Virus record (IMG/VR): IMGVR_UViG_3300031240_000021
Coordinates: 1 to 38,960 of that record
Length of the DNA stretch: 38,960 nucleotides
Reading direction: 5' to 3' (one strand)
DNA from: a virus
The notes beneath the pieces were generated by a model. The model saw only the letters and a program-made list of their open reading frames with translations. It searched no databases and was not told the origin of the DNA. Every line of letters starts with the position of its first letter. The stretch's first letter is position 1. Both the position numbers and the translations under genes were made by a program. Of this stretch, positions 1-38,960 are shown in pieces.

Positions 1-133
1 ACCCAGGTAGCGGGCGCGGTCAATGTGGGCGCAGGCATGACGACAGGAACCATTACCGTCGGCGGTACTGCCCAGACCGGCACTATTACCCTCGGATCCA
101 GTTCCGGCACAAATTCCATCTTAATCGGCAATG
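1..133 (+). repeat. terminal direct overlap, left copy
   Basis: Bases 1-133 match 38828-38960 at 132 of 133 positions. The only difference is G at 127 against T at 38954, which changes Gly to Cys in the fibre repeat. This is the signature of a circular or circularly permuted molecule, giving a unit length of 38,827 bp. The overlap sits inside a protein repeat, so a false join between two repeat copies is possible. Confidence 0.85.
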
Positions 134-1422
134 GCGCAGGGGCTACTACGGTTAATATCGCCAACGTTCAGGTTGGTGGTGCTGTTAACATCGGCGCGGC
201 CATGACAACGGGAACTATTACCGTGGGGGGTACGGGTTTGCAAACCGGTACACTTTCTATAGCACCGGGCACCGGTGCACAAACCGTCGCTATCGGTACT
301 GGCGGTACGGGAGTGAAGACAATAAATATCGGTACTGGCGCAATTGGCAATATCATCACCATTGGTACGGTTACCGCAGCAGCAAGTTTGGCGTTGAAGG
401 TCGGCACAGGCAACTTTTCTTTGGATGGGGCAGCGACATCTACTTATGCGGTAGGTGCATCCACAACTACAGGAACAATCACGATTGGCGGTACTGCTCA
501 AACGGGAGACTTAGTTCTAGGTTCGTCTAGTGGAACCAACGCCGTTAAAATAATGAACGGCGCTGGCGCAGGAACCTTAAGTCTGGGTGTGATTCAGGTG
601 GCAGGTGCAATCAACATGGGCACTGCGATGACTACGGGAACCATCACTATTGGTGGCACTGGGTTGCAGACCGGTACTATAGCAATCGCTCCGGGTACAG
701 GGGCACAGACAATCAACATTGCCGCTTCAGGCACAGGCACAAAAACCATAGCTATCGGTGCCACAGGTTCCGCTAACGTCGTAACTATTGGTTCCAGCAC
801 TGGTGCTTCGAGCATCACCGAATTGGTCGGAACAGGTAACTTCAGCCTTGATGGTGCAGCTACAAGTACATTCACTTTTGCGCCATCTGTTACCTCCGGT
901 ACGATTAATTTTGGTGGTACAGGAGCAGCGACAGGTACTATGACAATTGGCGGTGGCACAGGAGCTCAGACAATAGCTATCGGTAGCTCAGGAACAGGCG
1001 CTAAGACAATCACGATTGGCGGTACGGGTTCGGTAAGCAATGTGACCATTGGGTCTACATCGACAACATCGACAACCACACTTCAAGCAGGTTCTGGAGG
1101 TGTTGTAGTCACTGGCGGAAACCTGTTGATCAATTCTGCTGGCAAGATGCTCCAGGTCCACCACGGGGCCGTTACCGACTTCATCGGAACGGGTGTGCTG
1201 ACAGCAGGAACTCAGACCATTGCAAACACAAACATCGCTACTGGCGACGTTATCTTGCTAACGCGCTTGACAGTAGCAGCCTCCACAACCCTAGGCGAAC
1301 TAACATACACAATTAGCAATGGTGCAAGTTTTACTGTAACCAGTGTTATATTGGGGACTCCTGGTTCAACCCAGACCGGTGACGTGAGCACATACGCCTA
1401 CATGATTGTAAGGCCTGCATAA
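1..1422 (+). CDS. tail fibre protein, C-terminal part (gene split by the contig ends)
   Basis: This is the 3' part of a gene that starts at 37733. The frame is open from base 1, and the 133-base overlap joins it in frame to the end of the window. The joined protein would be about 838 residues, of which this piece supplies residues 366-838. It consists of long imperfect repeats rich in Gly, Thr and Ser, with recurring blocks such as TGTITVGGTAQTGTITLGSS and GTGNFSLDGAAT, typical of beta-structured phage fibres. The last 90 or so residues are non-repetitive (starting near GKMLQVHHG) and are the likely receptor-binding tip. An ATG at 25 is in frame but lies inside the repeats and is not the start. 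Fibre role is inferred from composition and position. Confidence 0.85.
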   Translation, partial: TQVAGAVNVGAGMTTGTITVGGTAQTGTITLGSSSGTNSILIGNGAGATTVNIANVQVGGAVNIGAAMTTGTITVGGTGLQTGTLSIAPGTGAQTVAIGTGGTGVKTINIGTGAIGNIITIGTVTAAASLALKVGTGNFSLDGAATSTYAVGASTTTGTITIGGTAQTGDLVLGSSSGTNAVKIMNGAGAGTLSLGVIQVAGAINMGTAMTTGTITIGGTGLQTGTIAIAPGTGAQTINIAASGTGTKTIAIGATGSANVVTIGSSTGASSITELVGTGNFSLDGAATSTFTFAPSVTSGTINFGGTGAATGTMTIGGGTGAQTIAIGSSGTGAKTITIGGTGSVSNVTIGSTSTTSTTTLQAGSGGVVVTGGNLLINSAGKMLQVHHGAVTDFIGTGVLTAGTQTIANTNIATGDVILLTRLTVAASTTLGELTYTISNGASFTVTSVILGTPGSTQTGDVSTYAYMIVRPA

Positions 1423-1444
1423 CAAAACAAACAAAGGACCTAAC

Positions 1445-1681
1445 ATGTTGAAAAACACAGTACAGATAGACCATGTTATTGGAAATAACACCTATACATT
1501 TATCTGCGGGAACACAGCACCTTTGACGGAGATCAAAGACGCGCTTTGCCAATTCATGAAATTTGTGGGCAACGCCGAAGACCAAGCCAAGGCGCAGCTG
1601 GAACAACAAGCAGCGACTCAAGCGGAAGAGCAAAAAGAACAGGAACCAGATATCACACCAGCGATAGAAAAAGCGGAGTAA
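1445..1681 (+). CDS. small virion-region protein of unknown function
   Basis: The gene encodes 78 residues. The start ATG follows AAAGGACC and lies 22 bases after the fibre stop. Residues 1-40 look folded (FICGNTAPLTEIKDALCQFM). The C-terminal half is a charged Gln/Glu/Ala coiled-coil or disordered tail. It sits between the fibre gene and further virion genes in one rightward run, so a fibre accessory or assembly role is possible. I recognise the general pattern from other podovirus-like phages but know no function. Confidence 0.75.
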   Translation: MLKNTVQIDHVIGNNTYTFICGNTAPLTEIKDALCQFMKFVGNAEDQAKAQLEQQAATQAEEQKEQEPDITPAIEKAE

Positions 1682-1682
1682 T

Positions 1683-2000
1683 ATGTCTGTATTCATCATC
1701 AACCAGCAAATGCTGCCCGCCCCCGAGCTGATCACAGCTATGACGGGTAGCCAGGTTGCGATCGGAACGCTGCTATACACGCCTGTAAAGCTAATTCTGG
1801 ACAATCAGAGCACATCCGCTGTCGTGCTTGGGATTGCCATTGGAGGGGGAGGCATAGTGTCGTGGAAAACGTTCAGTGCTGGTGAGGCGCTTGTCTTAGA
1901 TGATGACATGTATACGTTCCCTGTGGGGACCATATTTTATGGAAATGGAGCAGCTACAGGTAGTTTCTCCATTTCCTATACCTACATTAACTACCCATAG
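1683..2000 (+). CDS. small virion-associated protein, unknown function
   Basis: The gene encodes 105 residues. Its ATG begins one base after the preceding stop, so translation is probably coupled. The protein is mostly short beta-strand stretches rich in Gly, Thr and Ile (VVLGIAIGGGGIVSW, GSFSISYTYINYP), like a small beta-sandwich. No catalytic motif is visible. Its place among fibre genes suggests a fibre, decoration or receptor-binding accessory. Confidence 0.72.
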   Translation: MSVFIINQQMLPAPELITAMTGSQVAIGTLLYTPVKLILDNQSTSAVVLGIAIGGGGIVSWKTFSAGEALVLDDDMYTFPVGTIFYGNGAATGSFSISYTYINYP

Positions 2001-2006
2001 GACGAC

Positions 2007-2504
2007 ATGAGCCAGATTATCAAAAATCTAGCGGCTGGCCCTGTTCCTCCTTCGGTCCCCACATCGTTTGTAACAAACAGCGGGACAGCAGTACCAGCAG
2101 CCAATATTCTCAACGTATTAGGTGGGACAGGGACAACCACCGCTGGTTCGGGCAATACAATAACAATAACCGTAATCAATGATGGCTTCCAATGGCTTGA
2201 CGAGTCTATATCGTTCACTGCGGTGCCACAAACCGGCTATTTTTGCACTGGGGCATTGACGGTTAATCTTCCGGTGACGGCGGGTTTGTTGCAAGGTGCA
2301 ACAATCATCGTATACGTAGACAGCGCTAGCGTGGTCACAATCCAAGCAGCGGCTGGGCAGACGATACAAGTCGGCAACACTTCATCGTCAGTTGCGGGGA
2401 CAGCGGTTAGCACAGCGGAAGGATCGGTATTAGAGTTGGTGTATCGCTTAGCTGATGCGGAATGGCATACCATCTCGACAGAGGGCACTTGGACCACGAC
2501 CTAA
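2007..2504 (+). CDS. fibre-like beta protein, paralogue of the next gene
   Basis: The gene encodes 165 residues. An ATG follows TAGGACGAC and starts 6 bases after the previous stop. A Gly/Thr-rich N-terminal part ([20 protein letters not shown]) is followed by a beta-rich domain at residues 70-162. That domain resembles the C-terminal domain of the next protein: both carry a YV strand, an IQA strand, an SS.AGT turn, and end in GTW plus a few residues. Probably a virion surface or fibre component. No enzymatic motif is visible. Confidence 0.75.
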
Positions 2505-2525
2505 AATATATTATGGAGCAATATC

Positions 2526-3137
2526 GTGCCAGGACCAGGCAACAGCTTAAATATCAGTGAAGCGGGGTTTCAATCCTTCGACGGCGTTTCGGTTTTCCAT
2601 GGACGAACTCTAACTCCAGGCGCAGGTGTAACTATCACAAACGGTGATGGTATAGCAGGTAACCCTGTGATATCGCTCGCTGGTGGTGGAGCGGCGGTGG
2701 AGCATTTGACGGGGAACAATGGGGGCCAACTCAATCCTGACGGATCAAACAATTTCTTTATAACCGGATCGTCAGGAAGTGTCACTTTTGGGAGTGGCAG
2801 TACCATAGTGGTCAAAAGCCCGTTTTTCTCACAATTCGGATTTAGCGCTACAAGTCAGCAAAATACGGGTGAAATCGTCACCGCAGCAGTAACAAGGACG
2901 CTTCCTGCATCTGTAACCATGGTTGATGGGGACCTTATAATTTATGTATGCACCACCGCAGGGGCCCTGGTAATCCAAGCGGTCGGAACTCAAAAGATAC
3001 GTATGGGGACATTGCTTTCTAGCGCGGCGGGAACGCTCACAAGTACGCAAATTGGAGATGCAGTAACCCTTCGATTCGATGCAACACAAGGGTTTTTCTT
3101 AGCTGTAAGCTGGGTTGGAACGTGGCTCGTGGCGTGA
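2526..3137 (+). CDS. fibre-like beta protein, paralogue of the previous gene
   Basis: The gene encodes 203 residues from a GTG start, supported by GGAG 8 bases upstream. The N-terminal segment (GRTLTPGAGVTITNGDGIAG) is typical of the linker and stalk segments of phage fibres. Residues 105-203 match the C-terminal domain of the preceding protein in strand order and in the terminal GTW. The two genes therefore look like a tandem duplication with diverged N-termini. Function as a virion fibre or decoration subunit is inferred. Confidence 0.75.
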   Translation: MPGPGNSLNISEAGFQSFDGVSVFHGRTLTPGAGVTITNGDGIAGNPVISLAGGGAAVEHLTGNNGGQLNPDGSNNFFITGSSGSVTFGSGSTIVVKSPFFSQFGFSATSQQNTGEIVTAAVTRTLPASVTMVDGDLIIYVCTTAGALVIQAVGTQKIRMGTLLSSAAGTLTSTQIGDAVTLRFDATQGFFLAVSWVGTWLVA

Positions 3138-3188
3138 TGGTAAACACACGGAAATTCACTGGAATAAGGGATTAAAAAAGGATAGATA

Positions 3189-4463
3189 ATGGCCTTTACT
3201 CACGCAGTCAGTACCAACAACTACGGACCCGCTAAATTTATCGTCAGCGCATCTGCGGCCAATGGAACCCATACCACGATTGCCTCGGCTAGCGCCGATG
3301 CAGTATCGGGTGAAACCGTGTTCATACGCCCTGGGACGTATACCGAGGACTGGTCGGCAAAGGCGGGGGTTAACTATTGCGGCTTCGTTTCGGATGGCTT
3401 CGAGGGTAATGTCATCCTCAAGGGATTGATAACCTGTAACTACTCCGGAGTAGCACAGTTCGGTGGTCTCCAATTCTCAACGAATGGCGCATCGTGTTTC
3501 AGTTTTACAGGTTCATCTGCATGCGGTGTAGGTCTAGTCAACTGCAATATTGTAGTAGAAGCCGGCCAGTTTTTCATGATCGCGAACAACGCATCATGCT
3601 TCCTAACAGCCACAGAATGCATCGGGAACGTGGCTGGCGGCCTGTTTAATATAACCTCCTGCACCAGCCTAGGACTAAGCAAATGTAATATTGGATGGGC
3701 ACAGAATTCATCTATTGCTGTCGGATTATTTCAGCCCCAATGGAGCGCAGCTGCAGGCCCTATTACGACATCCTCAACCGGCTCTGTAGTGGCCTATTAC
3801 AGCACGCTCAGTTCTGTTTCTCAGGCCACAATAACGCTTGCCGGAACAGGTACCGCAACACTTTACAATTGCACATTCGGCAGTTCCAATCAAGCAGCTC
3901 TTAGCATCGGGACAGGATGTTCGGCAACTATGATCGGCGGCTCTATCACATCCACAGCGGCCAATGCGGTCACGGGTGCGGGGACTTTCTTCTATTCTAA
4001 CGTTACTTTCGGTGGATCGTCGATTACCATTAACCCTACTACCCAGACGATGCTACCCGCTCTCGATACTGGACAGGTAGGTACATTCACACCGACAATT
4101 CAAGGAGCCTCCACGGCGGGAACGGGAACGTATAGTGTACAGCAGGGGCGTTATCAAAAAGTGGGAAGACTGGTAACGTTCCATGTCAATCTAACATGGT
4201 CGGCCCATACAGGAACGGGAGTTATTCAGTTAGCCGGTTTACCTTTCGCTGCGGCCTCGACTGAAACCGGCTATCCATTTAGTTTTGTGTCTTTGGGTTC
4301 TTTCTTAGTGGCAACCGCTACATCGATTATATGTTACGGCGTAGGCACTACAACAGTTGCTAACATTTATGGCTACATAGCTGCATCAGGAAGTCTCGTA
4401 AACAGTTCTTTAGCATCTAATACGGCAACGAGCTGCTACATCTCCGGCACCTATGAGGTCTAA
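3189..4463 (+). CDS. beta-helix tail spike-like protein
   Basis: The gene encodes 424 residues. Residues 20-280 show the pattern of a right-handed parallel beta-helix. The segment SGETVFIRPGTYTEDWSAKA, typical of the pectate-lyase-like entry, is followed by short strands with repeated N, C and G turns. The C-terminal 140 residues (from about GQVGTFTPTIQGAST) are different and resemble a trimerisation or receptor-binding domain. Such spikes bind and often cut surface polysaccharide; no active-site residues can be assigned here. It closes the fibre block and is followed tail-to-tail by a leftward gene. Confidence 0.75.
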   Translation: MAFTHAVSTNNYGPAKFIVSASAANGTHTTIASASADAVSGETVFIRPGTYTEDWSAKAGVNYCGFVSDGFEGNVILKGLITCNYSGVAQFGGLQFSTNGASCFSFTGSSACGVGLVNCNIVVEAGQFFMIANNASCFLTATECIGNVAGGLFNITSCTSLGLSKCNIGWAQNSSIAVGLFQPQWSAAAGPITTSSTGSVVAYYSTLSSVSQATITLAGTGTATLYNCTFGSSNQAALSIGTGCSATMIGGSITSTAANAVTGAGTFFYSNVTFGGSSITINPTTQTMLPALDTGQVGTFTPTIQGASTAGTGTYSVQQGRYQKVGRLVTFHVNLTWSAHTGTGVIQLAGLPFAAASTETGYPFSFVSLGSFLVATATSIICYGVGTTTVANIYGYIAASGSLVNSSLASNTATSCYISGTYEV

Positions 4464-4468
4464 TGCTT

Positions 4469-4849
4469 TTAAATTGTGGAATTTGCCGATAAAACCTCTA
4501 TAATCTCGTAATATGCATTTAGGCTACCTATCCAATACCAGGTGTCCGGTGCCCAGTGGCTATATCTTTCGACATGGTCAAGCTGGTTTTCGGCCTTATC
4601 TCGCAATTTGGTAACTATGCGCACGCACTGGCAGAGACCTACTGATTGCTGAATTTGGAAGTAAGCGGTGCCCATGGCATCGACTCGGCCATGATAATAA
4701 GCGATATCCTTTACCTCCTTAAAATATGCCTGATCCAATTCCGCTTCAGCCAAGATGCAGAGGAAATGAACCTTGTTTAAGCAATCACAAGAATGCGCCT
4801 CCGCCTGTAAGAAAAAAAACATGCAAATAAAGATCATCAGACTTTTCAA
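4469..4849 (-). CDS. secreted small protein with an internal duplication (paralogue of the 18.9-kb gene)
   Basis: The gene encodes 126 residues. The start is TTG, with GGAGA about 8 bases upstream; an in-frame ATG lies four codons later. The N-terminus is a Sec-type signal peptide (MIFICMFFFLQAEAHS). The mature part has two similar halves: the first starts CDC and has AEAELDQ and YYHGRVDA, the second starts CQC and has AENQLDH and YWIGSLNA. The first half matches the protein at 18898-19131 (CSC, ASAEYE, YWHGRADA). Function unknown; probably envelope-located. It is divergent from the lipoprotein gene at 4923. Confidence 0.7.
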   Translation of the reverse strand: MKSLMIFICMFFFLQAEAHSCDCLNKVHFLCILAEAELDQAYFKEVKDIAYYHGRVDAMGTAYFQIQQSVGLCQCVRIVTKLRDKAENQLDHVERYSHWAPDTWYWIGSLNAYYEIIEVLSANSTI

Positions 4850-4891
4850 AAAACATCTCCTATGTCATTGATGAGTTAATCGTATCGAAAT

Positions 4892-4902
4892 CCTATCATA
4901 GG
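4892..4902. promoter_or_regulatory. 11-base perfect dyad in a divergent intergenic region
   Basis: The sequence CCTATCATAGG is a perfect inverted repeat centred between the leftward gene starting at 4849 and the rightward gene starting at 4923. It contains a TATCAT hexamer that could serve as a rightward -10, but no good -35 lies at the right distance. It could be an operator for one or both genes. Confidence 0.35.
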
Positions 4903-4922
4903 CGTAACACAAAGGCAAGAAT

Positions 4923-5108
4923 ATGAAATATCTTATTGTTCTAGTCCCGTTCATTATGACCTCATGTCAGGCGCTGCCAGCGCTCTATCAGTCCGCAGAG
5001 GATGTGCTCGATGATAACGCTATCCGCGTGGAAGTGTCCCGCGAGGCTATGGCCAAGGGCACTAACGTCAACGTCACAATCGAAATAAAGAATGCGGGGA
5101 CACAATAA
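4923..5108 (+). CDS. small lipoprotein
   Basis: The gene encodes 61 residues. A short hydrophobic leader ends in the lipobox-like ITS/MTSC with Cys at residue 15, so the mature protein would be lipid-anchored, about 47 residues long. The remainder is acidic and ends in alternating Val strands (VNVTIEIKN). An outer-membrane spanin subunit is one possibility because of size and lipidation, but no inner-membrane partner lies next to it. Its stop overlaps the start of the next gene by one base (TAATG). Confidence 0.72.
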
Positions 5109-5245
5109 TGCCATTAGCTAAAGGTAAATCGAAGGCAGCAGTCAGCAACAACATCAAGACGGAAATGGCAGCTGGAAAGCCTCAAAAGCAAGCGGTGGCT
5201 ATTGCTTTAAACGTTGCTGGGAAATCCAGAAAAAAAAGGAAGTAA
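5108..5245 (+). CDS. small basic protein, DUF6496-like
   Basis: The gene encodes 45 residues. The start ATG overlaps the preceding stop as TAATG. The sequence pattern ([16 protein letters not shown], then [15 protein letters not shown], then a Lys/Arg tail) matches my recollection of a small family common in phages and catalogued as DUF6496. Function is unknown. The high charge suggests nucleic-acid binding or packaging inside the head. Confidence 0.72.
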
Positions 5246-5246
5246 C

Positions 5247-5426
5247 ATGCACAAGAAAATCATGGAAAAGTGTGCGAAGAAACTGGATAAAGACGCTGCA
5301 CACTATGCCAAAGAAGCCAAGCACGCGAAGGGCAAAAAAAAGAAACACGAGAAGACAGAAGAGCGAGAAGCAAAAAGCGCAGCTAAAGACCTCAAACATC
5401 GTGCGAAAAAATCTCACGAATATTAG
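5247..5426 (+). CDS. small Lys/His/Ala-rich basic protein
   Basis: The gene encodes 59 residues from the ATG at 5247, one base after the preceding stop; AGGAAG lies just upstream. The protein is one long Lys/Ala/Glu-rich helix-forming sequence with little hydrophobic core (KHAKGKKKKHEKTEERE). It is the last gene before a terminator and resembles in style the small basic proteins at 23010-23938. A DNA-associated head protein is a guess; no family was recognised. Confidence 0.68.
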   Translation: MHKKIMEKCAKKLDKDAAHYAKEAKHAKGKKKKHEKTEEREAKSAAKDLKHRAKKSHEY

Positions 5427-5475
5427 AGTGACGTTACCCAGTTCTTTCTTCATAGATGTTACCCTGTTGCAGGGG

Positions 5476-5510
5476 TGGGAGGGCTTAAAAACCCTCCCAT
5501 TTTCATTTTA
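5476..5510 (+). terminator. rho-independent terminator
   Basis: An 8-bp perfect stem (TGGGAGGG / CCCTCCCA) encloses an 8-base loop and is followed by TTTTCATTTT. It ends the rightward run from the fibre genes and small basic genes. The T-rich tail overlaps the stop codon of the converging recombination operon. Confidence 0.85.
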
Positions 5511-6401
5511 GGGCTGCGTGCAGATGCGCCAACTAGAAGTCGATTCCTTGCGGTATTTGTCTAGGTCTACATCCTTTAGCTCCGGCACCTTGGAATAGTC
5601 AATATTCCCTCTTCTAGTCACCTGACAAAGGGAAATCCCCGCGCCTCGTGAGTTCCTTTCTCCACTTAAAAAGACGAGCTGCTCTCGCAATTCTTCCTGG
5701 TATTTTTCTAGGCATTTGATATCCTCAGAAACAGATTTCCATTTTCTGGCGCACTCTTGCCAGATCCCGTCTGAAAGTTCTATATAATCACCGTCAGCGG
5801 GTTCAGGGGGCGTTTTAGACATGAGGCAATCGTAAAATTTACGTTCCTCTTCTATCATGGCTTTGATGTACGTGTCATCGCGTTCAATTTTGATCGCAAC
5901 CCCATCGATGCCGTCGAAGCTATAATACCAAGCATAATCGACATCACATACAGCCATCTGATGCTGAAGTTGAGGGTAGTAATGGACGGGTACTTTCCCT
6001 GATACAGCCAACGCATGATCTTTCTCCCCAGGACACTTTATTTCCAGAATGTGCTGGCGAGTATCGTCTATACCGTCTAAAGATGCCATCAAAAATCCAC
6101 GGATAGCGACAATCGGAGCGGTCCTAACGCCCTTTTCGATATTAAACATCTCCCTTGCTATGGGTTCAAGGTCGATGCCACGCTGCATGCGTTCATTGGG
6201 CTGCATGGGCGGTTCGTCAGATAGCTTTTCGTGGTACAACTGTAACCGCGTCTTCCAGGGGCCGGCCCCCATTACAACTACCGCGTCGGTAGCCGTAATC
6301 TTAGTCTTACGCAGGGCCAACCATTCTGGCGTGCCTTGGACTATGTCGTCTCTGTATTCAAGCACCCCTAGGTCATCTAAAAACTGCACTGTTGCCAACA
6401 T
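5508..6401 (-). CDS. YqaJ-type viral recombinase (lambda-exonuclease fold)
   Basis: The gene encodes 297 residues; the ATG is preceded by GGAG 9 bases upstream. Near the N-terminus GTPEWLALRKTKITATDA matches the YqaJ entry motif. MQRGIDLEPIAREMF follows near residue 85. The PD-(D/E)xK catalytic set is visible as SLDGIDD, LEIKCPG and the downstream HYYPQLQHQM. The enzyme would resect double-strand DNA ends 5' to 3' and leave single strands for the annealing protein encoded upstream in the same operon. The remaining C-terminus is helical. Family assignment is firm; polarity and partner use are inferred from the family. Confidence 0.88.
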   Translation of the reverse strand: MLATVQFLDDLGVLEYRDDIVQGTPEWLALRKTKITATDAVVVMGAGPWKTRLQLYHEKLSDEPPMQPNERMQRGIDLEPIAREMFNIEKGVRTAPIVAIRGFLMASLDGIDDTRQHILEIKCPGEKDHALAVSGKVPVHYYPQLQHQMAVCDVDYAWYYSFDGIDGVAIKIERDDTYIKAMIEEERKFYDCLMSKTPPEPADGDYIELSDGIWQECARKWKSVSEDIKCLEKYQEELREQLVFLSGERNSRGAGISLCQVTRRGNIDYSKVPELKDVDLDKYRKESTSSWRICTQP

Positions 6402-6555
6402 TGTCTAATCTCCGCTCTAGATATTCTATGTAACCCTGTAGACTCACTATTTTGGCGGCTAAGATCCCCGACACCATCGCGTCGGGGTTCTCTACCATTT
6501 CGAGGTACTCGCTCGCGGCTTGCACCACTTCGCTAATAATTGCTTCTGCATTCAT
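6373..6555 (-). CDS. small helical protein between the annealase and exonuclease
   Basis: The gene encodes 60 residues. Its ATG overlaps the stop of the upstream annealing-protein gene (ATGA), and its 3' end overlaps the exonuclease start by 29 bases. This tight packing argues that it is translated. The sequence is Ala/Glu/Leu-rich and probably two helices. No motif was recognised; a recombination accessory role is only suggested by position. Confidence 0.6.
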   Translation of the reverse strand: MNAEAIISEVVQAASEYLEMVENPDAMVSGILAAKIVSLQGYIEYLERRLDNVGNSAVFR

Positions 6556-7370
6556 GACATCTCGGCGGTTAAAAGTTCGGGTTCGGCCATCAATTGTTGC
6601 TGCGCGGCTCTATATTTTTCCATGTTTTTGACTGCTGCACCCTTCATTCGGGCAAAGAGATCAGCAGGCAATTTGGCAAAGGAAATGGTACCGTATGTTT
6701 TTTGGCACAAATTGTAAAATGAATTGCAATATTCGGGATCACAATCGCCTAAGATGTTTTCCAATTCACGGACTTGGTCGTGAGACATTCTAGGACCATC
6801 AACAACAGGCTTGGCTTCGATCTTCGGTGGCGCTTCATTTTTGATTTCACCCGTTGACAGGTCAATCTCCACCTTCTTGGCTCCAGGGATTGAATCAATC
6901 TCGGACTCATCGGTCCACCCCATACCCGAAATGGAAAGGGTCACGCGGCGCTTTGCTTTGGTCTCTGCCTTCATAATTGCGTTGGCCTTGGCATCTCCCT
7001 TCAACCCGCTAATAGTAACAGCGCCAGTGGCCTCATCTGTACGTCCATCGGCGGTTCGGGCTGTAGCCTTGACGATGTAAAGGTCATCCACCATCTTACT
7101 TTCTAGGCTAAGCGAGATGTTTTTGAGCATACGGAGCTGCTCTGTGGCATCTTTCTTTGCATATAGGGTCAATTTACCGTTCAAGGTGATATAATCGAAA
7201 GGGCGGGTAAACGGGTTCAAACCCATGCTCTCGCATACCTTTTGGTAGTACAGGACGCGTTGCTGAGGGTCTAGCTTGGATAGGTCCCCTTGCATGACAA
7301 CTTGTTCGACAACCGATAGTTGCTGATCTCTAGCTTCGAATGTAACTGGTAACGCTACTTGTTTGGACAT
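6552..7370 (-). CDS. RecT/Redbeta-like single-strand annealing protein
   Basis: The gene encodes 272 residues, with AGGAGG just upstream of the ATG. The body shows the pattern of a phage annealase family: LDPQQRVLYYQKVCESMGLN, FDYITLNGKLTLYAKKDATE, then ETKAKRRVTLSISGMG followed by an acidic segment. It would coat single-stranded DNA and anneal complementary strands, working with the exonuclease two genes downstream. The C-terminal 90 residues are variable and may contact host SSB or replication proteins. The exact family (RecT versus Bet) cannot be separated by eye. Confidence 0.78.
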   Translation of the reverse strand: MSKQVALPVTFEARDQQLSVVEQVVMQGDLSKLDPQQRVLYYQKVCESMGLNPFTRPFDYITLNGKLTLYAKKDATEQLRMLKNISLSLESKMVDDLYIVKATARTADGRTDEATGAVTISGLKGDAKANAIMKAETKAKRRVTLSISGMGWTDESEIDSIPGAKKVEIDLSTGEIKNEAPPKIEAKPVVDGPRMSHDQVRELENILGDCDPEYCNSFYNLCQKTYGTISFAKLPADLFARMKGAAVKNMEKYRAAQQQLMAEPELLTAEMS

Positions 7371-7476
7371 GGTGCCTCCTGGGCGGGTTAAAATTACTTG
7401 TCTTTTTCCCGCCTGCAGCCCTATAGTTGGTGCCGCAGCGCGGGGGATTGATTTGTTGATCGATTTGTGATGAATC

Positions 7477-7683
7477 TTATGCGCTGCTCTCTTTTTCTCC
7501 GTTTAACTCATCGTATCTTTTTTGTGCATAGGCTTTGTCTATGCCCTCTAGCACGGCCATGTATGTGGCGCTGTTCCATTTGTACAAGGCCGAGTCTAGA
7601 ATTGCGTTTTTGATCTGGTCGCTCTTGCGCATGCTTAGGTCCATGGTGTTTAAAAAGTTACTTACGGCAATCTTTTGCTTCAT
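7477..7683 (-). CDS. small leftward early protein, unknown
   Basis: The gene encodes 68 residues from the ATG at 7683, chosen because AAAGGGGG lies just upstream. The alternative ATG at 7734 falls inside the promoter between -35 and -10 and would be outside the transcript. The protein (MKQKIAVSNFLNTMDLSMRK, then KNAILDSALYKWNS) is helical, with no motif I know. It is the first gene of the leftward recombination operon. Position suggests an early regulator or recombination helper. Confidence 0.65.
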   Translation of the reverse strand: MKQKIAVSNFLNTMDLSMRKSDQIKNAILDSALYKWNSATYMAVLEGIDKAYAQKRYDELNGEKESSA

Positions 7684-7708
7684 GCTTGCCCCCTTTGGGT
7701 TGGTTTGT

Positions 7709-7743
7709 GCAATAAATATAGCGCCAACCAACATTTACCGCAA
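7709..7743 (-). repeat. 35-bp promoter repeat, copy 1
   Basis: These 35 bases are identical to 14148-14182. Both copies lie directly upstream of a leftward operon and contain a full promoter (TTGCGG-N17-TATATT, read leftward). Weaker similarity continues a few bases on either side. Confidence 0.9.
7715..7743 (-). promoter_or_regulatory. leftward promoter of the recombination operon
   Basis: Read leftward, -35 TTGCGG (7743-7738) and -10 TATATT (7720-7715) are separated by exactly 17 bases. The spacer carries ATGTTGGT from its fourth base. The same motif at the same position occurs in the promoters at 14154-14182 and 37548-37575. Initiation near 7708 would give a short leader before the ATG at 7683. 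Confidence 0.8.
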
Positions 7744-7832
7744 CGTTTTTGTCGCGCAACCGAAGAATAAAAATGTTGCAAATAATGGTTTGGTGCGACA
7801 GTCTATCTGATAAACAGACGCATGGAGGTATT

Positions 7833-8066
7833 ATGCGAGTGAAAGTAACGTTTAAGATGTACCTGGCCTATGTCGGGCTTACGGTAGCACAAATGGCGGA
7901 GCTGCTAGAATGCAGCCCTGGGTATTTGCAACTAGTGATCTGCGGCCAAAAGAGGCCAAGCCCTAAGTTCAACCGCGCCATTGTGCGGGCAACGGACGGC
8001 TGGATCAATTTGCTAGAACAAGAATCGTCAGCAGAAGTAGTAGTAGCATCCAGGATAGCTGCCTAG
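7833..8066 (+). CDS. Cro/CI-like helix-turn-helix protein
   Basis: The gene encodes 77 residues from the ATG at 7833, chosen for GGAGGT just upstream; the frame is open further 5' without a good ribosome site. Residues 10-55 form an XRE-type helix-turn-helix (LTVAQMAELLECSPGYLQLV, then a basic third segment). It is divergent from the recombination operon promoter, the arrangement of a phage repressor or Cro switch. Its likely targets are the dyads and shared spacer motif in the leftward promoters. A longer CI-type repressor partner was not seen. Confidence 0.75.
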   Translation: MRVKVTFKMYLAYVGLTVAQMAELLECSPGYLQLVICGQKRPSPKFNRAIVRATDGWINLLEQESSAEVVVASRIAA

Positions 8067-8122
8067 TCGTAGGTGCTGGGGCGCGAAAAGAATCAACAGT
8101 GAAAAACACAAGATGACGCATA

Positions 8123-8172
8123 ATGCTGCCTTTTTAAGGGGTGCATAAAACCCCATTGTACGATGGCAGCAT
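8123..8172 (+). promoter_or_regulatory. nested stem-loop upstream of the 8193 gene
   Basis: An outer perfect 8-bp stem (ATGCTGCC / GGCAGCAT) encloses an inner 5-bp stem (GGGGT / ACCCC) with a 7-base loop. The element ends 20 bases before the next start codon. It could be an RNA leader structure that controls translation, or a protein-binding site. No T-run follows it. Confidence 0.5.
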
Positions 8173-8192
8173 AACCGCGTAAAGGAAAATTG

Positions 8193-8537
8193 ATGGAATC
8201 ACTATACCAGGGCTTGCCGGACATCACGGCAACCCAGCCGGAGAATAAGGTCTACGGCAAAGACAAATTAATCTCGACGGATCCCGAAGAATTGTTTGGC
8301 GAGATGAAGGCGCTGCTCTCTGCGCCGGAGTGCGTGACACAAGCGCACGCGGTCACCAATATCGTAAATATCAACGAACAACTCAGAGGTGAGCGCAATG
8401 AATTGGATGAGACGCAACTCAACCGTCTGGAGACTTGCATGCGGATCAAATACCCGAATCGCATTCGCGCGTCCCCGCATATGGACACGCTCCCGACGAT
8501 AGAGCCAACAAAGAGGCGCTGGTGCGTGATACTCTAG
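8193..8537 (+). CDS. unknown early protein
   Basis: The gene encodes 114 residues from the ATG at 8193, with AAAGGA upstream; a TTG one codon earlier is less likely. The central part (PEELFGEMKALLSAPECVTQ to NRLETCMRIKYP) is helical. The N- and C-termini look extended. No family was recognised. It lies between two highly structured noncoding segments and is followed at once by a bidirectional terminator. It may be part of the same early control region as the HTH gene. Confidence 0.65.
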   Translation: MESLYQGLPDITATQPENKVYGKDKLISTDPEELFGEMKALLSAPECVTQAHAVTNIVNINEQLRGERNELDETQLNRLETCMRIKYPNRIRASPHMDTLPTIEPTKRRWCVIL

Positions 8538-8539
8538 GA

Positions 8540-8713
8540 AAAAGAAAGGCCGCTAGGACTTTTGGTCTTAGCGGCCTTTTCTGTTGCAATCCTACTCAAG
8601 GATGTGTAGGATGATACTTGTTGTAAAGTGCGCGACCACGAAGTTCGCACTTTACGATCTCTGCTAGGTCTAGCGTCCATTCCACACCTAGCAGATGTGA
8701 AGATTTCTCCGAC
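8540..8713 (-). ncRNA. candidate structured small RNA of about 170 nt
   Basis: This is inferred from a promoter-to-terminator arrangement read leftward. The promoter TTGTCT-N18-TAAGAT (8749-8720) would start near 8713. The transcript would fold into three successive perfect hairpins: a 10-bp stem at 8660-8695, a 10-bp stem at 8623-8655 and a 7-bp stem at 8589-8612. It would end at a 15-bp terminator stem followed by TTTCTTTTT at 8579-8539. No reading frame of note lies in it. Alternative: the hairpins belong to a rightward leader or to a replication origin. Confidence 0.5.
8545..8580. terminator. bidirectional rho-independent terminator
   Basis: A 15-bp stem with one G-U pair (arms 8545-8559 and 8565-8579) and a 5-base loop. 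Rightward it is followed by TTTTCT and closes the gene ending at 8537. Leftward it is followed by TTTCTTTTT and would close the candidate small RNA. Confidence 0.88.
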
Positions 8714-8750
8714 AAATCAATCTTAACCTGTAGTGGCAGATTAAGACAAG
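8711..8750 (-). repeat. 40-bp promoter/dyad repeat, copy 1
   Basis: This segment matches 8806-8845 at 35 of 40 positions. Each copy carries the dyad CTTAACCTG-N6-CAGATTAAG and, read leftward, a promoter-like pair spaced by 18 bases. The dyad overlaps the spacer and -10, as an operator would. Confidence 0.8.
8720..8749 (-). promoter_or_regulatory. candidate leftward promoter of the longer small RNA
   Basis: Read leftward: TTGTCT at 8749-8744, an 18-base spacer, and TAAGAT at 8725-8720. It begins two bases after the T-run of the terminator at 8752-8794, so the two units would be back to back. Confidence 0.45.
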
Positions 8751-8794
8751 TAAAAAAAAAGATCCGCTGCGTATTTCACCCACCCAGCGGATCT
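8751..8794 (-). terminator. leftward rho-independent terminator
   Basis: A perfect 10-bp stem (AGATCCGCTG / CAGCGGATCT) with a 15-base loop is followed, leftward, by nine T residues. No leftward protein gene lies within 1.9 kb upstream of it, which is what points to a small RNA. Confidence 0.8.
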
Positions 8795-8808
8795 CGAATT
8801 CTTCAGAC
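8752..8808 (-). ncRNA. candidate small RNA of about 57 nt
   Basis: The leftward promoter TTGACT-N18-TAAGAT (8844-8815) would start near G8808. The only structure in the transcript would be the strong hairpin of the terminator at 8760-8794, giving a short RNA made of a 14-base 5' end, a hairpin and a U-tail. Existence is inferred from these signals alone. Confidence 0.45.
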
Positions 8809-8845
8809 AAGCCAATCTTAACCTGTAGTCACAGATTAAGTCAAG
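8806..8845 (-). repeat. 40-bp promoter/dyad repeat, copy 2
   Basis: This is the partner of 8711-8750, 95 bases away. The dyad arms are identical in both copies; the loop differs at two bases. Read leftward, the -35 is TTGACT here against TTGTCT in copy 1, and the -10 is TAAGAT in both. Confidence 0.8.
8815..8844 (-). promoter_or_regulatory. candidate leftward promoter of the shorter small RNA
   Basis: Read leftward: TTGACT (five of six consensus bases) at 8844-8839, an 18-base spacer, and TAAGAT (four of six) at 8820-8815. The dyad CTTAACCTG-N6-CAGATTAAG spans the spacer and -10. Confidence 0.48.
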
Positions 8846-8893
8846 CCGGAAGAAGTCAAATAAACAACACGGGTGGAAAGATGAAGATGTCCC

Positions 8894-9835
8894 GTGACTC
8901 CAGAAAAAAAAGATATTCTACAAGACCAGAGCACTTTTCAGAGAGCTAAGCATGACAAAGAACATCCTTTTGTCATGGTATCAAAGGAAATGATTAGGGA
9001 CATATCAGTCTCACCAACAGCAAAATTCGTCCTGATTTTTCTTCTTTCATATCCCGACAATTGGAAAATTTATCACTGCAACCTACAAAAATCTCTGAAT
9101 ATCGGCGAGCATGCCTTGAATTCCGCTATGGACGAGTTGATAAAGGCTGGGTACGCAACTCGCACCAGAAAAAAGGTTAATGGGCGCTTCATGCCATATG
9201 ACTATCAATTTTCGGAATTAAAATTATTTGTACCAGACCGGGAAATCCCGGCTGGTGAGCATGAAAATCCGGGCGTAGGTAAAAAGCCTCCACACGACGG
9301 TTTGAGCCAGACGGGGTTTACCGGCCCGGAAAACCCCGACATACTAAATACAGACATACAAAGAGAACAGACAGCAGGGGTACCTGCCTCTGCTGCTGTT
9401 TTTTCTGGATCTCCGGAAAAGGAAATCTATCTATGCCTTCGAGATCTAGACATGCCCGCATGTGACAAGCGATGGATAACGGATCATTATCCTCAGGGCC
9501 GCGTAATAAAATCAGTAGAGTGGGCCTCGGACCCGAACAATCCCCCGACAAAATGCCTGGCGGCTCAGATAAAGCAAGCGTGCAAGTTTGAGTATGAGCT
9601 AGAAAATCCGAAGGAAAAACCAGCGAAAAAGAGCCATTATGAAGAGCTGCAGAAATATTTCAAAAACGGGAATATTTATAATGGTGCCGAATGCACTCTC
9701 AAACCTGACGGGATCTCATTCATGCGGGGGCAGAAACATAGACAAGTACATATAAATCAATACTTTACATGGACAAAAATTGCGGACATATGCAAAGATT
9801 TTGGTATCCAATTCAACAGGGAGAACCAAAAATGA
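8894..9835 (+). CDS. winged-helix phage replication initiator-like protein
   Basis: The gene encodes 313 residues from a GTG with GGTGGAAAG upstream. Residues 20-110 form a winged-helix domain of the phage replisome-organiser or DnaD-N type: a VSKEMIRD segment, SPTAKFVLIFLLSYPDNW, then a recognition region (IGEHALNSAMDELIKAGYAT). The middle is a low-complexity linker and the C-terminus is basic. Such proteins bind the origin and recruit host helicase. The structured noncoding region just upstream, or sites within this gene, may be the origin. It starts a rightward replication and modification run. Confidence 0.72.
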   Translation: MTPEKKDILQDQSTFQRAKHDKEHPFVMVSKEMIRDISVSPTAKFVLIFLLSYPDNWKIYHCNLQKSLNIGEHALNSAMDELIKAGYATRTRKKVNGRFMPYDYQFSELKLFVPDREIPAGEHENPGVGKKPPHDGLSQTGFTGPENPDILNTDIQREQTAGVPASAAVFSGSPEKEIYLCLRDLDMPACDKRWITDHYPQGRVIKSVEWASDPNNPPTKCLAAQIKQACKFEYELENPKEKPAKKSHYEELQKYFKNGNIYNGAECTLKPDGISFMRGQKHRQVHINQYFTWTKIADICKDFGIQFNRENQK

Positions 9836-10410
9836 CAAAAAAAATGAAAGAATACGAACAGGAAGAGTGGAGATCAATTTTAGAAAACCATCCTGATTTG
9901 GTGGCCATCGCGCCTTTCGACAAATTTTCCATTGGGAAAGACCAGTTCGAGATAAAAATGTATTGTCTGTATAAACGGAATTGGGCAGAAGAAACTGAAG
10001 AAAGTTGTTGTTATTATGCATTAAACGTCAACGACAATCCGAGAGTGCGATGTTTTAAGGAGTCGGCATATATATATCGGGAAGCAATGAAATTCCACGA
10101 AAAAAAAATGTCGATTTCCGATGATCTGAAAAAGATGTTGAAAGTTCTGTCAGGGTTGCATAAAACCGAAACAGGTGTTCATCAAAAGGATGATGTCTTT
10201 CGGGCAAACAGTTCGGATATAAATAAATTCGAATGTTGGGATGCATATACTCAGGAACGCTTTTTGAACGGACTAAAAGATTTGCAGATGCTGTCCTGGA
10301 AGTGGGGTGCGACGCAGCCAGACCAGACGTTCCCTGACAGGTGGGCACAAATATCCGATGAAGGGTGGAGTTTTATAGATGACCATAATTTCCTGGGAGC
10401 TCCCGCTTAA
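9832..10410 (+). CDS. unknown protein coupled to the replication gene
   Basis: The gene encodes 192 residues from the ATG at 9832, which overlaps the preceding stop (ATGA) and has GGGAG upstream. The protein is charged, with Lys/Glu-rich helices and several aromatic residues (WRSILENHPDLVAIAPFDKF, WDAYTQERFLNGLKDL). No motif was recognised. A helicase-loader or replication accessory role is suggested only by coupling to the initiator. The 3' end overlaps the RusA-like gene by 32 bases. Confidence 0.68.
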   Translation: MTKKMKEYEQEEWRSILENHPDLVAIAPFDKFSIGKDQFEIKMYCLYKRNWAEETEESCCYYALNVNDNPRVRCFKESAYIYREAMKFHEKKMSISDDLKKMLKVLSGLHKTETGVHQKDDVFRANSSDINKFECWDAYTQERFLNGLKDLQMLSWKWGATQPDQTFPDRWAQISDEGWSFIDDHNFLGAPA

Positions 10411-10738
10411 AACGGTCAGCGAAGCCAACAGCTCCGAGCATTGGAGCAAGAAGGCGAAGCGGCATCGGGTGCAGGCTTTCTTTGTGAGGATGGCGTTTCA
10501 TACCCTTAAAAGCCCTATATCCCTGCCCTGTTGCGTTAAAATGACCAGGCTAGGGGGTAGGGGCCTGGACGCTAAAGACAACCTGCCAATGGCATTCAAA
10601 TACGTGGCGGACGCAATAGCTGATCAACTGATCCCGGGACTAAGACCAGGCATGGCCGACGACGACCCCCGCATCACGTGGGAATACGCGCAGGAAAAGG
10701 CAAAAAAGCAGGGGATACGGATAGAAATTATCTTTTAG
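10379..10738 (+). CDS. RusA-like Holliday junction endodeoxyribonuclease
   Basis: The gene encodes 119 residues, the usual RusA size. The conserved acidic pattern is present: LDAKDNLPMAFKYVADAIAD supplies the D..DN segment and trailing D, and ADDDPRITWEYAQEK supplies the DD motif. The C-terminal strand (IRIEIIF) fits the fold. RusA enzymes cut four-way junctions as dimers and resolve recombination or replication intermediates before packaging. The start ATG overlaps the previous gene. Family resemblance is good but judged by eye. Confidence 0.75.
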   Translation: MTIISWELPLKTVSEANSSEHWSKKAKRHRVQAFFVRMAFHTLKSPISLPCCVKMTRLGGRGLDAKDNLPMAFKYVADAIADQLIPGLRPGMADDDPRITWEYAQEKAKKQGIRIEIIF

Positions 10739-11040
10739 CTGGCCATGGGTGGTTCGAAACAGATGTCCGTGGCCTGAGGGAAAGCAAAGAGATGCTCGCC
10801 ATGTCCATAGATCCATTCGGTCGTTGGTTTGTTCGTTAGGGCAAACTTTTCTCGCAGGGAGGCATTCTCTGTCCGTAGCGCCTGGATCTCTTTCTTGGCA
10901 GCGTCCCACTCCGCGAATAGCTTGCGGCGCACCTTCCCCATGCTATCGCATGCGGCATCAATTTGCGCCTGCATCTGGTGCATTTTCAGCTCAGATGGGC
11001 TCAAGTCTACTAAGTTTAGCTCAAGTTGTGTAGCTTCCAT
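10735..11040 (-). CDS. coiled-coil protein, possible regulator
   Basis: The gene encodes 101 residues from the ATG at 11040; the frame is open further upstream, but that part is non-polar and unlike the rest. Residues 18-70 form a heptad-rich coiled coil (MHQMQAQIDAACDSMGKVRR, KKEIQALRTENASLREKFAL). It is a lone leftward gene, tail-to-tail with the RusA-like gene (4-base overlap) and divergent from the ParB-domain gene. A 7+7 bp dyad abuts its start codon. No family was recognised. Confidence 0.6.
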   Translation of the reverse strand: MEATQLELNLVDLSPSELKMHQMQAQIDAACDSMGKVRRKLFAEWDAAKKEIQALRTENASLREKFALTNKPTTEWIYGHGEHLFAFPQATDICFEPPMAS

Positions 11041-11063
11041 GGCAGACACTATGTGCGTCTGCC
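11041..11063. promoter_or_regulatory. perfect 7-bp dyad abutting a start codon
   Basis: GGCAGAC and GTCTGCC flank a 9-base spacer, directly upstream of the leftward ATG at 11040 in the divergent region between 11040 and 11127. It could be an operator for both directions. Alternatively it is a hairpin in the leftward leader that hides the start, since no good Shine-Dalgarno site is seen for that gene. Confidence 0.5.
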
Positions 11064-11126
11064 AAATTAAATTCAATGCAAAAAATATGTCCCACTGATA
11101 TGACCAAATCACACAGGAGCCTACAC

Positions 11127-11594
11127 ATGATAAATTGGTCACTCAAAACACTAGCCATTAAAGACCTCAAGCCGCACCCCAAAAACCCAAGACAAATCAG
11201 CAAACAGCAGATCCAGCACTTGGAAGAGTTGATTGATAAGTTTGGCCTGATCGATCGGCCTATCGTCAACCTTGACAACATGATCATCGGCGGCCATCAG
11301 CGCATCAAGATCCTGAAAAAGCAAAAAGTTAAACAACTCGAATGTTGGATCCCAGATCATTTGCTCGACGAAAAAGAGGTCGAACATTTGATGATCGGAG
11401 TGAACAAAAATCAGGGAGCATTCGATTATGAATTATTGGCAAACGGATTTGAAGTGCTGGACCTGCTTGCTTGGGGATTCTCCGAAGAAGAGCTCTTCGA
11501 CTCATCAGAAAAAGCCGAGAAAATAGCGGAACAGGAGCAGAAAGACGAAAACAAAAAAGCAAACATGTGCCCAGCGTGCGGGTTTGAATTTTGA
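11127..11594 (+). CDS. ParB/Srx-domain protein partnered with a DNA methyltransferase
   Basis: The gene encodes 155 residues from the ATG at 11127, chosen for GGAG 7 bases upstream. Residues 8-65 are a ParB/Spo0J-type N-terminal domain: LKPHPKNPRQISKQQIQHLE, then MIIGGHQRIK, the nucleotide-binding GGHQR motif. The C-terminus is charged and ends in a single CPACG knuckle. In many phages this domain is fused to a DNA methyltransferase. Here it is a separate gene ending in a 4-base overlap with one, so the two probably act together in DNA modification rather than partition. Confidence 0.8.
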   Translation: MINWSLKTLAIKDLKPHPKNPRQISKQQIQHLEELIDKFGLIDRPIVNLDNMIIGGHQRIKILKKQKVKQLECWIPDHLLDEKEVEHLMIGVNKNQGAFDYELLANGFEVLDLLAWGFSEEELFDSSEKAEKIAEQEQKDENKKANMCPACGFEF

Positions 11595-12637
11595 TTATTA
11601 ACGCCGACTGCCTAGATTATATGAGAACCATGCAGGACAACAGCATTGATGCTGTGATCTGCGACCCTCCTTATGGTCTAGGTTTCATGGGCCAAAAATG
11701 GGACGCAGGATTGCCTATGCAGGAAATCTGGAAGGAAGCCCTACGCATTGCAAAGCCTGGAACTCATCTTCTCGCGTTTGGGGGCGATAGAACCCATCAC
11801 CACTTAATGGTCGCATTGGAAAATGCGGGATGGGAAATCAGAACTTGCCTCTATTGGTGTTTTGCAAGCGGCTTCCCAAAATCTCATAATTTCGGAAAAA
11901 AGTTGGGGGGTGAGTGGGCCGGATATGGAACCGCCCTAAAACCCGCGGCTGAGATTATAGTCATGGCCATGAAGCCCCTGGATGGGACCTTCGCACAAAA
12001 CGCAGAGAAGTGGGGTGTGGCGGGAATCAATATTGATGACTCACGGATTGGTTCACACGATTTTACTCAGGACGAATGGTCCAAAAAAGGAATGTCTAGA
12101 CCAACTAGAAGTACTTTTGGGAAACACAAACCTAGCGATTCAAAATTACCCAGCGGTCGCTGGCCTGCGAATCTAATTCTCGATGAAGTCGCCGGAGAAA
12201 TGCTCGATCAGCAGAGTGGGACGCTTAAGAGTGGAGCCATGACATCAACTCGAAATGTGTCGGGATCCTTCAGCGCCAATGCGAAAGAATCCACAGCAAA
12301 GGGTTTTGGAGACTCCGGGGGAGCAAGCCGCTTTTTTTTCTGTGCCAAGGCTTCCAGCAGCGAGCGAAATGAAGGCTGTGAATCCAACGGTCATCCATGC
12401 GTAAAGCCAATATCCTTAATGACATACCTAATCAAACTCGTGATGCCTCCCAAAGGAGGTATTCTCCTTGACCCGTTCTGCGGATCTGGCACCACTATAG
12501 CCGCAGCAACCCGCCTAGGCTATGAAGCCATAGGCATCGAAAAAGAAGCAGAGTATTGCGAGATCGCCAATGCCAGAGTAGCGCATGCCATGCAAAAGAT
12601 AGAGGAAGAGAACAGGCAGCTCTCTTTTGGGTTTTGA
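11591..12637 (+). CDS. DNA methyltransferase (beta class, N6-adenine or N4-cytosine)
   Basis: The gene encodes 348 residues. The start is a TTG overlapping the ParB-gene stop (TTGA). The conserved N-terminal IINADCLDYM begins right there, so a later ATG would truncate the domain. The motif order is DPPYG (motif IV, residue 26) first, then a variable target-recognition region near residues 100-240, then DPFCGSGTT (motif I, residue 298), which defines the beta class. It probably protects phage DNA from host restriction. No cognate endonuclease was seen. Base specificity cannot be read. Confidence 0.88.
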   Translation: MIINADCLDYMRTMQDNSIDAVICDPPYGLGFMGQKWDAGLPMQEIWKEALRIAKPGTHLLAFGGDRTHHHLMVALENAGWEIRTCLYWCFASGFPKSHNFGKKLGGEWAGYGTALKPAAEIIVMAMKPLDGTFAQNAEKWGVAGINIDDSRIGSHDFTQDEWSKKGMSRPTRSTFGKHKPSDSKLPSGRWPANLILDEVAGEMLDQQSGTLKSGAMTSTRNVSGSFSANAKESTAKGFGDSGGASRFFFCAKASSSERNEGCESNGHPCVKPISLMTYLIKLVMPPKGGILLDPFCGSGTTIAAATRLGYEAIGIEKEAEYCEIANARVAHAMQKIEEENRQLSFGF

Positions 12638-12676
12638 CCCCCTCATTCCGAGGGACGCTTAAGATGGGGCAAGCCA

Positions 12677-12919
12677 TTACACCACAGGGCCTTTTTCTTT
12701 GATGAAATTCTCTGTTGCCGCAATAGCTTCTTCTCGACTGCAATCTTTTCCCACCAATTCAACTAATGAGTCGAAGCATTTTATGCAGAGATAATGATTA
12801 CAGGCATAGTAAACCCCGTCGAAAGCATTGATCTTCCCGCAACTCTCGCAGGTAATCGGATCGTCGATATAGGGAACCACAAATGTCATTGAATGGTCTC
12901 GATCTATATTATTGTTCAT
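12677..12919 (-). CDS. small zinc-finger-like protein
   Basis: The gene encodes 80 residues. Four cysteines in two CxxC pairs (CESCGK and CIKC, with an extra Cys-Asn-His between) suggest a zinc ribbon or RING-like fold. The ATG overlaps the stop of the upstream ribbon-helix-helix gene by 4 bases. It is the last gene of the leftward operon. Metal binding is inferred from the cysteines; function unknown. Confidence 0.68.
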   Translation of the reverse strand: MNNNIDRDHSMTFVVPYIDDPITCESCGKINAFDGVYYACNHYLCIKCFDSLVELVGKDCSREEAIAATENFIKEKGPVV

Positions 12920-13068
12920 AATTCCGCGGGGATCGCTCTTTTTAGCACTTCGATAATCAGTTTGCTACGGCTGGTGCGCAGGCGCAAAGCCTCCTTGGCT
13001 ATCGCTAGCCAAAGGGCGTAATCGCAGCGAATGTATATGCTTTTGGGTTTCTCTTTCTTGTCGGTCAT
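12916..13068 (-). CDS. short ribbon-helix-helix (Arc/CopG-like) protein
   Basis: The gene encodes only 50 residues but is packed by 4-base ATGA overlaps on both sides, which supports it strongly. The translation shows a basic start (MTDKKEKPK), a beta segment SIYIRCDYALW, a helix (AIAKEALRLR), a T-S-R-S turn and a second helix (KLIIEVLKRAI), the layout of a ribbon-helix-helix DNA-binding protein. A transcription regulator of the leftward operon is a reasonable guess. Confidence 0.7.
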   Translation of the reverse strand: MTDKKEKPKSIYIRCDYALWLAIAKEALRLRTSRSKLIIEVLKRAIPAEL

Positions 13069-13361
13069 GGCTTTCTACCTTCTTGTAGCAAGTCCACGAA
13101 CATCTGATAGAGAGTGTCGATGCGAGCATTAGCGGCCGCCATTTCAGCCCTAAACGCTCTCATATCCTCCTGGCCTGCCTTCACGTCCGAGTCGATCCTC
13201 TCTATTCCCTCTTTCAGCTGTAGACCCAAAGCAGCAAATTTAGCTGTGTTCGGAGAATTAATTTTATCGATTAACCACCGCCCAGCGCAGAACAGTCCTC
13301 CCGCAATAGCCACAATGGCCGCAGCAGCTCCTATAAGTTGTCCTATATATTCCCATGTCAT
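13065..13361 (-). CDS. membrane protein with one TM helix and a coiled coil
   Basis: The gene encodes 98 residues, with AGGAGG well placed upstream of the ATG. Residues 6-32 are a transmembrane helix (LIGAAAAIVAIAGGLFCAG). Residues 45-92 form a charged coiled coil with Ala/Arg/Glu heptads. It is one of four such small proteins in this genome (also at 13396, 15178 and 37317). Holin, spanin or superinfection-type roles are possible, but nothing in the sequence decides. Confidence 0.68.
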   Translation of the reverse strand: MTWEYIGQLIGAAAAIVAIAGGLFCAGRWLIDKINSPNTAKFAALGLQLKEGIERIDSDVKAGQEDMRAFRAEMAAANARIDTLYQMFVDLLQEGRKP

Positions 13362-13395
13362 AAATTACCTCCTGTTACGCCAACATGCTAGCATG

Positions 13396-13602
13396 CTAGC
13401 GGGTTTGTGTCGACAACTGGCGTATCTCTGCGCGTAGCTCCTCGATACGATCTTTCGTCTGTGCCTGTTGTCTAAGAATTGTCCAACCCATATGGGAGCT
13501 AATCGATCCTTCACTCTCGATCTTTCTTTCTATTCGATAGAAGCCCCCGATCAAAACGATCAACAGCATGCTCCATCTTACCCACGAGCCTAAATTCTTC
13601 AT
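13396..13602 (-). CDS. small membrane protein with a coiled coil
   Basis: The gene encodes 68 residues from the ATG at 13602, chosen for AAGGAG upstream and for the ATGA overlap with the upstream gene; the frame is open 51 bases further. Residues 7-22 are hydrophobic (WSMLLIVLIGGF). The remainder is a Glu/Arg/Gln coiled coil (KDRIEELRAEIRQL). The N-in anchor plus helix layout resembles an inner-membrane spanin subunit, but no outer partner gene is adjacent. Confidence 0.65.
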   Translation of the reverse strand: MKNLGSWVRWSMLLIVLIGGFYRIERKIESEGSISSHMGWTILRQQAQTKDRIEELRAEIRQLSTQTR

Positions 13603-13859
13603 GCTGTCATCTCCTTCTTCACGTAAATCTCTTCTAGCTCTGCAGTCGGGCAAAGCATTCCTACCCTGTCACACAGCTGCTCTATGCATCTGTCTATCCT
13701 GTCCAAGTCCATATCTCCACCAGCGTATAGCACGCTGATCAAGTCCTTGAGGTCCTCCCTCACACATGCCATCTCATCGTCGTGAACTCCGCAGTCATAG
13801 CACTCACGACCGTAATCGTCTTCCCAAGGCTCCGATCCTTCCCAAGCTGAGTGCATCAT
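13599..13859 (-). CDS. acidic small protein, unknown
   Basis: The gene encodes 86 residues. The ATG overlaps the upstream stop by 4 bases; a second ATG follows immediately. The protein is strongly acidic, with a Trp/Asp-rich start, a CYDCG pair and a helical middle (EDLKDLISVLYAGGDMD). Acidic early phage proteins often mimic DNA or bind host enzymes; that is only a possibility here. No family was recognised. Confidence 0.62.
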   Translation of the reverse strand: MMHSAWEGSEPWEDDYGRECYDCGVHDDEMACVREDLKDLISVLYAGGDMDLDRIDRCIEQLCDRVGMLCPTAELEEIYVKKEMTA

Positions 13860-14104
13860 ATCCCCCCCTCTACATAATCAATCACTCGGAACACGTCCCA
13901 GTCACACGCCTCACTCTCATCCTCGGCATTAGGATCGGTAATGTCCCACTCTAGCTCATAATGGTCTCCTGCTGCATTAGTGGCCCGTGCTCGATACACA
14001 ACAGCACCATAACTGTCTTGGTCAATGTATGGATGCTGTTTTAGCACCAGCTTCAAGCCTTTGAACTCTACTTCTCCGTACTGATCAACTTGGATTAATT
14101 TCAT
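13856..14104 (-). CDS. acidic small protein, first gene of the leftward operon
   Basis: The gene encodes 82 residues, with AAGGAG upstream. It is beta-rich at the start (KLIQVDQYGEVEFKGLKLVL) and ends in a run of Asp/Glu (DPNAEDESEACDWD). It is the first gene after the promoter at 14154-14182 and begins a series of six genes joined by short overlaps or short gaps. No family was recognised. Confidence 0.65.
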   Translation of the reverse strand: MKLIQVDQYGEVEFKGLKLVLKQHPYIDQDSYGAVVYRARATNAAGDHYELEWDITDPNAEDESEACDWDVFRVIDYVEGGI

Positions 14105-14147
14105 CTTCTTGCTTTCTCCTTCGGCTGCTTGCCATTTATTGGTTTAA

Positions 14148-14182
14148 GCAATAAATATAGCGCCAACCAACATTTACCGCAA
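14148..14182 (-). repeat. 35-bp promoter repeat, copy 2
   Basis: Identical to 7709-7743. It lies upstream of the leftward operon that starts at 14104, with the same promoter geometry. Confidence 0.9.
14154..14182 (-). promoter_or_regulatory. leftward promoter of the six-gene operon
   Basis: Read leftward, TTGCGG (14182-14177), a 17-base spacer and TATATT (14159-14154). The spacer holds the ATGTTGGT motif also seen in the promoters at 7.7 and 37.5 kb. Initiation near 14147 leaves about 43 bases of leader before the ATG at 14104. Confidence 0.8.
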
Positions 14183-14191
14183 GGGGTTTTT

Positions 14192-14206
14192 ATCGCAGCA
14201 TGCGAT
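14192..14206. promoter_or_regulatory. 6-3-6 dyad upstream of the repeated promoter
   Basis: ATCGCA and TGCGAT flank GCA, ten bases beyond the -35 of the leftward promoter and within the divergent control region. Related GTCGC/GCGAC half-sites flank copy 1 of the promoter (7751-7755 and 7795-7799). A binding site for a regulator is inferred. Confidence 0.4.
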
Positions 14207-14265
14207 TTTGTTGAGTTAAAAACATTTCTAGTGCTATTTGCTACGTTTACACGAGGGAGACATAT

Positions 14266-14361
14266 ATGGAGAAGCTTTTGATAGCGATGGCGCTAGGACT
14301 GCCGTTATTGATAGTAATGATGGCGTACGTGGCCATGTACATAGCGCATATGATCTTATAA
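14266..14361 (+). CDS. 31-residue membrane peptide
   Basis: A short ORF with GAGGGAG 6 bases upstream of the ATG. The product is almost wholly hydrophobic (LLIAMALGLPLLIVMMAYVA), with a Lys near the N-terminus, so a single transmembrane helix is expected. It is the first gene rightward of the divergent region. Role unknown; small toxins, holin-like or host-membrane modulating peptides look like this. Confidence 0.55.
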   Translation: MEKLLIAMALGLPLLIVMMAYVAMYIAHMIL

Positions 14362-14387
14362 TCGGTTATACTCAAAAGGAGGTATAA

Positions 14388-14576
14388 GTGCAGGAGCAAA
14401 CAAAAATCACAGCGGCAAGACCAGCAGCAGCGAAACACTTATTATTTGACGAACACAAAATCACATGCTATGTATGTCAACGCTCTTGGGTATCATACAA
14501 AGAGCCGAAGCAAATAACGGATTTTGTGTGCCCAACATGCAACCTCGAAAAAACCAGAAAACCTACCGCAAGTTAG
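14388..14576 (+). CDS. small zinc-ribbon-like protein
   Basis: The gene encodes 62 residues from a GTG with AAGGAGG upstream. Two CxxC pairs (CYVCQRSW and CPTCNL) separated by about 20 residues suggest a zinc ribbon. The N-terminus is Ala/Thr-rich. The stop codon overlaps a TTAGGGT motif of the control region that follows. Function unknown. Confidence 0.65.
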   Translation: MQEQTKITAARPAAAKHLLFDEHKITCYVCQRSWVSYKEPKQITDFVCPTCNLEKTRKPTAS

Positions 14577-14640
14577 GGTACTCCCTATCGTTCAACATCC
14601 CGACATTTTGTGTAAATCCTTTTCACCCTAACTTTAGGGT
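14573..14640. promoter_or_regulatory. TTAGGGT repeats with a perfect dyad before a rightward gene string
   Basis: ACCCTAA (14625-14631) and TTAGGGT (14634-14640) form a perfect dyad with a 2-base centre. Another TTAGGGT (14573-14579) and a CCCTA (14583-14587) lie upstream. A CATAAA hexamer 18 bases after TTAGGG could be a -10, which would put the dyad over the -35. This looks like an operator for the genes from 14710 onward. Confidence 0.5.
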
Positions 14641-14709
14641 CCTAATCAAACATGTTGCATAAAATGCACCCATAGTCTAGACTTCAACGCTCAACCAATG
14701 GGGGTAATC

Positions 14710-14790
14710 GTGGAAATGATCGCTTATATATTTGTTTTGTCGTTCCTGGCGATAGCTGCCATCAACGCGAAAGAGGATGAGGTGAAGTGA
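14710..14790 (+). CDS. 26-residue membrane peptide
   Basis: A short ORF from a GTG with GGGGG 5 bases upstream; an ATG two codons later is the alternative. The product is hydrophobic (MIAYIFVLSFLAIAAI) with an acidic C-terminus. The stop overlaps the next start (TGATG), indicating coupling. It is the first gene of the long rightward string. Confidence 0.5.
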   Translation: MEMIAYIFVLSFLAIAAINAKEDEVK

Positions 14791-15188
14791 TGGAGGTGGA
14801 GAGTATGGCTGATTTGGTAGCGGAGTGGTGCGCCACATTTGTGTCTGAAAAAGGGCAGATGGATCTTATTAAATCAGATTTTATATTGGCTAGAAGCGAC
14901 ATCTACGAATCCTATAGAAGAATATTAGAGTGTAACGATTTTTTATACAAAAACATGTATGAATGCGAGGGAAAAGTATTAGATGTCACCAAAGAGGTAT
15001 TGGAGCTAGAATATAAGGCGCTTGGCAAAATGTTATTTGAAGCGATAGCTAAAAGCAATGAAGTTATCAATCGAAGATGGTTAAATGAAGAAATAGGAAG
15101 GGAAGGAGGGCTTAAGGAAATGATGGAATGTGGTGCGATGGTATTGGGCAAAGATAGCGTACGTATGGAGTGGAAAAATGAGCAATGA
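14790..15188 (+). CDS. helical protein, unknown
   Basis: The gene encodes 132 residues from the ATG at 14790, coupled to the previous stop. An ATG at 14805 has the stronger site GGAGGTGG 8 bases upstream and may be the main start (127 residues). The product is all-helical and Glu/Lys-rich with no membrane segment (MADLVAEWCATFVSEKGQMD, KVLDVTKEVLELEYKALGKM). No family was recognised. Confidence 0.68.
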   Translation: MEVESMADLVAEWCATFVSEKGQMDLIKSDFILARSDIYESYRRILECNDFLYKNMYECEGKVLDVTKEVLELEYKALGKMLFEAIAKSNEVINRRWLNEEIGREGGLKEMMECGAMVLGKDSVRMEWKNEQ

Positions 15189-15381
15189 TGCACTGACTTG
15201 TTTTTGTACGATATTGGGTGTGGTGGTGTACGCGATGGCACTAGCAATGTGGATCAATAGCGGTCTGCGCGATGAATTGTCCAAAGAGAAGGCAAAAACA
15301 TATTGCCTCGAACTAGACGTAAAATACATGAAACAGGACATAAAGCGGCTTGAAGACAGGCGATGGGAGTTAGGAAAATGA
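15178..15381 (+). CDS. small membrane protein with a coiled coil
   Basis: The gene encodes 67 residues from the ATG at 15178, overlapping the preceding gene by 11 bases with GGAG upstream. Residues 8-28 are a transmembrane helix (CTILGVVVYAMALAMWI), followed by a Lys/Glu coiled coil (RDELSKEKAKTYCLELDVKY). It belongs with the other small TM-plus-coil proteins of this genome. It directly precedes a secreted protein, the pairing expected of envelope-acting genes. Confidence 0.66.
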   Translation: MSNDALTCFCTILGVVVYAMALAMWINSGLRDELSKEKAKTYCLELDVKYMKQDIKRLEDRRWELGK

Positions 15382-15647
15382 AAGTGTTTTTTACTGTTTG
15401 GTTCGCAATGGTATTTTGGGTGTTCGCGGCATTCCTTGCATTCCAAGGAACGTCAGCATTTGCCGCTCACATAGTGTGTTCAGAGCAAATCGGCGGAGAA
15501 TCGATGCGTACCATGGAGATTATCGAATTCCAAGGACACAGATATGTCCACCTCCGAAATCATTGGAATGCGGCTGGATCAGCATTTTTTCACGACCCCG
15601 ATTGTCCATGCATCAAAAATGCGATAAAGCAAATTAAAGAGAAATGA
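15378..15647 (+). CDS. secreted small protein
   Basis: The gene encodes 89 residues from the ATG at 15378, which overlaps the previous stop (ATGA) with GGGAG upstream. Residues 1-30 form a signal peptide (VFFTVWFAMVFWVFAAFLAF, then SAFAA before the likely cut). The mature part of about 59 residues has three cysteines (VCSEQ, DCPC) and a basic helix at the end. It should be periplasmic. A lysis or host-surface role is possible because of the location, but no enzymatic motif is visible. Confidence 0.68.
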   Translation: MKVFFTVWFAMVFWVFAAFLAFQGTSAFAAHIVCSEQIGGESMRTMEIIEFQGHRYVHLRNHWNAAGSAFFHDPDCPCIKNAIKQIKEK

Positions 15648-15650
15648 CAA

Positions 15651-15842
15651 ATGAAAGACAAAGAGTACTGCTGCGCTCAGTTTGAATATGCCTTGCGAGA
15701 TGAAAGTGACTGCGATCTGACTCGCCCCGCGATATGGAGTAGCCGAAATGAATGTTATTGCATAGGTGTCGTGGGTCCGGTGAACTTCTGCCCTTTCTGT
15801 GGAGCCAGCGTAATATGGGACGAGGATAATGATAAAACTTAG
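15651..15842 (+). CDS. small Cys-rich protein
   Basis: The gene encodes 63 residues. It carries CPFCG near the C-terminus and further cysteines at the start (YCCAQF) and middle (CYCIG), so it is a possible zinc ribbon. The 3' end overlaps the helicase start by 14 bases. Function unknown. Confidence 0.62.
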   Translation: MKDKEYCCAQFEYALRDESDCDLTRPAIWSSRNECYCIGVVGPVNFCPFCGASVIWDEDNDKT

Positions 15843-17160
15843 GTCATATCAAAAGGAATGTATCGAGGCCATCACAGACACGTTCAAGGAAACGTCAAGC
15901 CAACTGATTCAGCTACCCACCGGTTCAGGCAAGACCATTATATTTACTTCATTCCTGAAGCAAAATCCTGGCTTAACGGCTTTGATTACGTGTCCGACCA
16001 AGGACCTCGTGCATCAAATTGAAGGTGCATTTAAGCTCGTATATGGCGCTGACACCTCCTATTTGAAACACCGAATCATGACCAATGCATCGATATCAAT
16101 ACGTTATCAGCGAGGAACCTTACCTTTACAACAGTTCGATGTGTTGATCGTAGACGAAGCTCATCGGAGTAAATCAAAAATCTATGCCGAATTTGTCGAT
16201 CACTTTCGAAAGACGCGACGTAAGGTCAAAATTTTTGGACTAACAGCAACACCAGAGCGTTTGGATGGAAAAAACCTTTTAGATATATTTGGCCGCAAGT
16301 CATACTCACAAACTTTGTTTGACCTCATTGACCAGGGGCATTTATGTGACTTGCTAGGGTATCGGGTTAAAACCAGGCACGTTATAGATGTTAGGAATTG
16401 TTCGAACGGTGATCTCTCGTCGGTTGAACTTAGAAAAGTGGACAACGAAAGCCGCAATCGGATCGTATTGGACACATTCTTGAACCATTGCCAAGGGAAA
16501 AAGACTATTATTTTTTGCATCGATGTGGCTCAAAGTGAGCGGTTGAGCGCCTCTTTACAAACATATGGCGTAAAGAGTGGGTGTATCCATGGTGGGTTAT
16601 CTGATTCAAGAAGAGCGGCATTGATCAAAGCTTTCGCAAAAGGCGAAGTGCAAGTGCTTACCAATTGCCAGGTATTGACCGAGGGCTTCGACGAACCGTC
16701 CGTTCAAGCCTTAATTCTCGCTCGTCCTACAAAATCAAAGGCCCTATATTCGCAAATGGTTGGTCGTGGGGTCAGAAACTTTCCTGGAAAGGCTTTTTGC
16801 GATGTTTACGACATTACAGACGGCGGCCACAATCTTTGCCATTTCGACACACTAGCTGGCAGACCGATGAATGAGCCCATTGAATATCCGAGTGGCATAA
16901 CATTCAGACAATTACACAAAGAGCTCATTAGCCTGAATGATGCCGAAGTGGTGGTGCAACCGGTAGATTTTCGATTCCTTCTTAAAGCGGAATTCCTGGG
17001 CGAACAAGCCACGAGCAGGCAAATAGAGAGGCTACAAGCGAAAGGAATATCGTTTCATCAACCGGTTACGTTTGAAGAAGCCGCATTTTTAAATTGGATG
17101 CATGACCTGGAGGTGGAATATGGCCTGCATAGCAAAACGAGGCGAAAGTTACCAAGTTAG
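15829..17160 (+). CDS. superfamily 2 helicase
   Basis: The gene encodes 443 residues. The SF2 motifs are in order: the Q-like entry LRSYQKECIEAI, Walker A LPTGSGKT (residue 29), DEAH Walker B (VDEAHRS, residue 111), TATPER (motif III), then in the second domain KTIIFCIDV, IHGGLSD, VLTEGFDEPS and QMVGRGVR (motif VI). It resembles the UvsW/Res-like group of phage and restriction helicases. It may unwind D-loops and branched intermediates or remodel the replication fork. No nuclease domain is attached. Last 41 bases overlap the next gene. Confidence 0.88.
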   Translation: MIKLRSYQKECIEAITDTFKETSSQLIQLPTGSGKTIIFTSFLKQNPGLTALITCPTKDLVHQIEGAFKLVYGADTSYLKHRIMTNASISIRYQRGTLPLQQFDVLIVDEAHRSKSKIYAEFVDHFRKTRRKVKIFGLTATPERLDGKNLLDIFGRKSYSQTLFDLIDQGHLCDLLGYRVKTRHVIDVRNCSNGDLSSVELRKVDNESRNRIVLDTFLNHCQGKKTIIFCIDVAQSERLSASLQTYGVKSGCIHGGLSDSRRAALIKAFAKGEVQVLTNCQVLTEGFDEPSVQALILARPTKSKALYSQMVGRGVRNFPGKAFCDVYDITDGGHNLCHFDTLAGRPMNEPIEYPSGITFRQLHKELISLNDAEVVVQPVDFRFLLKAEFLGEQATSRQIERLQAKGISFHQPVTFEEAAFLNWMHDLEVEYGLHSKTRRKLPS

Positions 17161-17647
17161 AGTTAGAGTCAGAAATATAGATGCTACAGCGACTTTCATA
17201 GATGAGTCAGATGCTAAGCTTTGGGGCTGGTACAGAGAGCGGCTTATGATCAACATGGGGGCTTTTTCGCCTCCATTATCAGAGACAATTACTTTATCGG
17301 ATGCAATAGATACCAAGATGACATCAATGACTGGCGTTTCAGTTAAGGATATGAAGGTGTTGTTTTCAACATATGCGGAATGGTTAGAATTACCTTTAGC
17401 GTCCATCACTTCGGAGATGATTGTAGATAGAACGAAGCATCAGTTGTCATCGCAAACTCGTAGGGGTGGCAATTCCAGGGACAAATCGACAGGAAGTGTG
17501 AGACAAATTGCCCCAAAGACAGTAGAAGGCCACTTGCGACGGCTGAGTAGTGTTTTCGGCTACATGATTGAGAAAGGAATAAAAATGTTAAATCCATGTG
17601 CACCAGCATTGGCAGACATGCGACGATTAATGGAGCAAAACAAATGA
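17120..17647 (+). CDS. integrase-like DNA-binding protein without a catalytic domain
   Basis: The gene encodes 175 residues from the ATG at 17120, chosen for GGAGGTGG just upstream. The start IAKRGESYQVRVRVRN resembles the arm-type binding domain of tyrosine integrases. Residues 50-165 resemble the SAM-like core-binding domain, with a TLSDAID entry, the VEGHLRRLSSVFGYMIEKG helix and LNPCAP. The Arg-His-Arg-Tyr catalytic half is absent. The protein stops where that domain would begin, and the next gene starts within its stop (ATGA). It is either a decayed integrase or a stand-alone DNA-binding protein. Confidence 0.62.
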   Translation: MACIAKRGESYQVRVRVRNIDATATFIDESDAKLWGWYRERLMINMGAFSPPLSETITLSDAIDTKMTSMTGVSVKDMKVLFSTYAEWLELPLASITSEMIVDRTKHQLSSQTRRGGNSRDKSTGSVRQIAPKTVEGHLRRLSSVFGYMIEKGIKMLNPCAPALADMRRLMEQNK

Positions 17648-17847
17648 AGTGGATAAAAGTCGAAGACAAGCTACCTGCTGTCGATATACCAGTACTGTTT
17701 TATGCTGGCCGGATCATCTTTGGCGAATACGTCTACTATGGAGGACGCAATGGGGATGACTACCGGTGGTGCGAAGATCATATGGGGTACGTAGATGACG
17801 TTACCCATTGGATGCCTCTACCGTGCAGACCAGAGGACGAGAAATGA
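17644..17847 (+). CDS. DUF551-like small protein, copy 1
   Basis: The gene encodes 67 residues from the ATG at 17644, overlapping the previous stop. The pattern WIKVEDKLPAVDIPVLFY at the start and VTHWMPLP at the end is that of the DUF551 family, common in phages and without known function. The following gene has the same layout, so the two are tandem paralogues. Confidence 0.75.
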   Translation: MKWIKVEDKLPAVDIPVLFYAGRIIFGEYVYYGGRNGDDYRWCEDHMGYVDDVTHWMPLPCRPEDEK

Positions 17848-18089
17848 CGGAATGGATCAATGTTAAAGATAAACCTCCAAAATTCGATACCTGGGTTTTG
17901 TGTTATATGGCCAAGGGCATAGAGGAAGGCCACAGAATAAAAGCCCTTAAATATTATGAGCATTGCTGGAGTCAGTCAGGAGAGCACTTAAAAATACCTA
18001 TGTTTACTGATGTTCATCGATCATGGATCGCGGAATCAGTTACCCACTGGATGCCGCTGCCTAAAGTACCGGGAGGTTCTAATGGATGA
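17844..18089 (+). CDS. DUF551-like small protein, copy 2
   Basis: The gene encodes 81 residues from the ATG at 17844 (ATGA overlap). It begins WINVKDKPPKFDTWVLCY and has VTHWMPLPK near the end, as in copy 1, with a longer middle. A third, more distant relative may be the leftward gene at 36758. Function unknown. Confidence 0.75.
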   Translation: MTEWINVKDKPPKFDTWVLCYMAKGIEEGHRIKALKYYEHCWSQSGEHLKIPMFTDVHRSWIAESVTHWMPLPKVPGGSNG

Positions 18090-18315
18090 CTTACCGTACC
18101 TAGAGGACGCTGATCTACTTTGGGATGTGATTAAGCCAGTGCTACAACAATACAATCCCAGTGACCGATGCGTGGGTTCAATGGCTGCTAATATAGTTGG
18201 CCAGATATTCGTACAGCATGGCATCAATCGCAATGATTTTTTAGAGCAAATGATTAAATGCTATGATCTACATTATGACATGTGGGTAAAGAGGGTCAAA
18301 CAACATGACGGGTAA
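18082..18315 (+). CDS. small acidic helical protein
   Basis: The gene encodes 77 residues from the ATG at 18082, chosen for GGGAGG upstream; it overlaps the preceding gene by 8 bases. The product is helical and acidic at the N-terminus (MDDLPYLEDADLLWDVIKPV), with no motif recognised. It overlaps the start of the serine recombinase gene by 11 bases. A recombination directionality factor would fit in size and place, but there is no sequence support. Confidence 0.62.
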   Translation: MDDLPYLEDADLLWDVIKPVLQQYNPSDRCVGSMAANIVGQIFVQHGINRNDFLEQMIKCYDLHYDMWVKRVKQHDG

Positions 18316-18901
18316 ACGCATAGGTTACATACGCGTAAGCACCGAAGAGCAAAACCCTGATAGACAACTGGAAGGTGTAATGTTAGATAAGAAATTTGTG
18401 GAGTACGCATCGGGAAAATCAACAAACAGACAACAATTGAGGAACCTAATTGACTACGTTCGAGAGGATGACATTGTCATTGTGCATAGCATGGATCGCC
18501 TGGCTCGCAATCTCAGGGACCTTCACGGTCTGGTGGATGAGTTGGTGCAAAAAGGAGTGTGTATTGAGTTCTGCAAAGAACAACTTAGATTCGACGGGGG
18601 AAGTAATCCCATGGGATGTTTACTTATGAGCTGCATGGGCGCTTTTGCAGAGTTTGAGTATAGCATCATCAAAGAACGTCAAGCGGAAGGAATAGCCATA
18701 GCCAAGAACAAAGGCAAATATAAGGGCCGCAAAAAATCACTGGAGGGACCGCAGTTAGAGGCTTTAGCCGAACAATATGCGACTCGAAAGTCGCTTAGTG
18801 CTATAGCAAAGAGCTTTGGTATTTCCCACACAACGTTATACAGATATTTAGACCAGCTAGGTCTGCGCAATCACATGCATCAAATAGCGCAAGGGCAATG
18901 A
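18305..18901 (+). CDS. serine recombinase (resolvase/invertase type)
   Basis: The gene encodes 198 residues, the usual length of small resolvases and invertases. The catalytic Ser is in GYIRVSTEEQN (about residue 12), followed by VHSMDRLARNLRDL with the conserved arginines, FAEFEYSIIKERQAEGIA (E-helix) and a C-terminal HTH (SLSAIAKSFGISHTTLYRYL). It would cut and rejoin DNA at paired sites, either resolving multimers or inverting a segment. The target sites were not identified. It shares the transcription unit with the integrase-like protein at 17120. Confidence 0.9.
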   Translation: MTGKRIGYIRVSTEEQNPDRQLEGVMLDKKFVEYASGKSTNRQQLRNLIDYVREDDIVIVHSMDRLARNLRDLHGLVDELVQKGVCIEFCKEQLRFDGGSNPMGCLLMSCMGAFAEFEYSIIKERQAEGIAIAKNKGKYKGRKKSLEGPQLEALAEQYATRKSLSAIAKSFGISHTTLYRYLDQLGLRNHMHQIAQGQ

Positions 18902-19131
18902 TGATCTACAAAACGCTTTTAATGCTCCTTATCCCCGCATGTTGTATGGCATGCAGCTGCAAGGAAAACGTGAAACTACTACTCGCCAGCGCCGAATATG
19001 AGATCTGGCTACACCAACAAGCTATAGACTGGGGCCATGAGGAATCTTATTGGCATGGCAGAGCCGATGCATACAAGGTTGTGCTCATGTGCATGGAGAT
19101 GTGCGAGCAAGGTATCATCACTGATAATTAG
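18898..19131 (+). CDS. secreted Cys-rich small protein, paralogue of the 4.5-kb gene
   Basis: The gene encodes 77 residues, starting in an ATGA overlap with the recombinase stop. The N-terminus is a hydrophobic leader (TLLMLLIPACCMACSC) of the Sec or lipoprotein type. The mature part shares CSC, LASAEYE and YWHGRADA with the first half of the leftward protein at 4469-4849. This copy holds one repeat, the other two. Function unknown; envelope location likely. Confidence 0.68.
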   Translation: MMIYKTLLMLLIPACCMACSCKENVKLLLASAEYEIWLHQQAIDWGHEESYWHGRADAYKVVLMCMEMCEQGIITDN

Positions 19132-19150
19132 CCTCCGCAAACATAATTTC

Positions 19151-19180
19151 TTGAAACCCTAAGCCGGAGTGTACTATAGC
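19151..19180 (+). promoter_or_regulatory. candidate promoter of the packaging genes
   Basis: TTGAAA and TATAGC are separated by 18 bases in the 71-base gap before the small terminase gene. An imperfect dyad (CTAACCCC / GAGGGTAG) lies directly after it, at 19180-19199. This is a moderate match to a host sigma-70 promoter. Confidence 0.5.
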
Positions 19181-19202
19181 TAACCCCTAGTGAGGGTAGA
19201 CT

Positions 19203-19601
19203 ATGGCAAGACCACAAAAGCCTATTAATTGGGACGTGGTAGAATTATTTCTTAAGTCTGGATGCAAGCAAAATAAGATTTGCTCGCATTTAGGGCTATC
19301 TCCCGACTGCTTCCACCGCAGAGTCAAAGAAAAATATGGCATGGGTTATACGGATTTGGCGGACAAATTGCGCTGTGAAGGTGAATTGATGATCGAAGCG
19401 CAGCAATTCCAGAAAGCCATGAAGGGATATTGGCCTGCTCTGCTTTGGTTAGGTAAGGTAAAGCTTGGACAGCGCGAACCAGACCAAGTGCAAGCATTAG
19501 CAAACAATCAGCCGCAGATAGACCAACGCCACCGCATCATGGAGCTTGAACACCAGCTAGCGGAGGCGAAGGCAAATGTCAACGAGCCCAAAGCAGAATA
19601 A
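19203..19601 (+). CDS. terS: terminase small subunit
   Basis: The gene encodes 132 residues. The N-terminal third is a helix-turn-helix DNA-recognition segment (VVELFLKSGCKQNKICSHLG, then SPDCFHRRVKEKYG). The middle holds the helical oligomerisation region with AMKGYWPALLWLGKVKLGQ, a pattern common in small terminases. The C-terminus is charged. Its 3' end overlaps the large subunit gene by 26 bases. It would recognise the packaging start on the phage concatemer and load the motor. Confidence 0.82.
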   Translation: MARPQKPINWDVVELFLKSGCKQNKICSHLGLSPDCFHRRVKEKYGMGYTDLADKLRCEGELMIEAQQFQKAMKGYWPALLWLGKVKLGQREPDQVQALANNQPQIDQRHRIMELEHQLAEAKANVNEPKAE

Positions 19602-20850
19602 AAGCTTTTGTGAAGCTACACACCGCTTCAATATCTGGGTTGGTGCTGTTAGTTCAGGTAAGACATTCAGCTCGATAGAACGCTTTATCCATGACCTGCG
19701 CTATGGCCCTCCTGGTGATGCTATGGTCATTGGTGTCAACCGCACCAGCATCCAGCGAAATATATTAACGCACCTCTACAAACAGCTAGGTTTTCCATGC
19801 CCGACCGAGAAAGCGCAAATGAGTCGACTTTATGGACGGGATGTGTGGTTTGTGGGCGCTCCAGATGTCTCGGCGGTAGCTACAATCCAGGGGAGCACGC
19901 TGGCTTTGGCATATGTCGACGAAGCTACGAATTTGCCGGAACCGTTTTGGAAAATGCTAGAAAGTCGATTGCGTGTGCCAGGTGCGAAGTTGCTGGCAAC
20001 GGCCAACCCGGAGGGGCCAGCACATTGGCTAAAGAAACAGTATATTGATAACCCAGAACTAGATCTTGTTTGTTGGAATTTTTGCTTAGAAGATAACCCA
20101 ACATTAGACGAAGCATACAAACAACAATTAAAAGCCTCATACACAGGCATGTGGTATCAAAGGTATATTTTAGGATTGTGGTCTCTCGCTTATGGAGCAA
20201 TTTATGATAACTACGACCACTTCAACGAATACGAAAATCCGTTCCCTGCACCAAGTTATTATATTGTCGGAGTCGACTACGGAACAACTAACGCGACTGC
20301 TGCTGTCCTCTGCGCGGTTACCCCGAATAAATGGCCCCAGATCCGTGTTGAAGAGGAATATTACTACGATTCAGCTAAGAAGGGACGTTCTAAGACCGAT
20401 CAGGAGCTGGTGCGGGATATCAAAGCCTTTGTTGGTTACAAAAACATATCTGCAATTTATGTCGATCCAGCAGCAGCTTCCCTCAAAATTGCGCTTAGAC
20501 AAGCTGAGCTGCCCGTACTCGATGCAAATAATGATGTCCTATTGGGGATTAAAATCTGCTCAAAGTTTATAGGTGGCAAGAATATCGTTATACACAAAGG
20601 TTGTACTATATTGCGCGAACAGATACAATCTTATGCTTGGGACAGTAAGGCTGCTGATAGGGGTGAAGACAAACCAGTAAAGAAGGATGATCATATAGTG
20701 GATGCCCTCAGGTATGCCTGTGCGAGTGCTTTTCCAAGGGGTGAGCTGAATCATCCCGATGAGAACATCAGCTATGACCAGCTAAGGCGAAAGGTGTTCG
20801 GTAGCGGAGATATTTACGACCAGTTTAACAGCGATATACAAGGATTTTAG
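19576..20850 (+). CDS. terL: terminase large subunit
   Basis: The gene encodes 424 residues with GGAGG upstream of the ATG. The ATPase motifs are visible: Walker A WVGAVSSGKT (residue 22), Walker B LALAYVDEAT (residue 108) and the coupling motif LLATANPEGP. The nuclease domain begins at VGVDYGTTNATAAV (first Asp), continues with IYVDPAAAS (second Asp) and ends with DDHIVDALRYA. It is the packaging motor and cleaves the concatemer. Headful cutting would agree with the circularly permuted contig. Confidence 0.95.
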   Translation: MSTSPKQNKSFCEATHRFNIWVGAVSSGKTFSSIERFIHDLRYGPPGDAMVIGVNRTSIQRNILTHLYKQLGFPCPTEKAQMSRLYGRDVWFVGAPDVSAVATIQGSTLALAYVDEATNLPEPFWKMLESRLRVPGAKLLATANPEGPAHWLKKQYIDNPELDLVCWNFCLEDNPTLDEAYKQQLKASYTGMWYQRYILGLWSLAYGAIYDNYDHFNEYENPFPAPSYYIVGVDYGTTNATAAVLCAVTPNKWPQIRVEEEYYYDSAKKGRSKTDQELVRDIKAFVGYKNISAIYVDPAAASLKIALRQAELPVLDANNDVLLGIKICSKFIGGKNIVIHKGCTILREQIQSYAWDSKAADRGEDKPVKKDDHIVDALRYACASAFPRGELNHPDENISYDQLRRKVFGSGDIYDQFNSDIQGF

Positions 20851-20954
20851 CATGAAAAACATTGACTTATCAGGTCCTGCGTCCGGCGAGGACGATTAGG
20901 CTTATACAAAAATAATAACTATGATATGAGTGCCCTTATAATATAGGGGTGTTC

Positions 20955-22976
20955 ATGGGTAGTTACGAGAGCGGGGTGTATGCACTTGGCGGTGGATATA
21001 TCGATCCAACGGATGCTGGAGCTAAAGATCTCAAGCAGATGCAGGATTGGTTTTACAACTCCAATTACCCGCTAAACTCAGCCCACTGGCTCCAAGCGAG
21101 CATCGACAAGCGCTTTAAGGTCGGCGACCAGCAACTCTATAACCAAGTCTACGGCAATAATCAGCAAAACGTTCAGAAGTTTTTCTTCAATCTGATTCGT
21201 CGCCACATCAATATGATCTGCGGTTTTCAGCGCAAGAACCGCAAGTCCACTGTAACGATGCCCATAAATGAAAATGACGACCAGCTAGCGGACGATTACA
21301 ACAAAGTCTTCCGCTGGTGTGATGACCGCGATGGGTTCCAGGAGTATTTTAGCCAAGCATTTGAGGGAGCGTGCGATACCGGTGAAGAATTACTACATCT
21401 CTACCCTGATTACACCTACGACCCTATTTCGGGTGATCTCTTCACCGATCAGGTTGCCTACAACAACTACCTTATCGACAGCTATTACCGTAAACAAGAT
21501 CTAAGTGACTGCAATGGCATATGGCGCAGGCGTTGGACCAGCAAGGCCGTGGCCAAGCTGATGCTTCCTGGCTACGCCAAAGAGATCGACCGGATGAAGC
21601 CTGGGGGCATGAAGGATGGGCGCTTCCCTTTGCAGGCCGAGTTACAGAATGTCGCAATCAACAATCTTTTCACATACGACGAGTTTTACTATCGCTCTAG
21701 CAGAGAGGGCAAGCTTATTCTCGACCCAATGACCGGCGAGGCCGTGGAGTGGCAGGAAGACGAATTAGAAGACGATGACATGCTAGATCAGGTGATGCGC
21801 CAGCAGCCTTGGCTAAAGGTGCAGAAGGTACAAGTTCCCACGGTTAAACTCGTTATAAGCCTATCAGGGAAGGTAGTCTATCATGGACCGAATCTACTTG
21901 GGATTGATCAATATCCGTTTGTTCCCCTACAAACATACGTGGAGCCAGATATCCAAGCATATGCTTGGCGCAAGCAGGGCGTTATCCGTAATCTCCGTGA
22001 CAGCCAATTTTTGTACAACATGCGGAAAGTCATTGAGCTACAGCTCCTCCAGAGTTCGCTCAACGCGGGATGGATATATCCTGTAGATGTGGTTACAGAC
22101 CCCAAAGCGTTTAGGCAATCTAGCGGTGGTGACGGATTCCTTGTGCCACTGAAGGCGGGCCACTTGCCTAATGAGGTGCAGCGCATTGAACCCGTAGCCA
22201 TACCTCAGAGCCTAATTGAGTTGTCAGCAGCTCTAGCAGAAGACATAACCAAAATATCAGGTGTCAATGAAGAGCTACTCGGTAGTGCGACCGATGACAA
22301 GTCGGGGATCTTATCTATGCTACGTCAAGGGGCTGGTCTTACGACTCTTCAGACAATTTTTGACAAGGCTGACTATTCTCAGCGGCTTTATGGCAAAATT
22401 AGACTCGCTGCCATACGCAAGAACTTCTCTAAAGGTAAGGTACGTAACATACTCGGTCATGACGCGGACCCGCGATTTTGGTCTTCCCACAGCCAAAAGT
22501 ATAGCATTGCTTGCGAGGAGGGCAACTATAGCACCACCCAACGGCAGATGGAGCTTACCCAGCTGATCCACTTCAAGGAACTTGGAATGCCGATAGCGAA
22601 TAAGAGCATCATTAGGGCAGCCTTCCTCACGAATAAGAAACAAATCATCGCGGACATGGAAGAAGAGCAACAACAGCAGGCGCAGGCACAACAAGCCGAA
22701 CAACAAGCAGCTCAGAAGTTAGATGATGCCAAGATACAGGGAATGGTAGCTAAAGCACAGCTAGATATGGCAAAGATCGGCGAGACCCAAGCCAAGGTAG
22801 ATGATCTAGAAGCAGGCGCAGACCACAAACGCGCACAAACCGAGCTAGATCTCGTTAAGTCAATGCTGGAGCTCGAGACGCTCGACCTGGAAATGATCGG
22901 ACGCACGTACGAAATAGCCATGGCAATCAAGGGTCAAAACACAGAGCCACCGCAGAGAGAAAAAGTAGCAGTATAA
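20955..22976 (+). CDS. portal protein, P22-gp1-like
   Basis: The gene encodes 673 residues from the ATG at 20955 with AGGGG upstream; a GTG two codons earlier is the alternative. Length and layout fit P22-type portals: an alpha/beta wing (NLIRRHINMICGFQRKNRKS), the stem and crown region (QSLIELSAALAEDITKISGV, then NEELLGSATDDKSGI), and a long Gln/Ala-rich coiled coil at residues 555-660, comparable to a barrel. It forms the ring through which DNA enters and leaves. TATAAT at 20937 lies too close to the start to leave the ribosome site in the transcript. Confidence 0.9.
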   Translation: MGSYESGVYALGGGYIDPTDAGAKDLKQMQDWFYNSNYPLNSAHWLQASIDKRFKVGDQQLYNQVYGNNQQNVQKFFFNLIRRHINMICGFQRKNRKSTVTMPINENDDQLADDYNKVFRWCDDRDGFQEYFSQAFEGACDTGEELLHLYPDYTYDPISGDLFTDQVAYNNYLIDSYYRKQDLSDCNGIWRRRWTSKAVAKLMLPGYAKEIDRMKPGGMKDGRFPLQAELQNVAINNLFTYDEFYYRSSREGKLILDPMTGEAVEWQEDELEDDDMLDQVMRQQPWLKVQKVQVPTVKLVISLSGKVVYHGPNLLGIDQYPFVPLQTYVEPDIQAYAWRKQGVIRNLRDSQFLYNMRKVIELQLLQSSLNAGWIYPVDVVTDPKAFRQSSGGDGFLVPLKAGHLPNEVQRIEPVAIPQSLIELSAALAEDITKISGVNEELLGSATDDKSGILSMLRQGAGLTTLQTIFDKADYSQRLYGKIRLAAIRKNFSKGKVRNILGHDADPRFWSSHSQKYSIACEEGNYSTTQRQMELTQLIHFKELGMPIANKSIIRAAFLTNKKQIIADMEEEQQQQAQAQQAEQQAAQKLDDAKIQGMVAKAQLDMAKIGETQAKVDDLEAGADHKRAQTELDLVKSMLELETLDLEMIGRTYEIAMAIKGQNTEPPQREKVAV

Positions 22977-23009
22977 CAATAACTGGCGAAAGCCATATGG
23001 AGAACGTTT

Positions 23010-23189
23010 ATGAAAGTGGAACACGCATATCACAAAGGGGTTAAGTCCCTGAAAGCAAAAGCGAAGACGGGAAAGGCAGCATCAGCCAGCAAAAATGTAG
23101 ATTCCAAAACAGGAAAAAGAACAGGTTACGGCGGCAAATCGTTTGCTGAATTGCATTCCACTCACGAAAAAGCAACAAAGAAAAAATAA
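23010..23189 (+). CDS. small basic protein after the portal
   Basis: The gene encodes 59 residues; ATGGAGAACG lies upstream of the ATG. The sequence is Lys/Ala/Ser-rich (VKSLKAKAKTGKAASASKNV) with a YGGKSFAELHSTH segment, and is not hydrophobic. It is the first of a cluster of short, highly basic genes between portal and scaffold. Head-internal or DNA-binding function is plausible but unproven. Confidence 0.65.
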   Translation: MKVEHAYHKGVKSLKAKAKTGKAASASKNVDSKTGKRTGYGGKSFAELHSTHEKATKKK

Positions 23190-23214
23190 CTTAACCAAAA
23201 ACAAGGAGTCAATC

Positions 23215-23424
23215 ATGAAAGGTCACAAGAAACACGGTCACCATCCGCACGACAAAATGTCGGCGATGCCGCAATTTAACGAGGGGCATTGGCAAAAAGA
23301 CTTGGCAGATGTCGAGCTAGGTGGTACAAAGTATTCTAGCGGTGAAATGAACCAGGCCGAGGAGTACAAGAAAGACGTGGACGGTCTCTCTAGCTACCTG
23401 AAAAAGCACAAAGAAAAGCACTAG
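23215..23424 (+). CDS. small His/Lys-rich protein with an HWQK motif
   Basis: The gene encodes 69 residues from the ATG at 23215, chosen for AAGGAG upstream. The N-terminus is His/Lys-rich (GHKKHGHHPHDK) and could bind metal. NEGHWQKDLADVELGG follows, then a charged C-terminus. The NEHWQKN segment of the protein at 23498 is similar. A terminator-like hairpin follows. Function unknown. Confidence 0.68.
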   Translation: MKGHKKHGHHPHDKMSAMPQFNEGHWQKDLADVELGGTKYSSGEMNQAEEYKKDVDGLSSYLKKHKEKH

Positions 23425-23453
23425 ATTAGGCGGTGTCACGCATAAATGGCAGC

Positions 23454-23484
23454 TGCCTGGGGCTATATCCAGGCATTTATTTAA
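23454..23484 (+). terminator. probable rho-independent terminator
   Basis: A 7-bp stem (TGCCTGG / CCAGGCA) with an 8-base loop is followed by TTTATTT. It lies between two small basic genes in the capsid block and probably tunes rather than stops transcription. Confidence 0.65.
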
Positions 23485-23497
23485 TGCGGGGGGAGTT

Positions 23498-23713
23498 ATG
23501 GCAAAGAGAACGCATCATGCACCGGACTACGCCAAGGACAAGACGGCGGACGTAATCAAAAAGGGCAATGGCCCAGCAGTGCCAAACGAGCATTGGCAGA
23601 AGAACATGAACCTTACACCGGATGGTCACCCTACTCCTGCTGGTGCATTTTTGCCGATGAAAGGCAGAGACAGGCCATGCACGCATGTTAAGACCAATGA
23701 GTGTGATCATTAG
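23498..23713 (+). CDS. small protein with an HWQK motif
   Basis: The gene encodes 71 residues with GGGGGAG upstream of the ATG. It is basic at the start (AKRTHHAPDYAKDKTADVIK), has PNEHWQKNMNLTPDGHPTP in the middle, and ends in CTHVKTNECDH. It shares the HWQK segment with the gene before it. No family was recognised. Confidence 0.68.
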   Translation: MAKRTHHAPDYAKDKTADVIKKGNGPAVPNEHWQKNMNLTPDGHPTPAGAFLPMKGRDRPCTHVKTNECDH

Positions 23714-23938
23714 ATGGCGACCAAAGCTAAAGACCTAAAGAACGTAGCTCGTCGTGAGGGTTACTTTGCAACACTAGCCCACAAAGAGGGCTTAGGCGCT
23801 CGCAAGCGGGCCAAAAGCGAGGCAAAGAAAGGTATGCCAACTTCGGCTAAAGACTCGCGTAATGAAGCCAAAATAGACGAATCTTTCGCGAAAATGCGCA
23901 GAACATTGTCCAAGAAAGCCAAGAAAGCAGCAAGATGA
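23714..23938 (+). CDS. small Lys/Arg/Ala-rich basic protein
   Basis: The gene encodes 74 residues; the ATG directly follows the previous stop. The protein is strongly basic and helical (KAKDLKNVARREGYFATLAH, then RKRAKSEAKKGMPTSAKDSR). A role in DNA condensation or head assembly is a guess from charge and location. Confidence 0.66.
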   Translation: MATKAKDLKNVARREGYFATLAHKEGLGARKRAKSEAKKGMPTSAKDSRNEAKIDESFAKMRRTLSKKAKKAAR

Positions 23939-24009
23939 TACATGTTTATGTGTGGGGAATAAGCGGCGTTGCTTTGTGGGCTACGTTTAACCTTCTTCGG
24001 GATCGATGA
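23935..24009 (+). CDS. 24-residue hydrophobic peptide
   Basis: A short ORF whose ATG overlaps the preceding stop (ATGA). The product (HVYVWGISGVALWATFNLL) could form a membrane helix and ends in Arg-Asp-Arg. Support is only the coupling and the close packing. Confidence 0.35.
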   Translation: MIHVYVWGISGVALWATFNLLRDR

Positions 24010-24015
24010 CATAAA

Positions 24016-24231
24016 ATGACATTTGAGCAAAAAGACATAGGCGGTAGACCATTCGAAAAGCCAGAGGTTAGGGAATTACCGCTATCTCTACCCAAAATCA
24101 TAGAACCGCCCATCATCCAACAAGAGGTACAACATGTGCGGAAGACGAGCGAAGCTCCTAAGAAAGCAGCTGAGAAAGTTCGTGCCAAATCCAACAAAGC
24201 AACAGTGGCGCGCGTACAAAAGAAATCATAA
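24016..24231 (+). CDS. small Pro/Lys-rich protein
   Basis: The gene encodes 71 residues. The first half is Pro/Glu-rich (GGRPFEKPEVRELPLSLPKI) and the second is Lys/Ala-rich, so the protein is probably disordered. It is in line with the basic cluster before the scaffold. No family was recognised. Confidence 0.6.
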   Translation: MTFEQKDIGGRPFEKPEVRELPLSLPKIIEPPIIQQEVQHVRKTSEAPKKAAEKVRAKSNKATVARVQKKS

Positions 24232-24243
24232 GCGGGGTCTGGT

Positions 24244-24864
24244 TTGAGCAAGCGAAAGACAGCGGGGGAGCTGGCGAATAAAGCACTCGCAGATCAAACA
24301 AAATACGACGCTCGCGAAGTCGGTCACGCTATGGCTGATGATCTTGAAAAGCACCTGTATGAATCATGTCAAAAGCACCGCAGCATCATCAATGAGCCAG
24401 AGTATTGCGTCGTTATGGTGCTAGCCAAAGACAATATGATTAAGAACGTCATTCGCCGCAAGTTCTATTGTTGGCCATATCTGCCGAAACCACGTCCTAA
24501 TCAAGCAGTTTTTTTATACAATAAAGGCTTAGACCGGATAACAAAACGCCTATGGGTGCTGCCCAGCGATATGGTGATGGCTGAACTAGCAGGCACAAAT
24601 ATAATAGTAGATAAAAGATATGCAACCATGCAAGCTTGGTCCGTAGCATTCTTCAAGGGCACCTTTTGGGAGTATATTAGGCACGAGCACCATATAAATA
24701 TGCCCTCAGAGCATGAGTATTTCCTACAACATCGCCAAGAACTGATTGACGCAGGATGCAAGTTGCCCGGCCCGGACGACACCGAGCCCTTTGATTTTAG
24801 TAAAATCTACGTTGACAATGTCGTAGACACGGTTAAACCCATTCTTCAGCAGGATAGTCTCTAG
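24244..24864 (+). CDS. conserved protein of the portal-scaffold interval
   Basis: The gene encodes 206 residues from a TTG; the first in-frame ATG lies 28 codons inside and would cut off the conserved start. The core (EPEYCVVMVLAKDNMIKNVI, then YCWPYLPKPRPNQAVFLYNK) is a compact alpha/beta protein. Genes of this kind sit beside the portal in related podovirus-like phages; the function is not known to me. The last 141 bases are overlapped antisense by the leftward gene at 24724. Confidence 0.75.
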   Translation: MSKRKTAGELANKALADQTKYDAREVGHAMADDLEKHLYESCQKHRSIINEPEYCVVMVLAKDNMIKNVIRRKFYCWPYLPKPRPNQAVFLYNKGLDRITKRLWVLPSDMVMAELAGTNIIVDKRYATMQAWSVAFFKGTFWEYIRHEHHINMPSEHEYFLQHRQELIDAGCKLPGPDDTEPFDFSKIYVDNVVDTVKPILQQDSL

Positions 24865-25041
24865 CGTCTTTGGCAAGCACAATATCTCTATAGGTGCATC
24901 CGCCGATAGGTATGCCATAGTCTTATGGTATTCAGCATAGCGGAGGATCAACTCTTCGCGTATTTGCTGCATTTTTGCTTCGTTAACAAAATTTACATTT
25001 ACATCGTTTTGAGCTTTGTCTAGATTGGCGCTGACAGACAT
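24724..25041 (-). CDS. leftward protein resembling the RNA polymerase alpha C-terminal domain
   Basis: The gene encodes 105 residues, with AAGGA upstream of the ATG. Residues 1-50 are helical. Residues 52-100 (IEILCLPKTLETILLKNGFN, then VYDIVNVDFTKIKGLGVVRA) follow the helix-hairpin-helix pattern of the alpha subunit C-terminal domain: an L.L start, an LK helix, a D.V turn, then IKGLGV. It might bind DNA or contact host polymerase. It is the only leftward gene in the virion block and overlaps the previous gene antisense over 24724-24864. Alternative: a general HhH DNA-binding domain. Confidence 0.6.
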   Translation of the reverse strand: MSVSANLDKAQNDVNVNFVNEAKMQQIREELILRYAEYHKTMAYLSADAPIEILCLPKTLETILLKNGFNRVYDIVNVDFTKIKGLGVVRAGQLASCVNQFLAML

Positions 25042-25055
25042 AGGAGGTCCTTATT

Positions 25056-25832
25056 ATGATTAATGACGCAGTTAACGATACAGTACAAGCACCTTTGGTG
25101 CAAGATAAAGTTGACACAAACCTGGCTCAATCTCAAACTGACACAACTCTGAATCAAAATCCAGAAACAACACAAACAGCAACGGTCGAAACAAACGAAA
25201 ACCCAGACTGGCGCGCGTTTAGGGAAGCCCGCAAGAAAGACAGAGCCGAAAGAGAAGCAGCTGAGAAAAGAGCCGCAGAAGCAGCCGAGAAGGCTGAGGC
25301 TATGAAAGCAGCCATGGAGGCGTTGCTGTCCAGACAAGCACCACAACACCAACCTGCCAATGAATATGGCTACCAGCCAGAAGAGACAGAAGAGCAGCGT
25401 ATTGACAAGCGCGTGGCGATGGCACTAGCAGCTAAAGAGCAAGAATATGCGCGTCAGCGAGAAGAACAGGAACGGCAGCAGTATCCGCAGAAGTTGCAAC
25501 AGAACTATCCGGACCTCAACCAGGTGGTTAGCCAAGAGAACTTAGATTACCTAGACTATCATTATCCCGAGGTCTCCCGGCCATTGCAACGCCTACAGGA
25601 TGGCTACGATAAGTGGAGTGATATTTACCACGCGGTTAAGAAATTCGTTCCTAACCATACCGGCGCACGCAAAGATGCAGCCCGCGCCGAATCTAACTTT
25701 CAGAAGCCCAAGTCTATGTCTGCCCCAGGAATGCAGCAGCCCGAATCACAGCCAGGAAGCAACATCCTGACCGAAGAAAAGAGACAGGCGAACTGGGCCA
25801 GAATGCAGAAGCTGTTGCGCGGTGTGGGGTGA
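25056..25832 (+). CDS. capsid scaffolding protein
   Basis: The gene encodes 258 residues with GGAGG upstream. The N-terminus is Thr/Asn/Gln-rich and disordered. Residues 50-100 form a highly charged coiled coil (REARKKDRAEREAAEKRAAE). A Gln/Glu-rich helical middle follows. The C-terminal segment (TEEKRQANWARMQKLLRG) is basic and amphipathic, as in scaffolds that bind the coat. It sits directly before the capsid gene, the standard place. Assignment is from composition and position. Confidence 0.78.
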   Translation: MINDAVNDTVQAPLVQDKVDTNLAQSQTDTTLNQNPETTQTATVETNENPDWRAFREARKKDRAEREAAEKRAAEAAEKAEAMKAAMEALLSRQAPQHQPANEYGYQPEETEEQRIDKRVAMALAAKEQEYARQREEQERQQYPQKLQQNYPDLNQVVSQENLDYLDYHYPEVSRPLQRLQDGYDKWSDIYHAVKKFVPNHTGARKDAARAESNFQKPKSMSAPGMQQPESQPGSNILTEEKRQANWARMQKLLRGVG

Positions 25833-25860
25833 CAAAACATTATTGCACAATAAAGATTGG

Positions 25861-25872
25861 TTTTGATAGCGT
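25861..25872 (+). promoter_or_regulatory. candidate late promoter element upstream of the capsid gene
   Basis: TTTTGATAGCGT occurs here and again at 37610-37621 upstream of the tail-fibre gene, in both cases 104-111 bases before the start codon. A TTGCAC lies 16 bases before GATAGC. The shared element suggests a common promoter for two highly expressed virion genes. Confidence 0.5.
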
Positions 25873-25976
25873 GCAAATAGCCGATCTTCCTCTAGGACTT
25901 CGCTACTCCTGACCGAGCCTACGCCTCGTTAACGTAAGATAAAAAGCAATTTTTAACTTATTTTGACGAGGCTATT

Positions 25977-26942
25977 ATGGTAGCTACCGGTATCACAAGT
26001 ATTCAGAATATGGCTCCTGAGCTTCCCGTTCAGGCTTCTGAAGATCTACTTTCAACACCAATGTTTAACTTGATCCACTCCTTCGGGGTTGATCTACACC
26101 ATGCTGAGTCCTATATCGGCAAAACCACGCGTATGTCGCGTTTCGAGCGTTTGTCCACAGACGGAGGTCAATTAGATGGATCAGGCATCGACCCTGCTTC
26201 TGAAGTTCCTGTTCGTACTGATATTGACGCTACTATGGAAATTTATGCTAAGTCGATTGTAACGAACGAGCAGGTTGTCTTGTGGGAAAACAGCAAGACG
26301 CTGACTAAGTTTACTGCCTTGTTGGGTCAATGGCTAAGAGAGAAAGAGGACTTGCTGATGCGAGACTTGTTCTCTAGCTCCGTGTCATATATCAACGCCA
26401 CAGGCGGTGGTAATGGTGACCAGCCTTCCAACATCTCCCTCAATGACGTGAACAACATCGAAACCATCCTCCTTGGCAACGATGCACGCTCGATGCTAAC
26501 CAACCTAGAAGCGACGCTGAAATTCAGCACCGCAGGTGTTAGGGATGCGTTTATTGCGTTGGCAAGCACCAACTTGACCGCCGATTTGCAGAAAGTGCAG
26601 GGCGTGTTGCTCAAGTCTGCTTACCCAACACAAGAGGGGATCAGACCAGAAGAATACTGCTCAATCAGCCGATTTCGTTTCTTTGTTTCGTCTAAGGCGG
26701 CGCGCACCCCTGGTATCTCCCTTAAGGGCAATACCGTCTACACCATCCCTATGTATGGCCTAGAAGCGGCAGCCAAGATCGAACAGAACAACTATACAGC
26801 CGTCATTGGCTATCGCCCTCCATGGGTTGTATCCAGCGTGGCGCAGAACAGCCAACTGTATGCCAAGTTTGCGATTGCACGGGCGATCACAAACCAAAAC
26901 TGGATCTCTGGACTGAATGTAACAACATTCCAACCAAGCTAA
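25977..26942 (+). CDS. major capsid protein, N4-gp56-like
   Basis: The gene encodes 321 residues with GAGG upstream. The order of features fits the N4-gp56 capsid family (HK97 fold): an N-terminal arm, the TTRMSRFERLSTDGG segment, DIDATMEIYAKSIVTNEQVV (beta E-like strand), LGQWLREKEDLLMRDLFSS (spine helix), INATGGGNGDQP, and the C-terminal IPMYGLEAAA to SQLYAKFAIARA. It forms the icosahedral head around the scaffold. It has a 144-base leader of its own, suggesting separate high expression. Confidence 0.88.
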   Translation: MVATGITSIQNMAPELPVQASEDLLSTPMFNLIHSFGVDLHHAESYIGKTTRMSRFERLSTDGGQLDGSGIDPASEVPVRTDIDATMEIYAKSIVTNEQVVLWENSKTLTKFTALLGQWLREKEDLLMRDLFSSSVSYINATGGGNGDQPSNISLNDVNNIETILLGNDARSMLTNLEATLKFSTAGVRDAFIALASTNLTADLQKVQGVLLKSAYPTQEGIRPEEYCSISRFRFFVSSKAARTPGISLKGNTVYTIPMYGLEAAAKIEQNNYTAVIGYRPPWVVSSVAQNSQLYAKFAIARAITNQNWISGLNVTTFQPS

Positions 26943-26960
26943 TAAGAGGAGATTAAGTTT

Positions 26961-28016
26961 ATGGCATTTACATTGATTACTCAAGGTACGTTTACTCAGC
27001 CGGCAACGGCTGTCGACCAGATCATCCCACTACCAAGTAGCGTGGATTATTTTAAAACCATCAACATCACCCAAATGGGCACAGCCGCTCCTACAGCTTG
27101 CGTTGCAGGCGAGTGGTTCGGCGGTGGCATCACGGCTGTTAATGATGGGTTACGATGGACTAAAGCCGGCTCCAGCGCCATCTTGATCGACAAGTTTTCG
27201 AACAGCACGGCCTCCAATGGTTTCACCTACGTTACAACTAATCCTGTCCCACAGGCTGCGTTGACCGGTACAACCATCACAAAAGCATCTGCTGCTGTCG
27301 CTTCGGTGACAAATACATACTCCGAAGGCGATCAAGTTGTTATCTACAATGCCGTGGGTATGGAGCAGATCTCGGGTATGGTGTTCACCATTTCATCCGT
27401 AACCGGTTCGGCGTTTACCCTGCTTGGGCTAGACTCCAGCGCTTTTGTAAGTTCAGCCACAGCGTTTACAGTGCGTCGATTGACACAAAGCCCAGCTGGT
27501 GTAACAACACCGGTCGCACCTAGCTACCACTACGTGACGAAGATCACGCAAGCGGCTTCTGGACAAGTGACCACCTCACAAAAACACGGTTTAGTCGTTG
27601 GACAAAAGATTGAATTCACGATCCCTGCATCTTGCGGGATGGTTCAATTAAACAACTTCTACTTGCCAGCCAGCCAACCGGTTATTGTGTCGACGGTCGT
27701 GGATGCATACAACTTTACGATCAACGTCAACACAACTAACTTCACGGCATTTGCACTGCCAGCGAGCACGTTGTCGCCAACGGCGACATTGTTCCCGACA
27801 GTGGCACCTGCAGGCCAAGCCGCGACGTTTAATCCGATCACTAACGTGACCACGGGTTATGACTTTACAAACGTGCCTTTCCGCTCGGGCATTTTCATTC
27901 CATATATGATCGTGCCTACGGGAGCGGCCTCCCCCGGAGGAGTCGCAGCCGACGTTATTGTATGGCAGGCATTCAAGATGGAGACCGGAACCATCAACGC
28001 ACCAGTGCCAAGTTAA
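26961..28016 (+). CDS. capsid decoration or head protein with an FCCH-like domain
   Basis: The gene encodes 351 residues and directly follows the capsid gene. It is all-beta and Thr/Ser/Ala-rich. Residues 195-265 (TSQKHGLVVGQKIEFTIPAS, then NFTINVNTTNFTAFALPAS) resemble the module annotated as ubiquitin-activating E1 FCCH-like in phage proteins. Related modules occur in the proteins at 28057 and 30082. A head decoration or cement role is inferred from the place. A strong terminator follows. Confidence 0.72.
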   Translation: MAFTLITQGTFTQPATAVDQIIPLPSSVDYFKTINITQMGTAAPTACVAGEWFGGGITAVNDGLRWTKAGSSAILIDKFSNSTASNGFTYVTTNPVPQAALTGTTITKASAAVASVTNTYSEGDQVVIYNAVGMEQISGMVFTISSVTGSAFTLLGLDSSAFVSSATAFTVRRLTQSPAGVTTPVAPSYHYVTKITQAASGQVTTSQKHGLVVGQKIEFTIPASCGMVQLNNFYLPASQPVIVSTVVDAYNFTINVNTTNFTAFALPASTLSPTATLFPTVAPAGQAATFNPITNVTTGYDFTNVPFRSGIFIPYMIVPTGAASPGGVAADVIVWQAFKMETGTINAPVPS

Positions 28017-28020
28017 TGAC

Positions 28021-28046
28021 GAGGGGGCTAGTCCCCCTCTCTTTTT
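28021..28046 (+). terminator. rho-independent terminator after the capsid pair
   Basis: A perfect 7-bp GC-rich stem (GAGGGGG / CCCCCTC) with a 5-base loop is followed by TCTTTTT. It probably makes capsid and decoration transcripts more abundant than the downstream tail genes. Confidence 0.9.
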
Positions 28047-28056
28047 GGAGAGATAT

Positions 28057-28449
28057 GTGGCGAACAATTATTTACCACCTGTTGTGCAGATTCCCAGCTC
28101 GCTACTGATCACGGCGATTAGCCAGACATCACCTATGGTGATTACGGTAGCGATTGGCAACACATCGACGGAGGCGGATACATACCTGATTGGTATGAAC
28201 GTGCGATTAACCGTGCCACAGTCCTACAAAATGTACCAGGCAAACGGCCTGGTAGGAACCATTATAGCGATCAACGGATCGAATTTAACGCTCAACCTTG
28301 ACTCCAGCGGGTTTGACGCATTTGTCATACCTTCAGGGGTTACAGTGGAGCAGCCAGCGAGTATAGCGCCTTTCGGTTCAAGGAACGTAGAATTTAGCAA
28401 TGCGACCAGGAAACTGCCATTTCAGTCGCTCAATAACATAGGAAATTGA
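28057..28449 (+). CDS. FCCH-like domain virion protein
   Basis: The gene encodes 130 residues from a GTG with GGAG 6 bases upstream. Most of it is one beta domain (PMVITVAIGNTSTEADTYLI, then GMNVRLTVPQSYKMYQANGL and LDSSGFDAFVIPSG), parallel to residues 195-265 of the preceding protein. It lies between capsid and adaptor genes, so it may be a head or neck component. Ends GSRNVEFSNATRKLPFQSLN. Confidence 0.7.
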   Translation: MANNYLPPVVQIPSSLLITAISQTSPMVITVAIGNTSTEADTYLIGMNVRLTVPQSYKMYQANGLVGTIIAINGSNLTLNLDSSGFDAFVIPSGVTVEQPASIAPFGSRNVEFSNATRKLPFQSLNNIGN

Positions 28450-28456
28450 GGTAATC

Positions 28457-28891
28457 ATGACACAATTGACACTAGCTACAGCATCCGGCGAGATGCACGG
28501 CCTCATCAACACACTAACCAACAGCGTGCCCTTCGATGACTTCAAAAGCATGAAGCCAGAGCACCAGAAAGAAATGCAGCGCCAAAAAAAAGAGGACTCC
28601 AAGATTGTCGAAGTCGAATATCTCAACTCGCGTGGAAGGCACGAGAGGTTGACGAAGCCCTATTGCAAATATGCTGGTGACCCCATCCAAATTTGGCATT
28701 TCATCCCTGGGAAAACGTATAAAGTCCCGCTTGGATTGGTCAAAGAAGTCAATGATTCGGGCAAACACATTCCTAAACGATCGGGGCTAGTAAGCATCGA
28801 CGGTCAATCACTCCGTAAGGATGAATCACCTTTAGAACAAGATGAAGCCGGCGAGTGGTTGCATAAGTTCACGAACGCGGCGGGGTTCTAG
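28457..28891 (+). CDS. conserved virion-region protein, unknown
   Basis: The gene encodes 144 residues with GAGG upstream. The N-terminal part is helical and Lys/Gln-rich (MKPEHQKEMQRQKKEDSKIV). The remainder is an alpha/beta segment with WHFIPGKTYKVPLGLVKEVN. No catalytic motif was recognised. It sits upstream of the adaptor gene and may act in head completion. Confidence 0.7.
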   Translation: MTQLTLATASGEMHGLINTLTNSVPFDDFKSMKPEHQKEMQRQKKEDSKIVEVEYLNSRGRHERLTKPYCKYAGDPIQIWHFIPGKTYKVPLGLVKEVNDSGKHIPKRSGLVSIDGQSLRKDESPLEQDEAGEWLHKFTNAAGF

Positions 28892-30082
28892 ATGGTTGCT
28901 GTAGCACAGGCAAATACCACCTATAGCTACATCGAACAGAAAGTGAGGCGCTTGACGGCTTCGGCCAGTCAAGCCGCCTTGTCTAGCGCTGATCTACAAG
29001 CATACGTGAATCTTGTCTACAACAACGACTTTCCTTCAGCGATCAAGGTAGACCAGATGCGGCAGGTCTACAAGTTTTTGACGATACCTAACGTCGACCG
29101 ATATCCCGTAGACGTAAACAACTACGTGGGATTTCGCGCACCGATATATTTCGAGGGCATTCAGGGCAATTTTTTTAAGAACCGCGACCAGCTCTTCAAT
29201 CTTTATCCTAGATATCCAACACAATATCAGCCAGCAGGTGGGGATGGAGTAACCACAAATTTCAGTTTTACTCTCTTTGGTAACAATCAGAATCCTTTTC
29301 CTCAGCCAAATTTTGGCATCCTGAGTACACAAGTTGTGATAGGCGGGATAGACGTGAATGGGAATCCAATCAGAATTATCGATGACGGAGGCGCAAATGT
29401 TAACGGATTTGGTATCGGCAGCAACTCAACTGTTGGGCAACTTGTTTTCCTCAACCAAAATGCTGTCGGAGACAACGTATACCTCGATGGATCCAACACG
29501 CAGCAACCTGCTCTTCCCGCTCTGTCTCCATTAGGTGGGCAAGTCAATGCTAATAGCAACCCCCCAGCACCGCCATCGTCTTTCGTCAACTACCCCGCCT
29601 TTCCGCAGACGCAACAATATGTCGGCAATGTCAACTACGTAACCACCCAGATTAACGTGACATTCCCGGTAGCTCCAGCGGCGGGAACAATGATTAACGT
29701 ATGGGCGGCGCAATATCAGGTTGGAAGGCCGTACAACGTCTTATTTTGGAACAACGAATTAACGATCCGACCGGTGCCAGATAATGTGTATTTATGTGAA
29801 ATAGAGGCTTATCAAACGCCATCACAGTTTATGCAAACCACAGACCATCCGGTGCTAAATCAATGGGTGCAATATATCGCGTACCTGGCCGCTATGGAAA
29901 TCCTTAGGGACCGGCAGGATATGGAAGGCGTGCAGAATCTGATGGAGGGCTTTAAGCGACAAGAAGCATTGGTCCTAGAGCGGCAAGCGGTCGAAGAAAT
30001 AGCGCAACCCAACATTACATTATTTAATACCACACAACAAGGTTATGGATATGGAGCATATGGCCTTGGGGCTGGGTTTTAA
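28892..30082 (+). CDS. head-tail adaptor-like protein
   Basis: The gene encodes 396 residues. An N-terminal helical part (YIEQKVRRLTASASQAALSS, then VNLVYNNDFP) and a C-terminal helical part (PVLNQWVQYIAYLAAMEILR, then QNLMEGFKRQEALV) flank a Gly/Asn/Pro-rich beta insert. Helices at both ends around an insert recall gp4-type adaptors of short-tailed phages, which extend the portal. Position right before the nozzle gene agrees. The TAATG overlap couples the two genes. Confidence 0.68.
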   Translation: MVAVAQANTTYSYIEQKVRRLTASASQAALSSADLQAYVNLVYNNDFPSAIKVDQMRQVYKFLTIPNVDRYPVDVNNYVGFRAPIYFEGIQGNFFKNRDQLFNLYPRYPTQYQPAGGDGVTTNFSFTLFGNNQNPFPQPNFGILSTQVVIGGIDVNGNPIRIIDDGGANVNGFGIGSNSTVGQLVFLNQNAVGDNVYLDGSNTQQPALPALSPLGGQVNANSNPPAPPSSFVNYPAFPQTQQYVGNVNYVTTQINVTFPVAPAAGTMINVWAAQYQVGRPYNVLFWNNELTIRPVPDNVYLCEIEAYQTPSQFMQTTDHPVLNQWVQYIAYLAAMEILRDRQDMEGVQNLMEGFKRQEALVLERQAVEEIAQPNITLFNTTQQGYGYGAYGLGAGF

Positions 30083-32472
30083 TGGCGGGATATAGCCCAC
30101 TAAAAATCACGGGGATGGAAACAGGGCTAGTGCAAGAGCGGGAGGAGTTTCTATTACCCGATGACGCATATCCAACCCTCCAGAATGCTTATGTGTGGCG
30201 TGAGCGCATCTTGCGCAAGAAAGGCTATCAGCTCTTAGGGCGGTTGCAGCGCTCTGTTGATGTTGTTGCTAAGGAATTAGCGGGTGGCGCGATCAATCTA
30301 ATAACGGCCCTCAGTCTAGAGACAACAGCGACCATCGTCCCCGGCTCTATTAACCTAGTCGGGTCGGTTGACGGCACCACCTATACAGATCCCGCCATGG
30401 ACGGCACTTTGCTTGCGACTGGCGGCACTGGGACTGGCGGCACTATCAACTACGTCACGGGTGTGTTAACCATCATCACGGGTGCAGGCGAAACCCTGAC
30501 GGGGACCATTCAATACTACCCAGGCTTGCCCGTGATGGGCATTCGCATACGCGAACTGCAAAATAGCGCTAATGACCAGACTGTTGTCTTCGATCAGAAG
30601 TATGCTTATGTATTCGACTCGGTAGCTAATGCTTATAAAGAATTTATCCCAGGGACCACCTGGAATGCTGCTGGTCTGGGAATAAGTGGCACAAATTTCT
30701 TTTGGACTACTAACTACTGGACTAGCGCTACAGCACTTTCAATCCCTTCAGGGCCATTCACCACCGTCGACAAAAAACTATTCTGGGTGACAAACAATAG
30801 TGGAGCATCTCTGGGGACCAGCGACCCACCACGTATCACCGATGGGACCACCTGGGTCGACTTTACCAGCGGCACGTGGAACCAGATTGATGCCACAAAC
30901 TACTTATGGAATTGGCTAGCCATGCTCCCTTTCAGGGGGCGCATGTTGGTGTTTAATACATGGGAAGGCACGACAGCAGCACTTTCTACAAATAACAATC
31001 AGCGCATTCGCTGGTCGACCATAGGCAATCCGTTTGTGCCTTACACAGCGGCAGCACCACCAATACCGGCAAAGGGATCATGGCGCGATGATATCCGTGG
31101 GCAAGGTGGATTTCTCGACATCCCCACTTCTGAGGACATCGTGGCTATTGGTTTCGTCCGTGACAACCTCGTTATCTATTGCGAAAGATCGACATGGCAA
31201 CTGAGATATACTGGTCGTTCGATATCACCATTCCAAATTGAGCGTGTAAATGCTGAATTGGGAGCTGAAAGTTTGTTTTCAGCCGTCCAATTTGACACTT
31301 CTCTGCTCGGGATTGGCGACAAAGGCATCGTAGAATGTGACAGCTATAAATCAGAACGTATCGACATAAAGATCCCAGACTTTGTGTTCCAGTTTGCGTC
31401 ACAAAATAACGGTGTGTCAAGAGTACAAGGTATAAGGGATTTTCCTAACCGATTGGCATATTGGACCGTTCCTATAGAAACGTCCTATGATCCAGCGATC
31501 GGGTCATCATCACAAATATTTCCGAACCAGCGATTGGTCTACAACTATGAAAACGACAGCTGGGCGTTGTTTAATGATTCCTTGACGGCCCTAGGCAACT
31601 ATCAATCTGAAGCCAACCGCACATGGATAAACACACCGATACCGTGGATAGAAGCAGATTTTTCGTGGGTACAAGACCAACCGGCTGCATTTCCTCTTAT
31701 CTTGGGTGGCAATCAGCAAGGATATGTAGAGATCTTGAATGCATTGGTGGTCAATGCTGTCAGCCTATACATCACAGCCATCACTGCCAACACAACGACA
31801 GCAACCGTAATCACATCGCCTAACCACAATATGCAGACCGGGTTTGTGATAGGGATAAGCGGGATACCTATTGGGACGGCATTCGACAATCTGAATAGCG
31901 GCATTTTCAGCATAGTAGTTCTCAACGCCAACACATTTGCCCTTTATTTGTATGACCCTGCAAACGACCAGTTTAGCACCCCGCAATTGGATGTGCCGAC
32001 GACAGACTACGTTGGACTAGGCCAAATTAACATACGAGAAAATTTCTCGATAATTAGCAAGAAGTTCAACTTTCTGGACGAAGGGCAATCTATCCAGTTG
32101 GGATATATTGATATCCTCATGGTCTCGACAGAAATCGGCAATCCTGGGGCCATTAGTCTCTATGTCTATCTCGATTATAACCAAGATCAAACATCAAATA
32201 CACCGCCGCTGAATGTTATAGATATAGGCAGCCCAAATCCCGACCCCGACACGTTTTTCAACTCAATAATCCCCACCACAACATCATCACTCAATAGCAA
32301 AGGCGGGGTTAAGTTCTGGCAAAGGGTTATTTGTCCGACTAGATCGAATTTTCTAACATTGGAATATACCTTTTCGAATGCGCAAATGGCTGGGCAAGAA
32401 CAGGAATTATCGGTGCAAATCGATGCACAAGTGTTGTGGATTAGAAAAGCCGGAAGAATGACACAAATTTAG
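30082..32472 (+). CDS. tail nozzle protein, P22-gp10-like beta-propeller
   Basis: The gene encodes 796 residues. It opens with GLVQEREEFLLPDDAYPTLQ and NAYVWRERILRKKGYQLLG, the usual start of this family. Repeated blades with Trp turns follow (LWNWLAMLPFRGRMLVFN, VAIGFVRDNLVIYCERSTWQ, RVQGIRDFPNRLAYWTVPIE). Residues 555-650 are an inserted FCCH-like beta domain. It would form the hexameric tube under the portal and adaptor. The assignment rests on family pattern and gene order. Confidence 0.78.
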   Translation: MAGYSPLKITGMETGLVQEREEFLLPDDAYPTLQNAYVWRERILRKKGYQLLGRLQRSVDVVAKELAGGAINLITALSLETTATIVPGSINLVGSVDGTTYTDPAMDGTLLATGGTGTGGTINYVTGVLTIITGAGETLTGTIQYYPGLPVMGIRIRELQNSANDQTVVFDQKYAYVFDSVANAYKEFIPGTTWNAAGLGISGTNFFWTTNYWTSATALSIPSGPFTTVDKKLFWVTNNSGASLGTSDPPRITDGTTWVDFTSGTWNQIDATNYLWNWLAMLPFRGRMLVFNTWEGTTAALSTNNNQRIRWSTIGNPFVPYTAAAPPIPAKGSWRDDIRGQGGFLDIPTSEDIVAIGFVRDNLVIYCERSTWQLRYTGRSISPFQIERVNAELGAESLFSAVQFDTSLLGIGDKGIVECDSYKSERIDIKIPDFVFQFASQNNGVSRVQGIRDFPNRLAYWTVPIETSYDPAIGSSSQIFPNQRLVYNYENDSWALFNDSLTALGNYQSEANRTWINTPIPWIEADFSWVQDQPAAFPLILGGNQQGYVEILNALVVNAVSLYITAITANTTTATVITSPNHNMQTGFVIGISGIPIGTAFDNLNSGIFSIVVLNANTFALYLYDPANDQFSTPQLDVPTTDYVGLGQINIRENFSIISKKFNFLDEGQSIQLGYIDILMVSTEIGNPGAISLYVYLDYNQDQTSNTPPLNVIDIGSPNPDPDTFFNSIIPTTTSSLNSKGGVKFWQRVICPTRSNFLTLEYTFSNAQMAGQEQELSVQIDAQVLWIRKAGRMTQI

Positions 32473-32480
32473 GAGATCAA

Positions 32481-33086
32481 ATGGCATACGATCCAGGAGT
32501 CCCCACAGGGATAATTCCATTGAGTCAGGACTATAAGAGTATCAAAGATAACTTCACGCAATTAGACGTGTCATTTGGGATCGATCACTACCCCTTTTCC
32601 AATAACACGTCAAACAAGGGATTCCACAATCAGGTGACCACGCCTGTTTATGTGGCGAACCCAGTGACAGGACTACCCCCTGCAACCGGAACAAACCCCA
32701 TATTCTATGCCTTTCAGCAATACACAGCCGTTGGACCATTGCAGTATTCTAGAGGACCTTCCTTGGCCGTGCCAACGCCTCTGACCAGCCTACATTCTGG
32801 TACGGCTCCTATCATTATCGCCCCAAATGGGACAACTAACGTCTTGGACTTTACCGGGATCACTAGGGCAATATGCACCTTATTCGCTATGGATACAGTC
32901 GATCCAGTCGGGGGGGCCGTGGCCGCTGTAGTGCTTTGGACGGGGACAACATTTAGCCTTAACACAACTATAGGCACGCATGCGCTAAGGGCTGCATCTA
33001 GTGGGAATATTTTACAGATAAAAAATTTCAACGCTACTCCATTCTCTAATGTCTACTGGACCCTGAAGATAGAAAGGCTTGACTAA
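32481..33086 (+). CDS. tail protein, fibre-like or nozzle-associated
   Basis: The gene encodes 201 residues with GGAG upstream. The N-terminal helix (PLSQDYKSIKDNFTQLDVSF) may anchor to the tail. The remainder is a beta-sandwich-like domain (FTGITRAICTLFAMDTVDPV to YWTLKIERLD) with the look of a C-terminal fibre knob. No enzymatic motif is visible. The stop overlaps the next start (TAATG). Confidence 0.68.
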   Translation: MAYDPGVPTGIIPLSQDYKSIKDNFTQLDVSFGIDHYPFSNNTSNKGFHNQVTTPVYVANPVTGLPPATGTNPIFYAFQQYTAVGPLQYSRGPSLAVPTPLTSLHSGTAPIIIAPNGTTNVLDFTGITRAICTLFAMDTVDPVGGAVAAVVLWTGTTFSLNTTIGTHALRAASSGNILQIKNFNATPFSNVYWTLKIERLD

Positions 33087-33568
33087 TGAACCCGAGCGAA
33101 GACCAATTGCTGGAAAGCTTTCTGCCCGTGTACGATGTCATGCCCGACAAGTGGGAAGAGGCGCGACCTGCTGTTGTTGAGCAATTGAAAAGAATGTCTA
33201 ATGCGATAAATGTGCGTGAGATTGGCTTTTTCATCGACCAAGAGGTTCTGGCTGGCAAGTTGTTTATCCCTGGAGTGAACATAGAGACTGGTGGGGGATC
33301 TAGCCAGCAATTTCGAACGGTGCTAAGAATAGTCGTGGATGTGGGCCCTATTACGGCGGGTCTAAATACGGTAGCGCATAACATCACAAATGATGCCAAC
33401 TATGAGCAAATCTCACTATGGGCATGCGCGACTAACTCGACAACGCTAACGAGCACGGTATTCGGGAACTCGGATACGATACGGGTGGTGGGTAATAACG
33501 TTTTGATAACATCAGATGGGACTTACGATCGCTGTAAAGCTTATCTCGAATATACACAGGAGCAGTGA
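33086..33568 (+). CDS. tail protein, partner of the preceding gene
   Basis: The gene encodes 160 residues, coupled by TAATG. A helical N-terminus (ARPAVVEQLKRMSNAINVRE) is followed by a beta domain with a hydrophobic VLRIVVDVGPI strand and an NITNDANYEQISLWACAT stretch. It may form part of the tail tip with the preceding protein. No family was recognised. Confidence 0.66.
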   Translation: MNPSEDQLLESFLPVYDVMPDKWEEARPAVVEQLKRMSNAINVREIGFFIDQEVLAGKLFIPGVNIETGGGSSQQFRTVLRIVVDVGPITAGLNTVAHNITNDANYEQISLWACATNSTTLTSTVFGNSDTIRVVGNNVLITSDGTYDRCKAYLEYTQEQ

Positions 33569-33569
33569 C

Positions 33570-34205
33570 ATGGCTAATTTATTCAAATCAATCGGCAATT
33601 TCCTTACGGGGACTCCTGGCAAGATGCGGCAAGTGTCCAATCTTAGGCCGGAGCAAGAGGGGCTGTATAACCAACTTCAGCAAGCCGGACAAGGAAGGGG
33701 AGCTGGTGGTGCTTTTGGCGATACAGCCGACTATTACCGCAATCTGCTGGGCGACAACTCATCCGATTACAACGCCTTTGCAGCGCCTGCGATGCGGCAA
33801 TATAATGAAGATATCGTTCCTGGTATATCGGAGCAGTTCGCCGGCCTGGGAGCGGGCGGCCTGTCTAGCTCGGGGTTCCGCAATGCTCAAGTCCAAGGTG
33901 CCACAGACCTGTCGGAGCGCTTAGGCCAGATAAGGGCAAACCTTAGACAGTCGGGTGCGCAAGGCCTGCAAAATATCGGGCAACAGGGACTAGGCAACTT
34001 TAGCACGATGAATCAACAGCCAGGCACTCCAGGGTTCTTAGACTATGCTTCGTCAGCGGTTGGCAATGGATTAGCTCAGGGCCTTGGCGGTGGCATAGGT
34101 AACGCCGTGGGTTCCTGGTTCGGCGGGAGAGGTAATAAGGTTGGGGCCAATAGCAGTCCCTATGGTCAGCAACCACAAGCAAGTCCTAGATTCGGAGGCT
34201 ATTAA
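33570..34205 (+). CDS. Gly-rich internal virion (ejection) protein
   Basis: The gene encodes 211 residues from the ATG at 33570, chosen for GGAG upstream. After a short N-terminus (ANLFKSIGNFLTGTPGKM), Gly/Gln/Ala-rich segments alternate with helices, ending in a Gly-rich hydrophobic stretch (GNGLAQGLGGGIGNAVGSWF). This composition is typical of small ejection proteins that leave the head first and help DNA cross the envelope. Next gene overlaps by one base. Confidence 0.72.
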   Translation: MANLFKSIGNFLTGTPGKMRQVSNLRPEQEGLYNQLQQAGQGRGAGGAFGDTADYYRNLLGDNSSDYNAFAAPAMRQYNEDIVPGISEQFAGLGAGGLSSSGFRNAQVQGATDLSERLGQIRANLRQSGAQGLQNIGQQGLGNFSTMNQQPGTPGFLDYASSAVGNGLAQGLGGGIGNAVGSWFGGRGNKVGANSSPYGQQPQASPRFGGY

Positions 34206-35581
34206 TGTCTAAGGTAACCAGCACCATCAACATACCGCAGCCAAGCATCGCAGGACGCATAGGAACCGGCATAGGCAAAGGGTTGGCTGAGCAACTACCC
34301 GAAGAGATTACCAGGGGTAGATTGTCGCATGGGTTGAATCAGGTAGCGAATCAACGGGGGTTAACGCCATTCCAACAGTTCTCGCAGCTAGCTTCCACCC
34401 CAGGTATTACCCCACAAATGTTACAAAGCGGCGCGGAATTGCTGAAACAACAGGGGATCAGGCAAGCATATGGGCGGGGAAGGAATCCAGAAGGTGCGCC
34501 CGGGCAAGGTGGAATGCAAGGTGAAACAGGCCACCCCATGCAACCGCTCCCGGGTTTCAATATTCCTGGTCGCCAAGGATCTGTGGCAGGACAAGGACAA
34601 TCGCAGGGCCAATCGGCGCTTACGCCAAACCTTCCAAGCAGAGAACAGGCACTAGCCAATGAACCAGCAGCAAGAGAAAATCCCCTATCGGATAAATTTA
34701 CTCCGGCAGCGCCGTGGAATCAGGAAAAACAGGAAGATGCTATAAACGAAGCATTTAACAGAGGTGTAGCAACAAACTTCAACGAGGCTTCCGATTATGC
34801 CAATCGGCAAAGGGAAATCTACGAAAACGCACCGGAAGCTTATCGAAAGCAGTTAGACTATCAAAAAGGCGTGGACAACGAGGTTGACGACCTATTCGAT
34901 AAAGATCTCAAAACCCGCTTACAAAAAGAAGGGAATGAAACTTACAAAGATGCAACGGGAGATTTTCAGCTAAACCTTAAGAAATTGGCTCGAAATAAAG
35001 TGGCGACCGGCGAAATGACTCCAAGGCAAGCGGCAGAATATTATTCTACGAAGGCATTAGATCTGGCAAAATCCAAAAACAGAGTTTCGGAGATAGCTAA
35101 TCGTGACATCATGGACAAGGTCCTTCCCCACAAGAAAGAACAGACACTAAAGAACCTTGAAAGTATTGCGGACACTTGGTCTGAGCTGGGAAATTCGGAA
35201 GAATTATACAATCTATTAAGATCCAATTTGGATTTATCACCGGGGGGAGCTGCCGCCATCGCCTATAAGCCGAAAGGGTCATTAAAATCTTTCCTAGATA
35301 AGTCGAATCTGAATATTGGTCCTAGCAATAAAAGCACGAAACGTTTCGCAGAGAAATTATTTGAACATATGGGACCAAATGATAGCTTTCTATCGGTTGC
35401 TAGAGAAATGAAGCACAGAGATCCTCTGCACTTCGATGAAAGGGCCTTCTTCGACTATCTGAGGGAAAATAGAGACAAGTATGGGTATAACCCTCGATTA
35501 GTCAGGGAAATAGACCAAGGCGTGAGCGATTTTTTCCCAAATTGGGGCGATATAGCTTTATTTCCAGCAACCAAGGGATAG
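34205..35581 (+). CDS. internal virion (ejection) protein
   Basis: The gene encodes 458 residues. Residues 1-170 are Gly/Gln/Pro-rich and probably disordered. Residues 170-458 are helical and charged (NFNEASDYANRQREIYENAP, TGEMTPRQAAEYYSTKALDL, YLRENRDKYGYNPRLVREID). No lytic transglycosylase or peptidase motif is visible. Order and composition fit the second of three ejection proteins. Confidence 0.7.
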   Translation: MSKVTSTINIPQPSIAGRIGTGIGKGLAEQLPEEITRGRLSHGLNQVANQRGLTPFQQFSQLASTPGITPQMLQSGAELLKQQGIRQAYGRGRNPEGAPGQGGMQGETGHPMQPLPGFNIPGRQGSVAGQGQSQGQSALTPNLPSREQALANEPAARENPLSDKFTPAAPWNQEKQEDAINEAFNRGVATNFNEASDYANRQREIYENAPEAYRKQLDYQKGVDNEVDDLFDKDLKTRLQKEGNETYKDATGDFQLNLKKLARNKVATGEMTPRQAAEYYSTKALDLAKSKNRVSEIANRDIMDKVLPHKKEQTLKNLESIADTWSELGNSEELYNLLRSNLDLSPGGAAAIAYKPKGSLKSFLDKSNLNIGPSNKSTKRFAEKLFEHMGPNDSFLSVAREMKHRDPLHFDERAFFDYLRENRDKYGYNPRLVREIDQGVSDFFPNWGDIALFPATKG

Positions 35582-35587
35582 TGAAAA

Positions 35588-36331
35588 ATGAGCAGCATAG
35601 CAAGACCAGATGAACAGGTACTAGAGGCAGAAACCAGGAAGGCTCAAACAAGAACAGGGCAAGCGAAATCAGCGCTGGGTCTAGGGGCGGGTGCGTTAGC
35701 GGGTGCTTCGGGTCTGGCTTCGAAAGTATTGCCCTTTTTGAGTGAATATATCCCAACCGACCTAGCGATGAAAGGGATAAACAAGATTGCTCCTAAGCTA
35801 GGAGAATTTTTAAAAAGTGGACTGTCACAAGGCCTCTCGGTGGAATCAGGTTTGGATTATCTAAAAGAACAATTCAAAAGGCCTGAGCAGGAACCGGCGA
35901 AAGAAGAAGGCAACATTATCAAGCAATATTCCCCCGAATTATCCCAGTTCATCGAAGGTGAGATCAAGAAGGGTAGGTCACCACTAGAAGCCGGAGCGAT
36001 GGCACAGCTCAAACCAGAATTCAAAAAGCACATCGAAAAGCTTAGTAAGGACCACAAAAGCCCCTGGTCTGCGATCCTAGAAACCGTGTACGGAAAAGGC
36101 GATAAGGCTGAGGCTGTAAAGGCATATAACGCACAAAAGCAACAGAAGCAGACTATGATGCAGCAGGAAGAAGAGCGGTTTAACCAACAATACCCTAATG
36201 GGGGTGGTGGAAGTGCGGAACAAGCGATGATGCAGAATCAACAGCAACAAGGCCAAGGCTTAGACCCTTCGGTAGCGGCAATACTTCAGCAAGGGCAGGC
36301 CATCTTACAGAAATTTAAGGGGCAAGCGTGA
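35588..36331 (+). CDS. internal virion (ejection) protein
   Basis: The gene encodes 247 residues. The N-terminal helix (EQVLEAETRKAQTRTGQAKS) is followed by a hydrophobic Gly/Ala stretch (LGLGAGALAGASGLASKVLP), which could insert in membrane. The body is Lys/Glu-rich and helical and the C-terminus is Gln-rich. It overlaps the next start by 4 bases (GTGA). The third of the presumed ejection set. Confidence 0.7.
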   Translation: MSSIARPDEQVLEAETRKAQTRTGQAKSALGLGAGALAGASGLASKVLPFLSEYIPTDLAMKGINKIAPKLGEFLKSGLSQGLSVESGLDYLKEQFKRPEQEPAKEEGNIIKQYSPELSQFIEGEIKKGRSPLEAGAMAQLKPEFKKHIEKLSKDHKSPWSAILETVYGKGDKAEAVKAYNAQKQQKQTMMQQEEERFNQQYPNGGGGSAEQAMMQNQQQQGQGLDPSVAAILQQGQAILQKFKGQA

Positions 36332-36795
36332 ACGAGCTGATCCAATACGCTCAATCAATTATGGACTTCTTGCAGAGCAGTGGGGCGAGTATTAACGTCG
36401 AATCCCAGCAAGCTCTAGGCCAGATGTTGCAAAACATTTTGCAAATCATAGAGGGGCAAGGTCAGGGTCAGCAGGAACCGCAGGTCCCGCCACAACAACA
36501 ACCACTAACAGAGGCTATGCCCTCTAGCAACGTAGAAGGCTTTGCGTACGATGATAAGACAGGTAAGCTTTTGGTGCGTTTCCTTGGCAAGCATCCTAAT
36601 CGCAACGGCCCGATATACGCCTACGAGGGAGTGCCAAGATCTATATTCGATCTGTTCCAGAAAGGCGCTGTTCCCGCCAGAACGAATGGACAAAACAGAT
36701 GGGGCAAATGGTGGAAAGGAAAAGTCCCCTCGATGGGTGCTAGTATGTATACCCTGATCAAGCAGCAGGGCTACCCATATCAAAGGGTAGGCTAG
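36328..36795 (+). CDS. KTSC-domain virion-region protein
   Basis: The gene encodes 155 residues from a GTG with AAGGGG upstream. Residues 1-60 are helical and Gln-rich. Residues 68-150 match the KTSC domain pattern (SNVEGFAYDDKTGKLLVRFL, YAYEGVPRSIFDLFQKG, and a C-terminal YTLIKQQGYPYQRV). KTSC domains occur in many phage and bacterial proteins without a settled role. The last 38 bases overlap a leftward gene tail-to-tail. Confidence 0.75.
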   Translation: MNELIQYAQSIMDFLQSSGASINVESQQALGQMLQNILQIIEGQGQGQQEPQVPPQQQPLTEAMPSSNVEGFAYDDKTGKLLVRFLGKHPNRNGPIYAYEGVPRSIFDLFQKGAVPARTNGQNRWGKWWKGKVPSMGASMYTLIKQQGYPYQRVG

Positions 36796-37033
36796 CGAGA
36801 TCGGGCCAAGGGAAGTCCTTGTAACGTATCCACCAGAAGTTAGGAAGAGCGAGTTTTAATTCATTATGTAATGCTTTAACCTGTTTCCATGTTCCATATT
36901 GAACATGGTCCGTTATATAAAAAACATATTCCCCATTGGATCTTATGTTTAAACATACCAATTTTTCCCCAACTTCTGGTTGGCAATCTTGGATATGATT
37001 CCAATTTAGTCTTGACGCATTAGGAATATTCAA
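36758..37033 (-). CDS. small protein, possibly DUF551-like
   Basis: The gene encodes 91 residues. WNHIQDCQPEVGEKLVCLN at the start and FWWIRYKDFPWPD near the end recall the W...P..G..V and W..LP ends of the DUF551 proteins at 17644 and 17844, but the match is loose. The ATG overlaps the upstream stop by 4 bases. It is the last gene of a leftward three-gene operon. Confidence 0.6.
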   Translation of the reverse strand: MNIPNASRLNWNHIQDCQPEVGEKLVCLNIRSNGEYVFYITDHVQYGTWKQVKALHNELKLALPNFWWIRYKDFPWPDLASLPFDMGSPAA

Positions 37034-37320
37034 TAGGATTTCCTATTTTCGTAAATTCTACGATGTCCCATCGGCTCCTTATTTTTAGATTCTTCAATAG
37101 TGACTTCCTGTTTGAAGACTGGCCCCAAAGATGTTTCACCGGGATTTAAAAATGTTGATGGTTCGAAGATGCTAAACACACCATCTAGGAAGTCTGGCAA
37201 AATGTACGAGTTATCCTCAAAGATGTTGTCAGGAGGATTGTCTTTATATAAAAGATTGGTCCATTCGCGCAGCAAATCCTCAAGTTCCTCTCGATTGAAG
37301 GGAATTCTCTTATCCATCAT
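37030..37320 (-). CDS. unknown small protein
   Basis: The gene encodes 96 residues; two adjacent ATGs overlap the upstream stop. It opens with an acidic helix (FNREELEDLLREWTNLLYKD), followed by an Asn/Asp/Pro-rich middle and a basic end. No family was recognised. Middle gene of the leftward operon. Confidence 0.62.
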   Translation of the reverse strand: MMDKRIPFNREELEDLLREWTNLLYKDNPPDNIFEDNSYILPDFLDGVFSIFEPSTFLNPGETSLGPVFKQEVTIEESKNKEPMGHRRIYENRKSY

Positions 37321-37526
37321 TCAGCCTTCTTCTGTTCATGTTGATGTTGTAACATACAACATTCTTTTGCACTAAACGCACCTTCCAACCGGCACAGACG
37401 TCGGTCTATGTCGGTAATTTTTTCTTCAAGTTTATCCAGTCTGCCGTTGAGTTGATTCCATAAAAGTAACATTATGCCACCAAGTCCTGTGATCATGGCC
37501 ATCAAAATATGTATGTCGTTCATCAT
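37317..37526 (-). CDS. small membrane protein with a coiled coil
   Basis: The gene encodes 69 residues (68 from the second ATG at 37523, which is better spaced from GGGG). Residues 4-24 are a transmembrane helix (IHILMAMITGLGGIMLLLW), followed by a heptad coil (LDKLEEKITDIDRRLCRLEG) and a His/Gln/Lys-rich end. It is the first gene after a strong leftward promoter and next to the fibre gene. Holin-like or spanin-like function is possible because lysis genes are otherwise missing. Confidence 0.65.
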   Translation of the reverse strand: MMNDIHILMAMITGLGGIMLLLWNQLNGRLDKLEEKITDIDRRLCRLEGAFSAKECCMLQHQHEQKKAE

Positions 37527-37547
37527 TTACCCCCTATTTATGCTCAC

Positions 37548-37575
37548 ATGATACCACCACCAACATAATCGTCAA
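37548..37575 (-). promoter_or_regulatory. leftward promoter of the three-gene operon
   Basis: Read leftward: TTGACG (37575-37570), a 16-base spacer and TATCAT (37553-37548), with TGG before the -10 as in extended -10 promoters. Both hexamers match consensus at five of six bases. The spacer carries ATGTTGGT from its fourth base, as in the two 35-bp repeats. Confidence 0.8.
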
Positions 37576-37609
37576 AGCTCAATGATTTTTTGTAGCAAAC
37601 AATAATTTA

Positions 37610-37621
37610 TTTTGATAGCGT
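37610..37621 (+). promoter_or_regulatory. candidate late promoter element upstream of the fibre gene
   Basis: TTTTGATAGCGT, identical to 25861-25872 before the capsid gene. TTGTAG lies 18 bases before GATAGC. The 111-base leader to the ATG at 37733 contains a short hairpin (ACAGG / CCTGT) but no ORF. Confidence 0.5.
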
Positions 37622-37732
37622 CAGGCTAGCGAGTAAACAGGGTCGCAACCTGTCGGCTGTATCTGCACGAGATCGCCTCCGTAGCACGTTTTGAGAATAC
37701 AATCAAATCATTAATGCTATGGAGCTTTCATC

Positions 37733-38960
37733 ATGACCGAGCCATTTTTCAACGGACAGAACGGCCCTTTCAACACCCTAGACGGCTATGTCTACCCACA
37801 AATGCTGGGTCCCTGGTTACGCATCCCTAACTCAGGCGATGTATATCCACCCGGGACTCGCGTCCTCTATCAAAATGGTGCAACCAACACTATTTATGAA
37901 ACCACGGGCGCAGGTGTTTGGAACCAGGCCGGCGGTGCGGCAGCTACGACCTCGAGTGCAGGTATCGTATCCCTTTCAACATTGGCTCAGTTAGAAGCCG
38001 GAACGGCTCCAGCCGGCGCAGTGGTGCCACTAGCGAATGATGTATTTACGTATGTTCAAAGTGTGGTGTTGGCTGGTGCCAATATTGCTCAAACTGGCGT
38101 AACGGGTATCACTAATCTAGCGACGAACGCCCAGGCGGTAGCGGGAACGGCTACAACGCCGGGTGTAACGGCTTTAGCCGTTCAACCATCCAACCTAGCC
38201 GCGGTATTTGCGGCAGCCCCTGCAATTGGTACAACTACTCCAGCAGCGGCTACATTTACAGCATTAACAGCGGTCGGGATTGTCTCTCTTAATGCCACAG
38301 GAACGGCGGCGACGACAATCGGAGGCTCTTCTGGAGCTATTACAATCGCTGTCGGTGCGGGTAACTTGTCACTTACAGGGGGTGGCAATACCATCGGTAT
38401 TGGTAACGATGCGGCGGCCAACCTAATTACTATTGGTTCATTGACGGGTGCAGCAGCTTTGACGCTTCAGGCGGGGACAGGGAACTTTGTGCTGAACGGG
38501 GCGGCGACGACCACTTACGCAATCGGGTCATCGACAACCAGCGGGACGATCACTATAGGTGGCACGGCGCAGACGGGAAACATGGTTCTGGGAAGTTCTT
38601 CGGGGACAAATACCTTGGCCATTGCTAATGGCGCAGGAGCTACAACCCTAAACCTCGCGATCAACCAAGCGGCAGGAGCTATTGTTGCTGGTACTGCGAT
38701 GACTACGGGGACGATTACACTGGGCGGCACGGCTCAGACCGGAACCATTACCCTCGGATCTAGTTCTGGCACAAACACCGTCGCAATCGCGGCAGGTACT
38801 GGCGCGTCAACCGTTAATATTGCCAACACCCAGGTAGCGGGCGCGGTCAATGTGGGCGCAGGCATGACGACAGGAACCATTACCGTCGGCGGTACTGCCC
38901 AGACCGGCACTATTACCCTCGGATCCAGTTCCGGCACAAATTCCATCTTAATCTGCAATG
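37733..38960 (+). CDS. tail fibre protein, N-terminal part (continues at position 1)
   Basis: The frame opens at the ATG at 37733 and has no stop before the window ends. It continues in frame at position 1 through the 133-base overlap, ending at 1422, for about 838 residues. Residues 1-70 (FFNGQNGPFNTLDGYVYPQM, then PGTRVLYQNGATNTIYETTG) are unlike the repeats and should attach to the tail. Repeats start near residue 190 with blocks such as TSGTITIGGTAQTGNMVLGS and GTGNFVLNGAATTTY. The last codons before the end read Leu-Ile-Cys-Asn, against Leu-Ile-Gly-Asn in the other copy. Expressed from its own leader. Confidence 0.85.
   Translation, partial: MTEPFFNGQNGPFNTLDGYVYPQMLGPWLRIPNSGDVYPPGTRVLYQNGATNTIYETTGAGVWNQAGGAAATTSSAGIVSLSTLAQLEAGTAPAGAVVPLANDVFTYVQSVVLAGANIAQTGVTGITNLATNAQAVAGTATTPGVTALAVQPSNLAAVFAAAPAIGTTTPAAATFTALTAVGIVSLNATGTAATTIGGSSGAITIAVGAGNLSLTGGGNTIGIGNDAAANLITIGSLTGAAALTLQAGTGNFVLNGAATTTYAIGSSTTSGTITIGGTAQTGNMVLGSSSGTNTLAIANGAGATTLNLAINQAAGAIVAGTAMTTGTITLGGTAQTGTITLGSSSGTNTVAIAAGTGASTVNIANTQVAGAVNVGAGMTTGTITVGGTAQTGTITLGSSSGTNSILICN
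38828..38960 (+). repeat. terminal direct overlap, right copy
   Basis: Matches bases 1-133 at 132 of 133 positions. The mismatch (T at 38954) is seven bases from the contig end and breaks a conserved Gly in the repeat, which favours an end-of-assembly error or a minor variant. Confidence 0.85.

Follow-up and report, generated by a model that had tools for sequence, protein, structure and literature searches.

A predicted pair of tandem leftward noncoding units, each made up of a promoter, a short structured RNA and an intrinsic terminator, is the best reading of the 356 bp gap that precedes the replication initiator gene (rep, from 8894) of a soil bacteriophage, and leftward terminators are kept at the same position, ahead of rep, in related phages. 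A preliminary description had proposed tandem noncoding RNA units in this gap, and the proposal has gained strength from this conserved position and from three relatives (G003, G004 and L169) in which promoter, RNA and terminator follow one another twice over and more clearly than in the phage itself. Judged from the sequence, we consider it quite probable that both leftward units are transcribed. The whole explanation, namely two tandem small RNAs at the position of lambda OOP and pO that control rep or replication in cis, is the one we favour, with somewhat more reserve.

Genomic context of the gap

The window, i.e. the whole stretch of DNA analysed, spans 38,960 bp and comes from IMG/VR as a virus record. 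Leftward of the gap lies a YqaJ/RecE-like exonuclease gene (5508-6401, minus strand), followed on the plus strand by a gene for a small HTH protein in a cro-like position (7833-8066; weak match to a phage repressor family) and by a gene of 115 codons in the position of cII (8190-8537), which matches no family and for which a search for relatives found none. The gap separates this gene from rep (8894-9835, plus strand), which occupies the position of lambda O and encodes a winged-helix/DnaD-like protein with matches to replication-initiator and DnaD-like families. Genes for a helicase (15829), TerL (19576) and the portal protein (20949) lie further along. A tRNA search found no tRNAs, and a host search among genome contigs matched only two metagenome-assembled bins, which contradicted each other.

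Two further features of the window were recorded. A strong rightward terminator (5476-5499; d=28) stands between the leftward genes 5199-5453 and 5508-6401, 368 bp from the closest rightward ORF, and comparable orphan rightward terminators occur about 5 kb ahead of parB in G007, G010 and G029. A serine recombinase/DNA invertase gene (18305-18901) has matches in many relatives, and in G002 (L109/L110) rep, parB and the recombinase gene are inverted relative to the portal gene.

Repeat, dyad and predicted promoters

As the preliminary description had it, a 40-bp segment is present twice in the gap (8711-8750 and 8806-8845; 35/40 identical); the repeat extends to 48 bp (8703-8750 and 8798-8845) with 83% identity and a spacing of 95. 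In a repeat scan of the gap it scored 25, whereas none of 20 dinucleotide shuffles scored above 12. Each copy holds the dyad CTTAACCTG-N6-CAGATTAAG, a candidate operator, at 8817-8840 (copy 1) and at 8722-8745 (copy 2, 95 bp or about nine helical turns from copy 1). These are the only two copies in the window, where 0.02 would be expected by chance (three or fewer mismatches), and both sit between the -35 and -10 boxes of the predicted promoters.

The promoter-like pairs described earlier do occur in both copies on the minus strand: TTGACT-18-TAAGAT at 8815-8844 (9/12 consensus positions; predicted start at about 8808), with dyad copy 1 in its spacer, and TTGTCT-18-TAAGAT at 8720-8749 (8/12; predicted start at about 8713). 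Both of these consensus matches precede rep. They are modest sites, ranking 15th and 100th by matrix score when the sites of the two strands of the window are taken together, and a consensus scan of the surrounding 6 kb found no excess of promoter-like sites (11 vs 8.5 expected). The hexamers by themselves would not have been convincing. On the plus strand, a candidate rightward promoter that could serve rep (TTGCAA-17-TAGGAT, 8584-8612; rank 70) overlaps the third hairpin of the second RNA described below.

In the gap before gene 8190-8537 (8120-8183) a further site resembles a leftward promoter (TTTACG-17-TACAAT) and ranks 16th in the window; it is flanked by short inverted arms, ATGCTGCC/GGCAGCAT, that fall under the threshold of the repeat tool. 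No clear terminator was found in that gap; the site is possibly a third leftward unit.

Terminators and predicted RNAs

Terminators were predicted and scored with a d'Aubenton-Carafa-type function (d). The hairpin said to end unit 1, with a 10-bp stem and nine Ts, is present as placed (8752-8794, minus strand; d=54, dG -19.6), and this leftward T9 terminator (8793-8761) is the best-scoring intrinsic terminator in the window. The end of unit 2 likewise carries a terminator (8545-8579), but its supposed 15-bp stem forms only 14 of 15 pairs when read leftward, owing to one A-C mismatch. This stem (8576-8548), which begins 11 bp past the stop codon of gene 8190-8537, pairs fully only in the rightward direction, through a G-U pair; it is thus a bidirectional terminator (d=44 rightward, d=32 leftward) that would end both the gene and the leftward RNA, and it fits the rightward gene better.

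Predicted RNA 1 (8752-8808, minus strand; about 57 nt) would, by sequence and fold, consist mainly of the terminator hairpin, preceded by a short 5' leader. Predicted RNA 2 (8539-8713, minus strand; about 175 nt; -73.2 kcal/mol, z=-7.85) would comprise three hairpins in addition to its terminator hairpin. The three had been called perfect and are so: hairpin A (8660-8695) and hairpin B (8623-8655, with GTAAAGTGCG arms) each have 10-bp arms, and hairpin C (8589-8612) has 7-bp arms. The run that folds most strongly in the window lies within the gap, and the folding windows at 8461-8820 are among the six most structured of 431. The z-score of the whole gap is -9.1 on either strand, and folding energy was accordingly discarded as uninformative on strand preference. 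The gap had also been described as having no ORF; a 48-codon ATG frame (8680-8534, minus strand) does cross RNA 2, and it is unlikely to be a gene because its stop falls past the U-run.

Searches for homologues

A search of Rfam gave no match at the gathering score, and a permissive search yielded chance-level matches only. No DNA homologous to the gap was found in the phage collection or in the relatives beyond short chance matches, and covariation analysis on the window's own sequence was therefore impossible. Scans of viral contigs for the dyad pattern (2.9 million contigs) and for the hairpin pattern returned one match each, both judged to be chance: that in L002 lies inside phage structural genes, and that in L175 is an intergenic hairpin in a contig otherwise without similarity. 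No DnaA boxes were found in the gap.

Leftward terminators ahead of rep in related phages

A portal search retrieved 80 related contigs, of which the near-complete ones were scanned for terminators on both strands. Orphan leftward terminators in these relatives cluster upstream of rep. In the gene-order test a leftward terminator was present in 6 of 11 pre-rep gaps, the window's own among them, against 8 of 278 other co-directional gaps (Fisher p=1.6e-6), a contrast that was probably lowered by the mechanical ORF calls, which misassigned some gaps. At least four of the eight other gaps (G016, G031, G039 and G042) resemble pre-rep or rep-adjacent gaps, tentatively so in G031 and G039, given their unassigned downstream ORFs. 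Six additional contigs found only via Rep homology (L169-L174), an independent set, all have a leftward terminator before rep (6/6); the context is divergent in L170 and L172, where genes further to the left point leftward. In total, a leftward terminator is present in 12 of the 21 pre-rep gaps, or in 13 when the next gap of G003 is included, and no good leftward terminator was found ahead of rep in G010, G048, G027, G037 and G007.

Promoter scores upstream of the leftward terminators exceed those of shuffles in aggregate (p=7e-7), a value that is only indicative and is optimistic, as the terminators were chosen by hand and the upstream regions scored overlapped one another. With local base composition, this aggregate scan preferred, for the two terminators of the window itself, sites other than the two promoters described above.

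Closest parallels and repeated gap sites

The gene order of L169 comprises RecE-like and RecT-like genes pointing leftward, a small HTH-like gene, two leftward terminators and rep. Both tandem terminators have d=44, one of them followed by nine Ts, and unit 2 has the promoter-like pair TTGCCT-17-TAAGAT, with a -10 box identical to that of the window. The HTH protein of L169 showed no similarity to the window's HTH protein.

In G003 and G004 two tandem leftward units carry sigma70 boxes, TTGACT-16-TATAAT and TTGACC-17; L009/L010 are nearly identical to G003, and the leftward units of G003 are separated from rep by a small rightward gene. Between G003 and G004 the first promoter is nearly invariant, and both terminator stems have diverged in sequence yet still pair; as these are effectively two independent sequences, the preserved pairing is suggestive and falls short of a formal covariation test. 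The Rep proteins of the two phages have only their C-terminal parts in common, their N-terminal (DNA-binding) domains being unrelated. The same promoter site thus accompanies unrelated Rep N-terminal domains, which makes Rep an unlikely reader of the site and a separate regulator more likely. Among the relatives (L084-L100), the winged-helix part at the N-terminus of Rep and the C-terminal part appear to be independently shuffled; G034 and G037 likewise have only C-terminal parts in common.

The most extreme run of leftward terminators in the group is that of G040 (L145; about 18113-18570), with about five consecutive terminators in some 460 bp before rep. Several relatives also have a phage-specific gap site that recurs at a distance of 60-90 bp, usually in inverted orientation, one of the copies lying at the leftward promoter; the repeat score exceeds that of all 20 shuffles in G000, G042, G023, G007, G010, G013, G039 and G003. 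The region before rep in G007 (L113; 16516-16641) holds an iteron-like site, AAGGGCTAGACAC, in two direct copies and one inverted copy, as well as nested inverted repeats.

Comparison with lambda OOP and plasmid antisense RNAs

The promoter pO of phage lambda gives rise, immediately before gene O, to the leftward OOP RNA, which is antisense to cII; when active, pO decreases pR transcription, and its activity is required for normal replication (PMC3985674; PMC12197685). The window is similar in gene order, with recombination genes pointing leftward and then the HTH gene, gene 8190-8537, predicted leftward RNA and rep. The predicted short leftward RNAs would lie beside the replication initiator gene and be convergent to early rightward transcription, and the predicted leftward terminators lie by the point where the preceding early gene ends, as with OOP. 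Unlike lambda, the window has two predicted tandem units instead of one, with the dyad duplicated in their promoters, and its RNA 2 would be larger, with four hairpins. Whereas OOP overlaps cII, RNA 2 would extend (to about 8539) only as far as the stop codon of gene 8190-8537, which is itself not recognisably a cII gene, and the window RNAs have no sequence or Rfam match to OOP. Neither an antisense overlap with cII nor homology in sequence was found when looked for, and the window RNAs are therefore not demonstrated members of the OOP family.

CopA of plasmid R1 and RNAIII of pIP501 are antisense RNAs of plasmid rep leaders. The predicted RNAs would share with them a short structured form on the opposite strand, a location between a regulator gene and rep, and complementarity to the rep leader; by position, RNA 2 is complementary to that leader if the rep mRNA begins upstream of 8713. 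CopA and RNAIII belong to plasmids, whereas the window is a phage with two predicted RNAs.

Proposed mode of action

The two tandem short-RNA genes would start just ahead of rep and end by the 3' end of the preceding gene, with 5' ends that may fall near the predicted starts. Both promoters are probably controlled by a DNA-binding regulator that recognises the two dyad copies in their -35/-10 spacers. The dyad pair fits a repressor-type operator pair; it would allow the two promoters to be regulated jointly, and the HTH protein encoded at 7833 may be the regulator. The RNAs, convergent transcription or both would most likely tune, in cis, rightward transcription into rep and the origin. RNA 2 could pair with the rep leader in either case, whether transcription reads through the terminator at 8548-8576 or starts at the candidate promoter (8584-8612); given such a rightward promoter, both RNAs may be antisense to the rep leader, as in plasmid copy control. 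RNA 2 stops short of the upstream coding sequence, which makes antisense silencing of gene 8190-8537 in the manner of cII unlikely; convergent interference or antisense pairing to the rep leader is the more likely mode. A broader generalisation is doubtful at present, namely that this large group of podovirus-like soil phages shares fast-diverging tandem leftward small-RNA genes before rep, with plasmid-style antisense copy control of the initiator and a phage-specific paired operator in the RNA promoter.

Alternative explanations

The leftward RNAs may be real and act in trans on host or phage mRNAs, their place beside rep merely setting early timing. Trans-acting phage sRNAs are documented, among them PreS (LPR1) of lambda, which acts on dnaN (PMC12197685) and, like the RNAs predicted here, is phage-encoded and tied to replication while differing from them in genome position. 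The length, several hairpins and stable fold of RNA 2 would suit such a role, and the run of terminators in G040 exceeds what a single cis switch would need. RNA 1, on the other hand, is nearly all terminator, and the only complementarity between the RNAs and other parts of the phage genome consists of three 11-mers, including a run of As; no convincing trans target within the phage was found. Between relatives the position is kept and the sequences are not, which favours a cis over a trans role; we regard action in trans as unlikely.

Similarly improbable, in our assessment, is that the gap is a replication origin or an operator array, in which Rep or a repressor would bind the dyads and hairpins as DNA while the terminators would only shield it from transcription. 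The gap does immediately precede rep, and the phage-specific repeated sites, often with one copy in the leftward promoter and an inverted one 60-90 bp away (G007, G013, G023, G042 and G003/G004), count in favour of this view. The absence of a DnaA box, and a site common to G003 and G004 despite the unrelated N-terminal domains of their Reps, speak against it. It leaves the sigma70 boxes before the terminators unexplained, and a T9 terminator that works leftward only implies leftward transcription. The presence of RNA genes would not, however, prevent the gap from serving as an origin as well.

Ordinary shielding, in which the terminators merely halt stray antisense transcripts and the repeat holds two operator copies but no promoters, would accord with the 9/12 and 8/12 hexamers, the lack of enrichment of such sites nearby and the service of the 8548-8576 terminator to gene 8190-8537, but is very unlikely given that leftward terminators are nearly missing from the other 278 co-directional gaps and that near-consensus leftward promoters precede those of G003 and G004.

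Significance

Tandem leftward RNAs acting in cis, the reading that we prefer, suggest that phages well outside the lambdoid group have, as a recurring design, an OOP-like leftward RNA beside their replication gene. The position of the unit before rep is kept while its sequence turns over, and the unit is sometimes multiplied, with two in the window, G003, G004 and L169 and about five terminators in G040. Such RNAs escape sequence-based RNA family searches completely, and a leftward terminator in the pre-rep gap offers a rule for finding them in uncultured phages. The natural variants make it testable whether lambda pO/OOP works through the RNA or through convergent transcription, and together the findings suggest a widespread way of timing the copying of phage DNA.
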